Positions 1-64,000 of a stretch of DNA of 64,000 bases are shown one piece after another (within the stretch, counting starts at the first letter, position 1; every line of letters begins with the position of its first letter). The stretch is from Anaerofustis stercorihominis DSM 17244 (lineage in GTDB: Bacteria > Bacillota > Clostridia > Eubacteriales > Anaerofustaceae). The DNA lies in assembly GCF_000154825.1 (NCBI RefSeq), contig NZ_DS560019.1:496001-560000 (forward strand), written 5' to 3'. Below the pieces are notes generated by a model. That model ran no database searches. It saw nothing but the letters and a program-made list of their open reading frames with translations, and was not told the origin of the DNA. The position numbers and the translations under genes were made by a program.

Positions 1-1245
1 TAAGCCTAAAAAATCATATATACTCATATATGGTGCTTTATAGTCGCTTCCGCCCATTTCATAAGCTTTTCTTTCTAAATCTTCCTGAAATTTTATTCCT
101 GAAAATAGGTCGTTTCCATAGTCATTTTCATTCACATTTACAACGATAGCGGAATTGGTGTTTATCATATTCCTGCTTCTGAAGCTCATACCGTTTGTAA
201 CTACCTGTCCCTTTGAGCTTGCTCCCGCAACAACTACACCTCCCGGACAGTTACAAAAAGAATAAACACCCTTTTTGGTTTCTTCATCATGATATGTAAG
301 ATTATAGTCAGCAGCCCCCAAAACTTTATGTCCGGCATAATCACTGTAGCAACATCTGTCTATATCCTCTCTTAAATGTTCTACCCTAAATCCCAAAGCA
401 AAAGATTTACTTACCATACTTACATTATGTTTATGTAACATCTTAAATGTATCTCTTGCACCGTTACCGATTCCCATGATAACTACATCGGAAAGAAACT
501 CATCTTTATCATTAACTACGACACCTTTAACTTTATCATTATCTACAATAATATCGGTTACAGTTGATGAAAATTTAAACTCTCCTCCATAGTATTCTAT
601 CAAAGCTTTTAAATCATCGACTATTGTTCTGAGTTTATCCGTTCCGAGATGAGGTTTATTTAAATATTTTATTTCTCTTGGAGCTCCGCAGCTTATAAAA
701 GTATCTAAAACTTCATTTTTAAGCGGACTTTTGATCCTTGAATTAATTTTTCCGTCAGAGAATGTCCCTGCCCCGCCTAAACCGAATTGAACATTTGAAT
801 TTTCATCAAGAACCGCATTATCGAAGAAATCCTTTACTGTTCCGACTCTGTCTTTTATTTCTTCGCCTCTTTCAAAAATAATAGGTTTATACCCCATCTT
901 AGCAAGATAAAGTGCGGCAAATAATCCGCTTGGACCGCTTCCCACTATAATAGGTTTTATTTCTTTATTCTTATTATAATTGATTAAATTCTCTTTTTTA
1001 TTTTCATATACGCTTACCTTAAAACTTCTTGCTTTTGGTTTTGTCGGATACGAAAGTACAACGGAATAAACATAGAAAATCCCGTCAGTATTCCTTTTTC
1101 TTGCGTCTAGCGATTTCCTTATGATTTTTAAATCCTTAACCTTTTGTTCGGTAAGTTTAAGTTTATTGATTATTACTTCTCTCTCTCCGCTATGAGTTAG
1201 ACTTTCTATATTTATTTTTATATTTTCAATTAAATATTTTCTCAC
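1..1245 (-). CDS. FAD-dependent dehydrogenase (COG2509 type), 3' end beyond window
   Basis: Flavoprotein of the NAD(FAD)-utilizing dehydrogenase group; substrate unknown. About 415 codons are visible and the C-terminus is cut off by the window edge. A Rossmann dinucleotide motif (IIVGSGPSGLFAALYLAKMG) lies near residue 100, and a later CNCPGGVVV stretch is typical of the COG2509 group. The start is a GTG two bases after the cdaR stop, with AAAGGA about 11 bases upstream. Placement directly after cdaA-cdaR recurs in clostridia, where this gene often sits between cdaR and glmM (known context). Co-transcription with cdaA-cdaR is inferred from the 2-base gap. Confidence 0.85.
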   Translation of the reverse strand, partial: MRKYLIENIKINIESLTHSGEREVIINKLKLTEQKVKDLKIIRKSLDARKRNTDGIFYVYSVVLSYPTKPKARSFKVSVYENKKENLINYNKNKEIKPIIVGSGPSGLFAALYLAKMGYKPIIFERGEEIKDRVGTVKDFFDNAVLDENSNVQFGLGGAGTFSDGKINSRIKSPLKNEVLDTFISCGAPREIKYLNKPHLGTDKLRTIVDDLKALIEYYGGEFKFSSTVTDIIVDNDKVKGVVVNDKDEFLSDVVIMGIGNGARDTFKMLHKHNVSMVSKSFALGFRVEHLREDIDRCCYSDYAGHKVLGAADYNLTYHDEETKKGVYSFCNCPGGVVVAGASSKGQVVTNGMSFRSRNMINTNSAIVVNVNENDYGNDLFSGIKFQEDLERKAYEMGGSDYKAPYMSIYDFLGL

Positions 1246-1247
1246 TA

Positions 1248-2474
1248 TTATATTTGTCCTTTTGTTATTTTTACGCTTACTGTATTTTTACTTACACTTT
1301 GAATTTTTACGCCGTCAGGTAATCCCTGGGTACTGATTTTTATTGCAACAGAATGAGTTCCTTCCGTCAATCCCGATAAATCAAGTGAGCCAACAAGGTT
1401 TTTTTCGCTTATTTCATTCAATAAAGCATTGTCCCCCGAAAGTAAAACACCGACTTTGTCATCGATCACTTCTGCACTGAGTCCGTCAGGTAGATTATCA
1501 AAAGTAAACGATGTTATATATATTGTTTTTTGTTTATCTCTGTCAACAGCAACACTGACATCCACGGTATCCTTCGAATCCACTACATGAACTCCTTCAG
1601 GCAAAACTAAATTCAGCTTCTTATCAATTGAAGAAGTTATATCTGATAAATCCAAAACTTCGGTATTTACTGTTTCGATTGAGTTCAATACATCTTCAGG
1701 ACCTGAAATTGTTACTTTAGTTTTATTAGGAGTTATACTTGTAATTTTATAGCCGTCTTTAGACTTCCCTTTCGTTTTTACCTTTATATCAACGTCTTTG
1801 GTCCTCCCTATATTTACATTAACGCTCGTAGTTTTAGGAGATAAATCGACATCTTTTATTTTTTTACCATTCTCATCGACAGCATATAAATTAACATTTG
1901 AAGTAAAATCTTCGCTTCTGTTATAAACATCTACCGTACCGACAATGGCTTTTACTTTGTCTACACTGTTTGAAGGTCCCGATATATGCACACTGTCTAC
2001 ACTGGAAGAAAGGGATAGGACACTATACCCTTTCTTAAGTTCTCCGGTCTGCTTAATCAATGGGATACTTATGTCTTTATTACCCATTTTATCAACCGTT
2101 ACCTTTACAACATTAGGAGATTGATCAACAACGGTAACATCACTTGGGATACCTTTAATATTTATATTTAAAGTATAGGTCCCTTCTGAAGAAATATCTT
2201 TTAAATCCACACTTGCATGGATATTTTGACTATTCATACTTTTTACCAAAGAGCCTTTTCCGTATACTTTTATACTTTCAATCTTTTCTTTTGATAATTT
2301 TACTACAAAATCATTTTGATCTAAATTATTTGTATTTGTAATTGCGATAGGAATATCCTCTATCCTGCTATAAGCCATATTATCACCGTCACTCGTAGCA
2401 TATGCCCATAAAAGTAAAGCTAAAAGAAAAGAAATCAATAATGTCATTATTGTGCTATTATTTTTTCCCATCAC
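1248..2474 (-). CDS. cdaR: YbbR-domain protein CdaR, regulator of diadenylate cyclase
   Basis: Extracytoplasmic regulator thought to modulate the membrane diadenylate cyclase CdaA. One N-terminal membrane helix (residues about 8-27) anchors a long beta-rich outer region made of about four YbbR repeats. Each repeat has the pattern V.V.G....(V).(V)....VDL, for example around IKVYGKGSLV, VHISGPSNSV and VTISGPEDVL. Length (408 aa) is normal for the family. It overlaps the end of cdaA by 17 bases, so translation is probably coupled. This is a confident family call; the regulatory role is established for homologues, not shown here. Confidence 0.93.
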   Translation of the reverse strand: MMGKNNSTIMTLLISFLLALLLWAYATSDGDNMAYSRIEDIPIAITNTNNLDQNDFVVKLSKEKIESIKVYGKGSLVKSMNSQNIHASVDLKDISSEGTYTLNINIKGIPSDVTVVDQSPNVVKVTVDKMGNKDISIPLIKQTGELKKGYSVLSLSSSVDSVHISGPSNSVDKVKAIVGTVDVYNRSEDFTSNVNLYAVDENGKKIKDVDLSPKTTSVNVNIGRTKDVDIKVKTKGKSKDGYKITSITPNKTKVTISGPEDVLNSIETVNTEVLDLSDITSSIDKKLNLVLPEGVHVVDSKDTVDVSVAVDRDKQKTIYITSFTFDNLPDGLSAEVIDDKVGVLLSGDNALLNEISEKNLVGSLDLSGLTEGTHSVAIKISTQGLPDGVKIQSVSKNTVSVKITKGQI

Positions 2475-3318
2475 TGTTTTTTCTCCTTAGTATTTTAGAT
2501 TTACCATTTTTATGAGAAGGTTCTTTTATCAATATTTCAGTCAATATTCTCCTTATTCCTCTTTCTCCTACAAATCTTGAAAGTTTACCCCCTATAGCAT
2601 AAGAGATAACTCCGTTTTCTTCGGAAACCATGAGTGATACACAGTCTGAATGTTCGCTTATACCGATACCAGCACGATGCCTTGTTCCTATACTGGTAGA
2701 AAGATTTTTGTTTTGTGACAATGGAAGAAGACAAGCGGCTGCTCTTATCCTAAGGGTTTCGCTGTTTATTATAACGGCTCCGTCATGAAGCGGTGTAGCA
2801 TACTGAAATATATTATTTAATAGTTCCGTACTTAGTAAACTATCAAGTTTGACTCCAGTTTCAACCACATCATCAAGCGGAACTTGTCTTTCGATTACAA
2901 CAAGTAAACCGGTCTTGGTTTTTGATAATGCACTTACACTCTCAACTATTTGATCCACGGCAACGCTTGGAGAATCCAAATCCTTTTCCATAAATATATC
3001 TTTTAAATGTTTAACATTTGTTTTACCGATAGTTTCAAGCATTTTTCTAAGCTCAGGCTGAAACATTATCAGTAATGCCAGTAATCCAACGGTAATTATA
3101 TTTTTAAATACAAAATTAACGGTAACCAACCCGATCCAGTCACTGACTTGGGTTATTACCAAAATTATGATTATTCCCTTTGCTACCTGCTCCGCTTGAG
3201 TTCCTTTTATTAGCCTAATAATAGCATATATAATAAAAGTCATTATAAGAATATCGATCGCCGATAATATAGTAAAAGATTGAAATATCTGATTAAAAAA
3301 AGATGTTATCTGAGACAT
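2458..3318 (-). CDS. cdaA: Membrane diadenylate cyclase CdaA
   Basis: Makes the second messenger c-di-AMP from two ATP. Three N-terminal membrane helices (within residues 1-85) are followed by a DisA_N catalytic domain. The two signature motifs are intact: DGA in ATPLHDGAVII and RHR in GTRHRAGIGISE. Length 286 aa is standard. First gene of the cdaA-cdaR-dehydrogenase run; no glmM is visible because the window ends. The product normally controls potassium and osmolyte transport and wall homeostasis in Firmicutes (family knowledge). Confidence 0.96.
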   Translation of the reverse strand: MSQITSFFNQIFQSFTILSAIDILIMTFIIYAIIRLIKGTQAEQVAKGIIIILVITQVSDWIGLVTVNFVFKNIITVGLLALLIMFQPELRKMLETIGKTNVKHLKDIFMEKDLDSPSVAVDQIVESVSALSKTKTGLLVVIERQVPLDDVVETGVKLDSLLSTELLNNIFQYATPLHDGAVIINSETLRIRAAACLLPLSQNKNLSTSIGTRHRAGIGISEHSDCVSLMVSEENGVISYAIGGKLSRFVGERGIRRILTEILIKEPSHKNGKSKILRRKNSDGKK

Positions 3319-3543
3319 TCTATTTACCTTACCTCATTTTTATATTAATATCACTTAGTAAATGAATACTTACATTAAATATTTATCATTATTTAAATAT
3401 TATTATTCCCAACAAATAACAATTTAATATTTTTAATTATACTAAGAAAACTAAACAAAAGTTTAAGCTATATTATTTATTATACATTATTTTAGAAAAA
3501 ATGCTAAAATTTAATTAAATATTAATATAAAAATAACATAATA

Positions 3544-3576
3544 AAAAAAGTCCCTTTGAAATCAAAGAGACTTTTT
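3544..3576 (-). terminator. Rho-independent terminator
   Basis: Hairpin AGTCyCTTTGA/TCAAAGrGACT flanked by A and T runs, placed just after the lipoprotein stop on the minus strand. Confidence 0.8.
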
Positions 3577-3583
3577 AATGTCA

Positions 3584-4234
3584 TTATCTTATATCAAACA
3601 AATTTAAAACATCATCGGTTATATCTCTTAAATCATTTCCGATAACGTTAACTAAAGAAGTGTATCCGTTAACTTTATCAGAAAAGTACACATTTTTTAC
3701 TTGAGGGTATTTTTCTTTAATGATGTTTCCGATTTTTGCTTTTTTCTTAGTCGATAAGCTATTTGCGCCTGCTTGTGTTTTTACTCCGCAGTATGCTTTG
3801 TTATCTATTATTACAACTTTTACATCACTGATTCCGGAAATCTTTTTGATTTCACTGTATGCAGCGTTACCTTCCTGCTTATGCTTAGCAGTTGATGATG
3901 AATTATAATATCCGGTATCATTAGAGGTATACTGTCTGTACATTCCGCTGTAATCAAATTGATATGGTGTTAACGAAGAATCATTCTTTGTTACATTATC
4001 ATTTCCGTCGGTAACATTTTCAGCACCGTTCCTTACATCATCCGCAGCATTATCCACACCGTTTCTTACATCATTACCTATATTTTCGGCACCGTTTTTC
4101 ACATCGTCCGCAGCGTTTTCAACAGCATTGTCATTATTCTTGGTAGTATCGGTATTACCCACATTACCGCAGCCTGCAAAAGTCGATAGCATCATAAATG
4201 AAGCTAAAGCTATAGTCATTATTTTTTTATTCAT
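3584..4234 (-). CDS. YhcN/YlaJ-like lipoprotein with LEA-like repeats
   Basis: Secreted lipoprotein: signal peptide with lipobox STFAGC, so the mature protein starts at Cys22. Residues about 34-78 hold imperfect 11-residue repeats (NAADDVKNGAE, NIGNDVRNGVD, NAADDVRNGAE), the amphipathic pattern of LEA or apolipoprotein-like helices. The C-terminal half (ISDVKVVIIDNKAYCGV onwards) matches the YhcN/YlaJ sporulation lipoprotein domain. In Bacillus such proteins sit in the spore or forespore membrane (family knowledge); a sporulation role here is inference. It is a single-gene unit with its own terminator and an AGGAGG site before the ATG. Confidence 0.75.
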   Translation of the reverse strand: MNKKIMTIALASFMMLSTFAGCGNVGNTDTTKNNDNAVENAADDVKNGAENIGNDVRNGVDNAADDVRNGAENVTDGNDNVTKNDSSLTPYQFDYSGMYRQYTSNDTGYYNSSSTAKHKQEGNAAYSEIKKISGISDVKVVIIDNKAYCGVKTQAGANSLSTKKKAKIGNIIKEKYPQVKNVYFSDKVNGYTSLVNVIGNDLRDITDDVLNLFDIR

Positions 4235-4320
4235 TTATAATCCTCCTTTCTATATTATTATTTAAAAAGAAGGATTTTTATATGCTGGTAATAACTTGAT
4301 TATAAAGTATTATTTGTATA

Positions 4321-5580
4321 TTAAAGAAGGCATATTTTACCTGTTTTTTCACTTATATACATAAGCCAGTATCCAAAACCGTCATAAGCACTCGGCTCAT
4401 AATAAATAAATCCAGTTGAGCCTAAAAACGGCTGTGTCTTATCATTTTTACTTCCCAAAATCCCGTAAACATAATACTTTATTTCTCCGTCTTCGAATAG
4501 TTTTCCAAAAATCCAATTAGGTAAAATCGCGTTTTCCAGTTCTAAATTTTTATATCCCATATAAGGATATAGCATAGGCATTACAAAACCATTATATATA
4601 ATGTTGATATCATTTAATCTTTCATCTGTTTCATCAACGATAAAAAATTTATGATCTCCCTCCACTTTAGGAAGATTATCTACTTGAAATTCCTCCATAA
4701 TGTCTTCTACCAAAACATCATTTGCATTTATAACTACTTTTGGAACTTCTTCTTTTTCTAATTCAGTTTTTTCTTCAACAAACTCAAATTCATCATTTTT
4801 TTTCTCATTAGAATTATCATCACTGATATTATCTATGGCAGCTTCAAATTCATGATTGTCGTCATCTGAATTATCTTTGTTTTTTGGTGAAAAAATTTCA
4901 AATAATCCTCTTAATGCTTCGACATCCTCTTCAGTATTTCGAACTTCATTTTCTAAAGAAATATTTTTTTTCATATCTTTTTCGGTGATAGGACTGTTTA
5001 TTTCTTCGTTTATAATTTCATATTTTTTATCTATAACTTTTTCCTCTTTAAAATCAGTTATTTCTTCTTTTTCGAAACTTTCGTCTTCATTTTCATAAAT
5101 TTCATTTTTGATTTCTTCTTTGACTTCTTCTATGTTATTATTATTCTCGTTTTTTTCTTCTTTTATTATCGTTATATCTTCTTTTACGATTTCTTTTTCA
5201 TCGTTTATAGTTTCATTATTTTTTAAAAAAGGGATTTCAATTTCCTTTTCTTCTTCCGAGTTTTCAATCTCTTCCTCTTTAACATACTCAAACAAAACAT
5301 CTCCGGAATAAATATCAACTATTTCTATTTTATCGAAGGTTTTGACTTTTTCTTTTTCAACATTTATTTTTTTATTTTCCGATTTTAAACTCTTAACTTC
5401 AAATATAGCAGAAGTATATTCTTTAGTATTCATTATAAATACCACCGCATATTCGCTGACAGGCAAATTCTCCAATTTTAAATTTATTTCAAAAGTATCA
5501 TTTTTTTCTTTTATATCACAAATCAAATTCGCACTGTTATTTCCAAGGTTAACAAACTCTTTATTTACTAAATCTATCAT
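4321..5580 (-). CDS. Acidic, low-complexity protein of unknown function
   Basis: Not recognised. Three parts are visible. The N-terminal region of about 100 residues looks like a beta-sandwich (INLKLENLPVSEYAVVF...). The centre of about 200 residues is dominated by Glu, Lys and Asn (runs such as EEKEIEIP and EKKNDEFEF) and is probably disordered. The conserved-looking C-terminal region of about 115 residues is rich in aromatic residues and glycine (YPYMGYKNLE, FGYWLMYISEKTGKICLL). No signal peptide or membrane helix is seen. The start is supported by AGGAGGAG seven bases upstream. It has no obvious operon partner; the next gene is divergent. Confidence 0.7.
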   Translation of the reverse strand: MIDLVNKEFVNLGNNSANLICDIKEKNDTFEINLKLENLPVSEYAVVFIMNTKEYTSAIFEVKSLKSENKKINVEKEKVKTFDKIEIVDIYSGDVLFEYVKEEEIENSEEEKEIEIPFLKNNETINDEKEIVKEDITIIKEEKNENNNNIEEVKEEIKNEIYENEDESFEKEEITDFKEEKVIDKKYEIINEEINSPITEKDMKKNISLENEVRNTEEDVEALRGLFEIFSPKNKDNSDDDNHEFEAAIDNISDDNSNEKKNDEFEFVEEKTELEKEEVPKVVINANDVLVEDIMEEFQVDNLPKVEGDHKFFIVDETDERLNDINIIYNGFVMPMLYPYMGYKNLELENAILPNWIFGKLFEDGEIKYYVYGILGSKNDKTQPFLGSTGFIYYEPSAYDGFGYWLMYISEKTGKICLL

Positions 5581-5698
5581 ATTCTCCTCCTACTTACTTA
5601 TAATTATTTATATTCCATTAAATATAAATTATGAAAACATTAAACCTATTTACTTTACCTCTTAAGTAATATATATTAGAGCAAAGAAGGTGAATAAT

Positions 5699-6397
5699 AT
5701 GTCAAAAATATGCGCACATAGAGGAATGCTAAAACAAAAGACAGAAAATACAATAAGTTCGTTTAAAGAAGCTATGAAATATGATATAGACAGTATCGAA
5801 CTTGATGTACATTTAACAAAAGATAATAAGTTAGTGGTTTTTCATGACTTCACACTGGAAAGAATGTGTGATATCAATGAATATATAGGAGAACTTACAT
5901 ATGACGAAATCAAAAAAATCAAAATAAATAATGAAGATAATATACCTCTGTTTGAAGAGGTACTTGATTTATTTACCGATACTGATATAAACTTAAACGT
6001 AGAATTAAAAAGCTCTTCATACCTTTATAATGATATTGAACACAAAACAGTAAATATGATAAAGGATTATAATATGGAAGACTATACCATATTTTCTTCA
6101 TTCGACCACAGAGCACTTAAAAATATAAAAGAAATAGATAAAACATTAAAAGTCGGAGCATTATATGAAGGCTTTTTTGAAAATATAATAAATTATGCAA
6201 AAGAAAATAGCTTTGACGCCATACATCCACAATTTTTATGCATTGATGAAAATATAATGGATAAAGCGAGAGAATGTAATATTGAAGTAAATTGTTATAC
6301 TATTAATACTTTAAGAGAATATAATTATATTAAAAATTTAAATGTTGATACTATTATAACTAATATCGCCGATGAAATTTTAAAACGAGGGGAATAA
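5699..6397 (+). CDS. Glycerophosphodiester phosphodiesterase
   Basis: Hydrolyses glycerophosphodiesters to glycerol-3-phosphate and an alcohol. The GDPD TIM-barrel signature is present: AHRG near the N-terminus, then ENTISSF, ELDVHLTKDNKLVVFHD (metal and catalytic residues) and NVELKSS. At 232 aa it is the short cytoplasmic UgpQ-like form without a signal peptide. I take the ATG at 5699 because AAGAAGG lies eight bases upstream; a GTG three codons earlier would abut the ribosome site. Immediately followed by a lipoprotein gene with no gap, so the two form an operon. Confidence 0.92.
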   Translation: MSKICAHRGMLKQKTENTISSFKEAMKYDIDSIELDVHLTKDNKLVVFHDFTLERMCDINEYIGELTYDEIKKIKINNEDNIPLFEEVLDLFTDTDINLNVELKSSSYLYNDIEHKTVNMIKDYNMEDYTIFSSFDHRALKNIKEIDKTLKVGALYEGFFENIINYAKENSFDAIHPQFLCIDENIMDKARECNIEVNCYTINTLREYNYIKNLNVDTIITNIADEILKRGE

Positions 6398-6913
6398 ATG
6401 AAAAGAAGAATAGCTATTTTATCAATAGTCACTATATTTTGTGCTACATTATTTATGGGATGCGGTAAAAAAGAATATATAACTACTTTAAATCTCAGAA
6501 AGACAGCTAATATAATAGAGGAACTTACATATGAAAAGGATAATAAAAATGTTCCAATATTTTATAATATGACTTCTCCGAACGAGAAAGAAATCAATAA
6601 AATCTATAAAATAGACGAAAGCATGTTAGAAGAACTGATAATAAGACAATCCGCATTGAGGACAAAAAGCAATCTATATATACTTGCAAAAGTAAAGCCG
6701 GATAAAAAAGAAGAAGTTAAAAAATCCATAGATAATTATATGATCGGATATGAAAATACGTGGAAAGGTCAAAATCAGACAGAATATAATTTAGTGGTAA
6801 ACAGAAGCTATTATGAAAACAACAATTATTTGATATATGTTATATCATATGATAATAACAAAGTTATAGATGCTTTCACATCATCTTTTGAAGAAAAAGA
6901 AGTATCAAAGTAA
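6398..6913 (+). CDS. DUF4358-type lipoprotein
   Basis: Small secreted lipoprotein: signal peptide with lipobox TLFMGC (Cys22), then a 150-residue domain. The features YKIDESMLEELIIRQSALRTKSNLYILAKVKP are characteristic of DUF4358 proteins of clostridia, function unknown. Its ATG directly follows the stop of the phosphodiesterase gene, so translation is coupled. A terminator closes the two-gene operon. Confidence 0.75.
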   Translation: MKRRIAILSIVTIFCATLFMGCGKKEYITTLNLRKTANIIEELTYEKDNKNVPIFYNMTSPNEKEINKIYKIDESMLEELIIRQSALRTKSNLYILAKVKPDKKEEVKKSIDNYMIGYENTWKGQNQTEYNLVVNRSYYENNNYLIYVISYDNNKVIDAFTSSFEEKEVSK

Positions 6914-6938
6914 AGGGATAGATTATTCTATCCTTTTT
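6914..6938 (+). terminator. Rho-independent terminator
   Basis: GGATAGA-TTAT-TCTATCC hairpin followed by a T run, directly after the lipoprotein stop. Confidence 0.85.
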
Positions 6939-6954
6939 TATTTATTATTTTTAA

Positions 6955-7005
6955 TTGACAAAATGACACTAATGTCATATGATTAATTTATGACATTAGT
7001 GTCAT
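6955..7005 (+). promoter_or_regulatory. Promoter with two palindromic TetR operators
   Basis: TTGACA (6955-6960), 17-base spacer, TATGAT (6978-6983). Two 16-base sites, ATGACACTAATGTCAT (6963-6978) and ATGACATTAGTGTCAT (6990-7005), are inverted copies of each other. Each arm is itself nearly palindromic. One fills the promoter spacer and the other covers the transcription start. The layout suggests tight self-repression by the TetR protein encoded just downstream. Confidence 0.85.
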
Positions 7006-7025
7006 TTTATTACAGGAGGAATATA

Positions 7026-7598
7026 ATGAGCAAATCAGAGGATAAAAAACAATTTATAGTTGATAATGCGATTGAGGTATTTAAAGAAAAGGGGTTTAAA
7101 GATGTAACCATGAAAGATATTATTGATAGATGTAATATCAGCAGAGGCGGTATATATCTATATTTTAAAAATACACAAGAAATTTTTGAAGAGGTCATAA
7201 AAAAAGAAGAAAATAATGATAAATCTTTACTTTTAATATCTCAAAATTTATCAAATTTAGATATAATAAAATATTTTCTTGAAGAAGTAAAAAAAGAACT
7301 TCTTAATAAAAATAACAACTTAATAGTAGCTACATACGAATATATATTTTATAAATTTAATAATAAAGAAAATTTAAATCTAAGTAAAAAATACAGCATA
7401 GCTTATGAAACACTATATAAAATTATTCAAAATGGAATCAAAAATAAAGAATTCAAGGTGGAAATAAACAAAACAATAAATCATATAATTTTCCTTCTTG
7501 AAGGACTTAGAATCTCAAGTTTAGTAATACCATTAAATGAAAAAATAATTGATGAACAAATAGAAAATATATTGAGAGATTTTAAAATTGAAAAATAA
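7026..7598 (+). CDS. TetR-family transcriptional regulator
   Basis: DNA-binding repressor. The N-terminal TetR helix-turn-helix is clear (VTMKDIIDRCNISRGGIYLYFKNTQEIFEEVI, residues about 26-58); the C-terminal ligand domain is divergent. I chose the ATG with AGGAGGA five bases upstream rather than an upstream in-frame codon inside the operator. It overlaps the next gene (CPBP protease) by 11 bases, so the two are co-expressed and both should be induced when the repressor leaves its operators. The inducer is unknown. Confidence 0.92.
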   Translation: MSKSEDKKQFIVDNAIEVFKEKGFKDVTMKDIIDRCNISRGGIYLYFKNTQEIFEEVIKKEENNDKSLLLISQNLSNLDIIKYFLEEVKKELLNKNNNLIVATYEYIFYKFNNKENLNLSKKYSIAYETLYKIIQNGIKNKEFKVEINKTINHIIFLLEGLRISSLVIPLNEKIIDEQIENILRDFKIEK

Positions 7599-8412
7599 AA
7601 AAATCATGAAAACGATTCTTTTATTATTTTTTATTTGTTCAGCTGTGGAATATATAGAATTTTTATTCATAAGAACAGATATGACTTTTATAGCGGACAA
7701 TATCATAACCAAGATATTCATAGTCTTTATATTATTTATTTCACTGAAAAGTTTCCAGCTTAAATTTTCAGATATAGGATTTAAATTTAAAGGAATACTA
7801 AAAGGAATAATTTATGGAATATCTTTGGGAATAATAACTTTTACCATTTCATATTTTATAGAAATACTGATATTAACGGTAAATGGACATAGCCCTTCCA
7901 TAAAATTTTTTATTACAAATTTCGCACTGACTGGTGCATCTAACAGTCTTAATGCGTCGTTAACCGCCGTTATGATATGTATAGTAGTAAATATACTAAA
8001 TGCAGCTGCGGAAGAAGGACTGTTTAGAGGATTGTTCCTTAACCTGGGACAAAAAAAATATTCTTGCAAAACTGCAAATTATATCCAGGCACTGCTATTT
8101 GGGATATGGCATTTTGTCATGGTTGCGGTGAGTCTATATGATAAAACGATGAATTTACAGACAGCTGTAGTAATGGGGATAGGCTATATAGTACTTGCGG
8201 GAATACTCGGAATAGAATGGGGACTTTGTGTTTCAATGACGGGTACACTATGGATAAATATGTCCGAACATTTCTTTAATAACTTTATATCAAATACTAT
8301 CCATGTAGTATCATCTACTGGAATAGACGAACTACAAATCATAAGGATTGTAATGTCAAATATATTATCACTGATAATAGTAATAGCAGTCAGTAAAATA
8401 GTAAAAAAGTGA
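7588..8412 (+). CDS. CPBP-family intramembrane metalloprotease
   Basis: Membrane-embedded Abi/CAAX-type protease. About seven hydrophobic segments are visible. The conserved motifs are EEGLFRG (EExxxR) near residue 138, FGIWH (FxxxH) about 30 residues later and NMSEHF near the C-terminus. The start is uncertain: a TTG with GAGAGA eight bases upstream gives 274 aa and overlaps the tetR gene, while the first ATG six codons later has no clear ribosome site. Roles in such families include bacteriocin self-immunity or prenyl-protein processing; which applies here is unknown. Confidence 0.85.
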   Translation: MKNKKIMKTILLLFFICSAVEYIEFLFIRTDMTFIADNIITKIFIVFILFISLKSFQLKFSDIGFKFKGILKGIIYGISLGIITFTISYFIEILILTVNGHSPSIKFFITNFALTGASNSLNASLTAVMICIVVNILNAAAEEGLFRGLFLNLGQKKYSCKTANYIQALLFGIWHFVMVAVSLYDKTMNLQTAVVMGIGYIVLAGILGIEWGLCVSMTGTLWINMSEHFFNNFISNTIHVVSSTGIDELQIIRIVMSNILSLIIVIAVSKIVKK

Positions 8413-8439
8413 AAATCAAAGTCACATTAAATAAAACAA

Positions 8440-8465
8440 AACACATTGGATATCCAATGTGTTAT
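8440..8465. terminator. Bidirectional terminator between convergent genes
   Basis: Perfect palindrome AACACATTGGATATCCAATGTGTT with A/T-rich flanks, serving the CPBP gene and the opposing G5/3D gene. Confidence 0.8.
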
Positions 8466-8468
8466 ATT

Positions 8469-9902
8469 TTATTTAAGTATGTATGCGTCCATTGTCCTTC
8501 TTCCAAAAGCCAATGCTTCCGAGTGAGAAGAGAAGTAAATATCAATCCTTCCCGAAGTTATAGCCCCTCCTCTGTCTTCAACAGTGTATATACCTCCGTT
8601 AGGTCTGTTTGCCATAGATGGGAAATAAACCTTGGTCCCGAAAGGAAGTCCGCTCCAAGCCGCTATTGTCCTGTTCGCAGTGGCATATGTACCGCTTGCG
8701 GTTCTTCCGGTAGATTTACCGCAGCACACCGCACATCCACAGTAAGCTGTAACGTTAACTGTTATCTTTTGATTGTACTTAACCGGAGCCTTTCCGTCTG
8801 CATCAGGAAGCATTATGGTATCATCGGAATCTTTCGCTACTTCAACGATTTTGTTTTGAACCGGTTTAACCACTGTCTTAGTCAAATGAGTTGTGTTAAC
8901 GACTTTTCCCTTGGAATTCGTAGTCACAACGCTTATAAAACTAAGTTTACCGTTTTGTCCTTCCTTTACTACTTTTTCATCTTCGCCGTCAAGAGTATCT
9001 ACTTCTTTATAAACAGTTTTATATTTTACTTTTTGTGTCTTGTTGACAAGTTTTTGATTTTTATCAAGTACCGCATATACTGAAGTATTCTTATGCTTTA
9101 TGGAAGATACTTTTTTATTTTTATCTACTTTAAAATTTGCCTGCTTGACAATATCTTTTTTATTTGTCAGTCCGGTATCGACTTTTACTATTTTCTTACC
9201 ATTGGTAACCAAAACTTTATCCGCACTTGTAATATTTATAACGTCATTATTTTTAAGTTCCGCATCTAAGGGTTTTGATATGGTATCTTTGCTTGATGGC
9301 GAAATACCTGCTTTTGCAAGAGCCTGTGACGTAGTCAAAGTACCTATTTGTTTTACACTTACGGGTTTTTCATCATCCACGATTATACTTATGTTAAGAG
9401 TAGACATATTTATAAGAAGTGCGGAAAGACCGACCATAGCGGTTATAAAAAAGCAAATGCAAATAGGTATCAATTTTTTATTTAAATAATCTTTTGCTTT
9501 TTTCTTATTAGCATTTTCATCTACTTCTTCGGCTTCATCCATTTTATCCAAATGCTCCAAAGCTTCGATAACATCCATATTTTCTTCTTCGATAAGTTTT
9601 TTTGCCTTAAGAGTATCATCGTCTATTTCTTCGTTCACAGATACTCTCTCTTTTCCCTCATCAAATGATTCTTTCGATATTATACTTTCATCTTTTGAAG
9701 AAACATTATCGTCATATGCTTTATCTAAATCAACATCTTTATTTGTTTCTTCGATATCAACTAAATCATTCAATTTTTCGTCTTCAATATCTTGAATATT
9801 TTCTGTTTCGGATTTTATTTCATTTATACTATTTTCATTAATGTCTTTTTCCGATTTTGATTTTTTTATAGTATTTAATTTTTCTAAAAGTTTATTTTTC
9901 AT
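8469..9902 (-). CDS. G5 and 3D domain cell-wall protein (YabE/RpfB-like)
   Basis: Probable cell-wall-active lytic enzyme. A long acidic cytoplasmic N-terminal tail (about 150 residues, Glu/Asp-rich) precedes one membrane helix (LIPICICFFITAMVGLSALL). The outer part has two DUF348-like repeats, a G5 domain (VKYKTVYKEVDTLDGEDEKVVKEG) and a C-terminal 3D domain with TAYCGCAVCCGKS, TASGTYA and the Asp residues of VEDRGG and RIDIYF. In 3D proteins the Asp triad is the presumed lytic site. At 477 aa it is longer than usual because of the acidic tail. It has its own promoter; no c-di-AMP riboswitch is seen upstream. Confidence 0.88.
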   Translation of the reverse strand: MKNKLLEKLNTIKKSKSEKDINENSINEIKSETENIQDIEDEKLNDLVDIEETNKDVDLDKAYDDNVSSKDESIISKESFDEGKERVSVNEEIDDDTLKAKKLIEEENMDVIEALEHLDKMDEAEEVDENANKKKAKDYLNKKLIPICICFFITAMVGLSALLINMSTLNISIIVDDEKPVSVKQIGTLTTSQALAKAGISPSSKDTISKPLDAELKNNDVINITSADKVLVTNGKKIVKVDTGLTNKKDIVKQANFKVDKNKKVSSIKHKNTSVYAVLDKNQKLVNKTQKVKYKTVYKEVDTLDGEDEKVVKEGQNGKLSFISVVTTNSKGKVVNTTHLTKTVVKPVQNKIVEVAKDSDDTIMLPDADGKAPVKYNQKITVNVTAYCGCAVCCGKSTGRTASGTYATANRTIAAWSGLPFGTKVYFPSMANRPNGGIYTVEDRGGAITSGRIDIYFSSHSEALAFGRRTMDAYILK

Positions 9903-9942
9903 ACTACAATAATCACATCCTTTAAAGATTTATAGTATTTAA

Positions 9943-9971
9943 AATATACCTTAAATAAAGTATTTTGTCAA
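9943..9971 (-). promoter_or_regulatory. Promoter of the G5/3D gene
   Basis: On the minus strand: TTGACA, 17-base spacer, TATATT, giving a leader of only about 35 bases. A separate 7-base-pair hairpin (ATTGTGG/CCACAAT, 9985-10014) lies upstream of it. Confidence 0.7.
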
Positions 9972-10048
9972 ATTTTGAAGAACGATTGTGGAATGTAATT
10001 TTTGCCACCACAATATACAGTGGAGTATAAAAATATCCTTTATTTTAC

Positions 10049-10077
10049 TTGACTTAAGAGAAGAAAAAATCTATAAT
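10049..10077 (+). promoter_or_regulatory. Promoter of SRP RNA
   Basis: TTGACT, exactly 17 bases, TATAAT; the predicted start is about 8 bases later, at the 5' end of the SRP RNA. Confidence 0.85.
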
Positions 10078-10084
10078 TTATAAC

Positions 10085-10357
10085 TAGCTACACTAGGTGG
10101 GGAGTTAGCGGTGCCCTGTACTTGCAATCCGCTGCAGCAAGACTGAATTCCCACTTTGAGGCTGGTAAAATTAAGGTTTGCACCCATACTTGGATGTTGA
10201 GAGTTGGGCTTCGTGCAATCATACCTTACAAACTCCACCAGGTGCGAGAGCAAGCAGTGGTAAGTAAGTGCTATGATGTGCCCCGAAACTACCTGGCTTG
10301 AGTTCACTTATGGGAAAGCATTTGATTTTATCATGTCGATGGTGGGTGTGTAGCCTA
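10085..10357 (+). ncRNA. ffs: Signal recognition particle RNA, large Alu-containing form
   Basis: RNA scaffold of the signal recognition particle, partner of Ffh. The 5' Alu domain is recognisable (GGTGGGGAGTTAGCGGTGCC, then CAATCCGCTGCAGCAAGACTG). Helix 8 is intact: CAGG, TGC, tetraloop GAGA (10246-10249), GCA, AGCAG, keeping the symmetric loop bound by Ffh. The ends pair (GCTACAC with GTGTAGC at 10348-10354). Length of about 273 nt matches the Bacillus-type RNA. The usual GGAA tetraloop is replaced by GAGA, still a GNRA loop. Ends are estimated from the promoter and terminal pairing. Confidence 0.93.
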
Positions 10358-10378
10358 AAATCATATACGAGACGGGCA

Positions 10379-11305
10379 ATGGATAATAAAAATAAAAAAT
10401 TTTACATCATATTGGTACTTTCGATCATGTTTGCCAATACTGCTGTGATTTTTACCAAGAATGCACTAAGCTTTGGTGCCATGCCGATTATAATAGGGTT
10501 CTATAGATTAGGGTTTTCAGCACTGATCGTAGTGCCTTTTGCTTTATATAAGGAAGGAAAACACTTTCTTACTTTAACGACTAAAGAAAAATTATTTAGT
10601 ATGCTCGCAGGAATATTTATGGCACTACACTTTCTTTGTTATTTTTCTTCCCTTATGTACACAAACGGATTTATAGCAACCATAACAAGTGCGGTTCAGC
10701 CAATCGTTATAGCGATAGCATCCTACTTTTTATTTAAAGAAACCATAAATAATAAAAGTATTCTTGGAATGATAGCAGCAATAATAGGTATCCTCTTCAT
10801 AGGGATATTTACTTATTTGAATTCAAAAGGAAATAATTCTTTCATAGGATTTATAATTTCAATGATGACGGCTTTATTCTTTTGTGCTTACTTATTATGT
10901 TCGAGAGGAGTACTTAAAAGAGTCAAAGAATATACGTTCCTTGCTATATTATTTACTACATGTGCAGTGATTTTAGGTTTGGGCGCAATAATAACAAAAA
11001 CACCTTTTACCGGCTATCCGGCAATGATGTATCTAAACTGCTTCGGACTTACGTTTTTCTGCACAATACTGGGACACGCAATAATGAATATATGCGTAAA
11101 GTACGTTTCCGCAACGGTAGTAAGTGTAGTAAGTCTCACCGGACCTTTATTTTGTACCTTTTATGATTTTCTGGTATTCGGCGAAAAAGTACTTCCTTTC
11201 CAAATCATTGGAGGTCTTATCATTTTATCAGGGGTTTATTTATTCATAAAAAGTGATAAAAAAGATAAAGAGGAAACTATAGAAATAGAAAATTTATTAA
11301 ATTAA
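10379..11305 (+). CDS. EamA/DMT-family transporter
   Basis: Ten-helix drug/metabolite transporter, 308 aa, with the two EamA halves visible (first half ending near SYFLFKETINNKS, second ending LVFGEKVLPFQIIGGLIILSGV). Substrate not predictable. The ATG at 10379 starts MDNKNKKFYI. It is preceded only by a weak GACGGG and lies 22 bases after the SRP RNA, so it may be expressed by read-through from the SRP promoter. A longer in-frame extension would overlap the RNA and is unlikely to be coding. Confidence 0.85.
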   Translation: MDNKNKKFYIILVLSIMFANTAVIFTKNALSFGAMPIIIGFYRLGFSALIVVPFALYKEGKHFLTLTTKEKLFSMLAGIFMALHFLCYFSSLMYTNGFIATITSAVQPIVIAIASYFLFKETINNKSILGMIAAIIGILFIGIFTYLNSKGNNSFIGFIISMMTALFFCAYLLCSRGVLKRVKEYTFLAILFTTCAVILGLGAIITKTPFTGYPAMMYLNCFGLTFFCTILGHAIMNICVKYVSATVVSVVSLTGPLFCTFYDFLVFGEKVLPFQIIGGLIILSGVYLFIKSDKKDKEETIEIENLLN

Positions 11306-11317
11306 TAACTTAAAATG

Positions 11318-11354
11318 AAAAGATTTAAGCAAATTAAAGCTTAAGTCTTTTTTA
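11318..11354 (+). terminator. Rho-independent terminator
   Basis: Hairpin AAGAtTTAAGC/GCTTAAGTCTT followed by six T, after the EamA gene. Confidence 0.75.
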
Positions 11355-11441
11355 TATGAATTATCTTCATAATATATTAATATTTTCTAAATAATATCCT
11401 AAAAAGTTTATGCTATATTTTTGGTATAAGGAGGGAAGATC

Positions 11442-11969
11442 ATGAAAAGCGAAAGATATGTATCCGTTTGGAAGATTTTATTATATTTGATAATAGGATT
11501 TTATATTTACTTTTTATTAAGCAATATATTATTCAAGTATGTGACGCCCGTGGGACTATTCGAAGACGGTAGATACTTCTCAAGAAGTATAAACTTGATA
11601 CCATTCAACGATCTATTTGAAGGTGTATATAATAAGCTTGATATTTTTGGAAATATGATATTATTTATTCCTTTCGGATTATTTTTAAAGATCCTTTTAC
11701 CGCATAATTCATTTTTTAAAAATATAGTATCATTCTCTCTCGTTAGTTTTTGTTTCGAAGCGCTTCAATATATCCTTGCAATAGGCGCAAGTGATATAAC
11801 CGACATAATATATAATGTGATCGGAGGGATTTTAGGAATAGGTATATATAATTTATTAAAATCAATATTCAGAAAAGAAGGACTCACAAATAAAATTATT
11901 ATAATTCTAGGAAGTATTATGATGATAATTGTTATTATACTTCTTATACTTTTAAAAGTTTATAATTAG
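11442..11969 (+). CDS. VanZ-family membrane protein (first of two)
   Basis: Small polytopic membrane protein. VanZ signatures are present: SINLIPFND, then DIFGNMILFIPFGLFLKIL, SFCFEALQY and SDITDIIYNVIGGILGIGIY. VanZ proteins are linked to teicoplanin resistance in enterococci, but most family members have no known function. At 175 aa it is typical. AGGAGG precedes the ATG. A second, divergent VanZ gene follows 53 bases later. Confidence 0.85.
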   Translation: MKSERYVSVWKILLYLIIGFYIYFLLSNILFKYVTPVGLFEDGRYFSRSINLIPFNDLFEGVYNKLDIFGNMILFIPFGLFLKILLPHNSFFKNIVSFSLVSFCFEALQYILAIGASDITDIIYNVIGGILGIGIYNLLKSIFRKEGLTNKIIIILGSIMMIIVIILLILLKVYN

Positions 11970-12022
11970 CTTTGTTTTTATTCTTAAAAAAATTATAAAA
12001 ATAAGAAAGCAGGAATTTCACT

Positions 12023-12652
12023 ATGCAAATTCAATTAAGTTTATTTGAAGCTATTATGGATACATTATATTTAAAACCTGTATTTATTATTGGGTTATTA
12101 CCAATTTGTATATTTTTATATATAGCTTTTAAAAACAACACAGAATTACCTAAGACTAAAATAATAATATGTTCTGTTTTAATGTACTATTATATATGTC
12201 TATTATTTAATAATGTTGTTGGGATACCGACACTAAAAGAATTCTTTAGATTATCGCGCTTGGGAGAACCCTTTTTCAATCCAAATATCAACTTAATCCC
12301 CTTGGATAATGGAATTGGAGCAGAATTTATACTAAATATCTTTTGCTTTGTACCTTTAGGATTTTTACTCCCAATGCTCAGTCGTTCCTACAAAAGCCCG
12401 GCAAAGGTAATATACTTTGCCTTTGGATTATCATTAATGATTGAAATAAGCCAGCTGTTTACTCTATACAGAGCAACTGATATAAATGATTTAGTTACCA
12501 ATATTTTCGGAGCTGTCATCGGATATATATTATATAAATTCATTATAAAGATCAGAAGCCCCCAAAAAGCAGATGATCTTCAAAGTGATTTGACCAGAAT
12601 CCTCCCGACATTAATAATAATGATTTGTTTAATATTTACATTTATAAGTTAG
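12023..12652 (+). CDS. VanZ-family membrane protein (second of two)
   Basis: VanZ-like with the same order of motifs: NINLIPLDNG, FILNIFCFVPLGFLLPML, LMIEISQLF and TDINDLVTNIFGAVIGYILY. It has one extra N-terminal and one extra C-terminal helix compared with its neighbour. Sequence identity between the two appears low outside the motifs, so this is an old duplication or separate acquisition. Probably co-transcribed with the first copy. Confidence 0.83.
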   Translation: MQIQLSLFEAIMDTLYLKPVFIIGLLPICIFLYIAFKNNTELPKTKIIICSVLMYYYICLLFNNVVGIPTLKEFFRLSRLGEPFFNPNINLIPLDNGIGAEFILNIFCFVPLGFLLPMLSRSYKSPAKVIYFAFGLSLMIEISQLFTLYRATDINDLVTNIFGAVIGYILYKFIIKIRSPQKADDLQSDLTRILPTLIIMICLIFTFIS

Positions 12653-12798
12653 GTAATAAGATATAATCAAAAATTAAAACTCTTAATATGAATAAACCAT
12701 TAGTTCTCTAACTTCAAATAAGTAATTATTAAGATAAATAAAATTAAATATCGATCATAATTTTAATAACAATATAATTTAATAAAATTAACAATAAA

Positions 12799-12830
12799 AA
12801 AGGACCTCAAATGCAAGGTCCTTAATTTTT
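12799..12830 (-). terminator. Terminator of hydrogenase operon
   Basis: AAGGACCT/AGGTCCTT hairpin with A-rich and T-rich flanks just beyond the hydA stop. Confidence 0.85.
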
Positions 12831-12833
12831 TTA

Positions 12834-14579
12834 TTATTTTACAAAGTCATTGCTTCTGTCTACGTATGTAGTATGAAGTATTTCATGAGCTTTATGTGAA
12901 TTTGGTTTTTCCAAGAATTCTTTATATACTTTTTGAACTGATGGATTTTCATGAGATTTTCTGACAGGTCTTACATTTTTATCTTGGTTATAAAGGACTT
13001 TTGCTCTTTCCTGTGGAAGAGATAATCCTGCATTTATAAGCTGAGAATTAACGATAGGTTGTCCTCCTCCGTTTACACAGCCTCCAATACAAGCCATACA
13101 TTCGATAAAGTCATAATCCGCTTCGCCTTTTTTAACTTTATCCATAAGCTTTTTAATATTTGCACCGCCGTGTACTACAGCAACTTTTATTTCTTTATCT
13201 CCGGCGGTTATAGTTGCTTCTTTAAGTCCGTCCAATCCTCTTACAGCTTCATAGTCAACATTTTCGCATACTTCGCCTGTTATGGCTTCAACGGCTGTTC
13301 TTGCAGCTGCTTCCATAACACCGCCCGTTGCACCGAAGATTACGCCTGCTCCGGAACTTTCTCCGTAGATAGGGTCGAAATCTTCATCATCCAAGTTTTT
13401 GAAGTCTATACCCGCTTCTTTTATCATTCTTGCAAGTTCTCTCGTTGTGATACATACATCGCTGTCGAATAAATCATCTTCTTTAAGTTGTTCCCTTGCT
13501 ACTTCGAATTTCTTAGCAACACAAGGCATAACGCTTACCACATAAATATCTTTAGGATCAATGTTATTTACTTCTGCATAATGAGTTTTGATCAAAGCGC
13601 CTGTCATAGCCTGAGGAGATTTACACGAAGACAGGTTATCCAAAAGTTCCGGATATTCCTGTTCACACATTTTTACCCATGCAGGACAGCAGCTTGTAAC
13701 CATAGGAAGAGTTCCTCCGTTTGTAACTCTGTCAACAAGTTCATAGGCTTCTTCCATAATAGTCATATCAGCACCGAAATCAGTATCGAATACTTTATCA
13801 AAGCCGAGTCTTCTCATTGAAGCAACCATTTTACCTGTAACATCTGTTCCGATTTCATATCCGAATTCTTCGCCCAAAGCGGCTCTTACCGCAGGAGCAG
13901 GCTGAACAACAACATGTTTGTTTTCATCACTTAGTGCTTCCCAAACTTCATCAACATTAACTTTTTCAGTCAATGCACCCACAGGACAGTTTATGATACA
14001 TTGTCCGCAGTTTATACAATTCGTATCAGCAAGGACATCTCCTTTTACAGGTCTTGATTTAGAATCAAATCCGTTGTCTTTACCTATCAAAGCCCCGATA
14101 CCTTGTATCTTAGCACAAGTATTTATACATCTTTTACAGAAAATACACTTTGATTCGTCTCTTACTACAGAAAGTGATTTATCATCATATGTATCCGAAG
14201 AAAAATCTCCTTTGAACGGAACCGTGTTTACTCCCAAGTCGTTCGCCAAAGTTTGAAGTTCACAGTTCCCGCTTCTTATACATGTCGTACAGTCTCTGTT
14301 ATGGTCGGATAAAGTAAGTTCCAAAGTATTTTTTCTCGATTCTCTTACTTTAGGAGAATTCGTAAAAACTTCCATTCCTTCTTTTACAGGGAAGTTACAT
14401 GCACTTCTGAGAACATCGGAACCCTTGATTTCAACAACACACATTCTGCAAGCTCCGATTTTATTATGTTCCAAGAAACATAAAGTCGGAATGTTGATAC
14501 CTATTTGTCTTGCAGCTTCAAGGATAGTTGTTTTTTCTTCTACGCTAACATCAACATTATTTATTTTTAAATTTACCAT
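12834..14579 (-). CDS. hydA: [FeFe] hydrogenase large subunit
   Basis: Catalyses reversible proton reduction to H2 during fermentation. In order: a 2Fe-2S ferredoxin domain (C-rich [18 protein letters not shown]), a His-Cys cluster region ([14 protein letters not shown]), two 4Fe-4S clusters ([23 protein letters not shown]), then the H-cluster domain. All three H-cluster motifs are intact: TSCCPAW, MPCVAKK and [16 protein letters not shown]. Length 581 aa is the M3-like form. It lies 16 bases after a NuoF-like gene, so the pair is an operon, but no HydC-type third subunit and no hydEFG maturases are seen here. Confidence 0.96.
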
Positions 14580-14595
14580 TTTTTAATACTCCTAA

Positions 14596-15669
14596 CTATT
14601 CCTTTATAAAATCGTCTCTGAAATTTTCTAAAGCCGTCAAAACAGGAACCGCACCTTTTTGACCTATAGGGCAAAGTGTACCTATGTTCATGTTCACCGC
14701 AATAGATTTTATCATATTGTAGTTTTCTTTAGTTGCATTTCCCTTTACAACTTCTTTTACCATTTCATCCATTCTCTTCGTTCCGACTTTACAAGGAAAA
14801 CATTTTCCGCAGGAAACATTTAATAAAAATCCAAGATAATCAGAAATTTCTTTTGCCATATCGGTACTTTCATCCAATACTACGATAAGTGCGGTACCCC
14901 TTACCATACCGTTCATCATAAGAGACATGAAATTGATTTTTTCGTCTAATATATCACTGGATAAATATTCCCCGTAAGGAGCACCGACTTTGATTGCTTT
15001 AACTTTTCCTGTGGCTCCGCCTGCTATTTCTTCTATTAATTTTCTGTATGTAGTTCCGTCTTCGATTTCATATACGCCGGGATTTTTAACTTTTCCTCCG
15101 ATAGCAACTCCCTTTAATCCTTTTGCAGGAGCAGGTTTATAACTGTTTTGTACGATTGCAACTACATTTGCAAGAAGCTGTGCATTTTCTTTTAAACCGT
15201 CTATGGATACTTTACTTACAATAATATCTTTATCGTTAAGACCAGCATTCTTCGCATCGGTTACAGCTTTATTGAGCCTATTATATGCAAGTTCATCATT
15301 TACAACGATAACACCTTTTTTAGCATTATTTACATGCATAAAAATTATCATAGCTTCCACGATCACATGAGGAGCTTCCGTTTGAACTTTTAAATCAAGA
15401 GTAGCCATAGGATCTTCCGTTTCGCATACAACGGTTTCGGCTCCGCTCCACCTATCGGCACATAGCTCATTTAATTTTTTTCTGGCTACAAGGTTTGCAT
15501 CCTTAAGGATACTGATAACATCCACTTCATTATTAACAACTTTACTGCTCGCTTCATAGCCGCCGAATGCTACATAATCATCCAAACAAATCGGATTTAC
15601 AGCACCGCAGTACTTATTAGCATTTTTAGTTAAATCTGCTAATACTTTTTTTGGGTCTAAATTTTCCAT
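14596..15669 (-). CDS. NuoF-like hydrogenase partner lacking FMN/NADH motifs
   Basis: Resembles the HydB/NuoF electron-transfer subunit but is short (357 aa) and degenerate. It aligns by eye with normal NuoF in the N-terminal flank (DDYVAFGGYEA), the SLBB domain (VKNPGVYEIEDGTTYRKLIEEIAGGA) and the C-terminal 4Fe-4S site (CGKCFPCKVGTKRMDEM plus TLCPIG). Where NuoF has the glycine-rich GRGGAGFPTG flavin loop this protein has LVARKKLNELCADRW. The GAGAYVCGEETAL region is missing. It therefore probably cannot bind FMN or oxidise NADH itself (inference) and may act as an iron-sulfur or structural partner of HydA. Confidence 0.82.
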   Translation of the reverse strand: MENLDPKKVLADLTKNANKYCGAVNPICLDDYVAFGGYEASSKVVNNEVDVISILKDANLVARKKLNELCADRWSGAETVVCETEDPMATLDLKVQTEAPHVIVEAMIIFMHVNNAKKGVIVVNDELAYNRLNKAVTDAKNAGLNDKDIIVSKVSIDGLKENAQLLANVVAIVQNSYKPAPAKGLKGVAIGGKVKNPGVYEIEDGTTYRKLIEEIAGGATGKVKAIKVGAPYGEYLSSDILDEKINFMSLMMNGMVRGTALIVVLDESTDMAKEISDYLGFLLNVSCGKCFPCKVGTKRMDEMVKEVVKGNATKENYNMIKSIAVNMNIGTLCPIGQKGAVPVLTALENFRDDFIKE

Positions 15670-15753
15670 AACTTCCTAATTACCTCCAAGTTAATATAAG
15701 ACATGTTAAAACTAATGTTTACTTCCATTTTTCCTTTTGTTACACACACCGTT

Positions 15754-15782
15754 ATAATAACAAAATATATACTATTTTTCAA
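15754..15782 (-). promoter_or_regulatory. Probable promoter of the hydrogenase operon
   Basis: Minus strand TTGAAA, 17 bases, TATTAT, about 85 bases before the NuoF-like start. GTTATTATAAC, a short palindrome, overlaps the -10 region and could be a redox-regulator site, but the match to a Rex consensus is too weak to claim. Confidence 0.55.
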
Positions 15783-15805
15783 CTTAATTTGACTTATGAA
15801 CATAA

Positions 15806-15836
15806 AAAAAATCCATTTATTTTAAATGGATTTTAT
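15806..15836 (-). terminator. Terminator overlapping stop of the small Cys protein gene
   Basis: AAAATCCATTTA/TAAATGGATTTT hairpin with A and T runs; its stem contains the last codons and the stop of the small gene. Confidence 0.75.
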
Positions 15837-15987
15837 CATGTTCATTACTCTTTAAAATCTTATTCTCATCTTTTGGTAAATAGTACATACATTTTTCACT
15901 TAGTCCGGAAATATAAAGGGGAACTTTATATAAAGTACACATCCCGCTTTCTTGATGTTTGCAGTCCAAAGTACAGTTGATATTCAT
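15817..15987 (-). CDS. Small Cys-rich protein, 56 aa
   Basis: Short gene starting MNINCTLDCKHQESGMCTLY, with four Cys in the pattern C-x3-C-x7-C-x15-C (residues 5, 9, 17, 33) and a basic C-terminus. Good start: AGGAGA seven bases before the ATG, and a terminator at the stop. The four-Cys layout suggests a small zinc- or cluster-binding knuckle. I recall similar tiny proteins in clostridia, sometimes misannotated as acyl-ACP dehydratase, but cannot verify this. It is divergent from the AIR synthase-like gene and upstream of the hydrogenase operon. Confidence 0.75.
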   Translation of the reverse strand: MNINCTLDCKHQESGMCTLYKVPLYISGLSEKCMYYLPKDENKILKSNEHDKIHLK

Positions 15988-16072
15988 TAAAAATCTCCTA
16001 AAAAGTATTCACTATGAGTATTAACCAAAATGTGATAAAATATTTATAAATCAGACGGAGAAAAATTAAAAT

Positions 16073-17047
16073 ATGAAAAACGGAAAATTATCAAACGAAA
16101 CATTGGAAAAAATTTTATTTAATAAAATCAAAATAAAAAATAAAGAAGTAAAAATAGGTGCGGGTATAGGAAAAGATACAGCCATGCTGGACTTTCAAAA
16201 TGATTTATTCATTATTTCCACCGACCCTATTACAGGAAGCAAGAACGGCATTGGAAAACTATGCGTAAATATTTCCTGCAACGATATAGCTACCGCAATG
16301 GCAAGACCGGTAGCTATAATGATAACCATGCTTATCCCAACATATGCAAAAATAAAAGATGTGGAAGAAATAATCGATGATATCCTTTTGACTTGCGATG
16401 AAAATAATGTGGATCTCATAGGAGGTCATACGGAAGTCACTTCCAGCGTAAATAAATTTATTTTAAGCGGTGTATGTATAGGAAGAAAAGAAAAGCGAAA
16501 AGAATTTTTGCCAAGTGCGGGAGATAAAGTAGTCATGAGCAAATATGCGGGACTTGAAGGTAGCGCAATAGCCGCTCTTGATTTAGAAGAAGAAGTAAAA
16601 AATATCTTAACAAAAGAAGAGTTTGAAAAAACGAGGGAACTCATAAATCACACTAACGTGATAAAAGAAGGATTGATAGCAAGAAATCATGAAGTAAGTC
16701 TTCTTCACGACGCAACTGAAGGCGGGATTTTCGGAGGAGTTTGGGAAATGGCAACAAATTCAAACCTCGGAGCCGTAATAAATACTGACGATATACTGAT
16801 TTTGGATGAAACAAAAAAAATTGCAGAACATTTCGGTATAGACCCGTATAAACTTATTTCAAGCGGTGTGATGTTATTTATAACCAAAAACGACAAAGAG
16901 CTGATTGAAGATTTAAAAAAAGAAAATATCCCCGCAAGCACTATAGGATATTTAACGGAAGAAAAAGAAATTTATACTATTAAAAATAATAAAAAGGAAA
17001 TATTATCCCCTCCCGAACAAGACGAACTTTACAAGATTATAAAATAA
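16073..17047 (+). CDS. AIR synthase-related / HypE-like protein
   Basis: PurM-fold protein of the HypE/ThiL/SelD superfamily. The ATP-site pattern is visible: GAGIGKDTAML near the N-terminus, then STDPITG, NDIATAMARPVAIM, GGHTEVT and LLHDATEGGIFGGVWEMA. Length 324 aa fits the stand-alone AIR synthase family often annotated as hydrogenase maturation factor. True HypE serves [NiFe] hydrogenases, and only an [FeFe] enzyme is present here, so that function should not be assumed. Monocistronic, with its own terminator. Confidence 0.82.
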   Translation: MKNGKLSNETLEKILFNKIKIKNKEVKIGAGIGKDTAMLDFQNDLFIISTDPITGSKNGIGKLCVNISCNDIATAMARPVAIMITMLIPTYAKIKDVEEIIDDILLTCDENNVDLIGGHTEVTSSVNKFILSGVCIGRKEKRKEFLPSAGDKVVMSKYAGLEGSAIAALDLEEEVKNILTKEEFEKTRELINHTNVIKEGLIARNHEVSLLHDATEGGIFGGVWEMATNSNLGAVINTDDILILDETKKIAEHFGIDPYKLISSGVMLFITKNDKELIEDLKKENIPASTIGYLTEEKEIYTIKNNKKEILSPPEQDELYKIIK

Positions 17048-17058
17048 AAATTTTAAAT

Positions 17059-17091
17059 AAAAAAAGAGATAAACATTATATCTCTTTTTTA
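17059..17091 (+). terminator. Rho-independent terminator
   Basis: AAAGAGATA/TATCTCTTT hairpin then T run after the AIR synthase-like gene. Confidence 0.85.
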
Positions 17092-17138
17092 TTCTATTAT
17101 GTCCCACCCCATAAAATATTGACACTACTTACATAATA

Positions 17139-17295
17139 TATGGGAAGGGGTAGCAGCCACTCATAGAAAAATCGGGTAGATTTTTCATGAGATATGGCTG
17201 CGTTATAAGGCTCGCGCCATTTGAGCGAAAGAATTTAAATCCAATTTTTATTGCTTCGGATAAAAATTGGCGGATTTTAAGGCGGAGCCTTATAT
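17139..17295 (+). repeat. Structured repeat, copy 1 (compact form)
   Basis: Member of a five-copy structured repeat family in this window. Order: ATGGG-AAGGGG lead; stem P1 GCAGCC (17153-17158) with GGCTGC (17196-17201), capped by GAAAAATC-GGGTA-GATTTTTC; short hairpin GGC-TCGC-GCC (P2); the box TTGAGCGAAAGA; hairpin CCAATTTTTAT/ATAAAAATTGG (P3, 17240-17270); hairpin AAGGC-GGA-GCCTT (P4). Stem sequences differ from the other copies but still pair. Lies between convergent genes, ending two bases from the ferredoxin stop on the other strand. Confidence 0.75.
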
Positions 17296-17296
17296 C

Positions 17297-17485
17297 TTAT
17301 TCTACACCAATAACAGCAACAGGACAGCCTTCTGCGGCTTCTCTTGCCATCGTTTCTTCATTTTCCCCTTCGGGCTGTTTGATAACTTCGGCTTTCCCGT
17401 CATCAGCAAACTGAAATACATCTTCGCATGTTGAAACGCAAAGTCCGCATGAAATACAGCCTTCTCTATCAATAACTACTTCCAT
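17297..17485 (-). CDS. Ferredoxin, single 4Fe-4S
   Basis: 62-residue electron carrier. Cluster ligands are CISCGLC and, near the end, GCP (fourth ligand); an extra Cys at CVSTC is typical of the Thermotoga/clostridial single-cluster ferredoxins. AGGAGG precedes the ATG. It could supply reduced ferredoxin to the hydrogenase 3 kb away, but the gene is not in that operon. Confidence 0.93.
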   Translation of the reverse strand: MEVVIDREGCISCGLCVSTCEDVFQFADDGKAEVIKQPEGENEETMAREAAEGCPVAVIGVE

Positions 17486-17605
17486 TTTATCCTCCTATAT
17501 TTAACTTTATATCCCTATATTATTTCTCTTTATTAAATAAATATTCTTTAAATATGTTAATTTTTGTATCTTACCCTATATTTCTAACCTCTTATATAAA
17601 AACAG

Positions 17606-17634
17606 ATGACAGAATTATAGTTATACTATATTAT
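17606..17634 (+). promoter_or_regulatory. Possible promoter of LytTR operon
   Basis: ATGACA, 17 bases, TATTAT, ending 23 bases before the LytTR ATG, which has GGAAGGGG as ribosome site. Confidence 0.45.
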
Positions 17635-17657
17635 GATTTTAAGGAAGGGGAATCCAT

Positions 17658-18092
17658 ATGAAAGTAAAAATTAAACTTGATAAAAATATAAAAGAACCCT
17701 ACGCAGTTATCTTTACTGATGAGATAACGGAGGAAATAAAAAACATCAATGAAATATTATCTAAAAAAGATAATATCATAACGGGAAATTATAACGAAAA
17801 AATAATAATAATCGATAAAGCCGAAGCGGAAATAATTAGAACAGAAGAAGGAAGAACCACGATATACTTAAATGATAAAAAATGTTATACGAATAAAAGA
17901 TTATATGAGGTGGAAGAACTCTTAGGAAAAGATTTTATTAGGATCTCCAAATCCACCATAGTAAATATCAAAAAGATAGATTATGTAGAGCCTTCTTTCA
18001 ACTGCACGATGATGATAGTAATGAAAAACAAAGTAAAAGATTATATTTCCAGAAGATATTTAAAGAGTTTTAAAGAAAAGCTGGGACTATAG
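17658..18092 (+). CDS. LytTR-domain DNA-binding regulator
   Basis: Transcription factor of 144 aa with an N-terminal region of about 45 residues and a C-terminal LytTR domain (IIRTEEGRTTIYLNDKKCYTNKRLYEVEELLG, then FIRISKSTIVNIKKIDYVE and SRRYLKSFKEKLGL). There is no receiver domain, so it is not a two-component response regulator. Paired with a DUF3021 membrane protein 11 bases downstream. LytTR-DUF3021 pairs are known as membrane-controlled regulatory systems in Firmicutes, with the membrane partner restraining the regulator. Confidence 0.9.
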   Translation: MKVKIKLDKNIKEPYAVIFTDEITEEIKNINEILSKKDNIITGNYNEKIIIIDKAEAEIIRTEEGRTTIYLNDKKCYTNKRLYEVEELLGKDFIRISKSTIVNIKKIDYVEPSFNCTMMIVMKNKVKDYISRRYLKSFKEKLGL

Positions 18093-18103
18093 GAGGGATA
18101 AAA

Positions 18104-18529
18104 ATGAAAAAAATAATAAAACTGATACTAGGCGGGATTGCCTGGGGATGTACGATGTTTACTATAATAGGTATTATAATTGCACTTATAATGGGGCAGG
18201 ATAATTCTTTTATGATGAGTACTTCGGATTATATAAAGCAGGCTGTGTTATCGATTATAATCGGGATAGGTTTTACGGTTCCGAGTATAGTTTACGATTA
18301 TGAAAACATATCAAAATTCCTTCAATTCACCGTTCATATGGGAACAGGCTTTTGTATTTATATGATATGTGCCTATATGGCAGGCTGGGTTCCCACCGGT
18401 TTCGGACTCGGCGCAGTAATATTGTCAATAGCATTTTGGATAATTATTTCACTTGCAATATGGTTTTTCTTTTATATGTATTATAAAAAGGAAGCGGAAA
18501 ATATAAATAAAAAACTCAAAGACAATTAA
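18104..18529 (+). CDS. DUF3021 membrane protein, LytTR partner
   Basis: Four predicted membrane helices over 141 aa (LILGGIAWGCTMFTIIGIII, AVLSIIIGIGFTVPSIVY, FTVHMGTGFCIYMICAYMAG, LGAVILSIAFWIIISLAIWF) with a Lys-rich cytoplasmic tail, the DUF3021 pattern. Likely controls the preceding LytTR regulator. It ends in a bidirectional terminator shared with the ABC exporter operon. Confidence 0.85.
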   Translation: MKKIIKLILGGIAWGCTMFTIIGIIIALIMGQDNSFMMSTSDYIKQAVLSIIIGIGFTVPSIVYDYENISKFLQFTVHMGTGFCIYMICAYMAGWVPTGFGLGAVILSIAFWIIISLAIWFFFYMYYKKEAENINKKLKDN

Positions 18530-18555
18530 AAAAGACAGCATTAGCTGTCTTTTTA
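18528..18555. terminator. Bidirectional terminator
   Basis: AAAAAGACAGC-ATTA-GCTGTCTTTTT between the converging DUF3021 and ABC genes. Confidence 0.9.
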
Positions 18556-18563
18556 TTATTAAG

Positions 18564-20444
18564 TTATGATAGTTCCAAGGCACCGGTATACAGTCTATAA
18601 TAAGTACCATGCTTATTGATAAGCTGTTCATGATCCCCTCTTTCGATAATCGTTCCATGTTCAAGAACTATTATTGCATCGGAGTTTCGTATTGTGGATA
18701 ACCTGTGGGCAATTACGAAAACCGTCCTGCCTTTCATGAGTTCATCCATACCGTCCTGAACTATTTTTTCGGTACGGGTATCGATACTCGATGTGGCTTC
18801 ATCCAAAATCAAAACAGGAGGATTATTAAGAGCCGCTCTTGCTATTGAAAGTAGCTGTCTTTGTCCCTGTGAGAGTTCTTCTCCCGTTCCCGAAATCATC
18901 GTATCATATCCCTGAGGAAGCATATTTATAAACTTATCCGCATTAACAAGTTTAGCTGCTTCATATACTTCTTCGTTTGTAGCATCTAATTTACCGTATC
19001 TTATATTATCCATAATGGTCCCTGTAAATAAGTTCGTATCCTGAAGAACTATACCGAGAGACCTTCTCAAGTCGGCTTTTTTGATTTTATTTACATTTAT
19101 ACCGTCGTATCTTATTTTACCCTTTGTTACATCGTAAAATCTGTTAATAAGATTTGTTATCGTAGTCTTTCCTGCACCAGTGGAACCCACGAAAGCAAGT
19201 TTCTGTCCCGGTTTTGCATAAAGGTTTAATTTATTTAAAACTATTTTATCGAGATTATACCCGAAACTCATATCAATAAACCTTACGTCTCCTCTTAAAG
19301 GCGTATATGTAACACTTCCGTCGGAATGAGGATGTTTCCAAGCCCACTGTCCCGTACGCTTTTCGCTTTCCTCTACATTTCCGTCTTCATCTATAACAGC
19401 ATTTACAAGACCTACATATCCGTTGTCTTCTTCGCTTTCTTCATCTATCAATTTAAATATTCTCTCTGCACCGGCAAGTGCCATTATAATCGAATTGAAC
19501 TGCCCTGAGATTTGGCTGAACGGGAAGTTGAAATTTCTTGTCAACTGAAGGAATGAAGCAATGGCACCTAAGGTAAGTCCACCTACGCCCGAAATAGCAA
19601 GATATCCACCCAATATAGCTGTTAGTACATATTGAATGTAACCTAAGTTCGCTATTATAGGGATTATTATATTCGCGTATCCGTTTGCCTTTGCCGCACT
19701 TTCAAATAAACTTTCATTCAACTCATCGAATTCAGCTTTGCTTTCTTCTTCATGGCAGAATACTTTGACTACTTTCTGTCCGCTCATCATTTCTTCCACA
19801 TATCCGTCTAAAGCACCTAAATTCTTTTGCTGACTTACAAAGTATTTACCGCTCTTGCCTCCTACGATTTTTGTAGCCAGTATCATCAATATTATTATAA
19901 AGACTGCAAGTACAGACAAAGGTATGCTTATGAATAACATCGCACAGAATACCGCTATTACGGTAATGACCGCAGAGAAGACCTGAGGGATACTCTGACA
20001 TATCATCTGCCTTAAAGTATCAGTATCGTTTGTATATAAACTCATAAGTTCTCCGTGAGAATGGGTATCGAAATATTTTATGGAAAGAGACTGCATATGG
20101 ATAAACATATCATCTCTTATCTTTTTAAGTACTCCCTGACCGATATTGACCATAAGCCTTGAATAAATGAAAGTACAAAGTACACCGGTGTAATAAATCA
20201 CACCGAACAACATTACCGCTTTCAGTACGCCCGCAAAGTCAGGGACTGCACTTTTAAGCAAAGGAGTGATGACATCATCTATCAAATACATCAAAAATAA
20301 TGAACTCGACATACTGGCTACAGAGCTTATTATGATAGCTATAAATACCACAAAAAATTCCAGCTTATATGATTTGAATACATATCCCAAAAGTCGCTTG
20401 GCAGTTTTGATATAATTACTTTTATTTGCTTCTTTGTTAGCCAT
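18564..20444 (-). CDS. ABC exporter half-transporter with catalytic site
   Basis: Fused membrane and ATPase domains (626 aa): six-helix ABC domain in residues 30-330, a linker insertion, then ATPase. Walker A GSTGAGKTT, Walker B VLILDEATSS with the catalytic Glu, and the H-loop in VIAHRLSTIRN are all canonical. Its signature is LSQGQ instead of LSGGQ. With the neighbouring half this forms a heterodimeric TM287/288-like exporter: this half gives the working Walker motifs and the partner gives the good signature. Its start overlaps the partner's stop by one base (TAATG). Confidence 0.93.
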   Translation of the reverse strand: MANKEANKSNYIKTAKRLLGYVFKSYKLEFFVVFIAIIISSVASMSSSLFLMYLIDDVITPLLKSAVPDFAGVLKAVMLFGVIYYTGVLCTFIYSRLMVNIGQGVLKKIRDDMFIHMQSLSIKYFDTHSHGELMSLYTNDTDTLRQMICQSIPQVFSAVITVIAVFCAMLFISIPLSVLAVFIIILMILATKIVGGKSGKYFVSQQKNLGALDGYVEEMMSGQKVVKVFCHEEESKAEFDELNESLFESAAKANGYANIIIPIIANLGYIQYVLTAILGGYLAISGVGGLTLGAIASFLQLTRNFNFPFSQISGQFNSIIMALAGAERIFKLIDEESEEDNGYVGLVNAVIDEDGNVEESEKRTGQWAWKHPHSDGSVTYTPLRGDVRFIDMSFGYNLDKIVLNKLNLYAKPGQKLAFVGSTGAGKTTITNLINRFYDVTKGKIRYDGINVNKIKKADLRRSLGIVLQDTNLFTGTIMDNIRYGKLDATNEEVYEAAKLVNADKFINMLPQGYDTMISGTGEELSQGQRQLLSIARAALNNPPVLILDEATSSIDTRTEKIVQDGMDELMKGRTVFVIAHRLSTIRNSDAIIVLEHGTIIERGDHEQLINKHGTYYRLYTGALELS

Positions 20445-22171
20445 TATTCTTTACCTCCCTTCACTTGAGAATTATAAACATCTTTATATATTTCATTTTC
20501 TTTTATAAGTTCTTCATGAGTCCCGATTTGATTTATCATTCCGTTATCCATTACGATTATCATATCCGCATCTTCTACGGAAGATATCCTTTGAGCAATG
20601 ATTATTTTTGTAGTCCCAGGGATCTCTTCTCTGAATGATTTTCTTATAAAAGCGTCGGTTTTGGTATCTACAGCACTGGTCGAATCGTCCAAAATAAGTA
20701 TTTTGGGATTTTTAAGAAGTGCTCTTGCTATACATAAACGCTGTTTTTGACCTCCCGAAACATTCGTACCTCCCTGTTCAATTTTGGTATCGTATTTATC
20801 GGGGAACTCTTCAATAAAAGTATCTGCCTGAGAAAGTCTGCATGCTCTTATGATTTCTTCATCGGTCGCATTTTCATTTCCCCATCTCAGATTGTCTTTA
20901 ATTGTACCTGCAAAAAGAGTATTCTTCTGTAAAACCATCGCAACTTCGTTTCGAAGTGTTTCTATATCGTACTCTCTTACATCCACGCCCCCTACTTTAA
21001 CACTTCCTTTTGTTACGTCATAAAGTCTTGGGATAAGCTGTACGAGAGATGTCTTTGAGCTGCCGGTGCTTCCTATGATACCCACCGTTTTACCGGAATC
21101 TATATGTAAATTTATATCCCTTAAAGGAAGGTTATCACCGTCTCCGCCGTAGCTGAAATCTACATTTTCAAAATCGATGGAACCGTCTTTTACAGTTGTT
21201 TTGGGATTTTCTCCGTTAGATAGGTTACTTTCTTCATTAAGAACCTCCACGATACGTTCTGCAGACGTCTGTGCCATAAGCACCATAACGAATACCATGG
21301 AAAGTATCATAAGGCTGGAAAGTATCTGTGAAGCATAAACGACCATACTCGTAAGTTCTCCCGTAGTCATAGCACCGAAAGTAATGAGTCTTGCAGCCAA
21401 GTATGAAATAGCCAAGATGCAAGTATATATGGTAAACTGCATTATAGGAGTATTTAGAGCTACGATTTTTTCTGCTTTTGTAAAAAACTTGAATATAAGC
21501 TTTGATATCCCGCCGAACTTTTCGACTTCATAATCTTCTCTTACATAAGCCTTTACTACTCTGACCCCCGTAACATTTTCCTGCACAACATTATTTAATT
21601 TATCGTATGTATTGAATACTCTCTCGAAGTGAGGATGTGCTTTGATTGCGATGAAGAATAACAGAACGCCCAGTACGGGTATTGCGATAAAAAATACTAT
21701 CGAAACCTGAAGATTTATTTTGATTGCAAACACAAGTGCAAAAAATAACATAATAGGCGAACGAATGAGCATTCTTACTATCATCTGATATGCTATTTGT
21801 ACGTTGGTTACATCGGTCGTGAGTCTGGTAACCAAACTAGCCGTTGAGAATTTATCTATATTTGAAAAAGAAAAGTCTTGTATCTTATGAAACATATCCT
21901 TTCTCAAATTTTTTGCAAACCCCGCAGCCGCTCCTGCGGCATATTTACCGGCAAGGACACCGCATATAAGTGAAACCAGTGCAATGCCAAATAAAAAAAC
22001 ACCCAGCTTAACAATATAATTTAAGTTACCTTTTTCTATTCCGAGGTCAATGATATTAGCCATATAAAATGGGATCAATACTTCCATGAAGACTTCTATT
22101 ATGACGAAAAAAGGTGCTAGCAAAGAATCTTTTTTATACTCTCTGATAGAACCGAACAATGTCTTTAACAT
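20444..22171 (-). CDS. ABC exporter half-transporter with degenerate ATP site
   Basis: 575 aa, N-terminal exporter membrane domain and C-terminal ATPase. Signature VSGGQKQR is intact. The site residues are non-canonical: Walker A GSTGSSKTS has Ser for the usual second Gly, Walker B reads ILILDDSTSAVD with Asp for the catalytic Glu, and the H-loop His is Gln (IIAQRISSVED). This is the usual asymmetry of heterodimeric multidrug exporters. It lies between the marR gene and the other half, all on one strand. Confidence 0.93.
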   Translation of the reverse strand: MLKTLFGSIREYKKDSLLAPFFVIIEVFMEVLIPFYMANIIDLGIEKGNLNYIVKLGVFLFGIALVSLICGVLAGKYAAGAAAGFAKNLRKDMFHKIQDFSFSNIDKFSTASLVTRLTTDVTNVQIAYQMIVRMLIRSPIMLFFALVFAIKINLQVSIVFFIAIPVLGVLLFFIAIKAHPHFERVFNTYDKLNNVVQENVTGVRVVKAYVREDYEVEKFGGISKLIFKFFTKAEKIVALNTPIMQFTIYTCILAISYLAARLITFGAMTTGELTSMVVYASQILSSLMILSMVFVMVLMAQTSAERIVEVLNEESNLSNGENPKTTVKDGSIDFENVDFSYGGDGDNLPLRDINLHIDSGKTVGIIGSTGSSKTSLVQLIPRLYDVTKGSVKVGGVDVREYDIETLRNEVAMVLQKNTLFAGTIKDNLRWGNENATDEEIIRACRLSQADTFIEEFPDKYDTKIEQGGTNVSGGQKQRLCIARALLKNPKILILDDSTSAVDTKTDAFIRKSFREEIPGTTKIIIAQRISSVEDADMIIVMDNGMINQIGTHEELIKENEIYKDVYNSQVKGGKE

Positions 22172-22238
22172 TTCTTTACCTCCTAAATTAAAGTTAGCTT
22201 CATAACTGTAAGGTGCCTAACTATATAATTAAAAAATA

Positions 22239-22661
22239 TTATCTTAGGTTGATCAACATCTTATCGCATACCTTTAAAAAAGTATCTATCTCATCATCGG
22301 AAATACCCAGTTTCAATTTAGCCTCGGTTTTATCTATTTCTTTTCCGATACTCTCTTTGATATCAAGACCTTTTTGGGTTATTATTATTTTTTTGAGCCT
22401 TGCATCATAGTCTACGCATTCTCTTCTGATGAGTCCATTCTCTTCCAAAAGCTGCAATAACCCGCTGGCAGTGGCTCTGCTTGTATGGAACTGTGCTTCT
22501 ATATCTTTTTGGAATATATCACTTTTTTGTTTGCTGATATAATAAAGCACTTTGCTTTGTATCCCCGTTACACCGTAACACGCAGCGTCTTTGTTCATGG
22601 ATTTTTTTAGTTCATTGGATAAAATATTGATTATCCTGCCTATATCTTTTTTTGTTTTCAT
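22239..22661 (-). CDS. MarR-family regulator of the ABC exporter
   Basis: Winged-helix repressor, 140 aa. The recognition region (FQKDIEAQFHTSRATASGLLQLLEENGLIRRECVDYDARLKKIIITQKG) matches MarR. First gene of the marR-ABC-ABC operon, and a perfect palindrome sits just upstream, so self-control and exporter control by the same protein are likely. Ligand unknown. Confidence 0.92.
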   Translation of the reverse strand: MKTKKDIGRIINILSNELKKSMNKDAACYGVTGIQSKVLYYISKQKSDIFQKDIEAQFHTSRATASGLLQLLEENGLIRRECVDYDARLKKIIITQKGLDIKESIGKEIDKTEAKLKLGISDDEIDTFLKVCDKMLINLR

Positions 22662-22677
22662 TTAAAACACCTTCTGA

Positions 22678-22724
22678 ATATGTTAGTTTCCTAACATATT
22701 ATACTCATTTTAATCTTTTGTCAA
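22678..22724 (-). promoter_or_regulatory. MarR promoter and palindromic operator
   Basis: Operator ATATGTTAG-TTTC-CTAACATAT (22678-22699), a perfect 9-base inverted repeat. On the minus strand TTGACA (22719-22724), 17 bases, TAATAT (22696-22701), so the operator overlaps the -10 and the start point. Confidence 0.75.
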
Positions 22725-22727
22725 TGA

Positions 22728-23411
22728 TTATTTAAATAATTTCAGTAAATTTTCACAGGAAATATCCATATCTTCACAGTCACCTTTTACCTTTATGATA
22801 ACATCTATTCCCGTTAATTCCTCTATCATATTTTTGTTATCAACGTGTAGTATATTATCTTCTTGATAACCATTCATTATTATCCCCTCTACATTTATAT
22901 TTTTTCGTTTTAAATACTCACAAGTAAGTACGGTATCGTTTATGCTTCCAAGAGAACTTTTTGTTATTACCAAAACATTTAGTTCTAACATTTTTATTAT
23001 ATCTTCAAGCATGATCTTACATTTATCATCATATCTTATGGGACAAACTATACCGCCACTCCCCTCTACAAGAACATAATCATACTTAGTCTTTATATTG
23101 TTATAATCCGATTTTATTTTATTTAAATCGATTTTATTTCCCTCTATTTTTTGCGCCAAATGAGGTGACACTTCGCTTTCGTACATATATGAAACTATAT
23201 TATCAATATCCTCATTCAAACCTGAAACTTCATTGACATAATGTGCATCGGAAGAAATGAATTTCCCATTTTCTTTTACCGCACCGCTTATCGCAGCTTT
23301 ATAATATCCCGCATTATATCCCTTATCCATGAGTTTTTTTAAAATAAGCCCGCTTATATAAGTTTTTCCCATATCCGTACCTGTAGCGGTTATAAATATC
23401 CCTTTACTCAT
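22728..23411 (-). CDS. bioD: Dethiobiotin synthetase
   Basis: Makes dethiobiotin from diaminopelargonic acid, CO2 and ATP. The P-loop [11 protein letters not shown] is at the N-terminus and the second motif VLVEGSGG near residue 115. Length 227 aa is normal. It overlaps the end of bioB by 8 bases. bioA and bioF are absent here, so the locus covers only the last two steps plus uptake. Confidence 0.93.
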
Positions 23412-24375
23412 AATTTACCTCATTTACTTCAAAACCGATACTTTTCACCATATCTATATCATCTTTTGTTTTAATCCCGTAAGTAGTCAGCATATCTCCG
23501 GAAATGGCACTGTTTACACCGCTTTCTATAGCTTTTTTGCCTTTATCTTCAAAAAGGGCTCTTCCTCCTGCAAGCCTAAGAAGGACATTCGGCAAGATAA
23601 ATCGATATATTGCTATGCTTCTTTTGATTTCATCATATCTCAAAGGCTCATTATTTTGAAGAGGAGTTCCTTTTATGGGGTTTAAAATATTTATAGGAAC
23701 ACTTTTTACCTCTATCTCTTTTAAAGTAAAAGCCATATCTATCCTGTCTATAATAGTCTCTCCGAGACCGAAGATACCTCCGCTGCAAATCTCTAATCCG
23801 GCTTTCTTCGCATCTTTTATGGTATTCAACTTTTCATCATATGTATGAGTCGTACAAATATATGGAAAAAACCTGCGGGAAGTCTCAAGATTATTATGAT
23901 ACCTGCTCATTCCCGCTTCTTTGAGTTTTATGAAATCCTCATAATCCAAAAGACCAAGAGAGCCGCAGAACTCCATACTGCACTGTTCTTTTAGCTTTTT
24001 ATAAGTTACACACAGCTTATCCACATCTTTTTTATTAAACCTTCTCCCCGATGTAACTATAGAAAACCTGTCTACTCCCGACTTTTCATTGGATAATGCA
24101 CTTTCTATTATCGTATTATCATCTAAAAAATCATATTCATCTATATCGGTTTTATAATGCGCTGATTGAGCGCAGTACTTACAGTCTTCGGGACATCTGC
24201 CGCTTTTGGCATTGATTATCGTACAGAGTTCAAATTCATTCCCGCATTTTTCCTTTCTGATTTCATCTGCAAATTCTGTAAGCTTACCTAAAGGAACATC
24301 TATCAATGATAAAGCTTCTTCGTAAGTAATATCATATCCCTCTAATACTTTTTCTTTTAATTTATTTAACTGCAT
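23404..24375 (-). CDS. bioB: Biotin synthase (radical SAM)
   Basis: Inserts sulfur into dethiobiotin. The radical SAM motif [11 protein letters not shown] binds the 4Fe-4S cluster; further family motifs [10 protein letters not shown] and LAGGRALF are present, with the Arg of RLAGGR near the second cluster. Length 323 aa is typical. It overlaps bioY by 14 bases and bioD by 8, a tightly coupled operon. Confidence 0.96.
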
Positions 24376-24928
24376 AACTGTTCCTCCTAACTATAGGAAC
24401 TAATTTCTTTCCCAAGACCGCTGATATAAAACATAGAAGTATATCCCCCGGAATATCAAGCGGAAAACAGGAAGCAAGAACGATCAAGAAAGAAACAGGT
24501 TCGCCCACGAAGAAATTAAGCATTATATATTTATAACCAAGCCCTATCAAATATGTAACCATAAATCCCGCAAAAGCGGAAATAAGATAAGATTTAAATG
24601 TCTTTTTCTCCGATTTTTCAAGTACTAAACCGCATACAAAAGCTGCGCAAACAAATCCTATGAGGTAACCGAAGCTGGGTCTTAAAACATAATTGATACC
24701 TCCCCCTGCAGCAAAAATAGGAAAGCCGAACAGTCCGAGCAAAACATATATTGTAACCGACAGCATTCCAAGTCTGCTTCCGAGAAGTATGCCTGCCAAG
24801 AGGACAAATAAGAACTGCAAAGTAAAATAATCCATATACAAAACGGGTATTCGTATAAAAGCCCCCGCAGCCACCAAAGCTGTAAACAGTGAACATATGA
24901 CCAAATCTTTTGTCTTTATATTTTTCAT
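24362..24928 (-). CDS. bioY: Biotin transporter S component BioY
   Basis: Substrate-binding membrane subunit of an ECF biotin importer, 188 aa, about six helices. Family motifs: [21 protein letters not shown] and [12 protein letters not shown]. It heads the bioY-bioB-bioD operon, so uptake and final synthesis are under one control. ECF module genes are not in the window. Confidence 0.94.
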
Positions 24929-24956
24929 TTATATTCTCCTTAATGATTTTTGGGAA

Positions 24957-25010
24957 ATTATATCAACTGCACCTTCGCTATGTCAACCTTAATATGTACA
25001 TAGGTTGACA
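24957..25010 (-). promoter_or_regulatory. bio promoter with BirA-type operator
   Basis: TGTCAACC (24981-24988), 14 bases, GGTTGACA (25003-25010): a match to the Firmicutes BirA operator plan (TGTTAACC-N14/15-GGTTAACA). The left arm contains the -35 TTGACA on the minus strand, followed after 18 bases by TATAAT (24957-24962). Repression by BirA in the presence of biotin is expected. Confidence 0.85.
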
Positions 25011-25364
25011 CTATTTAAAGTCATGATATTATTTAAGATTTAAGCAATGTTTTATTAATTGGATATTTAAAATCATATAACTAAAAGTTAATCCTTTAAA
25101 TCAAATGTATTATTTTATTTTAATAATAATAAATAATAAGATTTTATATTGCTGTCCCATTATTATAAATTAACTAATTAATTTATATGTTTACAAAAAA
25201 GTATAAAACAGAGTGTATAAATAATTTTCTTTTATTGATAAATTTTCCCATAATACTCCTTCGATGATTTCTATAATCTTTTTAAAAGCATTAAACAAGC
25301 TATGCATATTAGACATGGCTTGTTCATAAAAATTATAAATACAACTATTAAAAGAGGATGAGAT
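25011..25364. other. Non-coding stretch between bioY and GerMN gene
   Basis: AT-rich, no convincing small gene. The only structure seen is an inverted repeat AACAAGC/GCTTGTT at about 25297-25323, 40 bases before the GerMN gene, without a following T run. Confidence 0.5.
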
Positions 25365-26327
25365 ATGAAAAAATTAATAAAACTATTATTATTGGTCGGG
25401 ATAATAGCGTTGAGTTACATAACGATAAAAGAACCTCAGCTGACGGCAAAAGTACAGCAGACAGTGAGTAGTTACATAAAAAAAGAAACCAAAACGGAAC
25501 AGGCAGATATTACGGTCTACTTTAAAAATGCAGAAGGATATGTAGTACCGATAACCAGAAAAGTAAATAAAGAACAGGCTACATTCGATAATGTTCTTAA
25601 CTTAATGGCGGATAACGAAGAAAACGGTAAAGTTGCTTCTAAAAACGGACTCCTTCCCGCAGTGGTTTCGGGGAGTATAAAGAGCGTCCAGGTAGACGGA
25701 ACGACTGCAAAGGTAAGTTTAAATGAAAAATCAGCACAGTTCGTGGATAAAAGTGATGAGACTGCATTTGTAACATCCATAGTATATGCTCTTACCGAAT
25801 ATAAAGATGTAGACAGTGTAATGTTTGACTTATCTTCCTCGGATACGCTTCCTTTCGGGACTGAAATGAACAAGCTTTATTACAGGGAAAATATAAATAA
25901 AATAAAATATTCCAAGCTTGCAAAATCAAAACAAACCATGTATCTGGCGAAGAAATGTGACAATGTGTATAACTATATACCTTACAGCGTATATAACAGA
26001 AAAAGCAATATAAGTTTAAAAGAAGCACTTAACATACATTTCAATCTTTGTTCGGATACAAAATTTTCAAGCTTGATATTTGCAGATAATGCAAAACTCA
26101 AGGAAATACTTATCAAAGGAGACAGCGTTTATATCCATTTAAGCAAAGAATTCGAAAAAATGGATAAGGCAATGTTAAACATGTATAAAAACAGCGTTTC
26201 ACTGACAGTAAAAGAAAATTCCGATTCTATTGAAAAAGTTCGCTTTATAATAGACCAAAACGAAGAAAATAATGGTATAATGGAAACTGTACTTATTAAA
26301 GATTATTCAAATCAAGAAAGAAAATAG
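25365..26327 (+). CDS. Membrane-anchored GerMN-domain protein
   Basis: An N-terminal membrane anchor ([16 protein letters not shown]) is followed by an outer region with a first GerMN domain ([19 protein letters not shown]... TAKVSLNEK... [20 protein letters not shown]) and a second, weaker copy ([18 protein letters not shown] onward). GerM-type domains occur in sporulation and germination proteins and in wall-related lipoproteins. Here it is anchored by a helix rather than a lipobox. First gene of a five-gene run with rph and rdgB. Confidence 0.8.
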
Positions 26328-26341
26328 AAGGAGCAAATCAT

Positions 26342-27067
26342 ATGGTAAGATCAGATAACAGAAAATTTGATGAAAAAAGAGAAGTAAAAATCACGAGAAA
26401 TTATACCATGTATCCAGACGGATGCGTTTTGATAGAATCAGGAAATACGAAAGTAATATGCTCTGCATTTATAGAAAACAGAGTTCCTCCGTTTTTAAGA
26501 GGAGAAGGAACCGGTTGGATAACATGTGAATATTCGATGCTTCCATCTTCCACTCAAACGAGGAAACAAAGAGACATCAACAGATTAAAACTGGACGGAA
26601 GAAGCTCTGAAATTCAAAGGCTAATAGGAAGAAGCTTAAGAAGTGTTGTAGACTTATCTATCTTAGGCGAAAAGACGATAATGATAGACTGCGACGTGAT
26701 ACAAGCCGACGGAGGTACGAGAGTTGCAAGTATCACAGGAGCATTCGTTGCCCTTTACGATGCTCTTTCAAAAATGGTTGAAAAGGGAGAAATAGAAAGA
26801 TTACCTCTTACTTCGTTCCTTGCTGCAATAAGCGTAGGTATAGTGGAAAATGAACCTCTATTAGACTTATGTTACATAGAAGATTCCAACGCCATAGCGG
26901 ACATGAACGTCGTAATGAACGAGTACGGAGAATTTATAGAACTAGGTATGACAGGAGAAAAGAGACCTATAAAAGAAGAAGAGCTAAATAAGCTCCTTAT
27001 ACTTGCAAAAAAGGGAATAAAAGAACTCATAGAAATTCAAAAAGAAGTATTGGGATTTAATAATTAG
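26342..27067 (+). CDS. rph: Ribonuclease PH
   Basis: Phosphorolytic 3'-5' exoribonuclease that trims tRNA 3' ends. Highly conserved: [54 protein letters not shown] and [18 protein letters not shown]. Full length at 241 aa. Followed nine bases later by rdgB, an arrangement common in Firmicutes. Confidence 0.97.
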
Positions 27068-27075
27068 AGGTAATA

Positions 27076-27666
27076 ATGAAAGAAGTAATAATAGCATCTG
27101 CAAACAAACATAAATTAGATGAAATAAAAAGTATTTTAAAGGATTATAAAGTAATAAGCATGGCGGAAGCCGGATTTTTTGACGATATAGTGGAAGACGG
27201 GGCAACATTTGAAGAAAATGCACTTATCAAGGCAAAAGCGATACATGAAAAAACAGGCAAGCTTGTACTCGGTGACGATTCAGGCTTGATGGTAGAATAT
27301 TTAAACGGTGAACCGGGCATATATTCCGCAAGGTACGCCGGAGAAGAAAAAAGCGATAGAAAAAACAACGAAAAACTTCTCAAAGCATTAGAGGGAACAG
27401 AAAGACAAGACAGAAGTGCAAAGTTCGTATGTACAGTAGGTATATGCTATGAAGACGGGACTACCGAGACGGTAAGAGGCGAGGTAAAAGGTATTATCGG
27501 GACCGAAGAAACAGGAAGCGGAGGATTTGGATACGACCCTCTTTTCTATATCGAAGAACTGGATAAGACTTATGCCGAGCTTACTTTTGATGAAAAAAAC
27601 ATGGTAAGCCACAGAAGAAAAGCTTTTACAAAAGCAAAAGAAATCTTGGATAAAAAGTTAAAATAG
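27076..27666 (+). CDS. rdgB: XTP/dITP diphosphatase
   Basis: House-cleaning enzyme that hydrolyses non-canonical purine triphosphates. Ham1/RdgB motifs: SANKHKLDEIKSIL, TFEENALIKAKA, DDSGLMVEYLNGEPGIYSARYAG, GFGYDPLF and SHRRKAF. Length 196 aa. Part of the GerMN-rph-rdgB-phosphoesterase operon. Confidence 0.96.
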   Translation: MKEVIIASANKHKLDEIKSILKDYKVISMAEAGFFDDIVEDGATFEENALIKAKAIHEKTGKLVLGDDSGLMVEYLNGEPGIYSARYAGEEKSDRKNNEKLLKALEGTERQDRSAKFVCTVGICYEDGTTETVRGEVKGIIGTEETGSGGFGYDPLFYIEELDKTYAELTFDEKNMVSHRRKAFTKAKEILDKKLK

Positions 27667-27680
27667 GTCTGGGTCATATC

Positions 27681-28160
27681 ATGGATAAGATACTTATAAT
27701 AAGCGATACACACGGAGACATAAAAACGTTGGAAAAAATAATAAAGAAAGAAAAGAACTATTCTTATATAATACATTTGGGAGATCACCACTTTGATTTG
27801 GACGAAGTTGATATTGATTACGAAAATGTGAATGTCCTCAGAGTAAGAGGTAACTGTGATTTCATGAAAGAAAAGGAAGATTTGGTATTTACTCTTCACG
27901 GCAAAAAAATATTCATGACACACGGACATTACTACGGAGTAAAGAATTCTTTTACAAATATATTCTATAAAGCAGACGAGATAGGAGCTGATATAGTATT
28001 GTTCGGACATACTCACGAAGCTTTGAATGAGAAAATCAGCGATATACATCTATTTAACCCCGGAAGTTTAAGCAGCATGAGAAGCTTCGGCAAAATAAGC
28101 TATGGAATAATGACGATAGACGAAAAGGGTAATTATAAACTATACCATAAGACTGTTTAG
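27681..28160 (+). CDS. YfcE/MJ0936-type metallophosphoesterase
   Basis: Dinuclear-metal phosphodiesterase, 159 aa. Metal motifs are in order: ISDTHGD, HLGDHHFD, GNCD, THGH and GHTHE. The partner rdgB-yfcE order is frequent in clostridia. The natural substrate is unknown. ATG 15 bases after rdgB, with GTCTGGG as a weak ribosome site. Confidence 0.92.
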   Translation: MDKILIISDTHGDIKTLEKIIKKEKNYSYIIHLGDHHFDLDEVDIDYENVNVLRVRGNCDFMKEKEDLVFTLHGKKIFMTHGHYYGVKNSFTNIFYKADEIGADIVLFGHTHEALNEKISDIHLFNPGSLSSMRSFGKISYGIMTIDEKGNYKLYHKTV

Positions 28161-28168
28161 GAGATTTA

Positions 28169-28981
28169 ATGAAGCAGGATAATATAATAAAAAAAATATG
28201 GTTATGCATATATCCTTTGATATTTTGGGCAGTCAATCAATTTGTTGCGGGCTTTTTATTTCAGTTGTATTTCCTTATTGATATGACAAATAAGGGAAAA
28301 GTAAATTTGGTCACGACACAAAGCCTTACTGAATTCACAAGCGAAAATATTGTTTTGATACTACTCATAACATCTGTTATCAATATATTATTCTTTGCTT
28401 TTATGCTAAAGAGGAACAATAAGTTAAATATAGGCTTAAACTGCGAAGAAGGTAAAATCCCTTATATAATTTCTCTGATAATAATGGGGATAAGCTTCTT
28501 TATGTTCTCTTCGGGAATAATAGATATGTTTGATTTAACAAAATACTCCGATAGCTACGATACAATAATAAATTCTCTCTCATCGGGAGGAGTAATATTT
28601 AATATTATTGCGGTAGGAATAGTCGCCCCCGTAAGCGAAGAACTTATGATAAGAGGCGTCATTTACAATAATTTAAAAAAGTATATAAAGCCTGCTTTAG
28701 CAGTATTCATTCAAGCATTCTTATTTGGCATAATGCATATGAACATCATTCAAAGCACTTATGCAATCTTTGCGGGATTGATACTGGGATATATTTATGA
28801 AAAATCGGGAAGCTTGCTCGTTTCTTCCATATTTCACATAAGCTTTAATATATCAAATCATTTGTTCTCAATACCACTGTTATCCGATATAGCTGAGATA
28901 CCGCTTTTGATGTTGATAACAGGAGTAATATTACTTATATATACATTTAAATATTTTAATAAAAAATCATTTTACAATTAG
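28169..28981 (+). CDS. CPBP-family intramembrane metalloprotease
   Basis: Second CPBP protein in the window, 270 aa with about seven helices. Motifs are EELMIRG (EExxxR), FGIMHMN (FxxxH) and HISFNISNH near the end. Last gene of the GerMN-rph-rdgB run, with a terminator at its stop codon. Its function cannot be inferred from the neighbours, which are nucleic-acid maintenance genes. Confidence 0.88.
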   Translation: MKQDNIIKKIWLCIYPLIFWAVNQFVAGFLFQLYFLIDMTNKGKVNLVTTQSLTEFTSENIVLILLITSVINILFFAFMLKRNNKLNIGLNCEEGKIPYIISLIIMGISFFMFSSGIIDMFDLTKYSDSYDTIINSLSSGGVIFNIIAVGIVAPVSEELMIRGVIYNNLKKYIKPALAVFIQAFLFGIMHMNIIQSTYAIFAGLILGYIYEKSGSLLVSSIFHISFNISNHLFSIPLLSDIAEIPLLMLITGVILLIYTFKYFNKKSFYN

Positions 28982-29002
28982 GCAGATATCTGCCTTTTTT
29001 TA
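28981..29002 (+). terminator. Rho-independent terminator
   Basis: GGCAGATATCTGCC palindrome followed by eight T, beginning directly after the CPBP stop. Confidence 0.9.
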
Positions 29003-29078
29003 TTTCCCGGGAAATTGAAGCTAATATGTTGTAACCGATTTTCTCCTTTTACGTATCCTAGTAATGGGAGGAAATGTA

Positions 29079-29927
29079 ATGAAAGAGAAGTTAACAAAAA
29101 TTTTAGCAGTGTGTTTCTCATTTATAATGTGCATTTCTGCCGTTACGGTAGTCTCGGCTGCCAGCGAACACAAAGGTATAGATGTAAGTGTTTGGCAGGA
29201 AGATATCAATTTTAGAGAAGTAAAAGACGATGGTATAGACTATGTATATATAAGAGCCGGAGAAGGCACTACACTGGTAGACTCCAAGTTCGACAGGAAC
29301 TACCGCGATGCAAGAAGAGAAGGCATGAAGTTGGGCTTTTACCATTATGTGACGGCAAGGGATACAAGAGAAGCAAAAGACCAGGCACATTTCTTTTATT
29401 CTCTTATAAAAGATAAGAGGCAGGATCTGAGACCCGCGATGGATTTTGAACAGCTAACGGGACTAAGCAAAAAAGAAGCAAACGATATAGCAAGAGTGTA
29501 TATGGATACTTTGGAAAAATTAATGAAAATCAAACCAGCATTTTACTCAAATGCATATGACTGCGAGAGCGTATGGGAAGAAGATTTGACTAAGTACCCT
29601 CTTTGGGTAGCAGACTACGGAGTAGAAAGACCTTATTCCATAGGTCACTGGAAAGCCTGGTCGGGATTTCAATATTCGAGCAGAGGAAGCGTGCGGGGAA
29701 TACACGGACACACTGATATGGATAGATTTAAAGATGAATTACTGATAACGGATAAAGAAAAAGAAGATGCAAACTGTACTAAAGACGGATATTTAAGTTA
29801 TACGGTCAAAGAAGGCGAAACACTCAGAGATATAGCAAGAAAATTTGACACTACGACAAGAAAACTGATAAAACTAAATCACTTGGAACTTATACATCCG
29901 GGAGAAAAGCTTATAATCAGAAAATAA
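29079..29927 (+). CDS. Secreted GH25 lysozyme with LysM domain
   Basis: Peptidoglycan muramidase. Sec signal peptide (ILAVCFSFIMCISAVTVVSA, cleavage near SAAS), then a GH25 domain: KGIDVSVWQEDINF, YIRAGEGT, GFYHYVTAR, AMDFEQL and SNAYDCE. A C-terminal LysM (YTVKEGETLRDIARKFDTTTRKLIKLN) binds the wall. The Asp and Glu residues of the GH25 site are in place. I chose the ATG at 29079, with GGGAGG seven bases upstream, over an in-frame ATG five codons earlier that precedes the ribosome site. Confidence 0.93.
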   Translation: MKEKLTKILAVCFSFIMCISAVTVVSAASEHKGIDVSVWQEDINFREVKDDGIDYVYIRAGEGTTLVDSKFDRNYRDARREGMKLGFYHYVTARDTREAKDQAHFFYSLIKDKRQDLRPAMDFEQLTGLSKKEANDIARVYMDTLEKLMKIKPAFYSNAYDCESVWEEDLTKYPLWVADYGVERPYSIGHWKAWSGFQYSSRGSVRGIHGHTDMDRFKDELLITDKEKEDANCTKDGYLSYTVKEGETLRDIARKFDTTTRKLIKLNHLELIHPGEKLIIRK

Positions 29928-29929
29928 CA

Positions 29930-29956
29930 AAAGGAGTATTTGATACTCCTTTTTAT
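29930..29956. terminator. Bidirectional terminator
   Basis: AAAGGAGTA-TTTGA-TACTCCTTT between the lysozyme gene and the opposing metallo-hydrolase gene. Confidence 0.88.
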
Positions 29957-30790
29957 TTACTCCTTATCTAAACAAGATAATACAGACTTTTTGAATAAAG
30001 GATTACTTTTAAATGAGTTCATATTCAAATTATTACATACATTTTCAAAAATTTCTTTCTTATCATTTGTTTTTAATTTTAAACATCGTACTTCATCATT
30101 GATGTTATTCAACAGTTTTATTGAGCTGTCTATAACACCTTTATACTCATTTTTATTATAAACTCTGTCCCATGCGGGGAGACAGAAGTTTATTTCATCG
30201 ATACTTTTTAGTCTCTCAAGTGTATCAATACTTCTTTTAAAATCCGTAAATATAGGTATATCTCCGGGGACTGGAACAGCGTCTCCCGTAAAAAGTATAT
30301 TTCTTTCTATCCACAAATAAGACAGCGAACCACGGGAGTGTCCGCTGGCATCCACGACTTTAAAATGTATATCCTCTTCCAATTTTATTATTTCTTTCTT
30401 TTTTAGGTATTTATCTATCTTTACCGATTTATCTGATAAACCATAGAAGTTTGGTATCGGCCTTTCTTTAAACTGCTTATCTATATCCTCTATCCATTCT
30501 TTTTCATCATAAGGAGCATATATTTTTGATTTCGATAATCCTTTCAGCTTTGCGGCACTTCCTATATGGTCGGGGTGAGAATGAGTTAAAAATATGCCTT
30601 TGATATCCTTTATACTTTTATTTATGCTAAATAAATAATCCTCTATTATTTTTTCGCTTCCCTTAACGCCGCTGTCTACAAGATACAATTTTTTTCCTTC
30701 TATAATATAAATATAAACATATCTTTTTATATCCTCTGTCACATTAAAATTTATCCTTATTTGATGTACATTATCACATATTTTCATCAC
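29957..30790 (-). CDS. MBL-fold metallo-hydrolase
   Basis: Zinc hydrolase of the metallo-beta-lactamase fold. Motifs: LVDSGVKGSE, THSHPDHIG (HxHxDH), VVDASGHSRGSLSY and FTGDAVP. The family is broad (glyoxalase II, lactonases and others) and the substrate is not predictable. Its start overlaps the DUF1330 gene by 17 bases, and the pair lies behind a TetR operator, suggesting detoxification induced by a small molecule (inference). Confidence 0.9.
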   Translation of the reverse strand: MMKICDNVHQIRINFNVTEDIKRYVYIYIIEGKKLYLVDSGVKGSEKIIEDYLFSINKSIKDIKGIFLTHSHPDHIGSAAKLKGLSKSKIYAPYDEKEWIEDIDKQFKERPIPNFYGLSDKSVKIDKYLKKKEIIKLEEDIHFKVVDASGHSRGSLSYLWIERNILFTGDAVPVPGDIPIFTDFKRSIDTLERLKSIDEINFCLPAWDRVYNKNEYKGVIDSSIKLLNNINDEVRCLKLKTNDKKEIFENVCNNLNMNSFKSNPLFKKSVLSCLDKE

Positions 30791-31082
30791 TACCTCCGAT
30801 GACTACGGCTTCACTTCTTACAAAGCCTGTTCTTTTATTTTCTATTTGCTTATACTCTTTTGAATCAAAGCATTTATTTAAGCTATGAATATCCTTAAAT
30901 CTTATGATGATTATTCTGTCGGGAGTATAATCATCGGTCAAATACGTTATTTCATCTGTTCTTACGAGATACTCTCCCCCGTATTTTTCCACTATAGGCT
31001 TTACCAAATCAATATAGTCTTTGTACTCCTCGGGTTTAGACTTTTCCTTTAAATAAATATTAACTATAAAATAATAACTCAT
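30774..31082 (-). CDS. DUF1330-family protein
   Basis: 102-residue ferredoxin-like alpha-beta barrel protein. Features: YYFIVNIYLKEKSKPEEYKDYIDLVKPIVEKYGGEYLVR and the region PDRIIIIRF. DUF1330 proteins are dimeric and of unknown function, often beside oxidoreductases. AGGAGG precedes the ATG. First gene of the TetR-controlled pair. Confidence 0.85.
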   Translation of the reverse strand: MSYYFIVNIYLKEKSKPEEYKDYIDLVKPIVEKYGGEYLVRTDEITYLTDDYTPDRIIIIRFKDIHSLNKCFDSKEYKQIENKRTGFVRSEAVVIGGSDENM

Positions 31083-31104
31083 TATACTGACCTCCTTTTA
31101 ACAT

Positions 31105-31124
31105 ATGCAAGTAGTTACTTGCAT
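31105..31124 (-). promoter_or_regulatory. TetR operator upstream of DUF1330-MBL pair
   Basis: Palindrome ATGCAAGTAGTTACTTGCAT, differing at one position from the copy before the tetR gene. A TATAAT on the minus strand (31123-31128) abuts it, but no good -35 is seen. Confidence 0.8.
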
Positions 31125-31130
31125 TATATT

Positions 31131-31160
31131 TAAAAAATATATGGTATATGAATACCATAT
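31131..31160 (-). terminator. Terminator of tetR gene
   Basis: ATATGGTAT/ATACCATAT hairpin with a T run on the minus strand, between tetR and the operator of the next pair. Confidence 0.65.
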
Positions 31161-31736
31161 TTATTTTTTTATTCCGTTTACAAATACATCTATGCTATTT
31201 TCGATATAAGTTTCTTTTGGTAAAGGCGTAAGACTGTCGCCAAAAGAAGCTTTAAAGAATATAAATCCGAAATTTATGGATAAGAACATAACTGCCAAAC
31301 CCTCAAAATCGTCATTACCGACTATACCTATTTTGTACATTTCTTTGAAATAATCAGAAAGCCCTCTTTTAAAAGCCATAGGTATCTGCATTATCCCTTC
31401 TTTTGTATGTTCATAAAGCTCGGGACATCGAAGCCCTAAAGATACTTTAACGAACTTGGGAGTAACCTTATCCAAGTAAGTATGAGAAAATCTCAGCAAA
31501 TCTTTTTTTAAATCAAATGAATAACCTTTAAAATCATCTTCAGCCAAATCAGGGTTCCACTCCCTGAGCTCCATTGCATTTAAAACTATATCTTTTTTAC
31601 CATTGAATTTTCTGAATATGGTAGATTCATTTACCCCGGCTTTATTCGCTATTTCCTTTGTGGTCGTAAGAGAATACCCCTTTTCCATTATCAAGTTCAT
31701 TGAAGCGTTTATTATCTTTAAACTCGTTTCGTCCAT
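31161..31736 (-). CDS. TetR-family transcriptional regulator
   Basis: 191-aa repressor with a clear N-terminal HTH (TTTKEIANKAGVNESTIFRKFNGKKDIVLNAM) and a TetR_C-like ligand domain. Two nearly identical palindromes, one before its own gene and one before the DUF1330-MBL pair, strongly suggest that it controls both units. Inducer unknown. Confidence 0.93.
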   Translation of the reverse strand: MDETSLKIINASMNLIMEKGYSLTTTKEIANKAGVNESTIFRKFNGKKDIVLNAMELREWNPDLAEDDFKGYSFDLKKDLLRFSHTYLDKVTPKFVKVSLGLRCPELYEHTKEGIMQIPMAFKRGLSDYFKEMYKIGIVGNDDFEGLAVMFLSINFGFIFFKASFGDSLTPLPKETYIENSIDVFVNGIKK

Positions 31737-31761
31737 ATCTTCACCTATCTTTTAATAAATA

Positions 31762-31808
31762 ATGCAAGTAATTACTTGCATTATAATATAAAAAATTATA
31801 ATTGTCAA
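31762..31808 (-). promoter_or_regulatory. tetR promoter and operator
   Basis: Minus strand: TTGACA (31803-31808), 17 bases, TATAAT (31780-31785), then the perfect palindrome ATGCAAGTAATTACTTGCAT (31762-31781) overlapping the -10 and start point. Confidence 0.88.
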
Positions 31809-31837
31809 ATACATTGAATTATCGCTCATTCAATATA

Positions 31838-31872
31838 TAAAAAAGAAGCATATTTTTATAAACTTCTTTTTA
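31838..31872 (-). terminator. Rho-independent terminator
   Basis: AAAAAGAAG/CTTCTTTTT hairpin with a 14-base loop after the 346-aa gene. Confidence 0.65.
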
Positions 31873-31884
31873 TTACCAAATCAT

Positions 31885-32925
31885 TTATTTTTCTCTTAAA
31901 ATCATCGTGCCGTTTTCATCTTCCGCCGTTATGATACCATACTCTTCATAATTACATATATCGAGAAGACCTTCACACCCTAAAGTTTGTATAAATACAA
32001 AATCATCATCCTTTTCGTAAATATGTAAATACCCTGAATTACCCCTACTCTCACTTATTAAAAGCAGATCCATATTTTTTATTATTTCATAATCGGTATC
32101 ATCAAACATTTTTATTTGCTGAGTGTAAAACTCATTACCTGTTTTTAAAGATTTATAAACATTACAGGCTTTCCTATTTTTCTTATAATATTTATGAATG
32201 ATTTCCAATCCAAAGTCTTTATCAACAAAATAAAAATCATTTCCTTCTTCTCTGTTTATGATATTTATTTTTTTTATTTCTTCTTTTTCTAAAGTTAATT
32301 CCTCGTAATTATCTGATAATTTATAAGAATAAATAATATCATCTTCTTCATCATTATCCTCAATAAACTTTATTATATTTTCATGACGGTAAAAATCAAT
32401 ATTATAAAAATCGCCTTCTATTTTTTTTAGCATATCAAACTTCTCTTCTTTGACATCATATATACTTATATATAAATAAGTATCGACCTCATCGTTGGAA
32501 AATAAATCTTTCAGACTAAAATCAAGTGGAGACACTTCAAATATTATAAGTATCTTATCTTCGTCCAATTCTGCACATTCAAGTATGTTACTATCCTCTT
32601 CCCAATCTTTTATCAATTTTGAAATAGGTATTTCGTATTTTAAATCCAATGTAACCTTATCATATAATTTTAATACTTCATACCGAAAATCTCCGTCTTC
32701 ATCAAAAACAGTGTGTGATATAAAATATACCCCTTTATCACTTTTGGGATAAAAAATATTTTCATCATCTGATATTAATGGAAAATATTTAACATCATTG
32801 TTATTGATGTCATATTCGCAAAATTTATTTTTATTTTCATCATCTTCATTGTAAACCCCTATACATTTATTACCTTCAGATATAATCAGACTGTTGACTA
32901 TCGGCAGTGTTTTGATATGAACCAT
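31885..32925 (-). CDS. Acidic protein of unknown function, possible beta-propeller
   Basis: Not recognised. 346 aa, very rich in Asp, Glu and Asn, no signal peptide or membrane helix. Regularly spaced short hydrophobic strands (YEVLKLYDKV, DKILIIFEVS, TYLYISIYDV, SGYLHIYEK) suggest a repeated beta-sheet, perhaps a WD40/propeller-like fold. Own promoter (TTGACA-N17-TATCAT) and AGGAGG site. It sits next to the left end of the integrated element but lies outside it. Confidence 0.7.
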   Translation of the reverse strand: MVHIKTLPIVNSLIISEGNKCIGVYNEDDENKNKFCEYDINNNDVKYFPLISDDENIFYPKSDKGVYFISHTVFDEDGDFRYEVLKLYDKVTLDLKYEIPISKLIKDWEEDSNILECAELDEDKILIIFEVSPLDFSLKDLFSNDEVDTYLYISIYDVKEEKFDMLKKIEGDFYNIDFYRHENIIKFIEDNDEEDDIIYSYKLSDNYEELTLEKEEIKKINIINREEGNDFYFVDKDFGLEIIHKYYKKNRKACNVYKSLKTGNEFYTQQIKMFDDTDYEIIKNMDLLLISESRGNSGYLHIYEKDDDFVFIQTLGCEGLLDICNYEEYGIITAEDENGTMILREK

Positions 32926-32988
32926 AAATATATCCTCCTTGTTCTTATATATTTATCCTACAACATACTGCTTTATACTATTTCTTTT

Positions 32989-33017
32989 ATGATATGATTT
33001 ATACCGTGAGATGTCAA
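32989..33017 (-). promoter_or_regulatory. Promoter of the 346-aa gene
   Basis: Minus strand TTGACA (33012-33017), 17 bases, TATCAT (32989-32994). Confidence 0.7.
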
Positions 33018-33026
33018 ATTATAATA

Positions 33027-33057
33027 CAAAAAAACCGATTGTATATACAATCGGTTT
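33027..33057 (-). terminator. Terminator, probably the original one of tRNA-Leu
   Basis: ACCGATTG-TATATA-CAATCGGT hairpin followed by seven T on the minus strand. It lies 12 bases beyond the left att copy. Before the element inserted it would have sat just 3' of tRNA-Leu, which now lies 8.5 kb away. Confidence 0.75.
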
Positions 33058-33068
33058 AAATTCTAAAC

Positions 33069-33080
33069 TGGTGCGGATGA
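33069..33080. other. Left attachment site
   Basis: TGGTGCGGATGA, a 12-base copy of the 3' end of tRNA-Leu including CCA; preceded by TTCTAA as at the other end. Flanking sequences then diverge. Confidence 0.85.
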
Positions 33081-33195
33081 TACCTATTTTTCTAAATAAC
33101 AAAATATATCTAACATTTGAAATGCTTTATTTATAAGACTTTTAGAAACTTTATAAATATGTTCATATGTTCGACAAATCCCCTAATTTACACAA

Positions 33196-33232
33196 AGTGT
33201 GTTAAAAAATGTGTTATCTTTATATGTGTTAT
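33196..33232. repeat. Integrase arm-type repeats, left end
   Basis: Three copies of (A)GTGTTAt-like sites: AGTGTGTTA (33196), ATGTGTTAT (33209) and ATGTGTTAT (33224). The same motif occurs twice next to the right att site, so these are likely integrase arm-binding sites. Confidence 0.6.
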
Positions 33233-33370
33233 TAACTGGTGCATTACGTACTATAAGAAATAGGATAACCCCTTTATCCATAAGGAAAACTTAAGTTAAT
33301 AGAATAAAACTTCATATGGTGTTAAAATTTACCTATTATAATAATAAAGAGTGCTTATAATATAAAAAGT

Positions 33371-33604
33371 CAGGTTTTATAAGGTTTTATTAGTAAAATT
33401 TTCAGGTTTTCTCAGGTATATACAAATATAATATCTTTTCTTATAGCCTTTTAACCCCCGTGAAACAGGTTTTTAAGCTTTTTTATCATTGTCAGGTAAT
33501 TTTACAAACATAAGTAACAAAAACACTCAAAAACCTACAAAGTAATGAAAATTAAAGTAATTTCCCTTAAATCCTTATAACTGCATTAGGTTTTCTCAGG
33601 TTTT
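33371..33604. repeat. Cluster of CAGGTTTT repeats
   Basis: The 527-base gap between the left att site and the first gene holds about eight CAGGT(T/A) boxes: CAGGTTTT at 33371, 33403, 33466 and 33597, AGGTTTT at 33382 and 33588, and CAGGT at 33413 and 33493. Several occur as adjacent pairs about 10 bases apart. No gene or clear hairpin is seen in the gap. Role unknown; a protein-binding array is plausible. Confidence 0.55.
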
Positions 33605-33607
33605 AAA

Positions 33608-33829
33608 TCAATCATCTTCAATCCCATACTTTAGATCATGAACAAACCCGTAAGCCTCTAACCTATTCGAAAAATAATCTTTAAATATTTCTTTATCGTC
33701 TTTACGCTGATAAGTGCTTTTATAATGGCTATAACTTAATAACGTTTCCTCTTTTATATCAATGAGTTTATCATCTTTAAATATACTTATAACTTTATAA
33801 TATAATTTTGATATATCCTTTTTTACCAC
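33608..33829 (-). CDS. Small element protein, unknown
   Basis: 73 aa, Lys-, Asp- and Tyr-rich, no known family (VKKDISKLYYKVISIFKDDKL start). GTG start; AAAGGA lies about 14 bases upstream, longer than ideal. Its leader is a diverged copy of the leader before the 97-aa gene 4 kb away. Last gene of the element before the left att site. Confidence 0.55.
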   Translation of the reverse strand: MVKKDISKLYYKVISIFKDDKLIDIKEETLLSYSHYKSTYQRKDDKEIFKDYFSNRLEAYGFVHDLKYGIEDD

Positions 33830-33840
33830 CTATTTTTTAT

Positions 33841-33953
33841 ATATCCTTTCTTTGCTTTGTTTGTAGTTTTAAGTTGGTGTACTTCGGTGTAACGTTCTTT
33901 TTACTCATTTTTAAGTAATGGTTAGTATAGAAAATAAAAACGCTCAAAAAACA
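33841..33953 (-). repeat. Duplicated leader, copy A
   Basis: On the minus strand: TGAGCGTTTTTAT, TATACTAACC, ATTACTTAAAAATGAG, then AAAAAGAACGTTACACC and a ribosome site. About three quarters identical by eye to 37986-38096 over 110 bases. Each copy directly precedes a small gene, so this is probably a shared promoter or control region. Confidence 0.6.
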
Positions 33954-34251
33954 TAGCAAACATTATGAAAATTTAAACCCGCTCGTTTTTGAGCTGTTTT
34001 TCATATTATCATTAAGTCACACGGTAAATATTCCCAGTACCATGTTTGAAGCTCTGATAAGGGTGTTGACAGTACCTATGCCCCATAAACTTTTATATTC
34101 TGCATAATAGACTAATACCGCAGAGGGCTTAACGCTTACGGCTCCGCCCTCTACGGTATTTTTATATTTATATATAAGTATATTTACATATTTCCCCGTT
34201 GTTCCCTCGCTGTTCGTTTGTAATATTTCCCAATTACCAAACCTCTACACA
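33954..34251. other. Non-coding stretch inside the element
   Basis: Contains one strong hairpin at 34115-34154 (ACCGCAGAGGGC/GCCCTCTACGGT) with T-rich sequence on its right side, which could act as a terminator for rightward transcripts, and a smaller GCTCAAAAA/TTTTTGAGC-type pair at 33951-33995. No gene seen. Confidence 0.5.
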
Positions 34252-35361
34252 TTAAGTAAATATAGTTTCTTGTTTTACTTCTTCTCGCTCTTCCTCGTGT
34301 TTGTCCGTTTCTTCAAAGTAGTTATATTTAGGTATAAATTTAAAAAATACTTTTCCCCCTGTTCTTCCGTTCCTGTTCTTCAGTATCACAAGTTCTATAT
34401 ATCTTTCATCACTCAGCTTACACTCTTCTATTATCTTTCTGTTTTCTTCTTTCTCGGTGTTGTTCTTGGCAAATTGTAAGCCTTGAGGCTGTAAACCTAT
34501 TAACACATCGCTTGAATACTCAATAGCTCCGCTTTCCTTAAATGCTGTCATTGTTACGGGATTATTATAATTATCACGGTTAAAGGAAGATATACCAAAA
34601 ATGGTTAAATGATTATCACGTGCAAGCCTCCTTAAATTTGTTACCGTTCTGTCGGTGTTCTGCTTATCCGTGTAGCGGTCATTTATCGGAGAAAGTATCT
34701 GAACATAGTCAATAAATACCACTGGCTTTTTGTTACGGAAGTCTATATGCTTTTTTATATCCTCTTCAAGTTCTTTTACACCGTAGTTATATACACTCTC
34801 GATTATAAAAAGGTTTCTGCTTTCTTCCCGGTATAAACTTAAAGCATTGAAATACAATTCCTTTTCAAATTCATTGAATTTACTTATCTTCTCATAATCG
34901 GTAATTATATTTGCGGACTTCGCAAGGTGTTTACTTACCCCGCTTAATATATATGTGTTTCTGCTTATGCTTTTTGCTCTCAGTTCGTTTGCTGACTGTT
35001 CAAGGCTTATAAATAGTACATCTTGATTTTGTCTTGCCATTTGATATGCAAGCTGTAAGCAAAAGGTAGTTTTACCCAGTGAAGATATAGCACCGATAAA
35101 ATAAATGCCCTCTTTAAGTCCTCCGTCAAGCTCTTGATCTAAATTATAAAAACCTGTTGGGATATAGGGCTTATTAATGCTGTTCTTTATATCCGTGTAG
35201 AAGTCTTTAGCCCTGTGGTATTCGCTTTTAAGGTTATACTCTTCTATATCCGCTCTGTATTTATCTGCCTTTTTCTTGTCTTCTTCCGTGATATCCTCTA
35301 CATATCCAGTTGTATCACTAAGTATTTTATTTACATGATATTTTCTTTCGCTGTCGTTCAT
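34252..35361 (-). CDS. DnaB-like replicative helicase of the element
   Basis: RecA-fold helicase, 369 aa. Walker A is GAISSLGKTTF, Walker B VVFIDYVQIL, followed by LRRLARDNHLTIFGISSF and a DnaB-like LKNRNGRTGGKVFFKF. It starts TGFYNLDQELDGGLKEGIYF like the DnaB C-terminal domain. The usual DnaB N-terminal collar is replaced by only about 60 residues. It lies just beyond the iterons, so a role in replicating the element is likely (inference). Confidence 0.85.
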   Translation of the reverse strand: MNDSERKYHVNKILSDTTGYVEDITEEDKKKADKYRADIEEYNLKSEYHRAKDFYTDIKNSINKPYIPTGFYNLDQELDGGLKEGIYFIGAISSLGKTTFCLQLAYQMARQNQDVLFISLEQSANELRAKSISRNTYILSGVSKHLAKSANIITDYEKISKFNEFEKELYFNALSLYREESRNLFIIESVYNYGVKELEEDIKKHIDFRNKKPVVFIDYVQILSPINDRYTDKQNTDRTVTNLRRLARDNHLTIFGISSFNRDNYNNPVTMTAFKESGAIEYSSDVLIGLQPQGLQFAKNNTEKEENRKIIEECKLSDERYIELVILKNRNGRTGGKVFFKFIPKYNYFEETDKHEEEREEVKQETIFT

Positions 35362-35384
35362 ACATTTGGCTTTACCCTTTCTTT

Positions 35385-35588
35385 TTATCCTCGCATATAT
35401 GCAAGTAACTTTTTTTCAAGTGTTTTTATATGCTGTTTTTGTTCTTTTATTATTCTGTCTTTTTCTTCAATGTTTTTATTAATTAAAAATAGATTTGATT
35501 TTAAATCTGCATTTTCATTTGCCATATCGTTAAACACTTCGGTACGTACCGTTATAAACTCATCATTCTTAGGGCTTATATGTTTCAT
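35385..35588 (-). CDS. Small coiled-coil protein
   Basis: 67 aa, predicted single coiled coil (NADLKSNLFLINKNIEEKDR... KTLEKKLLAYMRG). GAGGG precedes the ATG. It lies 23 bases before the helicase gene in the same operon, so it might be a helicase-loading or oligomerisation partner; this is speculative. Confidence 0.6.
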   Translation of the reverse strand: MKHISPKNDEFITVRTEVFNDMANENADLKSNLFLINKNIEEKDRIIKEQKQHIKTLEKKLLAYMRG

Positions 35589-35850
35589 GTGGTTTCCCTC
35601 TTTCTTTTATTTATTTTCTTTATATAACCTTGAAGTACATACTATATATTAAGTACTAAAGTATATACTTTAGCGTATATAACAAAGTATAGAGTATATA
35701 TGATAAGGAGTAAGCCCCGCCCGTAAAAAAGGGGCTTACTCCTTTCCGTATTACTCTGTTATACTCTGTAATACTCTACTCTTTTTTGTTAGCAATGACT
35801 AAAACACTCATTATCAGCGGTTTTGAGGACTGTTTTTGGGGTCAAATTCC

Positions 35851-35962
35851 GTTACCACTTTTTACACCCAGCGTTACCAGTTTTTACAGTGTCTGTTACC
35901 AGTTTTTACACCTAACGTTACCACTTTTTACACCTTTTGTTATTCCGTAAGTACTTTTTACA
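35851..35962. repeat. Iteron array, likely replication origin
   Basis: Four copies of GTTACCA(C/G)TTTTTACA at 35851, 35873, 35895 and 35917, an exact 22-base period. A fifth, altered copy (GTTATTCC...GTACTTTTTACA) begins at 35939, the next position in the period. The array ends two bases before the stop codon of the initiator gene. Two helical turns per repeat is typical of initiator-binding iterons. Confidence 0.85.
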
Positions 35963-35963
35963 G

Positions 35964-36821
35964 TTAGACATAAAGAATGACTTTATAGTCCTTGTTACCG
36001 CTCTTTATATTTTTATAACCTTTTATCCAGTTGTTACGCTTAAATTCTTCGCACCTGTCAAGGATATATTTTATATATTTGTTTCTGTCTTTCCTGTTGT
36101 TAATTTCAAGCCCCGCACTTTTAAATATATTGTCATACACTCTTGAACTGTTAAAGGTTTCCCCTTTCTTCTCCTGTTGTTTTATATCCATAATCGAATA
36201 CTTTAAAACATCATCTATCAAAGCTCTTCCCGTATTTGTCTGCTGTTTGGTAGTTATATATTTCTTTTCAACGGTTTCTATTGCCTTATACGTATAGCTG
36301 TAGAGGTATAAAGCGGGTAATTCATATATCCTTACGCCGTCCACCTCATGACCTCCGGCTTTAAGTCTTATAAAACTGCTCTTTATAAGACTGCTTTTAA
36401 TACTTGCATTTATAGGCTTTTTGATGTCTTGTTTTGTTATAGGCTCAAACTTCATACTTAAGTCAATATGATTAAGTTTCATTATAGAGTTTTCAACGGT
36501 TTTTATTTGTGTTGGTGTAGGTCTTTTATTCCCCTGGAGATTATAAACTTCTTTTACGATCGTGCTTAAAAGTAAGTCAATGCTTCTTTGATTTTGTTCA
36601 AGTCCTATCATAAGCCCCTTATCTTGACAAAGTGAACCTATGGCGTTGCTTACCATTTTATCAAACCTTGTTACATGGTTTTCATTGTATTTTATTTCAT
36701 ACGGTATAAAAAAGTCCTTGCAGTTCGATACTGCTATAAAATTGTTATTTTCCTTTAATAATTTATCTTGATTTTTAAATATATTGCTTACCGCATATCT
36801 TGTCTTTTCTTCTTTTGTCAT
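35964..36821 (-). CDS. Probable replication initiator protein
   Basis: 285 aa, no Walker motif. It looks like a two-winged-helix initiator: an N-terminal half with HVTRFDKMVSNAIGSLCQD and a basic middle, and a C-terminal wing (RALIDDVLKYSIMDIKQQEKKGETFNSSRVYDNIFKSAGLEI, then KRNNWIKGYKN). I cannot place it in a named family with certainty. The iteron array immediately 3' of its gene is the main reason for calling it an initiator. Confidence 0.65.
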   Translation of the reverse strand: MTKEEKTRYAVSNIFKNQDKLLKENNNFIAVSNCKDFFIPYEIKYNENHVTRFDKMVSNAIGSLCQDKGLMIGLEQNQRSIDLLLSTIVKEVYNLQGNKRPTPTQIKTVENSIMKLNHIDLSMKFEPITKQDIKKPINASIKSSLIKSSFIRLKAGGHEVDGVRIYELPALYLYSYTYKAIETVEKKYITTKQQTNTGRALIDDVLKYSIMDIKQQEKKGETFNSSRVYDNIFKSAGLEINNRKDRNKYIKYILDRCEEFKRNNWIKGYKNIKSGNKDYKVILYV

Positions 36822-36848
36822 ATCTTATCCTCTACAGGAGAAGATGGC

Positions 36849-37064
36849 TTATGCCTCCCGCTCGCCCTCTTCCTCGGTTATATGGTTTGTGAGTTTTTTA
36901 ACGGCCATTCCCGTAAGATCATAAATAATATCAATAAAAGGGCTTAATGCCTTTAAAGTTTCGCTCTCGGTGTGCTCACTGTCTATCTTCATTCTTTCTA
37001 TTATCGCTCTTGCTTTTATGATGTCGTATCTTGCTTTTTTTAGTTCTTCTGTATCTTTTTTCAT
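36849..37064 (-). CDS. Small element protein, helical
   Basis: 71 aa, helical and charged (KKARYDIIKARAIIERMKIDSEHTESETL, then GMAVKKLTNHITEEEGERE). GAGGAG precedes the ATG. Member of the leftward operon; no family recognised. Confidence 0.55.
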   Translation of the reverse strand: MKKDTEELKKARYDIIKARAIIERMKIDSEHTESETLKALSPFIDIIYDLTGMAVKKLTNHITEEEGEREA

Positions 37065-37094
37065 TGCTCCTCGCTTCCTGTGTTTTTTAATATA

Positions 37095-37298
37095 TTATTT
37101 TGCATCGGTAAAAATAAAGTTTAGGTTACTTCTTCTCTTATCTTCCGTTTTATCTTCCTTACTGAATTTATCTTCATATCCGTAAGGCTTTAAAAGTTCT
37201 TTGATATCACTCATCTTTTCCTCAATTTGTTCTAAGCTAAAATCAATATAGGATAATTTAGTACTTACTAGGGATATGACCCTATCCCAATCATTCAT
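37095..37298 (-). CDS. Small element protein, helical
   Basis: 67 aa with a central helix (DFSLEQIEEKMSDIKELLKPYGY) and a basic tail. Its ATG overlaps the stop of the preceding gene (TAATG), so it is translationally coupled. Confidence 0.55.
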   Translation of the reverse strand: MNDWDRVISLVSTKLSYIDFSLEQIEEKMSDIKELLKPYGYEDKFSKEDKTEDKRRSNLNFIFTDAK

Positions 37299-37528
37299 TA
37301 AAGTGTACCCCCAATAATCAATATTAGCTTACACATCAGCCTTATTACCTCTACAATCCGTAAAGAGGAAAGCAACATCAAAAACATGTATATTAAACTG
37401 CTGTTTTCCTTGATTATTTTTAATAATTTATTTATAATCATTTCAAGAGGTGTAATGCCTTTGTTTAATCTTGTAGAGTGGTTTTGCTGTGGTGGGCTTA
37501 CCGCTCTTTTTTTATTTATGTAATCCAT
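37298..37528 (-). CDS. Small element membrane protein
   Basis: 76 aa from the ATG I favour (AAAGGA eight bases upstream). The C-terminal half is hydrophobic (SSLIYMFLMLLSSLRIVEVIRLMCKLILII), suggesting one or two membrane helices. It overlaps the neighbouring gene at each end. Small membrane proteins in such elements may be holin-like or exclusion proteins, but nothing specific supports this. Confidence 0.5.
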   Translation of the reverse strand: MDYINKKRAVSPPQQNHSTRLNKGITPLEMIINKLLKIIKENSSLIYMFLMLLSSLRIVEVIRLMCKLILIIGGTL

Positions 37529-37700
37529 TTTCAAATCCTTTCTTATAAACTTCTTCCAAAAGGTACTTAAATTCTCTCTCAAGTCCCGTACTCATAAGAT
37601 AATCATTTTTTAATATGCTTAACTCAAGTAATATATTTTCTTTATCTTCGTTAAAGCTTCTATCCGCTTCTTTTACTGCGTTGTTATTTGTTTTTTCCAT
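37512..37700 (-). CDS. Small element protein
   Basis: 62 aa, acidic helix (ADRSFNEDKENILLELSILKNDYLMSTGLEREFKYLLEEVY). Overlaps the 97-aa gene upstream and the membrane-protein gene downstream, as in a compact phage-like operon. No family recognised. Confidence 0.55.
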   Translation of the reverse strand: MEKTNNNAVKEADRSFNEDKENILLELSILKNDYLMSTGLEREFKYLLEEVYKKGFENGLHK

Positions 37701-37977
37701 TTAAATTATCCTTTCTTAAATCCGTATCGATATTTTGTACCGCTTTCTTTAAATCTTCTTTAATGTTCTTTAGTTCCTCTACTGTCTTTTTAAGGCTCTG
37801 TTCTTCTTTTTGTATTTGTTTCTTTGTAAGCAAGTCATAATAACCCATTACCACATTTTCAAGTGTAGAGTAATAACCTATCGCCTCGCTTTCATTCTTC
37901 CATGTCGGTTGTTCCTTTTTTAAAATATAATTCCACCTGTCAACATCGACATAATATCCATTGTTTAATTTAATCAA
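37684..37977 (-). CDS. Small element protein, coiled coil
   Basis: 97 aa: short N-terminal region (NGYYVDVDRWNYILKKEQPTW) then a coiled coil (KKQIQKEEQSLKKTVEELKNIKEDLKKAV). The start codon is not an obvious ATG (TTG preceded by AAAGGAGATG). Directly behind copy B of the duplicated leader. Confidence 0.55.
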   Translation of the reverse strand: MIKLNNGYYVDVDRWNYILKKEQPTWKNESEAIGYYSTLENVVMGYYDLLTKKQIQKEEQSLKKTVEELKNIKEDLKKAVQNIDTDLRKDNLNGKNK

Positions 37978-37985
37978 TTTTTACA

Positions 37986-38096
37986 TCTCCTTTCTTTGTT
38001 TTGTTTGTTGTTTTAAATAGGTGTGTTTAGATGTAACTTTCTTTTTTATCATTCGTGAGTAATTATTAGGGTAGTATATAAAAACGCTTAAAATTC
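37986..38096 (-). repeat. Duplicated leader, copy B
   Basis: Minus strand: TTTTAAGCGTTTTTATATACTACCC, ATTACTCACGAATGATA, AAAAAAGAAAGTTACATC and a ribosome site; matches copy A at 33841-33953. Confidence 0.6.
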
Positions 38097-38122
38097 TTTG
38101 ATATAGAAAATTATTGACTTCC

Positions 38123-38350
38123 TTAAATCCCTTTTCTTTGCTCCTCATTAAAATACTTACCCATATCCTTTACACTTTCGCCTATATAATCAATGATTTT
38201 ATATATTTCATCTTCACGAAAATACTTTCCCTTTTTACCCGTCATGATCTGTGTTATATAAAAATTGCTTCGGTTTAATAACTTTTCAAAGTCTTTAATT
38301 TGTTTATCCTGTTCCGTCAGTTTCCCCCGCAGTTTATAATATGGTTTCAT
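38123..38350 (-). CDS. Phage-type HTH protein (DUF739-like)
   Basis: 75 aa. The pattern KLRGKLTEQDKQIKDFEKLLNRSNFYITQIMTGKKGKYFREDEIYKIIDYIG resembles the Cro-like DUF739 phage regulators. First gene of the leftward run after the Cro-like gene, with an operator-like site (38424-38436) just upstream. Confidence 0.65.
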   Translation of the reverse strand: MKPYYKLRGKLTEQDKQIKDFEKLLNRSNFYITQIMTGKKGKYFREDEIYKIIDYIGESVKDMGKYFNEEQRKGI

Positions 38351-38423
38351 GCTTCAGCTCCTTTAATAAATATATCTTTTGATTTTTGTAAGGTCGTGTT
38401 ACCGACTTTAAATGCGAATATAA

Positions 38424-38436
38424 TTACACTGTGCAA
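38424..38436. promoter_or_regulatory. Repressor operator O1
   Basis: TTACACTGTGCAA, imperfect palindrome matching three sites in the divergent region, placed between the Cro-like gene and the next leftward gene. Confidence 0.6.
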
Positions 38437-38438
38437 CA

Positions 38439-38645
38439 CTAAGAATAAAAAAAATATAAATTAAAATCGTCTTCTTTAATTTCTAAAATTTTGCCTAATA
38501 CAAGAGCTTCATCTAACTTAAAGGTCCTTGTATTATTTATTTTATGGCTCAACGTAGATTGAGTGATACCCATTTTATTGGCAAGCTCTTCCTGTGTAAA
38601 GCCTAACTCTTTCAATCTACCTTTTATTTTTCTACTATTTACCAC
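38439..38645 (-). CDS. Cro-like XRE regulator
   Basis: 68 aa HTH protein (SRKIKGRLKELGFTQEELANKMGITQSTLSHKINNTRTFKLDEALVLGKIL). I start it at the GTG with AAGGAGGTG six bases upstream; a longer form would begin inside the operator region. Divergent from the larger repressor gene, the classic lysogeny-switch arrangement. Confidence 0.85.
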   Translation of the reverse strand: MVNSRKIKGRLKELGFTQEELANKMGITQSTLSHKINNTRTFKLDEALVLGKILEIKEDDFNLYFFYS

Positions 38646-38672
38646 GCTTAACACCTCCTTTTTAATATATTG

Positions 38673-38750
38673 TAACACTATGCAACATATAAATCAATAC
38701 ATAGTGTAATAATATTTTAATAAAATACTATAATATATTGCATTATGTAA
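38673..38750. promoter_or_regulatory. Operators O2-O4 of the divergent switch
   Basis: Three sites of the form TTGCAynrTGTAA: TAACACTATGCAA (38673-38685), ATACATAGTGTAA (38697-38709) and TTGCATTATGTAA (38738-38750), between divergent HTH genes. With O1 they form a four-site set. Confidence 0.7.
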
Positions 38751-38797
38751 TATATTATAGTACAATATACTTAAATTAATTAAAAGGACTAATATAA

Positions 38798-39316
38798 ATG
38801 AATAATTTAGAAATTGGTAACAGAATAAAACAAGTTAGACAAGAAAAAGGACTGAGTTTGAGAGAACTTGGAGAAATTATTGGTATATCAGGAGCAACTA
38901 TACAAAGGTATGAAAACGGACTTATAAATAGATTGAAACTACCAGTAATTGAAAGTATTGCAAATGCTTTAGGTGTAAATCCGTCTTGGTTGATATTTAA
39001 AAGTAAAAATAAATATAAAACTCTTGTTAATGATAAAAATACAATATCATCAGAAAATAAAGACCTTTTAAACAAATTTAATAAACTTTCACCTAATAGA
39101 CAAAAAAGAATAAATAAATTTATAGATATGGAACTTGAAGAACAGAAAGAAGAAGAAATGGCAAAAGAAAGCACTGCAGCATACACCGGAACTGACGGAG
39201 GGCATAGTATCGCGGCAGAAAGCACACAGAAATATAATCAAGCAGAAGAAAAGTCTAAGCCCAAAGTCACAAAGGAAGACTTGGATAGAATTTATAACAA
39301 AATAGATAAGGAATAA
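38798..39316 (+). CDS. CI-like XRE repressor without protease domain
   Basis: 172 aa. N-terminal HTH (IGNRIKQVRQEKGLSLRELGEIIGISGATIQRYENG) and a conserved LPVIESIANALGVNPSWLIF. The C-terminal part is helical and low-complexity (EEQKEEEMAKES..., KPKVTKEDLDRIYNKI), not the Ser-Lys self-cleaving domain of LexA/CI. Induction by SOS self-cleavage is therefore unlikely; relief by an antirepressor or a helper-phage protein is possible (inference). Confidence 0.88.
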   Translation: MNNLEIGNRIKQVRQEKGLSLRELGEIIGISGATIQRYENGLINRLKLPVIESIANALGVNPSWLIFKSKNKYKTLVNDKNTISSENKDLLNKFNKLSPNRQKRINKFIDMELEEQKEEEMAKESTAAYTGTDGGHSIAAESTQKYNQAEEKSKPKVTKEDLDRIYNKIDKE

Positions 39317-39378
39317 AATAATATTACTCTGTTAATGTATATTAAAACAAAGAAATATTATTAAAATAGGTGCATTGT

Positions 39379-40239
39379 ATGGGAAATTGGATAAAAGAAC
39401 ATAAATTTAAAATTCTTTTAATAATAGTATTAATTATATTAGTAATAGGGCTATTTATATCAATAATAGGATTACTTGTTTTACCTAAATTTATATACTT
39501 TACAAATTCAGATATCACGGCGGATTATGTAGGTTATTATGGAATGATAATAACATCAGTAATATCAACTATTGTTACTGTAGTAATTTTTTATTATACA
39601 TTAACTGAAAATAGAAAACAGATAGAAAAAGAGAGAAAATTTACAGAAGAATTAGCAAAAGAAGAAAGAAAATTAAGTGTAAAACCTTACTTAAGTTCAT
39701 CTTTTAAAGAAATAGTATTTAATAAAATGGATAGTAGAATTTTATCATACAATAAAGAAGATGAAAAGTATCTACAATCTGATATAAAAAAAATAGAATT
39801 AGAACAAAATAATTATGATCATGTTGTTTGGTTATATGATAAAGAAAAGGTTTTAGAACAAAAAGATTATACTGGTACCTTTCCTGTAACAGAAACATTA
39901 TCAATGGCTATTAGAAACAAATCGGATTTTTTCAGTTTAAAGAATAAAAATAATTTTTATATATATACAATAAAAAATGTAGGCGCAAATAATGCTATAA
40001 ATATTAGATTAACTATAAATGGAATAAATACTTTACCACCATTTCATTTATCAGAAAATGAAATAAAGAAGGTGCTATTTGTTTCTCCAAAGACTAATAA
40101 GTTTATAGATATACGCTTATTATTTGAAAATGTATTAGGTACGACATATTATGAACAAAAACAGTTAATAAACCTAAACGAACATAAGAGTATCAATTTA
40201 GCTCTACTTTCAAAACCAGAAGAAATAAAAAACGAATAA
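39379..40239 (+). CDS. Two-helix membrane protein, possible exclusion or defence gene
   Basis: 287 aa. Two N-terminal membrane helices (ILLIIVLIILVIGLFISIIGLLVL and MIITSVISTIVTVVIFYYTL) precede a charged coiled linker (ENRKQIEKERKFTEELAKEER) and a soluble domain of about 190 residues. Start at the ATG with AGGTG six bases upstream. It lies between the repressor and integrase, the place where phages and satellites often carry exclusion or defence genes. No specific family is recognised. Confidence 0.75.
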   Translation: MGNWIKEHKFKILLIIVLIILVIGLFISIIGLLVLPKFIYFTNSDITADYVGYYGMIITSVISTIVTVVIFYYTLTENRKQIEKERKFTEELAKEERKLSVKPYLSSSFKEIVFNKMDSRILSYNKEDEKYLQSDIKKIELEQNNYDHVVWLYDKEKVLEQKDYTGTFPVTETLSMAIRNKSDFFSLKNKNNFYIYTIKNVGANNAINIRLTINGINTLPPFHLSENEIKKVLFVSPKTNKFIDIRLLFENVLGTTYYEQKQLINLNEHKSINLALLSKPEEIKNE

Positions 40240-40360
40240 AAAAAGCCCTCTACCTCGGCAAAGGTAAAAGGCTTAAGGAGTGCATTTATAATACACTGTC
40301 TCATCAATAGTTATTATATTATAAGCACTCTTAAAAATCAATCAAAGGAGTGTATTTTTT

Positions 40361-41485
40361 ATGGGAAAAAGAATTAATACCGCCAAATGGTCGGAAAAGT
40401 ACCAAAGGTGGCAAATAAACGTACAAAAGGACGGTGTTAGAAGAAGTTTTTATAGTTCAGTAAAAGGACGTAATGGTCAGAGAGAAGCAAACAGAAAGGC
40501 TGATAACTGGCTTGAAAGCAGTATAACTAATGACAATCAAACAGTAGAAAAGCTAAGCATACAATTTATCGAATATCAAAGCTTAAGAGTTGGGAAAAGC
40601 AGACAGGAAAATATTAAAAGTCATTTCAAACTATACATAAATAAACTTATAGGTAATAAAAAAATTGCCAACCTTACGGAACAGGACTTACAGAATGTTC
40701 TTGATTTTATGTATAAGAAAGGTAAAGGCTATAGCTATATTGATGAAGTAAAAAGAACAATACTACCTTTCATGAAATTTCTAAGGAAGAATAAAATTAC
40801 AACTCTTAATCCCGAATTTTTAGAAGTAAACCCAAAAGCTAGAAGAAAAGATAAAAAAGGTACTCTTCAGCCTAAAGATATTTATACTCTTTTTAGATCG
40901 CCTTATACCCTCCTCTACGGAGAAAAAACAAAAGATATATTTATATATGCTTACCGTTTCGCTGTTGTTACCGGACTTAGAAGAGGCGAACTACTGGGGC
41001 TTAAATGGTCGGATATTTTAAGAGATATAAACGGCAGTACTATTTTATATGTAAATAGGGCTGTAAATGAATTTGGAGAAATAACACAAGGAAAGACAGA
41101 CAATGCAAAGAGGTCTTTTATACTTCCTCAAATCGCGGTTGAAATCCTCGAAGAACAAAATATACAACAAACATGTAAAAGTCCTTATATCTTTACCGAT
41201 AAATATAACGAAAGAATACGACCTCAACAGCTTACGGCACGTTTTAGGATATATGCAAATTATAACAAATTATCAAGACATACCTTGCATGAGTTAAGAC
41301 ATACTTTTATAAGCCTAAATAAAGATAATTTAAGCTTATCGTTGCTAAAAGACTTTGTTGGCCATAGTCCTAATATGAAAACATTGAGCATATACGGACA
41401 CTCAATAGAAAATGAAACCCTTGAAGCTAGTAAACTTATTAATGACCGCTTCAATGAAATCTTGAATAAGAAGAATAATTATTAA
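40361..41485 (+). CDS. int: Tyrosine integrase
   Basis: Site-specific recombinase, 374 aa. N-terminal arm-binding domain (KWSEKYQRWQINVQKDGVRRSFYSS), SAM-like core-binding domain, then the catalytic domain: Arg in GLRRGELLGLKWSD, HELRHTF (HxxR), DFVGHS and the nucleophile Tyr in MKTLSIYGHS. AAAGGAG precedes the ATG. It lies 83 bases from tRNA-Leu, as expected for an integrase acting at that att site. Confidence 0.96.
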   Translation: MGKRINTAKWSEKYQRWQINVQKDGVRRSFYSSVKGRNGQREANRKADNWLESSITNDNQTVEKLSIQFIEYQSLRVGKSRQENIKSHFKLYINKLIGNKKIANLTEQDLQNVLDFMYKKGKGYSYIDEVKRTILPFMKFLRKNKITTLNPEFLEVNPKARRKDKKGTLQPKDIYTLFRSPYTLLYGEKTKDIFIYAYRFAVVTGLRRGELLGLKWSDILRDINGSTILYVNRAVNEFGEITQGKTDNAKRSFILPQIAVEILEEQNIQQTCKSPYIFTDKYNERIRPQQLTARFRIYANYNKLSRHTLHELRHTFISLNKDNLSLSLLKDFVGHSPNMKTLSIYGHSIENETLEASKLINDRFNEILNKKNNY

Positions 41486-41486
41486 A

Positions 41487-41508
41487 AGTGTGTTATAAAG
41501 TGTGTTAT
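41487..41508. repeat. Integrase arm-type repeats, right end
   Basis: AGTGTGTTAT at 41487-41496 and again at 41499-41508, matching the three sites near the left att. Confidence 0.6.
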
Positions 41509-41525
41509 TTCAATGCAATAAAAAA

Positions 41526-41560
41526 ACTGAAACCCTCTCTATCAAAGAATTTCAGTTATT
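41526..41560. terminator. Bidirectional terminator supplied by the element
   Basis: AACTGAAA/TTTCAGTT hairpin; seven T follow on the minus strand, giving tRNA-Leu a new terminator. It can also end the integrase transcript. Confidence 0.75.
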
Positions 41561-41567
41561 TTCTAAT

Positions 41568-41579
41568 TGGTGCGGATGA
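41568..41579. other. Right attachment site within tRNA-Leu
   Basis: TGGTGCGGATGA, the CCA and acceptor end of tRNA-Leu, identical to the left copy 8,499 bases away. Confidence 0.85.
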
Positions 41580-41650
41580 AGGGAGTCGAACCCCCACACC
41601 GAAGTACTAGATCCTAAGTCTAGCGCGTCTGCCAATTCCGCCACATCCGC
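41568..41650 (-). tRNA. tRNA-Leu (anticodon TAG), CCA encoded
   Basis: Cloverleaf readable on the minus strand: acceptor GCGGATG/CATCCGC, D arm GGCGGAATTGGCAGACGC, anticodon arm GCTAGACTTAGGATCTAGT (anticodon TAG), variable arm ACTTCGGTGTG and T arm GGGGGTTCGACTCCC. The long variable arm fits leucine. CCA is encoded. The 3' end is the target of the integrated element but remains intact. Confidence 0.96.
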
Positions 41651-41888
41651 ATAATCATTAAGCTTTATTATTATATATAAAATTATCTTTTCTGTCAAGA
41701 GATTTTTCAAATAAAATAATAACACTTATATATTTTGTTTATATTTCCTTTATTTCAAACTTATTATATAATAAATTATATAAAAGATTGATTTTGAAAA
41801 TCTAAACAAAATATTAAAAATTTAAGTTAGTTATAATTTTTTCTTAATAAGTTCATAATATATTTGTAGTATATTTTATTCATACTAA

Positions 41889-42407
41889 ATGAGAAAATTA
41901 TATAGGATGGAAAACAGGATGACCAGAGAAGAAAAAAATATTTTTTATAAAAAATTAGAACATATATTATCCCACGAAGAAGTGAGGAAAATGCAGGATT
42001 TCACTCAGCACGGAGGTACGGATACATTCAGCCACTGTTTGAACGTTGCACTTTTAAGTTACCGTTTATCTAAGAAAATGAAATTAAAAGTAAACGAGGA
42101 GTCAATGTTAAAAGGAGCTATGCTCCATGATTTTTACTTATATGACTGGCATTTGGACAGGGATACAAGAGAAGGCTTTCACGGTTTCAGACATCCAAAG
42201 AGAGCTCTCGACAATGCACTGGAACACTTTGACTTAGATAAAAAGGAAGCCAACATAATATCAAGCCATATGTGGCCTTTGACTTTTAGAAAAATCCCCA
42301 AAAGTAAAGAAGCTTTTATAGTTTGTATGGCAGATAAGTGGTGTGCGGTAATGGAAACAAAAGAAAGTTACGTAAATAAAATCAAAAGACTAAAATATAA
42401 CAGTTAG
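41889..42407 (+). CDS. HD-domain phosphohydrolase
   Basis: 172 aa HD superfamily protein. Metal residues: the His of FSHCLNVALLSYRLS, HD in AMLHDFYLYDW, the His residues of GFRHPKRAL and SSHMWPL, and the Asp of ADKWCA. Probably hydrolyses a nucleotide or phosphate ester; substrate unknown. The start is uncertain: the first ATG lacks a ribosome site, while in-frame ATGs at 41907 and 41919 (the latter with AGGATGG eight bases upstream) would give MENRM or MTREEK. Confidence 0.85.
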   Translation: MRKLYRMENRMTREEKNIFYKKLEHILSHEEVRKMQDFTQHGGTDTFSHCLNVALLSYRLSKKMKLKVNEESMLKGAMLHDFYLYDWHLDRDTREGFHGFRHPKRALDNALEHFDLDKKEANIISSHMWPLTFRKIPKSKEAFIVCMADKWCAVMETKESYVNKIKRLKYNS

Positions 42408-42425
42408 TTTCATATATTTCATAAA

Positions 42426-42456
42426 AAAAACAAGAAAGATATTTCTTGTTTTTTTA
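42426..42456. terminator. Bidirectional terminator
   Basis: AAAACAAGAAA-GATA-TTTCTTGTTTT between converging genes. Confidence 0.88.
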
Positions 42457-42485
42457 TGTCAATTTTTCATGTGAAAATATTTAAT

Positions 42486-43853
42486 TCAAATATCTTTTTT
42501 AAAAAATAATGGAGATATTGCAAGATAAAACAATAACACAGGTTGGCTTTTAAAAGGAAATATTGCAATTTCTAACATCGAATAAACACAAAAAATTATT
42601 ATGCTCATGCTCATAAATAAGTAATAAGGTTCTTTATATTTTTTTCCAAAAACAAATATTAAAGCTTTTAATCCTGTAAAAATCTCTATAATTAACCATA
42701 CTACTCCATTTATAACCCCTGTTCTATAAGCTATATCTAACGGAGTATTATGAGCGCCATAAACTTTAAGATTTAAATCTTTTACATATACAGTTTTAAT
42801 AACTTTATTACCTATTAAGTTAATATGTTTAAGATAATATTTCCATATAGTTAATCTTCCTGAAGATATAGTATTTAAATCCTTATCCTCTATTTTCAAT
42901 CTATCAAAAGCATTTGTCTTAGTTACATTTTTATTTTTTATCAACTTTTTTGTTGAATCATTAGTTTTATTTGTTGTATATTCCGTAGATAAATTAGATA
43001 TACTTTTATTTATCGACAATCCTAAAATTGAAAAAGATATAAATATAAGAATAATTGTAATCATATTTAATATCAATTTTTTTTTGTTATTTACTATATT
43101 TACTTTAAAATAAAATATAATAAAAAATATTGTTGTAATTAATATTGAAAGTATTGAAGTTCTAGAAACAGATAAAACAGAAAACATTAATGATAGTCCA
43201 CAAACAGCATAATATAACCAAATATATTTTGTTTCATTTATAATTAAATATAAAGATGCACATAATACAATTGAACATATCATTCCCAAAAAATTTGGAT
43301 TATTTGCTGTTCCTGCATATCTTCCTGCATGTGTAACAGCAGTTTCAAATGGTACAGTCAAAATACAGAAAATAAAATACATACCTCCAACAAAAGCAAT
43401 AGCTTTTGTTATGAGTTCAAATAATTTATTATAATCCCCTCTATTGCCCCAGACAAAATAAAGACAAGGAAATGCAATTAAAACCGTCAAAGCTAGAGCT
43501 CTAAAGCCTTCTCCTACTGGATGAATAAAACTAACGATAATGATTATAACTCCAAAGGTCATCCATAATGTAGGTAATACTCTAAAATTGTTTAATAATT
43601 CAAGCTTTTTATTTATGCTCATAATTATTATAAAAAACAAAAATATGCATCCCAAAAAGGCTTGACTTGTAAAACTAATTCCATCCCAAATAAAAAAATT
43701 AGAATTTATAAAAATTTGCATTAAGAAAAGATAAATAAAACAAACTGTTATTAAGGTTTCTTTTATTTTTTCAGGAATTTTCTTTGTTATTGTATATATT
43801 GGATTTAAAATCAATATAAAAAAATTTTGCAATATGTTCATATAATAATACAT
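42486..43853 (-). CDS. O-antigen ligase/polymerase-like membrane protein
   Basis: 455 aa with about eleven membrane helices and one large outer loop (residues about 285-360). Wzy/WaaL-type features: GRYAGTANNPNFLGM, SVSRTSILS and the loop end GAHNTPLDIAYRTGVINGVVWL. Such proteins polymerise or transfer surface glycans. It stands alone, without glycosyltransferase neighbours. Its codon use looks more AT-rich than the adjacent genes, which may indicate transfer. Confidence 0.82.
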   Translation of the reverse strand: MYYYMNILQNFFILILNPIYTITKKIPEKIKETLITVCFIYLFLMQIFINSNFFIWDGISFTSQAFLGCIFLFFIIIMSINKKLELLNNFRVLPTLWMTFGVIIIIVSFIHPVGEGFRALALTVLIAFPCLYFVWGNRGDYNKLFELITKAIAFVGGMYFIFCILTVPFETAVTHAGRYAGTANNPNFLGMICSIVLCASLYLIINETKYIWLYYAVCGLSLMFSVLSVSRTSILSILITTIFFIIFYFKVNIVNNKKKLILNMITIILIFISFSILGLSINKSISNLSTEYTTNKTNDSTKKLIKNKNVTKTNAFDRLKIEDKDLNTISSGRLTIWKYYLKHINLIGNKVIKTVYVKDLNLKVYGAHNTPLDIAYRTGVINGVVWLIIEIFTGLKALIFVFGKKYKEPYYLFMSMSIIIFCVYSMLEIAIFPFKSQPVLLFYLAISPLFFKKDI

Positions 43854-44023
43854 CCTTAAAATTTTATATTAAAAGTATAAAATGATAAAATATTATATTA
43901 TTTTATACATAATCATTAAATAAAACTTAATATTAATATAATATTTTTTAATTTTATTTAGTGCATTATATCATAAATTTTCCCAAAAGTATATCTTATT
44001 ATCTTATAGTATATCCAAAGTTA

Positions 44024-44057
44024 AAATAAAAGAAGGTTCGCTTCTTTTATTTTTTTA
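44024..44057 (+). terminator. Orphan terminator hairpin
   Basis: AAATAAAAGAAG-GTTCG-CTTCTTTTATTT then a T run. No gene on the plus strand precedes it, so it may end an unseen small RNA or be a remnant. Confidence 0.55.
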
Positions 44058-44122
44058 CCTTTATACTTATGATATAATATTTAATAACATAGATAAATTT
44101 ATTTATAAAATAGGAGATATGT

Positions 44123-45196
44123 ATGAAGGCATTGAAGATAATCTTATATATGGTGATTATAATTATCGCCGTTCTCTTGATAGGTGTACTGTACCTGACA
44201 TTATCAGAGTATAAACCTCAGGATACAGAACAAGCGAAGAAGATCAAAGAGATAAAAAAGCACAAAGAAATAAAATTGAATGACGAATTAAGCGTCCTTA
44301 CATATAACTTGGGCTACTGCAACGACAGCGCAGATAGCGATTTCTTTATGGACGGAGGCAAAAGAACGAGGATAGAATCCAAAGATAAAGTGATAAGGAA
44401 TATGAAGGGCATTGAGCAAAATATAAAAAATAATAAAAGCGATGTTGTATTCCTTCAGGAAGTCGACGAAAAATCTAAAAGAGCTTACGGAGTAAACGAA
44501 GTCAAATATCTAAGTGATAATTTAAATGGTTCAAGCTATTTTGCAAAGAACTTCTCATGCAAATATATCCCTTATCCATTTCCGGATATGATAGGAGGAG
44601 TCGAAGCGGGGATAGTGACTGTCTCTCCTTATAAAGTATCGGACGCAAAGAGATACTCTCTTCCCGTAGCATTTAAATACCCTATAAGGGTCTGCCAAAT
44701 GAAAAGATGTCTGCTTGTAGAAAGAGTGAAAATCAAGAACAGCGATAAAGAACTGGTTCTTGTAAACCTCCATATGGAAGCCTACGATGACGGAGAAGGA
44801 AAGAAAAAACAAACCAAAGTCTTAACAGATTTTCTGAATAAAGAATACAAAAAAGGCAATTACTGCATAGCGGGAGGAGATTTCAATCAAAATTTCCCAA
44901 ATGCGGATAATAAAAAATATCCGATAATAAATGATAAGTATTTTACTCCGGGAACATTAAATCTCGATGCATTCAGCAAAGACTGGACTTTCGCTGTAGA
45001 CGACAGTTTACCTACATCAAGGCTTCTTAACGAAGAATACGACGAAAACAGCAAAAATACTCAGCTATATGTAATAGACGGATTTATATTATCCCCTAAC
45101 GTAAAGCTGAAAAAAGTAAAAACGATAGATACAAAATTCAACTATTCTGACCATAACCCCGTAAGGATAGAAGTAAAACTGGAGAAGGAGAAATAA
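44123..45196 (+). CDS. Endonuclease/exonuclease/phosphatase-family protein
   Basis: 357 aa, one N-terminal membrane helix (IILYMVIIIIAVLLIGVLYL), then an EEP domain acting outside the membrane. Motifs: LTYNLGY, VVFLQEVDEKS (Glu metal ligand), LVLVNLHMEAYDDGEGKK, AGGDFNQNFP and the final SDHNPVRIEV. Family members cleave phosphodiesters in lipids or nucleic acids; a sphingomyelinase-like or phospholipid role is possible. The next gene starts directly after the stop. Confidence 0.9.
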   Translation: MKALKIILYMVIIIIAVLLIGVLYLTLSEYKPQDTEQAKKIKEIKKHKEIKLNDELSVLTYNLGYCNDSADSDFFMDGGKRTRIESKDKVIRNMKGIEQNIKNNKSDVVFLQEVDEKSKRAYGVNEVKYLSDNLNGSSYFAKNFSCKYIPYPFPDMIGGVEAGIVTVSPYKVSDAKRYSLPVAFKYPIRVCQMKRCLLVERVKIKNSDKELVLVNLHMEAYDDGEGKKKQTKVLTDFLNKEYKKGNYCIAGGDFNQNFPNADNKKYPIINDKYFTPGTLNLDAFSKDWTFAVDDSLPTSRLLNEEYDENSKNTQLYVIDGFILSPNVKLKKVKTIDTKFNYSDHNPVRIEVKLEKEK

Positions 45197-45712
45197 ATGA
45201 GTTTGATAGCAACACTGCTGGGAATAGTGCTGGGTATGATATGCTTTTCGGCTTGGACTAAATATATGAATGACTCCGTAAATAAACAAACGGAAAAGCT
45301 GGATGAAAATAATTTTACAGTAAGAAAGCCGAAATCTAAAACAGTCTTTTACTCGGTCATACTCTTCGCATGGGTAATAATCTTTGCATTATATCAAGGA
45401 GGTATAATCTTTGAAAAAAATATCTTCTTCTACGCAGTTACGGCTCTTGTTATTCTAATGAGCCTTTATAAAATACAATACTGCATCCATAGAAAGATAA
45501 CCGTTGAAGGAGAAAAGATAACCGATACAAAGGGAAATATATATTATTTTTCGGACTTTACCTCTTGCAAAATAATCGACAGTGCTTTTATGCTATTCAT
45601 CGGAAACACTCCCACACTTAAACTGGAAAGAGACGATGTTGGGTATAATACTTTTTTAAACAGAGTATTTTCTACGGGAATGAAAGTAGTCGACCTGAGG
45701 AAAAACAAATGA
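45197..45712 (+). CDS. Membrane protein with PH-like tail (DUF6560-like)
   Basis: 171 aa. One N-terminal helix, a soluble linker, two further helices (FYSVILFAWVIIFALYQGGI, IFFYAVTALVILMSLYKI), then a beta-rich tail (KITVEGEKITDTKGNIYYFSDFTSCKIIDSAFMLFI) of the kind that forms a PH-like domain. Function unknown. Its ATG abuts the EEP gene stop, so the two are coupled. Confidence 0.75.
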   Translation: MSLIATLLGIVLGMICFSAWTKYMNDSVNKQTEKLDENNFTVRKPKSKTVFYSVILFAWVIIFALYQGGIIFEKNIFFYAVTALVILMSLYKIQYCIHRKITVEGEKITDTKGNIYYFSDFTSCKIIDSAFMLFIGNTPTLKLERDDVGYNTFLNRVFSTGMKVVDLRKNK

Positions 45713-45869
45713 TAAACATAAATGTAGAGAAAAGATAATACCATTTAAAATACTTGATATTAGCCAAAAATATTTAAGTAAAATACATTTGATTTAGGTA
45801 AAAATATAATTTTATCCTTATCTATCAGAATTAAAAAACAGTGCTTAAAAATATAAGTATATATAAAAC

Positions 45870-45899
45870 AAAAAAGGAGTAAGTAAATACTCCTTTTTT
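45870..45899. terminator. Bidirectional terminator
   Basis: AAAAAAGGAGTA/TACTCCTTTTTT between converging genes. Confidence 0.88.
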
Positions 45900-45903
45900 G
45901 TTT

Positions 45904-46254
45904 TTAAATATAATGTATATTGAATTCTTTATTAGTTATGAATAGTACCTCTACATCTTCATCTTTTCCTCCATGAAACGCTTTGGAACCTTCTTTGAAC
46001 CATACGAAACTCCCCTTGTCAAAATCTCCTAAATTGGTGTGAAGCACCCCTTCAAGCACGTACATACCATGAGCGCAGTCATGTGTATGCCACGGAGTGA
46101 TGGTTCCCTTGGGATAAAGTATCTGTTTTATCATCATTTTTGTATCTTCGTCGTTTAAAAGATACTGCTCGTACATCACATTGCCGGTGTTCTTGCTTAC
46201 ATGCTCATGCTCTCTGACATTTATTTCTTCACTTTTAAAAATAATATCGTCCAT
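45904..46254 (-). CDS. Cupin-domain protein
   Basis: 116 aa single-cupin protein. Metal motif: TPWHTHDCAHGMYVLEG (HxH...E) and a later FHGGKDEDVEVLFITN. Similar to cupins that bind small metabolites or act as isomerases; no neighbour suggests a pathway. Confidence 0.88.
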   Translation of the reverse strand: MDDIIFKSEEINVREHEHVSKNTGNVMYEQYLLNDEDTKMMIKQILYPKGTITPWHTHDCAHGMYVLEGVLHTNLGDFDKGSFVWFKEGSKAFHGGKDEDVEVLFITNKEFNIHYI

Positions 46255-46389
46255 TCTCTTACCTACCCTTTTTTATTTAATTTTACACCTTGATTATAGT
46301 AAATTCAACCAAATAAAAACTTATCCATAATTTGATAGGAAGAAGATTACTTTTGTGGTAAAATAAAATTTAGAAAAGAGGAATAAAAT

Positions 46390-47130
46390 ATGGACTTAAA
46401 CAGAATAAACTTTTCCGGTGAACTTCCTTTGGAAGGAACAAATAACGTAAGGGATCTCGGCGGTTATTACTGCAATACGACTCCTCCTAGAATAACTAAA
46501 TATCATAAATTCATAAGGTCTGCTGGACTTACATATATTACAAACAAGGACATAGATATACTGCTAAGCTACGGAGTAAAAGACGTACTGGATCTTAGGA
46601 GCAGTGAAGAAGCAGAACTTCAGCCAAACAAATTAAAAGACGTGGAAGGGATAAATTATTATAATATCCCTTTAAGTATCGTTGATATGGTTGCAGACAT
46701 AACTAAAGAAGATAAGAATTTCAATATGCCGGAGGGATATATCAAGCGTATAGAACATAAGGAAATAATAAAGGGTATAATAGAGTACATCGCCGATAAT
46801 CTGAACGGAGGCTTTTTATTCCACTGTACGGCGGGAAAAGACAGGACGGGACTTGTCGCTTCTATACTTCTCGGACTTTGCAATGTCTCCAGAGGAGATA
46901 TAAAAGCTAACTATGAGGTATCTCACACTTACATGAGAGAAAACAATGACTTTATGAAAGCCTATGAAATGGGAAAATCAAAGGTGTTTTTATCAAAAGC
47001 AAGGTATATGGAATGCGTATATGATTACATTATCAATACTTACGGTTCGTACAAGGATTACTTAATAAACTGCAGCATCAAAGAAACCGATTTAAACAAA
47101 ATAATAAATTATTTTACAGAGGAAATATAA
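46390..47130 (+). CDS. Tyrosine/serine protein phosphatase (DSP family)
   Basis: 246 aa. The catalytic P-loop HCTAGKDRTG (Cys nucleophile, Arg) is preceded by the family N-terminus GTNNVRDLGGYYC and VLDLRSSEEAEL. These bacterial enzymes dephosphorylate protein Tyr or phosphoinositides. Followed within six bases by a small membrane-protein gene. Confidence 0.93.
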   Translation: MDLNRINFSGELPLEGTNNVRDLGGYYCNTTPPRITKYHKFIRSAGLTYITNKDIDILLSYGVKDVLDLRSSEEAELQPNKLKDVEGINYYNIPLSIVDMVADITKEDKNFNMPEGYIKRIEHKEIIKGIIEYIADNLNGGFLFHCTAGKDRTGLVASILLGLCNVSRGDIKANYEVSHTYMRENNDFMKAYEMGKSKVFLSKARYMECVYDYIINTYGSYKDYLINCSIKETDLNKIINYFTEEI

Positions 47131-47135
47131 AAAAT

Positions 47136-47363
47136 ATGAAAAATAAAAATAAAAAGAAAGTGGCACCTATTTTGGTCGGTATCGTTATAAGCTTGATACT
47201 CATAGTTTATATATCCATAATAATGATTGTGGAATTCCCGATAATAATCAAGATAATGTTCGGGCTTATACTTCTTGCGCTTATAGGTGTGATGATACAT
47301 ACAGTAATAGAAAGATTGGAAGAAATCGAGGAGGGTGAAGAAGATGATCTTAGTAACTACTGA
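47136..47363 (+). CDS. Small membrane protein
   Basis: 75 aa with two helices (VAPILVGIVISLILIVYISIIMIV and IIKIMFGLILLALIGVMIHTV) and an acidic tail (RLEEIEEGEEDDLSNY). It overlaps the next gene by 20 bases, and the tail coding region contains that gene's ribosome site. No known family. Confidence 0.72.
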   Translation: MKNKNKKKVAPILVGIVISLILIVYISIIMIVEFPIIIKIMFGLILLALIGVMIHTVIERLEEIEEGEEDDLSNY

Positions 47364-47655
47364 AAAAATCGAAGGAAAAGAATTTGAAATGCTTGGGTTG
47401 GTAAAAGGTTCCTGTATACAAACAAAGAATGTCGGCAAGGATATTTCACAAAGTTTCAAAACATTGGTCGGAGGAGAACTTAAATCCTACAACGAAATGA
47501 TGAACGAATCCAGAGCCATGGCAACGAAGAGAATGGTTCAGGAAGCCGAAGAAATGGGTGCAGACGCCATCGTGGCGGTAAGATACGCTTCCTCTGCAAT
47601 AATGCAGGGTGCAGCGGAAGTATTCGCTTACGGAACAGCTGTAAAATACAAATAA
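47344..47655 (+). CDS. YbjQ/UPF0145 family protein
   Basis: 103 aa, starting MILVTTEKIEGKEF, with the conserved GLVKGSCIQTKNVGKDISQSFKTLVGGELKSY and EAEEMGADAIVAVRY. YbjQ proteins form ring oligomers of unknown function. I use the ATG eight bases after GGAGGG; an in-frame GTG three codons upstream lies within the ribosome site. Confidence 0.92.
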   Translation: MILVTTEKIEGKEFEMLGLVKGSCIQTKNVGKDISQSFKTLVGGELKSYNEMMNESRAMATKRMVQEAEEMGADAIVAVRYASSAIMQGAAEVFAYGTAVKYK

Positions 47656-47680
47656 AAAGAGCTTATATAAGCTCTTTTTT
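47656..47680. terminator. Bidirectional terminator
   Basis: AAAGAGCTTATATAAGCTCTTT followed by T run; serves the converging neighbours. Confidence 0.88.
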
Positions 47681-48156
47681 TATTCTCCGTAGCCCCATAC
47701 TTCCTTTGGGATACTATTTAAATGAGTAAGGGTCCTTACCGCATAAAACATCAAACATAAGAATACAAAATGCACTCCCATTTGTATATAATCTATGGAA
47801 AGCACCGCTACTATAAAGTCTATTATATAGAAGAATATCAGTACCCCGTAAGAAAACTTGATATTCTTATAGCAGAAAAATGCACAAGTGCCGATTATCA
47901 GAACACTTATACCGACAGCGCCGTAAAAGAGAACGGATAATACTATATTCTTGGCAGCGTAAAACAAATGTGCATTAGTAAAGAACTGATCCACAAGAAC
48001 AAAATTGAACCATGTTGCACTCGTTTCTGCCTGAACTATCAAAAGCACTATTTGAAATATCATTGCAAGAAAAATAAAAATCGGCACTATGGATAAGATT
48101 TTAGACCTTTTCTCCAATTTATCCTTTATGATTTTAAAATCGGCATAATTCATCAT
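47680..48156 (-). CDS. Four-helix membrane protein, unknown
   Basis: 158 aa with four helices (SIVPIFIFLAMIFQIVLLIV, NIVLSVLFYGAVGISVLII, YGVLIFFYIIDFIVAVLSI, MGVHFVFLCLMFYAV). Not assigned to a family. It follows murB by eight bases on the same strand and may be co-transcribed with it. Confidence 0.7.
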   Translation of the reverse strand: MMNYADFKIIKDKLEKRSKILSIVPIFIFLAMIFQIVLLIVQAETSATWFNFVLVDQFFTNAHLFYAAKNIVLSVLFYGAVGISVLIIGTCAFFCYKNIKFSYGVLIFFYIIDFIVAVLSIDYIQMGVHFVFLCLMFYAVRTLTHLNSIPKEVWGYGE

Positions 48157-48164
48157 CCTACCTC

Positions 48165-49067
48165 CTAATTATCTTCTCCGATTATTCTAACTTCTTCTTC
48201 AAGTTTTACCTTATATTTATTGTATACTTCTTTTTTTACATAATCAATAACATCTAAGATTTCTTTGGTAGATGCGTTACTTTTATTTATCACAAATCCC
48301 GCATGCTTTTCACTAACACCGGCATCTCCGATATGATAACCTTTAAGCCCCGCTTCATCTATCAGCTTAGCCGCAATATAACCCTCGGGTCTTTTGAACG
48401 TACTCCCCGCCGAAGGATCGCTTGGCTGAGTCCTCGTCCTATACTCCTTGAACTCATCCATACTAGCTTTTATTTCTTCTTTATTTCCTTTATGAAGCTG
48501 AATCCTTGCACTTAAGACAATATATCCTTTTTCTTCGATATTGCTGTGTCTGTATCTTAAATCCAGATCTTCCGGTTTTAATACTTTGACTTTGCCATCA
48601 CTAGTATCAAACACAGTAACGTCGATAAGCACGTCTTTCATTTCACCGCCGTGTGCTCCCGCATTCATGAACACTCCCCCGCCCAGACTGCCGGGGATAC
48701 CTCCCGCAAATTCAAATCCTGCAAGATATGAAGCCAACGCCTTGTTTGCGATAAGGGCTAACGGTGTTCCCGCATTTGCGGTGATGACTTCTCCGTTAAT
48801 TTCATAACCGGTCATTTTGAATGTACTTACTACCGTTTCTTTAAGCCCGCCGTCCTTGACGAGGATATTTGTCCCTCTTCCGAGAACGATAAACTTTTCA
48901 TCATTTTCTTTTAAATACTTTACGACTTCAACAAATTCATCAACGGTTTGGGGTGTCAAATAAAACTTCGCATTCCCGCCGCTTCTGAAATTGGAATGTT
49001 TCTTCATAGGTTCATCCAATAAAACATTTTCGCTTCCTATGATTTTTTCAATTTTTTTTATATCCAT
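48165..49067 (-). CDS. murB: UDP-N-acetylenolpyruvoylglucosamine reductase
   Basis: Second committed step of peptidoglycan precursor synthesis, FAD-dependent. Motifs: KKHSNFRSGGNAKFYLTP, VLGRGTNILVKDGG, GIPGSLGGGVFMNAGAHGGEM, YRHSNIEEKGYIVL and PSAGSTFKRPEG with the catalytic Ser, plus a C-terminal Glu. Length 300 aa is the type IIa form common in Firmicutes. Confidence 0.96.
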   Translation of the reverse strand: MDIKKIEKIIGSENVLLDEPMKKHSNFRSGGNAKFYLTPQTVDEFVEVVKYLKENDEKFIVLGRGTNILVKDGGLKETVVSTFKMTGYEINGEVITANAGTPLALIANKALASYLAGFEFAGGIPGSLGGGVFMNAGAHGGEMKDVLIDVTVFDTSDGKVKVLKPEDLDLRYRHSNIEEKGYIVLSARIQLHKGNKEEIKASMDEFKEYRTRTQPSDPSAGSTFKRPEGYIAAKLIDEAGLKGYHIGDAGVSEKHAGFVINKSNASTKEILDVIDYVKKEVYNKYKVKLEEEVRIIGEDN

Positions 49068-49081
49068 ATTTCTCCTTTTAA

Positions 49082-49999
49082 CTAAACATCTTCGGTTTCT
49101 ATTTTAACTTTTTCTCTTTTTAAAAAAGCAAACTTCGTTTCAGCAAGTATCAAAGCTGTGAATATTATAACAGCACCGAACAACATTTGTATAGTAAAAA
49201 TTTCTTTTAGGAAAATAATACCTAGGATAGTTCCGAATACACTTTCCATACTCATAAGTATTCCCGCATGAGTGGGAGTAGTATACTTTTGAGCGACATT
49301 TTGGATCAAAAATGCTATAGCCGAAGCTATCACACCGAGATATAATAACATTGGAACGATACTTCCTGTTATATCAAAAGTAAACAATTCCCCGTTGAAT
49401 ATAAGAAGTATAAAAGCAAAAAGCCCAGCAAAAGCCATTTGCATCATACATAGGATGATAGGGTCTTCATCTTTGGAAAAAATACCGACAAAGAATACAT
49501 GAAAAGCCCAAAATATCGAGCCTATCAAAGTGATACCGTCGTAGTAATTTATATTTAACCCCTCCCTGGGGTTCATCGTAAGCAAAAATATCCCGATTAT
49601 CATCATCAAAGCCGCAATAAAATTATGTTTTTCAGGTTTTTGTTTACCCACAAACATGGTTATAAAAGGAACTATTGCTACATACACCGCAGTCAAAAAA
49701 GCACTCTTTCCCGCCGATGTCTGGACCAGACCATAAGTCTGAAAAGTAAAGCCCAGAAATAATACAAAGCCTATCACCGCACTTTTCATTATAGTCTTCT
49801 TTGTAATAAGATTTAGTTTTTTGAAATTTATAATAAACAGGGTAACAGCGGCAATTATAAATCGTGTAAATATAAGCTGGGTACCACTGAGAGCGTCTAA
49901 ACCGTTTTTTGTTACTATAAAACCGCTTCCCCAAATAAAAGCCATTACCAAAAGGAAAAAATCGGCACATAGTGATTTGTTTTTTATATTTATTTTCAT
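49082..49999 (-). CDS. EamA/DMT-family transporter
   Basis: 305 aa, ten helices, two EamA repeats (FFLLVMAFIWGSGFIVTKNGL; DGITLIGSIFWAFHVFFVG). It lies 14 bases before murB on the same strand; this may be an operon, though a functional link to the wall is not evident. Substrate unknown. Confidence 0.87.
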   Translation of the reverse strand: MKINIKNKSLCADFFLLVMAFIWGSGFIVTKNGLDALSGTQLIFTRFIIAAVTLFIINFKKLNLITKKTIMKSAVIGFVLFLGFTFQTYGLVQTSAGKSAFLTAVYVAIVPFITMFVGKQKPEKHNFIAALMMIIGIFLLTMNPREGLNINYYDGITLIGSIFWAFHVFFVGIFSKDEDPIILCMMQMAFAGLFAFILLIFNGELFTFDITGSIVPMLLYLGVIASAIAFLIQNVAQKYTTPTHAGILMSMESVFGTILGIIFLKEIFTIQMLFGAVIIFTALILAETKFAFLKREKVKIETEDV

Positions 50000-50152
50000 A
50001 ATGTGTCTCCTTCATTTCTACGTGAATAAATATTATATCACAAAAATATACTCTCTTCTACCTTATGCAGTAGATAAATAATAAAGGAATTCATAAAAGG
50101 TACTATAAAACAATATTAGGATAAAGTAAAGAAAAACTCAGCTCGTCTAATC

Positions 50153-50182
50153 TTGACTATATCAGTCGAGCGGTCATATAAT
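50153..50182 (+). promoter_or_regulatory. Promoter of MATE gene
   Basis: TTGACT, 18 bases, TATAAT. The spacer begins with GACT-ATATC-AGTC, a short inverted repeat that could be an operator. Confidence 0.65.
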
Positions 50183-50211
50183 AATATATAAAAATAATAA
50201 AAGGAGGAAGT

Positions 50212-51567
50212 ATGAATAATAACGCAGATTTCAGCATAGGAAGCCCGGCAAAAAACATATTGAAACTCGCGGTACCCATGACGGTAGCACAGCTTATAAA
50301 CCTCCTTTATAACATGATAGACAGGATATACATAGGAAGGATACCGACTACGGGTACCCTAGCCTTAACTGGACTTGGATTATGCTTTCCCATAATCATG
50401 ATAGTCACCGCCTTTGCAAATCTATTTTCTTTCGGCGGCGCTCCTCTTTTCTCAATGGAAAGAGGAAGAGAAAACGATGAAGAAGCTCAAAAAATCATGG
50501 GGAATTCTTTTCTTATGATGATACTATTCGGAGTATCTCTTACGATAATAGGGCTTTTATTTCAAAAACCTATACTATACCTCTTCGGAGCAAGCGACGT
50601 CACCTACCCCTTTGCAAGAGATTACATAACCATATATTTGACCGGGAATATTTTTGTGATGACAAGCCTTGGAATGAACAGCTTCATAAATGCACAGGGC
50701 TTCGCAAAAACGGGAATGCTAACCGTAATGCTTGGAGCATTTACCAACTTGATACTGGATCCGATATTCATATTCCACTTCGGAATGGGAGTAAAAGGAG
50801 CGGCGATAGCAACTATAATATCCCAATTCCTTTCAAGCGTATGGGTAATGAAATTCCTTACGGGAAAGAAAGCTATCATAAAACTCACTAAAGAAAGCAT
50901 GCACCTCAGAGTAAGCAGAGTAAAGAGGATAATCGACCTTGGTATGTCGGGATTTATCATGTCCGTAACCAACAGTATAGTACAAATCATATGCAATGCC
51001 ACTCTTCAAATTTACGGAGGAGACTTATATGTAGGAGTAATGACTATATTGAATTCTATCCGGGAAATATTCACTATGCCCGTCAGCGGTATCACAGACG
51101 GTGCGACTCCTGTAATGAGCTACAACTACGGAGCAAAAAACTTCCATAAGCTGAAAAAAGCGATAAAATTTATGTCAATCGTTTGTATAGCCTACACTTT
51201 CCTTGCATGGCTAACCATTATAGAGTTCCCGGACATATTCATTAAAATATTCAACCACGACCCTAAACTAATAGCGAAGAGCATACCCGCAATAGAAATA
51301 TATTTTTTCGGTTTCTTTATGATGGCTCTCCAATTTGCGGGTCAGAGAGTTTTCGTGTCCCTGGGGAAATCGGGATATGCAGTATTCTTTTCCATTTTCA
51401 GAAAAGTAATCATAGTTACTCCCCTAACTATCCTCCTTCCGAAGTTTTTCTCTCTTGGAGTAAAAGGGGTATTCCTCGCAGAACCAATATCAAACTTCAT
51501 CGGCGGACTTGCCTGTTTTATAACTATGATTGTGGTCGTTCTTCCTGAAATCAACAATAATGATTAA
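50212..51567 (+). CDS. MATE-family efflux transporter
   Basis: Twelve-helix cation-coupled exporter, 451 aa. Typical start SIGSPAKNILKLAVPMTVAQLINLLYNMIDRIYIGRI, duplicated in the second half (GVMTILNSIREIFTMPVSGITDGATPVMSYNYGA). Probably exports drugs or metabolites. AGGAGG precedes the ATG; monocistronic. The final hairpin of the structured repeat directly after the stop may double as its terminator. Confidence 0.94.
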   Translation: MNNNADFSIGSPAKNILKLAVPMTVAQLINLLYNMIDRIYIGRIPTTGTLALTGLGLCFPIIMIVTAFANLFSFGGAPLFSMERGRENDEEAQKIMGNSFLMMILFGVSLTIIGLLFQKPILYLFGASDVTYPFARDYITIYLTGNIFVMTSLGMNSFINAQGFAKTGMLTVMLGAFTNLILDPIFIFHFGMGVKGAAIATIISQFLSSVWVMKFLTGKKAIIKLTKESMHLRVSRVKRIIDLGMSGFIMSVTNSIVQIICNATLQIYGGDLYVGVMTILNSIREIFTMPVSGITDGATPVMSYNYGAKNFHKLKKAIKFMSIVCIAYTFLAWLTIIEFPDIFIKIFNHDPKLIAKSIPAIEIYFFGFFMMALQFAGQRVFVSLGKSGYAVFFSIFRKVIIVTPLTILLPKFFSLGVKGVFLAEPISNFIGGLACFITMIVVVLPEINNND

Positions 51568-51833
51568 GGGCTATCCGCCCTTAAAAACCCGACCATTTTT
51601 TGCTCGTCCAGTTCGCAAATTTTGCTAAAGCGAATTTGCTCATGTTATTGAATGTGTTTCACACAGCTAAAATTTATTTTAGTAAATTTTAGCAAGCCTT
51701 CCTTGAAGTCTTACAATAGTCACAATATGGATTAAAGGACTCCACTCAGTCGCCATGGCGGCTTTTACACGACTGGATTTTCTAAAAATCTCTGCCCGAG
51801 ATTTTTGAAACAGTCGCTGCCCCAACCCATGCT
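51568..51833 (-). repeat. Structured repeat, copy 2 (extended form)
   Basis: Reads on the minus strand: ATGGG-TTGGGGCAGC; stem P1 CGACTG/CAGTCG capped by AAAAATCTC-GGGCA-GAGATTTTT; P2 GCCG-CCA-TGGC; box CTGAGTGGA. P3 is enlarged by about 100 bases containing several nested hairpins, including CTAAAATTTA/TAAATTTTAG. P4 is TTAAGGGC-GGAT-AGCCCTTAA at the MATE gene stop. Shares its P3 insertion (ATATTGTGACTATT) with the copy at 53782. Confidence 0.75.
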
Positions 51834-51885
51834 ATAAAATACTACCGATTATTAAAAAGTATCACTTTTAAATCAATTTTAAATA

Positions 51886-51914
51886 TTGACAACATACTTA
51901 CTTCAGAATATAAT
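51886..51914 (+). promoter_or_regulatory. Strong promoter of small RNA
   Basis: TTGACA, 17 bases, TATAAT: a perfect consensus promoter with no protein gene downstream on this strand, only an 85-base transcript ending at a terminator. Confidence 0.85.
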
Positions 51915-51920
51915 ATATAT

Positions 51921-52006
51921 AAAGAAGGAGCCATAGAAATGCAGGTGGCTTCCTAAGTTGGTTTAATAAAAAACTACCCTAAGTCGCTAGAGGGTAGTTT
52001 TTATTT
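51921..52006 (+). ncRNA. Candidate antitoxin small RNA
   Basis: Predicted transcript from the consensus promoter to the bidirectional terminator. Its 5' part folds (AGGAGCCA with TGGCTTCCT, 51926-51954) and contains only a five-codon reading frame. It converges on the small hydrophobic peptide gene and shares its terminator, the arrangement of par/Fst-type type I toxin-antitoxin loci. Short direct repeats on the plus strand (CATAG; CCTAAGT/CCTATGT) would give complementary patches to the toxin leader, though they are weak. Confidence 0.6.
51969..52003. terminator. Bidirectional terminator
   Basis: AAAAACTACCCT/AGGGTAGTTTTT hairpin with T runs on both sides, shared by the small RNA and the toxin-like mRNA. 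Confidence 0.88.
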
Positions 52007-52019
52007 TAGTTTTTTATCT

Positions 52020-52103
52020 TTATATCAAAAAGCCTAAAATAGCGGCTGCTATTTCAAATAATAGGACTAATATTTTTATTATCAGTACATAATTTATTTT
52101 CAT
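52020..52103 (-). CDS. Candidate type I toxin, 27-residue hydrophobic peptide
   Basis: Starts MKINYVLIIKILVLLFEI and continues as one membrane helix ending AILGFLI. AGGAGG lies seven bases before the ATG, a strong ribosome site for so short a gene. A TATAAT lies about 30 bases upstream on the minus strand. Size, single helix, charged N-terminus and the convergent small RNA match type I toxins. I do not recognise a named family; it could instead be another small membrane peptide. Confidence 0.6.
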   Translation of the reverse strand: MKINYVLIIKILVLLFEIAAAILGFLI

Positions 52104-52164
52104 AGCACCACCTCCTATGTATCTTCAGCTTCTGCTGATTATAATGGAGGAAACCACCCACAAA

Positions 52165-52326
52165 AACCCTATAGGGCTCCGCCCTAAGACCCGCCAATAT
52201 TTTTCCAAAGATAAAAATATTGGATAAAAATCTTTCACTCAATCGCCGTGACGGCTTTTACGCTTCTCGATTTCCTGCAAAACGTTACCCACGTTTTGCG
52301 GAAGAGAAGCTGCCCCAATCCCATAT
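52165..52326 (-). repeat. Structured repeat, copy 3 (compact form)
   Basis: Minus strand: ATGGG-ATTGGGGCAGC; P1 CTTCTC/GAGAAG capped by GCAAAACGT-GGGTA-ACGTTTTGC; P2 GCCG-TCA-CGGC; box TTGAGTGAAAGA; P3 CCAATATTTTT/AAAAATATTGG; P4 TAGGGC-GGA-GCCCTA. It points toward the toxin-like gene and ends about 60 bases before its ATG. Confidence 0.75.
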
Positions 52327-52385
52327 TTAACGATACCTATAGCAATAAAATAAAGTAATATTTTCTATAAAATTCGCTAAAAAAA

Positions 52386-52411
52386 AGAACGCTAAGGCGT
52401 TCTTTTTTTAT
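52386..52411. terminator. Terminator hairpin
   Basis: AAAGAACGC-TAAG-GCGTTCTTT followed by T on either strand. Confidence 0.8.
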
Positions 52412-52883
52412 TCTCATACTTTCAAACTTTTCACTATCAAAAACTAAACAATATCAAAATGATATTGTTAAATCTTTTAATTTTCTTTTCATAATATTTG
52501 CAACTTAATAATTAATTTAGTCTATTACCTATTTATAGGTATTTTTTATTTTGACTAAATACAGGTAATACCTTTTGATATAATACAACTATAATAAACA
52601 CTAAAAAGTGTTAATGTCGCAGACCAATTTCTCTATAAACAGGATTTCATTTATTAAAATATTTATACAAAGTCCAAATATGGACGACAAAATAAATGAA
52701 AAAATTATAAAATATTTATAAATAAAAATATTATCCATAGTATAGCTATACATGTATGTATTTATATCAACAACGATAAATTCATGTATACAATATAAAG
52801 ATACTTCGGTGTACACATAGAAGCGTAGATAAAAAATAAAAACTTCTATAAAATTAAGTAAAATAATTTGAATGGTGTAAATA
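52412..52883. other. Non-coding stretch before an HTH gene
   Basis: Very AT-rich. Holds a hairpin AACAATATC/GATATTGTT (52447-52469), and between about 52526 and 52571 repeated ACCT/AGGT half-sites (ACCTATTTATAGGT, AGGTAATACCT) next to TATAAT boxes, a possible operator for the HTH protein downstream. A 35-codon frame starting at 52613 lacks a ribosome site and is not called. Confidence 0.5.
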
Positions 52884-53246
52884 ATGCAAATCAATTATAA
52901 AAAAGTTGGAGGAAAAATTAAAGAAGCAAGAAAAAAGCAAGGTTATACACAAGAAACATTAGCTGAAATAATAGATTTATCAGCCAGCCATTTAAGTCAT
53001 GTGGAAAGCGGGATTGCAAAAATTTCACTTCCAACGATAGTTGCCATTGCAAAAACACTAAATGTAAGTCTTGATGACCTATTAAGTTTGGAAATAGATA
53101 ATCAGTCAATTTATTTGACCTTAAAAGAACTGGATAGGATTTTTAAAAACTGCACGGTAAAAGAGAAGAACTTATTGATACATAATTTAAATATATTAAA
53201 GCAATATGATTTAAAGGAGTATATAAGAAAATCCCAAGAGGTTTAA
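52884..53246 (+). CDS. XRE-family regulator
   Basis: 120 aa. HTH in residues 8-62 (VGGKIKEARKKQGYTQETLAEIIDLSASHLSHVESGIAKISLPTIVAIAKTLNVSLDDLLSL), then a short helical tail. The ribosome site is weak (GGTG). No target gene is obvious; it may control its own promoter region with the AGGT half-sites. Confidence 0.88.
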   Translation: MQINYKKVGGKIKEARKKQGYTQETLAEIIDLSASHLSHVESGIAKISLPTIVAIAKTLNVSLDDLLSLEIDNQSIYLTLKELDRIFKNCTVKEKNLLIHNLNILKQYDLKEYIRKSQEV

Positions 53247-53310
53247 TAAGCAATTTTCCCTTTTAAAAATATACACCCCTCCCTCCGATATCATATCTTT
53301 CCCTTATTAA

Positions 53311-53460
53311 GGGGAGGGGAAGCGGTCGTTTGGAGAAAGTGCGGGCAGCACTTTCCCAAAATCCGACCGCGTTAAAAGCCGCCACGGCGATTGAGTGGAA
53401 GAGTTTTTCCCATCTTTTTTGGCTTTGAAAAAAAGATGGTCGCCCTTTAGGGCGAAATCC
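53311..53460 (+). repeat. Structured repeat, copy 4 (compact form)
   Basis: GGGGAGGGGAAGC lead; P1 GCGGTCG (53322-53328)/CGACCGC (53364-53370) capped by GAAAGTGC-GGGCA-GCACTTTC; P2 GCCG-CCA-CGGC; box TTGAGTGGAAGA; P3 CCATCTTTTTT/AAAAAAGATGG (53410-53439); P4 TCGCCC-TTTA-GGGCGA. It ends 15 bases before the next HTH gene, so it forms that gene's 5' leader if transcribed. Confidence 0.75.
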
Positions 53461-53475
53461 TAAAAGAGGTATATA

Positions 53476-53724
53476 ATGAAAATAGAAGAAGCTTTCAGTA
53501 TAAGAATAAAATATCTACTAAAAGAAAAAGGTATGACTGCCGAAGAACTTTCTAAAAAGTCAGATGTTTCACTCAATTATATAAATAAATTGATAACCGG
53601 CACAGCTAAAAATCTGCATATACAGGAAATGGGACAGATATCCATCGCATTTGAGATGCCTCTACATGAATTTTTAGATGACGAGGTATTTCATCATTTG
53701 GAAACAAAATATACAAAAAAATAA
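53476..53724 (+). CDS. Small XRE-type HTH protein
   Basis: 82 aa, almost only an HTH domain (FSIRIKYLLKEKGMTAEELSKKSDVSLNYINKLITGTAKNLHIQEMGQISIAFEMPLHEFL). AAAGAGG precedes the ATG. Directly behind structured repeat copy 4, suggesting that the repeat RNA lies in its leader. An imperfect hairpin with T run ends the unit. Confidence 0.82.
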   Translation: MKIEEAFSIRIKYLLKEKGMTAEELSKKSDVSLNYINKLITGTAKNLHIQEMGQISIAFEMPLHEFLDDEVFHHLETKYTKK

Positions 53725-53781
53725 AGGAGCCTAATTGGTTCTTTTTTATTTTTAAATACTGTTTAAATAACTTAAAATTAG

Positions 53782-54050
53782 TATGGGTTGAGGCAGCGAC
53801 TGTTTCAAAAACCTCAGGAAGAGATTTTTAGAAAATCCAGTCGCGTAAAAGCCGCCACGGCGATTGAGTGGAAGATTTTTATCTAATATTGTGACTATTT
53901 TAAGATTTCTAAGAAATCTTCCTAAGTTTAATTTATTAAACTTAGACATGCTTTAGCATGTTAAATAGCATGAGCAAACTTGCTTTAAGCAAGATTTGTG
54001 AATTAAACTTAGGAAAAATATTCGCTTGTCTTAAGGTGGAACCCTATAAA
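53782..54050 (+). repeat. Structured repeat, copy 5 (extended form)
   Basis: ATGGG-TTGAGGCA; P1 GCGACTG (53796-53802)/CAGTCGC (53838-53844) capped by AAAAACCTC-AGGAA-GAGATTTTT; P2 GCCG-CCA-CGGC; box TTGAGTGGAAGA. P3 is expanded with hairpins AAGATTTC/GAAATCTT, CTAAGTTTAAT/ATTAAACTTAG, ACATGC/GCATGT and ACTTGCT/AGCAAGA. P4 is degraded (TTAAGGTGGAACCCTATAA). Confidence 0.72.
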
Positions 54051-54074
54051 ATGGAAATAAAATACATAAAAAAT

Positions 54075-54102
54075 ATAAAGAGCCCATAAGGCTCTTTTTT
54101 AT
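54075..54102 (+). terminator. Rho-independent terminator
   Basis: AAAGAGCC-CATAA-GGCTCTTT then T run, about 25 bases after structured repeat copy 5 with no protein gene between, so a transcript through the repeat would end here. Confidence 0.8.
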
Positions 54103-54185
54103 TACCAAATTTATGGGAATAATTTTAGCTTAATTTACCAATACTATCCTTATCAAATGTATATTGAAGGATTTGCGAATATATT

Positions 54186-54247
54186 TGATTGTTATTGATT
54201 ATTTATGATTAAAAATGATTGACATTGAAAATCGTTAGTGATATTAT
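54186..54247 (+). promoter_or_regulatory. fru promoter with 10-base-phased operator repeats
   Basis: TGATT at 54186, 54196, 54206 and 54216 (exact 10-base period), then TGAAA at 54226. The last TGATT runs into the -35 TTGACA (54219-54224); 17 bases later lies TATTAT (54242-54247). One repeat per helical turn suggests a row of DeoR-type repressor contacts. Confidence 0.8.
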
Positions 54248-54273
54248 ACACCTATAAAAAAGGAAGTGATAAT

Positions 54274-55023
54274 ATGTTGACCGAAAAAAGATATGAAAAA
54301 ATTCTAGAAATGTTAAATGAAAAAAGTGTTCTTACAGTAAAGGAAATCACACAGGCACTCCATTCTTCCGACGCAACCACGAGAAGAGACTTACAAGCTT
54401 TGGATAACATGGGCAAACTAAAAAAAGTTCACGGCGGTGCGGCAAAAATCGAAAACAGCAGTTTCATAAAAAAAGAAGAAGATATTATTACCAGAGAAAA
54501 TATAAGCAAAGAAGAAAAAGATAAAATAGGGAAAAAAGCGGCAAGCCTTATCGAAGAAAACGACTTTATCTATTTAGACGCGGGGACTTCGACAGGGGCG
54601 ATGATTAAATATATAACGGCTAAGAACGTAACTTTCGTAACAAACGGCTTATATCATGCTCTTACCCTGTCAAAAATGGGATATAAAGTTTTCATTACAT
54701 CGGGGGAAGCAAGAGAAATCACAGGTTCTGTCGTTGGAAGTGAAGCGGTAAAAAGTTTGGTAAAATACAACTTCACAAAAGGTTTCTTCGGTACCAACGG
54801 GATAGATATAAAGGCGGGATATACGACATACGCGGAAAAAGAAGCATTGATAAAAGGTGCGGCGATAAAAAAATGTAAAGAAGCCTTTATTTTGGGTGAT
54901 GATTCCAAATTTAACAAAATAGCACCTATTACTTTCGCAAATATTAAAGATGCGGTAATAATTACTTCATCTGATGTCAATAATTCCTTTAAGGGGAAAA
55001 CAAAAATATTGGAGGCAAAATAA
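54274..55023 (+). CDS. fruR: DeoR-family regulator of fructose operon
   Basis: 249 aa. N-terminal HTH (RYEKILEMLNEKSVLTVKEITQALHSSDATTRRDLQALDNMGKLKKVHGGA) and the DeoR sugar-phosphate sensor (DFIYLDAGTSTGAMIKYI, TNGLYHALTL, GFFGTNGID, DDSKFNK). Start at the ATG after GGAAGTG; an upstream in-frame codon lies within the promoter. First gene of the fruR-fruK-fruA operon; it probably responds to fructose-1-phosphate (family knowledge). Confidence 0.9.
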   Translation: MLTEKRYEKILEMLNEKSVLTVKEITQALHSSDATTRRDLQALDNMGKLKKVHGGAAKIENSSFIKKEEDIITRENISKEEKDKIGKKAASLIEENDFIYLDAGTSTGAMIKYITAKNVTFVTNGLYHALTLSKMGYKVFITSGEAREITGSVVGSEAVKSLVKYNFTKGFFGTNGIDIKAGYTTYAEKEALIKGAAIKKCKEAFILGDDSKFNKIAPITFANIKDAVIITSSDVNNSFKGKTKILEAK

Positions 55024-55024
55024 T

Positions 55025-55927
55025 ATGATATACACCGTAACGTTTAACCCTGCACTGGATTATGTAATGCTTCTGAATAAATTCGAAAGCGGAGGAGTCA
55101 ACCGCTCAAAGGAAGAATTCCTAAACCCGGGCGGAAAGGGTATAAATGTTTCAATGATGCTTACAGAGCTTGAAGTTGATAACACCGCTCTAGGATATGT
55201 AGCGGGTTTCACGGGAGAAGAACTGGTAAACAAGCTAAAAAAAAGAAATATTAAAACCGACTTTATAACTCTTAAAGAAGGTAACACAAGAATAAACGTC
55301 AAAGTTAAAGCAGATATAGAAAGCGAAATAAATGCAGGGGGACCTGATATAACTAATGAAGATATAAATTTACTGATGAGTAAATTGGATAAGCTTTCGG
55401 ATGAGGATATTTTAGTCCTTGCGGGAAGTATCCCAAGTTCGGTGGATAACGACATTTACGAACAGATAATGAAAAGACTCAATGATAAAAAAGTAAATAT
55501 CGCGGTTGATGCAACCAATGAACTGTTATTAAATGTATTAAAATATTCGCCGTTTCTTATAAAACCAAATCATCATGAACTGGGGGAATTATTCGATGTT
55601 AGCTTAAAGACGGAAGAGGACATAATCACATATGCCAAAAAACTTCAGGAAATGGGAGCGAGAAATATTTTGGTTTCCATGGCAGGCGACGGAGCGATAC
55701 TCTTAACGGAAAATGGAGAAATATTAAAAAGTAATTCTCCAAAGGGAAAAGTAATAAATTCCGTAGGTGCGGGAGACTCCATGGTCGCAGGATTTTTGGC
55801 GGGGTATCTTAAAAACAAAGACTACACCGAAGCTTTAAAGCTCGGTATAGCTTCAGGCAGTGCAAGTGCTTTCAGCGAAGGTATAGCTACCAAAAAAGAT
55901 GTAGATACTTTACTAAAGCAATTATAA
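55025..55927 (+). CDS. fruK: 1-phosphofructokinase
   Basis: PfkB-type kinase making fructose-1,6-bisphosphate from fructose-1-phosphate. Start MIYTVTFNPALDYV; motifs NPGGKGINVSMML, AGSIPSS, KPNHHELGELF and the catalytic NSVGAGDSMVAGFLAGYL. Length 300 aa. Two bases after the regulator stop, with GGAGG upstream. Confidence 0.95.
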   Translation: MIYTVTFNPALDYVMLLNKFESGGVNRSKEEFLNPGGKGINVSMMLTELEVDNTALGYVAGFTGEELVNKLKKRNIKTDFITLKEGNTRINVKVKADIESEINAGGPDITNEDINLLMSKLDKLSDEDILVLAGSIPSSVDNDIYEQIMKRLNDKKVNIAVDATNELLLNVLKYSPFLIKPNHHELGELFDVSLKTEEDIITYAKKLQEMGARNILVSMAGDGAILLTENGEILKSNSPKGKVINSVGAGDSMVAGFLAGYLKNKDYTEALKLGIASGSASAFSEGIATKKDVDTLLKQL

Positions 55928-55942
55928 AAAAAGGAGATTAAA

Positions 55943-57832
55943 ATGAAAATTATTGATTTACTTAAAAGGGAAGGAATTTCATTAAATCCCGATGTAAAAG
56001 ACAAATCGGGAGCTATAGACTTCTTGGTAGATTTGATGGATAAAAGCGGAAGATTATCCGATAAAAAAGAATACAAAAAGGGAGTTTTGGAAAGAGAAGC
56101 TCAGGGTACAACAGGTATCGGGGAAGGAGTTGCCATTCCTCATTCCAAAAATAAAGCGGTAAAAGAAGCGGGACTCAGTGCAATGGTCATCAAAAACGGT
56201 TTGGATTTTGAGTCATTAGACGCTCAGCCTGCATACCTATTCTTTATGATAGCCGCTCCCGACGGAGAAAACAACGTCCATTTGGAAGTATTAAGCAGAT
56301 TATCCACACTTCTTATGGACGAAAATTTCAGACAGGATTTAATTGATTCAAAAGATAAAGATGAATTTTTAGCGATGATAGATAAAGCAGAAAAAGAAAA
56401 ATTCAAAGAAGAAAAGGCTGAGGAAAAAGCAGAAGCCGACAAGGAAGATGACGGATACTTTGACGTCCTTGCAGTTACAGCCTGCCCAACGGGAATCGCC
56501 CATACTTACATGGCTGCGGAAGTTATGGAGAAAAAAGCAAAAGAAATGGGTATTAAATTCAAAGTCGAAACAGACGGTTCGGGCGGAGTTAAAAATAAAC
56601 TTACAAAAGATGAAATAGAACATGCTAAATGTATTATCGTTGCGGCAGACAGAGAAGTTGAAATGGCTAGATTCAACGGTAAAAAAGTCATTCAAACAAA
56701 AGTTGCCAACGGTATAAACAAAGCGGAAGAATTGCTTACTGACGCAATTAACAAAAAAGCACCTATATATGAAGGCGGCGGAGAAGTAGTCGATGATGAC
56801 GGCGCAAAAGAAAGTATAGGACGTCAAATTTATAAACACCTTATGAATGGAGTGTCTCATATGCTGCCATTCGTAATCGGCGGAGGTATATTGATTGCTC
56901 TTGCATTCCTATTTGATGATGCCAGTCTGGGTGCTAAGACATTCGGTTCAAATACACCATTTGCAGCTTTCCTAAAAACTATCGGTGACACCGCATTCGG
57001 CTTTATGTTACCTATCCTTGCGGGATACATTGCAATGAGTATCGGCGACAGACCCGCACTAGTTACGGGTTTTGTGGGAGGAGCGATAGCAAACAGCGGC
57101 GGATCCGGATTTTTGGGAGCTCTTCTTGCAGGTTTTATCGCAGGATATTTAATGGTATTTTTAAAGAAATTATTCTCAAAATTGCCAAACAGTTTGGAAG
57201 GTATGAAGCCTGTACTGATATATCCATTACTCGGAGTACTTCTCATCGGTGCCATAATGACATTCCTTGTAAATCCTCCGGTATCGATTCTAAACACTTC
57301 CTTAACTAACGGATTGAATGCAATGGGAGAATCATCTAAAGTCGTACTTGGAATAGTTCTGGGTGCGATGATGTCCATCGACATGGGAGGTCCTTTCAAT
57401 AAAGCAGCATATGTATTCGGAACGGCTTCACTTACAACAGGAAACTACGATATAATGGCAGCGGTTATGATTGGAGGAATGGTTCCTCCTCTTGCAATCG
57501 CACTTTGTGCCACATTCTTCAAAAATAGATTTTCAAAAGATGAAAGAGGTTCAGCCCTTACAAATTATATTATGGGAGCTTCATTCATCACGGAAGGTGC
57601 TATACCATTCGCAGCAGCGGATCCTCTAAGAGTGATACCATCATGTGCCATTGGTGCCGGTATAGCAGGCGGACTTTCAATGCTATTCGGTTGTACTCTA
57701 AGAGCTCCTCACGGAGGACTTTGGGTAACGGCGATAATCGGAAATCCATTATATTACTTGGCTGCTCTTGCAGTAGGTTCATTAATTGGAATGGCATTAT
57801 TAGCCATACTAAAAAAACCTATTCATGATTAA
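55943..57832 (+). CDS. fruA: PTS fructose transporter, fused IIA-IIB-IIC
   Basis: Imports fructose as fructose-1-phosphate. Domain order: IIA residues 1-150 (phosphorylated His in GEGVAIPHSKNKAV), IIB about 170-270 (active Cys in VTACPTGIAHTYMAAE), and IIC from about 295 with eight or more helices (AFITEGAIPFAAADPLRVIP). Complete at 629 aa. With fruK and the DeoR regulator it gives a full fructose uptake unit. Confidence 0.96.
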   Translation: MKIIDLLKREGISLNPDVKDKSGAIDFLVDLMDKSGRLSDKKEYKKGVLEREAQGTTGIGEGVAIPHSKNKAVKEAGLSAMVIKNGLDFESLDAQPAYLFFMIAAPDGENNVHLEVLSRLSTLLMDENFRQDLIDSKDKDEFLAMIDKAEKEKFKEEKAEEKAEADKEDDGYFDVLAVTACPTGIAHTYMAAEVMEKKAKEMGIKFKVETDGSGGVKNKLTKDEIEHAKCIIVAADREVEMARFNGKKVIQTKVANGINKAEELLTDAINKKAPIYEGGGEVVDDDGAKESIGRQIYKHLMNGVSHMLPFVIGGGILIALAFLFDDASLGAKTFGSNTPFAAFLKTIGDTAFGFMLPILAGYIAMSIGDRPALVTGFVGGAIANSGGSGFLGALLAGFIAGYLMVFLKKLFSKLPNSLEGMKPVLIYPLLGVLLIGAIMTFLVNPPVSILNTSLTNGLNAMGESSKVVLGIVLGAMMSIDMGGPFNKAAYVFGTASLTTGNYDIMAAVMIGGMVPPLAIALCATFFKNRFSKDERGSALTNYIMGASFITEGAIPFAAADPLRVIPSCAIGAGIAGGLSMLFGCTLRAPHGGLWVTAIIGNPLYYLAALAVGSLIGMALLAILKKPIHD

Positions 57833-57845
57833 TAAAACCCTTTTA

Positions 57846-57882
57846 AAAAAAGTCCGATCTTACCCGTCGGGCTTTTTTTCTT
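57846..57882 (+). terminator. Terminator of fru operon
   Basis: AAAGTCCGA/TCGGGCTTT hairpin (one G-T pair) with seven-base loop and a T run. Confidence 0.82.
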
Positions 57883-57889
57883 TATATAA

Positions 57890-58007
57890 AAAAGGCGGGC
57901 ACTTCACCTGCAAAGCAGACTCCGCGCCCTTAGTTTTTACTTTATATTAACTTTAAGGCTTAACCTCGAGGCGCGGAATCTCACGAAGTGAGGCGTAGTG
58001 CCTCGAG
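57890..58007. repeat. GC-rich structured intergenic segment
   Basis: Two complementary arms: GACTCCGCGCC and GGCGCGGAATC pair at ten of eleven positions, and CACTTC pairs with GAAGTG further out. A local hairpin CTCGAGGC/GCCTCGAG spans the right arm. Much more GC-rich than its surroundings and unlike the structured repeat family. May terminate the phosphoesterase gene or be a repeat of another kind. Confidence 0.5.
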
Positions 58008-58008
58008 A

Positions 58009-58692
58009 TCATACTATCCTAATTATCCTTTGATATAAACAGCTATGTTTATCATCAATATCAATATCTTCATGAAAGTGTCCAAAGAAATGCTTTTTAT
58101 AATCACACATATCCTCCACATCTTCCAGATACTTATTTAATTTATACTCGTCCTTAACAGCCTTTTTAAAAATATCTCTGTTTATGTGATATGGCGCTGT
58201 GTGACTTATTATATAATCTACCTTAAAATCATTTAATTTTAAATTTTTAAGTCCTTCATCATATTCTTTTTTGCTTGGCATTTCTTCACTCCACCAAGTC
58301 CTGCCGGGATCTCTGATACTCTTATCAATAGAATTGCCTCCGCCAAAAGTAAAGAACTTTTTACCTTCAATATTAAATACTTGTCCCCTCATAAGATGAA
58401 TTACACTGTCTTTGATAAACTGCACCTTGCCTCCGTGCCATTCTTTTATTTTATAATTTTTAAGTAGAGTATAATTCTCATGGTTCCCGTCAACCCAAAG
58501 CGTTGTAAAATTCTTATTTTCCAGCTTATTTAAATAATAATTGTCGCCTCTCCCGTTTCCCCAAACACCTCCGAAATCTCCGCATATAATTACATAATCA
58601 TCTTTAGTTAATTTTTTCTGTTCCATAAAAGCATCGTCATCAAGCTTATGGATATCAATTGGAATATGAGTATCTCCCGTTACATAAATCAT
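58009..58692 (-). CDS. Calcineurin-like metallophosphoesterase
   Basis: 227 aa from the ATG I favour, six bases after AGGTG; two in-frame starts lie up to nine bases upstream. Metal motifs: VTGDTHIPID, ICGDFGG, WVDGNHENY, SHTAP and FFGHFHED. Substrate unknown. Related to phage- and Clostridium-type phosphoesterases of the MPP superfamily. Confidence 0.9.
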   Translation of the reverse strand: MIYVTGDTHIPIDIHKLDDDAFMEQKKLTKDDYVIICGDFGGVWGNGRGDNYYLNKLENKNFTTLWVDGNHENYTLLKNYKIKEWHGGKVQFIKDSVIHLMRGQVFNIEGKKFFTFGGGNSIDKSIRDPGRTWWSEEMPSKKEYDEGLKNLKLNDFKVDYIISHTAPYHINRDIFKKAVKDEYKLNKYLEDVEDMCDYKKHFFGHFHEDIDIDDKHSCLYQRIIRIV

Positions 58693-58809
58693 AATCATCA
58701 CCTAAAATAATTATAGCATAATTTATAAAATAACATCACAATATAATATATGTAAAGATAAAATTTGATGATATAATAAGTCGTAATATAATTTCAGAAA
58801 GAGGACACA

Positions 58810-59697
58810 ATGAAAGAAAAGACAATAATATCGGATAGAAATAAGGGTGTATTTTTTATAATACTTTCCGCATTCTGCTTTGCTTTAATGAATGTATTTG
58901 TAAGGATGGCGGGTGATCTGCCCTTTATACAAAAAAGTTTCTTTAGAAATTTTGTAGCTTTCTTCTTTGCTTTGATATTAATGAAAAAGCAGGGAATAAA
59001 AATATCTATGCCTAAAGGAAGTAAACTTGATTTGGTCTTACGAGCTACATTCGGTACCATAGGTATATTCTGCAACTTCTATGCGATAGACCATATGCTA
59101 GTTAGTGACGCTTCAATGTTAAATAAATTATCTCCGTTTTTCGTAATAATATTTTCTTATTTTATATTGAGTGAAAAAATAAAACCCTTTCAGGGATTAT
59201 GTGTATTCATTGCTTTCATCGGAACATTATTTGTCATAAAGCCCGGATTTACGGGAATACCTATTTTCCCTGCATTAATAGGTATTATGGGAGGTATGTG
59301 TGCCGGTATAGCATACACTTATGTTAGGAAGCTTGGAACAAAAGGAGTCAAAGGACCTTTTATAGTGTTCTTCTTCTCTATGTTTTCCTGTTTGGTATCT
59401 CTGCCATTCTTGATACTGGAATTTACATCAATGAGTCCATATCAAATATTAATACTGCTCTTAACTGGCTTAGCTGCTTCGGGAGGACAGTTCTTTATAA
59501 CTGCTGCATATACTCATGCTCCTGCGAGGGAAATATCAATATACGATTATTCTCAGATAATATTTGCTACGATTTTATCCTTTGTATTACTCGGACAAAT
59601 TCCTGATTTATACAGTTTTATCGGATATATAATAATATGTATTGCTTCGGTGATAATGTTTTTATATAACAATAATAAAATATTAAGTAATAAATAG
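58810..59697 (+). CDS. EamA/DMT-family transporter
   Basis: 295 aa, ten helices, two EamA repeats (GVFFIILSAFCFALMNVFVRMAG; FPALIGIMGGMCAGIAYTYVRKLG). The closing region APAREISIYDYSQIIFATILSFVLLGQIPD is typical of RhaT/EamA exporters. Third member of this family in the window, and not a close copy of the other two. AGAGGA precedes the ATG. Confidence 0.87.
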   Translation: MKEKTIISDRNKGVFFIILSAFCFALMNVFVRMAGDLPFIQKSFFRNFVAFFFALILMKKQGIKISMPKGSKLDLVLRATFGTIGIFCNFYAIDHMLVSDASMLNKLSPFFVIIFSYFILSEKIKPFQGLCVFIAFIGTLFVIKPGFTGIPIFPALIGIMGGMCAGIAYTYVRKLGTKGVKGPFIVFFFSMFSCLVSLPFLILEFTSMSPYQILILLLTGLAASGGQFFITAAYTHAPAREISIYDYSQIIFATILSFVLLGQIPDLYSFIGYIIICIASVIMFLYNNNKILSNK

Positions 59698-60007
59698 ATT
59701 ATTTATAAAGAGTATGTATTCATATCTTTTTATGGGATTTCTTTCTAAAAAGTATGGACATTTATTACGAAATAATATAAAATATATTTGTACACTTGAC
59801 AAATATAAATGTTTTTCTCAAAATAAAAACACCCCAAAGGCTTATAACAACACTGTTATAAGCCTTTAATCATAAACATTACTTTATATGATACGAATAT
59901 AAATTTAAATAAACAAAACATTATCTTAATTTTTATTTAGTATATTTTATACTCACAAATAATATAAAATATGATTACTATAAAAAAAGACCATTATTGG
60001 TCTTTTT
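59698..60007. other. Non-coding stretch with long hairpin
   Basis: Contains a perfect 14-base inverted repeat AAAGGCTTATAACA/TGTTATAAGCCTTT (59836-59867), not followed by a T run; perhaps a weak terminator for the EamA gene. The rest is AT-rich with no gene. Confidence 0.55.
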
Positions 60008-60010
60008 TTA
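59984..60010 (-). terminator. Rho-independent terminator
   Basis: AAAAAGACCA/TGGTCTTTTT hairpin after the DUF4352 lipoprotein stop. Confidence 0.85.
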
Positions 60011-60484
60011 ATTCAACACAAAGTGAAAAGCTGATTCATCGCTTGTAAAAATATTACCGTAATAATGAAGTTTTAAGCCTTTATCTTTCTTTGGTTCTTC
60101 AAATACAATCGTACCTTTAGCACTTCCGCCGGCTTTTAAGTCTCCGCTTCCTAAAGCTGTATCGGTTGCTTCTATGGAAAGAGTTTCATTTTCTACTTTA
60201 CCTTTAGAATTTTCCATTCTCCAGTCTAAAGAATTAAAATCTATCGTCTCTTCAGATTTATTTTCGATCTTTAAAGTTACAATTACGTATTCATGACCTT
60301 TCTTCGGTTTATCAAAATCACTTCCTTTTGATTTTTTAACTTTAGTCACAGTATAATTTACACCTTCATATGTAGCAGTTTCACCTACTTTAAAACTTGT
60401 CTTTTGCGGTTCTTCATCTCCGCAGCCGGTTAAAAAGCATAACCCCATTAATAAAACTAATACTACCGATAATAATTTTTTCAT
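60008..60484 (-). CDS. DUF4352 lipoprotein
   Basis: 158 aa. Lipobox FLTGC (Cys21), then a DUF4352 immunoglobulin-like domain: FKVGETATYEGVNYTVTKVKKS, EYVIVTLKIENKSEETIDFNSLDW and KAGGSAKGTIVFEEPK. Surface-anchored, function unknown. AGGAGGGAG precedes the ATG. Confidence 0.9.
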   Translation of the reverse strand: MKKLLSVVLVLLMGLCFLTGCGDEEPQKTSFKVGETATYEGVNYTVTKVKKSKGSDFDKPKKGHEYVIVTLKIENKSEETIDFNSLDWRMENSKGKVENETLSIEATDTALGSGDLKAGGSAKGTIVFEEPKKDKGLKLHYYGNIFTSDESAFHFVLN

Positions 60485-60610
60485 AATCTCCCTCCTGTTA
60501 ATAAATTTATGCTCATAATATCGGTTGATACAACAACGTTACAAACGTTATCATATCTTGCTTAATCTTATTACATAGGATATTTACGATTTAGTCCAGT
60601 AAAATTTAAA

Positions 60611-60636
60611 CAAAAAAAGACCAAATGGTCTTTTTA
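60611..60636 (-). terminator. Terminator of hom operon
   Basis: AAAAAGACCA/TGGTCTTTTT hairpin just beyond the ACT-protein stop. Confidence 0.85.
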
Positions 60637-60645
60637 AGTTATGTA

Positions 60646-61125
60646 TTATTCTACTTCGAATTCTTTATAAATTTGTTTTAAGGCTTCTTTAGCTTTATCT
60701 TTTTCAATTACGCAAGAAATCTTGACTTCACTTGTTGATATCATTTGAATATTTACGCCTTTTTCATAAAGTGCTTTAAATACTCTGCTCGCTACCTGTG
60801 TACTGGCAACCATACCTGAGCCGATAACAGAAAGTTTTGCTACGCCCTTATCGTAAAGGACTTTAGTAGCTCCTACTTCAATTGCAAAGTCACTTGTAAT
60901 TTTAAATGCTTTTTCAAATTCATCCGTAGGTACAGTAAATGTTATATCATTTACTTGGCTTCTGTTTACATTTTGGGTAATACTTTCGATTTTGATACCT
61001 TCGTTTGCGATACTGCTGAACAAATTAAAAGCAATACCCGGCTTATCCGGTACTTCCATTACTGAAATTTTAGCAATATCTTCATCAATCGTTATTGCTT
61101 TGATTAAACTATCTTCTTTTCTCAT
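60646..61125 (-). CDS. Stand-alone ACT-domain protein like aspartokinase regulatory subunit
   Basis: 159 aa with two ACT domains: AKISVMEVPDKPGIAFNLFSSIANEGIKIESITQN and AKLSVIGSGMVASTQVASRVFKALYEKGVNIQMISTSEVKISC. This is the allosteric part of aspartate kinase, equal in size to the separate beta subunit of Bacillus-type LysC, but no catalytic kinase domain is attached or adjacent. Its gene follows hom by a few bases. It may sense threonine or lysine for an aspartokinase encoded elsewhere or for homoserine dehydrogenase itself (inference). Start chosen eight bases after AGGAAGG. Confidence 0.85.
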   Translation of the reverse strand: MRKEDSLIKAITIDEDIAKISVMEVPDKPGIAFNLFSSIANEGIKIESITQNVNRSQVNDITFTVPTDEFEKAFKITSDFAIEVGATKVLYDKGVAKLSVIGSGMVASTQVASRVFKALYEKGVNIQMISTSEVKISCVIEKDKAKEALKQIYKEFEVE

Positions 61126-61138
61126 CCTCATTACCTTC

Positions 61139-62380
61139 CTATAATATATTATCTATTATCCTTGCATAGAATACATCTTCGGTTACATGTGATAATCTAT
61201 CACATAATGTACTCATAAATTCTCCCGTCAATTCATCAGTTATCAAGAAGACTTTTCCGTCTTCATATGATAGATTGACATTTTCGATGTTTCTATAAAC
61301 TATATCGATTGTCTTTGCAAATTCAACTTCATCTTTTATTGAAACTCTAAGGTAGAATTTATTTTTATATCTTTCTATTCCGCAGCTTTTATATTCATTT
61401 TCGAATTTTAAATGAGTATAATCATGAACAGATTTGGTCAAAACTTTTATTACATCAGCTACCACGGCATTTGCGGTGGCTTCTTTACCCGCACCTCTGC
61501 CCAAAAATGATAACTGACCTATAATGTTTCCGTTTATACTAACTACATTATATTCATCATTTACATTGCTTGTAACGGAGTCTTTTCCGATAAGCACAGG
61601 AGTTACACTGGCTCCGAATGTATTATCATCATATAGTTCACTTTCAGCCATATACTTAAATACATAACCGAAGTCATCTGCAGCTTGTATATCCGATAGC
61701 GTAATATTTCTTACCGTTCTGGTATATATATCATCATTATCTATGTAAGCACCATAACAAAGTGATGAAAGAATCGTTAGCTTTCTTGAAATATCAAAAC
61801 CGTCTACATCGGCTGTAGGATCGGCTTCCGCAAAACCCATATCCTGAGCAACTTTTAATACTTCGTCAAAATCAAGCTCTTCTTTTGTCATTTTGGATAA
61901 AATAAAATTTGTGGTCCCGTTAAGTATACCTTGTACTTTATTTATCTTATTTATTTTAATGGTATCTATAATAGATTCTATAATAGGAATACCCCCGCCT
62001 ACGGAAGCTTCAAACAAAATCGTAACGCCGTTTTCTTTTGCAAGACCCAAAAGTTCTTCCATATGCTTAGATATGATTTCTTTATTTGCAGTAACGACAT
62101 TCTTCTTAAGTTGTAATGCTTTTTTTATAGCGGGATATTCTTGCTCGTAACTTCCCATTACGGCAATTATAAGAGATATCTCATCGTCATTTAAAATATC
62201 ATCAGGATTATCCGTTAATAATTCACCGGGTATTCCTTCCCTTTTTCTGGATGCATCTCTAACTAAAATTTTCTTTATCTTATAATTATTTTCTTCAAAA
62301 AAGTTTCCTTTTCTTTCATTGATTATTTCATATACGCCTGTTCCGACTGTACCGCAACCTAATAATCCAATTTTAGACAT
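61139..62380 (-). CDS. hom: Homoserine dehydrogenase
   Basis: Converts aspartate semialdehyde to homoserine for threonine and methionine. N-terminal NAD(P) motif GLLGCGTVGTGVYEII, catalytic region VTANKEIISKH, GILNGTTNFILSKM, GFAEADPTADVDGFDISRKLTIL, and a C-terminal ACT domain (FYLRVSIKDEVEFAKTIDIVYRNIENVNLSYED). 413 aa. Co-transcribed with the ACT protein. Confidence 0.95.
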   Translation of the reverse strand: MSKIGLLGCGTVGTGVYEIINERKGNFFEENNYKIKKILVRDASRKREGIPGELLTDNPDDILNDDEISLIIAVMGSYEQEYPAIKKALQLKKNVVTANKEIISKHMEELLGLAKENGVTILFEASVGGGIPIIESIIDTIKINKINKVQGILNGTTNFILSKMTKEELDFDEVLKVAQDMGFAEADPTADVDGFDISRKLTILSSLCYGAYIDNDDIYTRTVRNITLSDIQAADDFGYVFKYMAESELYDDNTFGASVTPVLIGKDSVTSNVNDEYNVVSINGNIIGQLSFLGRGAGKEATANAVVADVIKVLTKSVHDYTHLKFENEYKSCGIERYKNKFYLRVSIKDEVEFAKTIDIVYRNIENVNLSYEDGKVFLITDELTGEFMSTLCDRLSHVTEDVFYARIIDNIL

Positions 62381-62416
62381 ATGTTTTCTCCTATCTTAAG
62401 CATTTATATATGTACT

Positions 62417-62449
62417 AAAATCTACGACTCATAAGAATCGTAGATTTTA
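62417..62449 (-). terminator. Terminator of rpoC
   Basis: AAAATCTACGA/TCGTAGATTTT hairpin with T-rich flank after the rpoC stop. Confidence 0.85.
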
Positions 62450-62466
62450 ATTTATATTTTTATTTC

Positions 62467-64000
62467 CTATTCATTTTCGCTGTTAAGCTCAAGGTCGTTT
62501 AAATCTTCATTATCAAGATTATCATCGTCTTCGATATCATGAACGGTCAAACCTTCTTCTTCCAAAGAATTTTCTATTTGACTTTCATTTAGCTCATCTA
62601 AGATTTCTTTTAAAAGATCATCATCGTCTTTATTCTTTACAAGTTCAAGGTCGTATTTCTTTATACCTGTACCTGCAGGAATAAGTTTACCTAAAATGAT
62701 ATTTTCTTTCAAACCAAGTAATGGGTCAACTTTACCTTGAATAGCAGCATCGGTAAGAACTTTTGTAGTTTCCTGGAATGATGCGGCTGAAAGGAATGAG
62801 GATGTTGAAAGTGAAGCCTTTGTGATACCAAGTAACTTCCTGTTACCTGTAGCTTCTTCTTTACCTTCTTCTTTTGCTTTTTCGTTTGCATTTTCAAATT
62901 CAAAATAATCAACACTTGTTCCCGGAAGTAAATCGGTTTCGCCCGCATCGGTCACTTCATATTTTCTAAGCATTTGTCTGATTATTATTTCAACGTGCTT
63001 ATCTGAAATATGAACACCTTGGTATCTATATACTTTTTGTACTTCGGTCAAGATATATTTTTGAACTCCGTCAACACCTTTTATTCTAAGAAGATCTTCA
63101 GGGTAAATACTACCTTCGGTGATTTCATCACCGGCTTCAACTTTATCCCCTTGTCTTACTTTTATTCTTGAACCGTAAGGGATATCATAATCGAATACTT
63201 CACCGTTTTCATTGTTCATAACGATAACTTTGCTATGTCCGTCTTCTTCGGTAACTTCGATAACACCGTCAATATCAGAAATGATTGCTTGACCTTTAGG
63301 TCTTCTGGCTTCAAATAATTCTTCGATTCTTGGAAGACCCTGAGTAATATCTTCCGCAGATGCGACACCGCCTGTATGGAACGTACGCATAGTAAGCTGA
63401 GTACCGGGTTCACCGATAGACTGAGCGGCAATGGTACCGACAGCTTCACCGACGCTTACTGTCTTCATGCTGGTCAAATCCACACCATAGCATTTAGCAC
63501 AAACTCCGACTTTACTCTTACAGTTGAATACCGCTCTGATGCTTACTTTTTCTATACCCGCATCTACTATTTCCTTAGCTTTATCAGGAGTGATAAGTTC
63601 ATTTCTTGAAACGATAACTTCTCCTGTACTTGGATTAACGACATCATCGAATGCATATCTGCCGTTGATTCTTTCTTCCAATTCTTCGATAACATCGTTG
63701 CCTACTTTTATAGCAGTAACATCATAGCCTTGATCCGTACCGCAGTCATCTTCTTTTACGATTTGATCCTGACTTACATCAACAAGTCTTCTTGTCAAGT
63801 AACCCGAATCGGCAGTTCTAAGAGCAGTATCCGCAAGACCTTTTCTCGCACCGTGAGAAGAGATAAAGAATTCCAAAACATCTAAGCCTTCACGGAAGTT
63901 AGAACGTATAGGAAGTTCGATGATATCTCCGTTAGGAGAAGCCATAAGCCCTCTCATACCGGCAAGCTGTCTGATCTGGTTCCTACTACCTCTGGCACCT
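62467..64000 (-). CDS. rpoC: RNA polymerase beta' subunit, C-terminal part
   Basis: About 511 C-terminal residues of beta'; the reading frame is open to the window edge, so the start lies outside. Recognisable: [102 protein letters not shown] (zinc site), [30 protein letters not shown] and the C-terminal VSYFEFE-like region. It ends in an unusually acidic tail ([14 protein letters not shown]). A chromosomal core gene. Confidence 0.98.

What the first reader, a model, noticed from the sequence alone, without database searches (positions are those of the whole stretch)
33069..41579. 8.5-kb satellite-like element in tRNA-Leu
Exact 12-base att copies, a tyrosine integrase, a divergent repressor switch, an iteron origin, an initiator and a DnaB-like helicase, but no virion, packaging or conjugation genes. 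The plan recalls phage-inducible islands, yet a separate initiator plus helicase replaces the usual fused primase/Rep, and packaging genes are lacking. It may be a minimal satellite class or an integrating plasmid.
Basis: partly seen in the sequence, partly recalled or inferred. Interest (0 to 1): 0.75.

Follow-up and report, generated by a model that had tools for sequence, protein, structure and literature searches.

The report
Integrating plasmid-like element in a tRNA-Leu
An 8.5-kb piece of mobile DNA sits in a tRNA gene of this bacterium; it joins a virus-type integration switch to a plasmid-type replication unit, is real and precisely bounded, but how it moves between cells is not known.

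Summary
The element is real and precisely bounded: 33069-41567 (8,499 bp), flanked by a 12-bp core from the 3' end of tRNA-Leu. One congener (G001) has the empty site; the other (G002) keeps a relic of a related element there.
It is a mosaic. Integrase, repressor pair and the DNA before int resemble prophage modules, the resident prophage's included. The replication side is of plasmid type: an initiator without a Pfam or NCBIfam family but with an RctB/RepE-like predicted fold, four perfect 22-bp iterons directly 3' of it, and a DnaB-type helicase. Similar arrays lie 3' of related initiators in 12 of 19 testable loci, against 3 of 194 random genes. Many relatives are circular plasmids with primase-helicase fusions; here the primase is missing, perhaps by internal deletion.
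The layout follows Gram-positive PICIs, but no primase, terS or packaging site was found, so membership is not claimed; no relaxase was found either. Best reading: an integrating plasmid under a lysogeny-type switch, transfer route open. Moderately interesting; a new variant of a known kind.

The parts
33069..33080 (+). left att core TGGTGCGGATGA
   Evidence: one of two copies in the window; single copy in the G001 and G002 stretches
33198..33232 (+). three TGTGTTA(T) copies, putative arm-type integrase sites, left end
   Evidence: role inferred
33608..33829 (-). 73-aa ORF, unknown
   Evidence: no confident family
33834..33949 (-). 116-nt leader, 80% identical to 37978-38093
34252..35361 (-). 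DnaB-type helicase, 369 aa, without primase; N-terminal ~26 aa resemble the start of primase-helicases
35385..35588 (-). 67-aa ORF, unknown
35748..35777 (+). three 10-bp repeats (GTAATACTCT) between iterons and helicase
   Evidence: role inferred
35851..35962 (+). iterons: 4 perfect + 1 degenerate copies, 22-bp spacing of the perfect ones, directly 3' of rep (putative origin)
35964..36821 (-). replication initiator, 285 aa, RctB/RepE-like predicted fold
36849..37064 (-). 71-aa ORF, unknown
37095..37298 (-). 67-aa ORF, unknown
37298..37582 (-). 94-aa ORF with hydrophobic C-terminus
37512..37700 (-). 62-aa ORF, unknown
37684..37977 (-). 97-aa ORF, matches phrog_154 ('replication initiation protein')
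   Evidence: 8.3e-10; library label, function not tested
37978..38093 (-). second copy of the 116-nt leader
38123..38350 (-). 75-aa protein, 37% identical to one in prophage-like early region L022
38439..38678 (-). 79-aa Cro-like HTH protein
   Evidence: HTH_3 8e-9
38798..39316 (+). 172-aa CI-type repressor, divergent; similar to the repressor of the resident prophage
39370..40239 (+). 289-aa protein with two hydrophobic N-terminal stretches (membrane spans), between repressor and integrase
   Evidence: no homologue
40223..40361 (+). int-upstream region with hairpin, shared with the resident prophage (70% over 114 bp) and in part with a prophage of G001
40361..41485 (+). tyrosine integrase, 374 aa; TGLRRGE, HELRH, GHS and IYGHS motifs present
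41489..41508 (+). two TGTGTTAT copies, putative arm-type sites, right end
   Evidence: role inferred
41525..41557 (-). element-borne hairpin terminator, downstream of the tRNA
41568..41650 (-). tRNA-Leu, target; right core at its 3' end (41568-41579)

Best explanation
A site-specific integrating plasmid under a phage-type lysogeny switch. SHOWN from sequence: it lies in the 3' end of tRNA-Leu with a 12-bp core, and a congener has the empty site. Its integration side is of prophage type; its initiator, 3' 22-bp iterons and helicase are of plasmid type. INFERRED: the CI-type repressor keeps the leftward operon silent while integrated. When repression is lifted, integrase (with an excision factor not identified here) recombines the two cores to a circle. 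The RctB/RepE-like initiator binds the iterons directly 3' of its gene, opens the origin and loads the element's helicase; priming comes from the host, since the primase half of the usual primase-helicase is missing. The copy re-integrates at tRNA-Leu. Its own terminator hairpin replaces the displaced one behind the tRNA. The membrane protein between repressor and integrase sits where PICIs carry accessory genes and may be exclusion or defence cargo. No transfer genes were recognised, so spread between cells depends on something else (phage particles, a conjugative helper, or DNA uptake).
For: Boundaries: core twice in the window, once in the G001 and G002 stretches; G001 matches the joined flanks; G002 keeps a related right end. 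Switch and integrase families; nearest integrases lie in prophage-like contexts; int-upstream DNA shared with two prophages of the genus. Initiator: AF2 pLDDT 81.1, pTM 0.84; VIA Z 10.7 and 10.3 to RctB domains 2-3, ~8 to RepE54, 7.7 to Pi. Iterons. Conserved replicon: initiator-family hits in 20 of 90 helicase loci and a separate Rep3 cluster in 35 of 90; 34 of 53 loci with both genes have initiator then helicase, same strand, within 1.5 kb; 20-23-bp arrays 3' of the initiator family 12/19, Rep3 21/35, random genes 3/194. Plasmid nature: 17 of 55 complete contigs have terminal overlaps; 27 of 27 PLSDB hits typed non-mobilizable.
Against: No excised circle or free replicon was seen; no reads could be examined. 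No excision factor was recognised. The window element has no recognised ParA, unlike 36 of 90 helicase loci. As an integrated unit it was found nowhere else: initiator-profile hits in 3 of 391 genomes of the class and 6 of 67 of the order, the own genome included. The missing primase may mean the replicon is impaired. Initiator identity to its relatives is low (16-26%). Shared regulatory DNA with the resident prophage fits a satellite at least as well.
Confidence: 0.52

Rival explanations
1. A phage satellite of the PICI kind with a plasmid-derived replicon: a helper phage lifts repression, the element replicates as a concatemer and is packaged in helper particles through a short cos/pac-like site that was not recognised.
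For: Gene order int-accessory-repressor | Cro-like-...-rep-ori matches the Gram-positive PICI plan (PMC6092414 passages), with the ori directly 3' of rep; 8.5 kb, no virion genes recognised; a resident prophage at G000:C1 has a terminase match and portal- and tail-like genes read by eye; its repressor is similar (32% over 127 aa) and the DNA before its int is 70% identical over 114 bp to that before the element's int (E 1.4e-7; best E in 40 Markov resamples of the element 1.0e-4), although the two integrases are not alike (blastp E 0.85). PICMIs show that packaging genes are dispensable (PMC10803314 passages).
Against: No terS; no cos/pac-like stretch shared with the fetched prophage segments was recognised (the shared words of 15 or more bases with at least 35% G+C all lie in the repressor gene). 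No primase. Replicon relatives include many plasmids. Shared regulation may only mean common ancestry of the int modules.
Confidence: 0.3
2. A relaxase-less integrative mobilizable element (MGI) that excises and is mobilised by the machinery of a conjugative helper through an oriT.
For: IMEs with Rep_3-type initiators and MGIs without relaxase are described (PMC5704250 passages); an initiator relative in the same order sits on a segment with ParA-, ParB- and relaxase-like proteins (L027, read by eye).
Against: No relaxase or other conjugation gene recognised; oriT was not searched; no conjugative helper was looked for in the genome.
Confidence: 0.1
3. A decaying remnant, no longer able to move: a once larger plasmid/prophage hybrid that lost partition, primase and transfer genes.
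For: Primase half missing; no recognised ParA; G002 shows that such elements decay at this site.
Against: Integrase, repressor, initiator and helicase frames are open, integrase motifs present, helicase positions G96, K97, T98 and D218 as in its relatives; cores identical; four iterons perfect.
Confidence: 0.08

Closest known systems
Small relaxase-less plasmids with RepB/Rep_3 initiator and primase-helicase, e.g. S. thermophilus pSMQ308 and pSMQ-316 (L149, L150)
   Same: DnaB-type helicase 47-48% identical; plasmid replication initiator; tyrosine recombinase; similar size; typed non-mobilizable
   Different: free circular plasmids; long primase-helicase; a smaller tyrosine recombinase (308 and 314 aa by the coordinates); no divergent repressor pair in PLSDB's (incomplete) gene table; integration at a tRNA not known to me
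Gram-positive PICI / SaPI
   Same: integrase and repressor in one direction, opposing operon with rep and iteron ori directly 3' of rep; accessory slot between int and repressor; no virion genes recognised
   Different: no primase, xis, terS or capsid-redirecting gene recognised; plasmid-type initiator; induction and packaging untested
PICMI (Vibrionaceae)
   Same: small, integrase plus regulator plus replication gene, no packaging genes (PMC10803314 passages)
   Different: PICMI has AlpA and a DUF3987/DUF5906 primase and sits next to fis; Vibrionaceae hosts
IMEs/MGIs with Rep_3 initiators (SGI1, BcenGI2)
   Same: integrated element with theta-type initiator (PMC5704250 passages)
   Different: SGI1 is 42 kb and carries conjugation-related genes; none recognised here
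Phage P4
   Same: can be a plasmid or integrated (abstract of PMC7552001 in a search listing)
   Different: P4 gene content not compared here

Membership tests
Rep-iteron-helicase plasmid replicon (as defined here by relatives) | initiator of the window-type family | tested here: met
   profile from six seeds, the window's protein among them; hits in 25 loci, 20 of them among 90 helicase loci
Rep-iteron-helicase plasmid replicon (as defined here by relatives) | ~22-bp iteron array directly 3' of the initiator | tested here: met
   relatives 12/19 vs 3/194 random genes
Rep-iteron-helicase plasmid replicon (as defined here by relatives) | primase-helicase fusion | tested here: not met
   helicase part only, 369 aa; 82 of 92 relative ORFs are 586-792 aa, 9 of the 10 shorter ones touch a contig end, L081 (477 aa) does not
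Gram-positive PICI | divergent regulator pair, int on the repressor's side | tested here: met
   definition from PMC6092414
Gram-positive PICI | excision function (xis) | tested here: inconclusive
   no family match; small ORFs unassigned
Gram-positive PICI | primase homolog plus initiator | tested here: not met
   initiator present; no primase recognised (Pfam; tblastn of six primase halves, best E 0.49 at two places, one of them the helicase's own N-terminus)
Gram-positive PICI | ori with iterons immediately 3' of rep | tested here: met
Gram-positive PICI | no structural or lytic genes | tested here: met
   13 of 15 ORFs scanned with Pfam; a holin family at E 0.94 for the membrane protein is taken as chance
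Gram-positive PICI | terS (sometimes) or helper cos site | tested here: inconclusive
   none recognised against fetched prophage segments; other helpers unknown
Gram-positive PICI | phage-dependent induction and packaging | not testable with these tools
   needs culture
Gram-positive PICI | attachment site never used by prophages | not tested
   -
IME / MGI | relaxase | tested here: not met
   (relaxase-less MGIs exist)
IME / MGI | oriT used by a helper | not tested
   -
RepE/Pi/RctB-type iteron initiators | initiator fold | tested here: met
   predicted model: Z 10.7 (rmsd 5.9, 232 aligned) to RctB d2-3; Z 8.1 (rmsd 6.2, 203 aligned) to RepE54 7rva; Z 7.7 (rmsd 5.7, 214 aligned) to Pi
RepE/Pi/RctB-type iteron initiators | sequence match to Pfam Rep3_N | tested here: inconclusive
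   no match for the window protein; L017's initiator, of the other cluster, matches at 5e-6

The most novel reading that the evidence does not exclude
A minimal phage satellite whose replication unit was taken from a relaxase-less plasmid and then lost its primase, leaving initiator plus helicase, and whose integrase is controlled through DNA that it shares with the resident prophage; it would link two pools of mobile DNA (phage-type lysogeny modules and 'non-mobilizable' plasmids) and suggest that such plasmids themselves travel in phage particles.
Probability: 0.28. Interest if true: 0.7.

Novelty: new variant of a known kind. Interest (0 to 1): 0.42.

Why it matters
It shows a phage-type integration switch joined to a plasmid replicon whose initiator no Pfam or NCBIfam family names, though its predicted fold and its iterons are those of iteron plasmids. 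Related replicons occur in Firmicutes and other phyla, often on plasmids without recognised transfer genes, so the element is a handle on how 'non-mobilizable' plasmids persist and spread. A helicase gene that seems to have lost its primase makes a direct test of primase need in such replicons possible.

Tried and rejected
Searches without result: viral contigs with the Rep protein and with A2; Rep in plasmids and phages by tblastn; membrane protein in viral contigs, phages and elsewhere in its own genome (only itself); PADLOC for the membrane protein (none; the repressor's hits are generic HTH). Near matches of the whole element in plasmids (10 of 82 records shown) and phages (1 record) cover only ~100 bp or less at the tRNA.

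Looked promising and set aside: L147 and L148 (6.9 and 7.1 kb 'Bacteriophage sp.' with related integrases) read by eye as prophage ends, not small elements. The Streptococcus block L070 7153-12537, shared with L072 at 93.6%, carries Rep3, primase-helicase and integrase on the chromosome, but no flanking repeat longer than 12 bp was found, so it is not claimed as a bounded element. G003 helicase copies are fragments in the frames examined. phrog_154 on the 97-aa ORF was not pursued after one weak phage hit (E 5e-3). The second G001 match to the int-upstream DNA (C66) lies in A+T-rich DNA without an integrase nearby and is taken as chance.

Limits: only the first 25 of 82 PHROG and of 58 Pfam families were displayed for the relatives, and 80 of the 97 ORFs listed were given (17 left out: very long, cut or small ones, the integrase of L080 among them), so absence of virion genes in relatives is not proven. 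The 25 initiator loci include overlapping fetches of the same place (L006/L027, L007/L026). The helicase N-terminus result is modest: among 257 window ORFs it ranks first at E 0.03, the next at 0.039 (best-domain E 0.015 against 0.13); against 2,000 shuffles it ranks first with 14.1 bits, the next 12.7 and 12.5. TGTGTTAT also occurs inside the element away from the ends (38250, and 41081 on the other strand). Nine literature searches showed me no paper on such an element; one search found no paper with both Peptostreptococcaceae and phage satellite, a host name that I only guessed.

Full report
THE UNIT. The core TGGTGCGGATGA occurs twice in the window, at 33069 and 41568; the right copy is the 3' end of tRNA-Leu 41568-41650(-). 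Three genomes of the genus are held, the own one included; all three match the right flank and at least part of the left flank. In G001 the left-flank terminator stands directly before the core and tRNA, as in the joined window flanks: an empty site. In G002 the core occurs once in the stretch compared, preceded by ~106 bp that match the window element's right end: the integrase C-terminal tail, one TGTGTTAT copy (the window has two) and the hairpin. The ~250 bp further left match no part of the element in the blastn. I read this as a relic of a related element in the same tRNA. Removal of one core leaves 8,499 bp.

INTEGRATION END. TGTGTTA(T) copies lie at 33198, 33210 and 33225 on the left and at 41489 and 41501 on the right, with few others inside, a layout expected of arm-type integrase sites (inference). 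The native tRNA terminator (33032-33057) was displaced; the element brings its own hairpin with a T run (41525-41557), also kept in the G002 relic. Terminator-like sites number 10 against 2.9 expected in shuffles; promoter-like sites are no more than chance (46 against 44.2).

INTEGRATION AND CONTROL GENES. The integrase (374 aa) has TGLRRGE, HELRH, GHS and IYGHS (catalytic meaning recalled). At E 1e-40 or better it matches 2 of 100 other genomes: G001, on a contig with a terminase match about 13.5 kb away, and G083, whose neighbours read by eye as a prophage early region. IMG/VR gave 12 loci at 33-73% in the best segment, six of them on contigs of 31-46 kb. The 75-aa protein is 37% identical to one in the same G083 region. 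The CI-type repressor resembles that of the prophage in the same genome (32% over 127 aa; 54 bp at 83%). The DNA before int (40223-40333) is 70% identical over 114 bp, in the same position and orientation, to the DNA before the int gene of that prophage (E 1.4e-7; best E in 40 Markov resamples of the element 1.0e-4), and a 37-bp part is 89% identical before the int of the G001 prophage; the alignment shows a common hairpin and a common AAAGGAGTGT leader. The resident prophage's integrase itself is not alike (blastp E 0.85). So the control region, not only the enzyme, is of local prophage type. The 289-aa protein between repressor and integrase has two hydrophobic stretches and no homologue in the collections tried.

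INITIATOR. The 285-aa protein has no Pfam or NCBIfam match. It is 26% identical to 388-aa proteins in three genomes of the order; for one of these the neighbourhood holds ParA-, ParB- and relaxase-like proteins, named by eye (L027). A profile from six seeds finds the family in 25 loci (some overlapping), 20 of them among the 90 helicase loci. AlphaFold2 with 16 sequences gives pLDDT 81.1 and pTM 0.84. The best structural matches are RctB domains 2-3 (Z 10.7, rmsd 5.9, 232 aligned), RepE54 (7rva: Z 8.1, rmsd 6.2, 203 aligned) and Pi (Z 7.7, rmsd 5.7, 214 aligned); Foldseek agrees (best E 1.7e-6, RctB). Z under 8 alone would be weak, but the first 39 rows are all replication initiators.

ORIGIN. 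Four perfect repeats at 22-bp spacing and one degenerate copy stand between the end of rep and the helicase. The same arrangement recurs: arrays with a period of 20-23 bp were found within 700 bp 3' of 12 of 19 testable family members and of 21 of 35 Rep3-cluster genes, against 3 of 194 random genes; 5' of the first two groups it is 0 of 17 and 3 of 35. Random genes show 19 of 183 on their 5' side; I think because many of them lie downstream of these arrays, but this was not checked. One of 3 plasmid-type relatives of the order had an array.

HELICASE. DnaB_C 8.3e-31; PDB relatives are mainly replicative helicases. Relatives at 39-51% identity are mostly larger proteins: of 92 relative ORFs, 82 have 586-792 aa, nine of the ten shorter ones touch a contig end, and one (L081, 477 aa) does not. 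L017, scanned as an example, carries a zinc ribbon and TOPRIM domain before the helicase. The window's protein lacks this part. Of six primase halves none matches the element better than E 0.49; one of the two matches at that value, and two weaker ones, fall on the first residues of the window's helicase. Its first ~26 residues resemble the very start of the fusion proteins: rank 1 of 257 window ORFs, but only just (E 0.03 against 0.039), and rank 1 against 2,000 shuffles, with close runners-up. An in-frame internal deletion is the simplest reading, with modest support.

RELATIVES. The genome-contig scan matched 340 stretches, of which 148 encode a relative; the best 80 were kept as 79 loci; viral contigs gave 11 loci, three of them known. 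For 90 loci (722 ORFs) clusters gave ParA in 36 loci, a Rep3 cluster in 35, a XerC-like integrase in 25 and the window-type initiator in 16 by BLAST clustering or 20 by profile. Of 53 loci with both initiator and helicase, 34 have them in that order, same strand, within 1.5 kb. Of 55 complete contigs 17 have exact terminal repeats of 20 bp or more, as circular molecules do, among them L066 (127 bp, coverage 280 in its title), which has the window-type initiator. Of 80 neighbouring ORFs of window-type loci, 9 match ParA families, 4 Phage_integrase, 3 Resolvase and 1 Mob_Pre; no row labelled as a virion protein is among the 25 PHROG or 25 Pfam rows shown. In PLSDB 27 plasmids match at E 1e-20, all typed non-mobilizable; in the phage collection 2 of 50,697 records. 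As a bounded, integrated unit the element was found only in the window's genome: the initiator profile gives 6 of 67 genomes of the order and 3 of 391 of the class, the own genome included.

COMPARISON. Passages of PMC6092414 give the Gram-positive PICI plan: divergent regulators, int beside the repressor, then xis, pri and rep ('sometimes fused'), ori immediately 3' of rep, sometimes terS. The window matches the order, the ori and the accessory slot; it lacks a primase, and xis and terS were not recognised. Passages of PMC10803314 show satellites without packaging genes; passages of PMC13376191 describe S. thermophilus satellites moved by natural competence, so transfer need not be by particles. 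Passages of PMC5704250 describe IMEs with Rep_3 initiators and MGIs without relaxase. So 'works like' a PICI-type integrated replicon is tenable, 'is a PICI' is not claimed.

HELPER. The own genome gives three phrog_2 matches, one within a region with terminase-, portal- and tail-like genes at C1 (read by eye). Between the element and the fetched segments the clear matches are the repressor gene and the int-upstream DNA; the other rows have E 3.5e-5 or worse, about the range of the resamples or above it. This is a possible regulatory link to a helper, or only common origin of the modules; it neither finds nor excludes a packaging site.

VERDICT. Observation confirmed. The thing is a phage-plasmid mosaic: an integrating plasmid with a lysogeny-type switch, transfer route unknown. 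Novel in combination and in the missing primase, not in kind.

Noticed in passing
G002:C11 10255-10606 (L130, minus strand): Relic of a related element's right end (integrase tail, arm site, hairpin) at the same tRNA-Leu.
   Followed up: yes
window 40223-40361; L132 7049-7207; L021 12384-12420: DNA before int shared by the element and two prophages of the genus, although the resident prophage's integrase is not alike.
   Followed up: partly
window 33834-33949 and 37978-38093: A 116-nt leader duplicated at 80% before two different small genes; short similar reading frames (40 and 55 aa) lie in both copies. Possible shared control region.
   Followed up: no
window 33347-33368 and 40311-40332: 22-nt inverted repeat, 95% complementary, one arm near the left end, one just before int; may be a shared operator.
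   Followed up: no
G000:C1 ~341000-374000 (L132, L133): Prophage-like region with a 2,782-aa protein; possible helper.
   Followed up: partly
L070 7153-12537 and L072 7211-12600: Chromosomal Streptococcus block with Rep3 initiator, primase-helicase and integrase; boundaries not found.
   Followed up: partly
L151 (S. epidermidis plasmid pHD26-2_2): Non-mobilizable 10.6-kb plasmid with the primase-helicase, an integrase and a DUF1474 protein (a family I recall from SaPIs).
   Followed up: no
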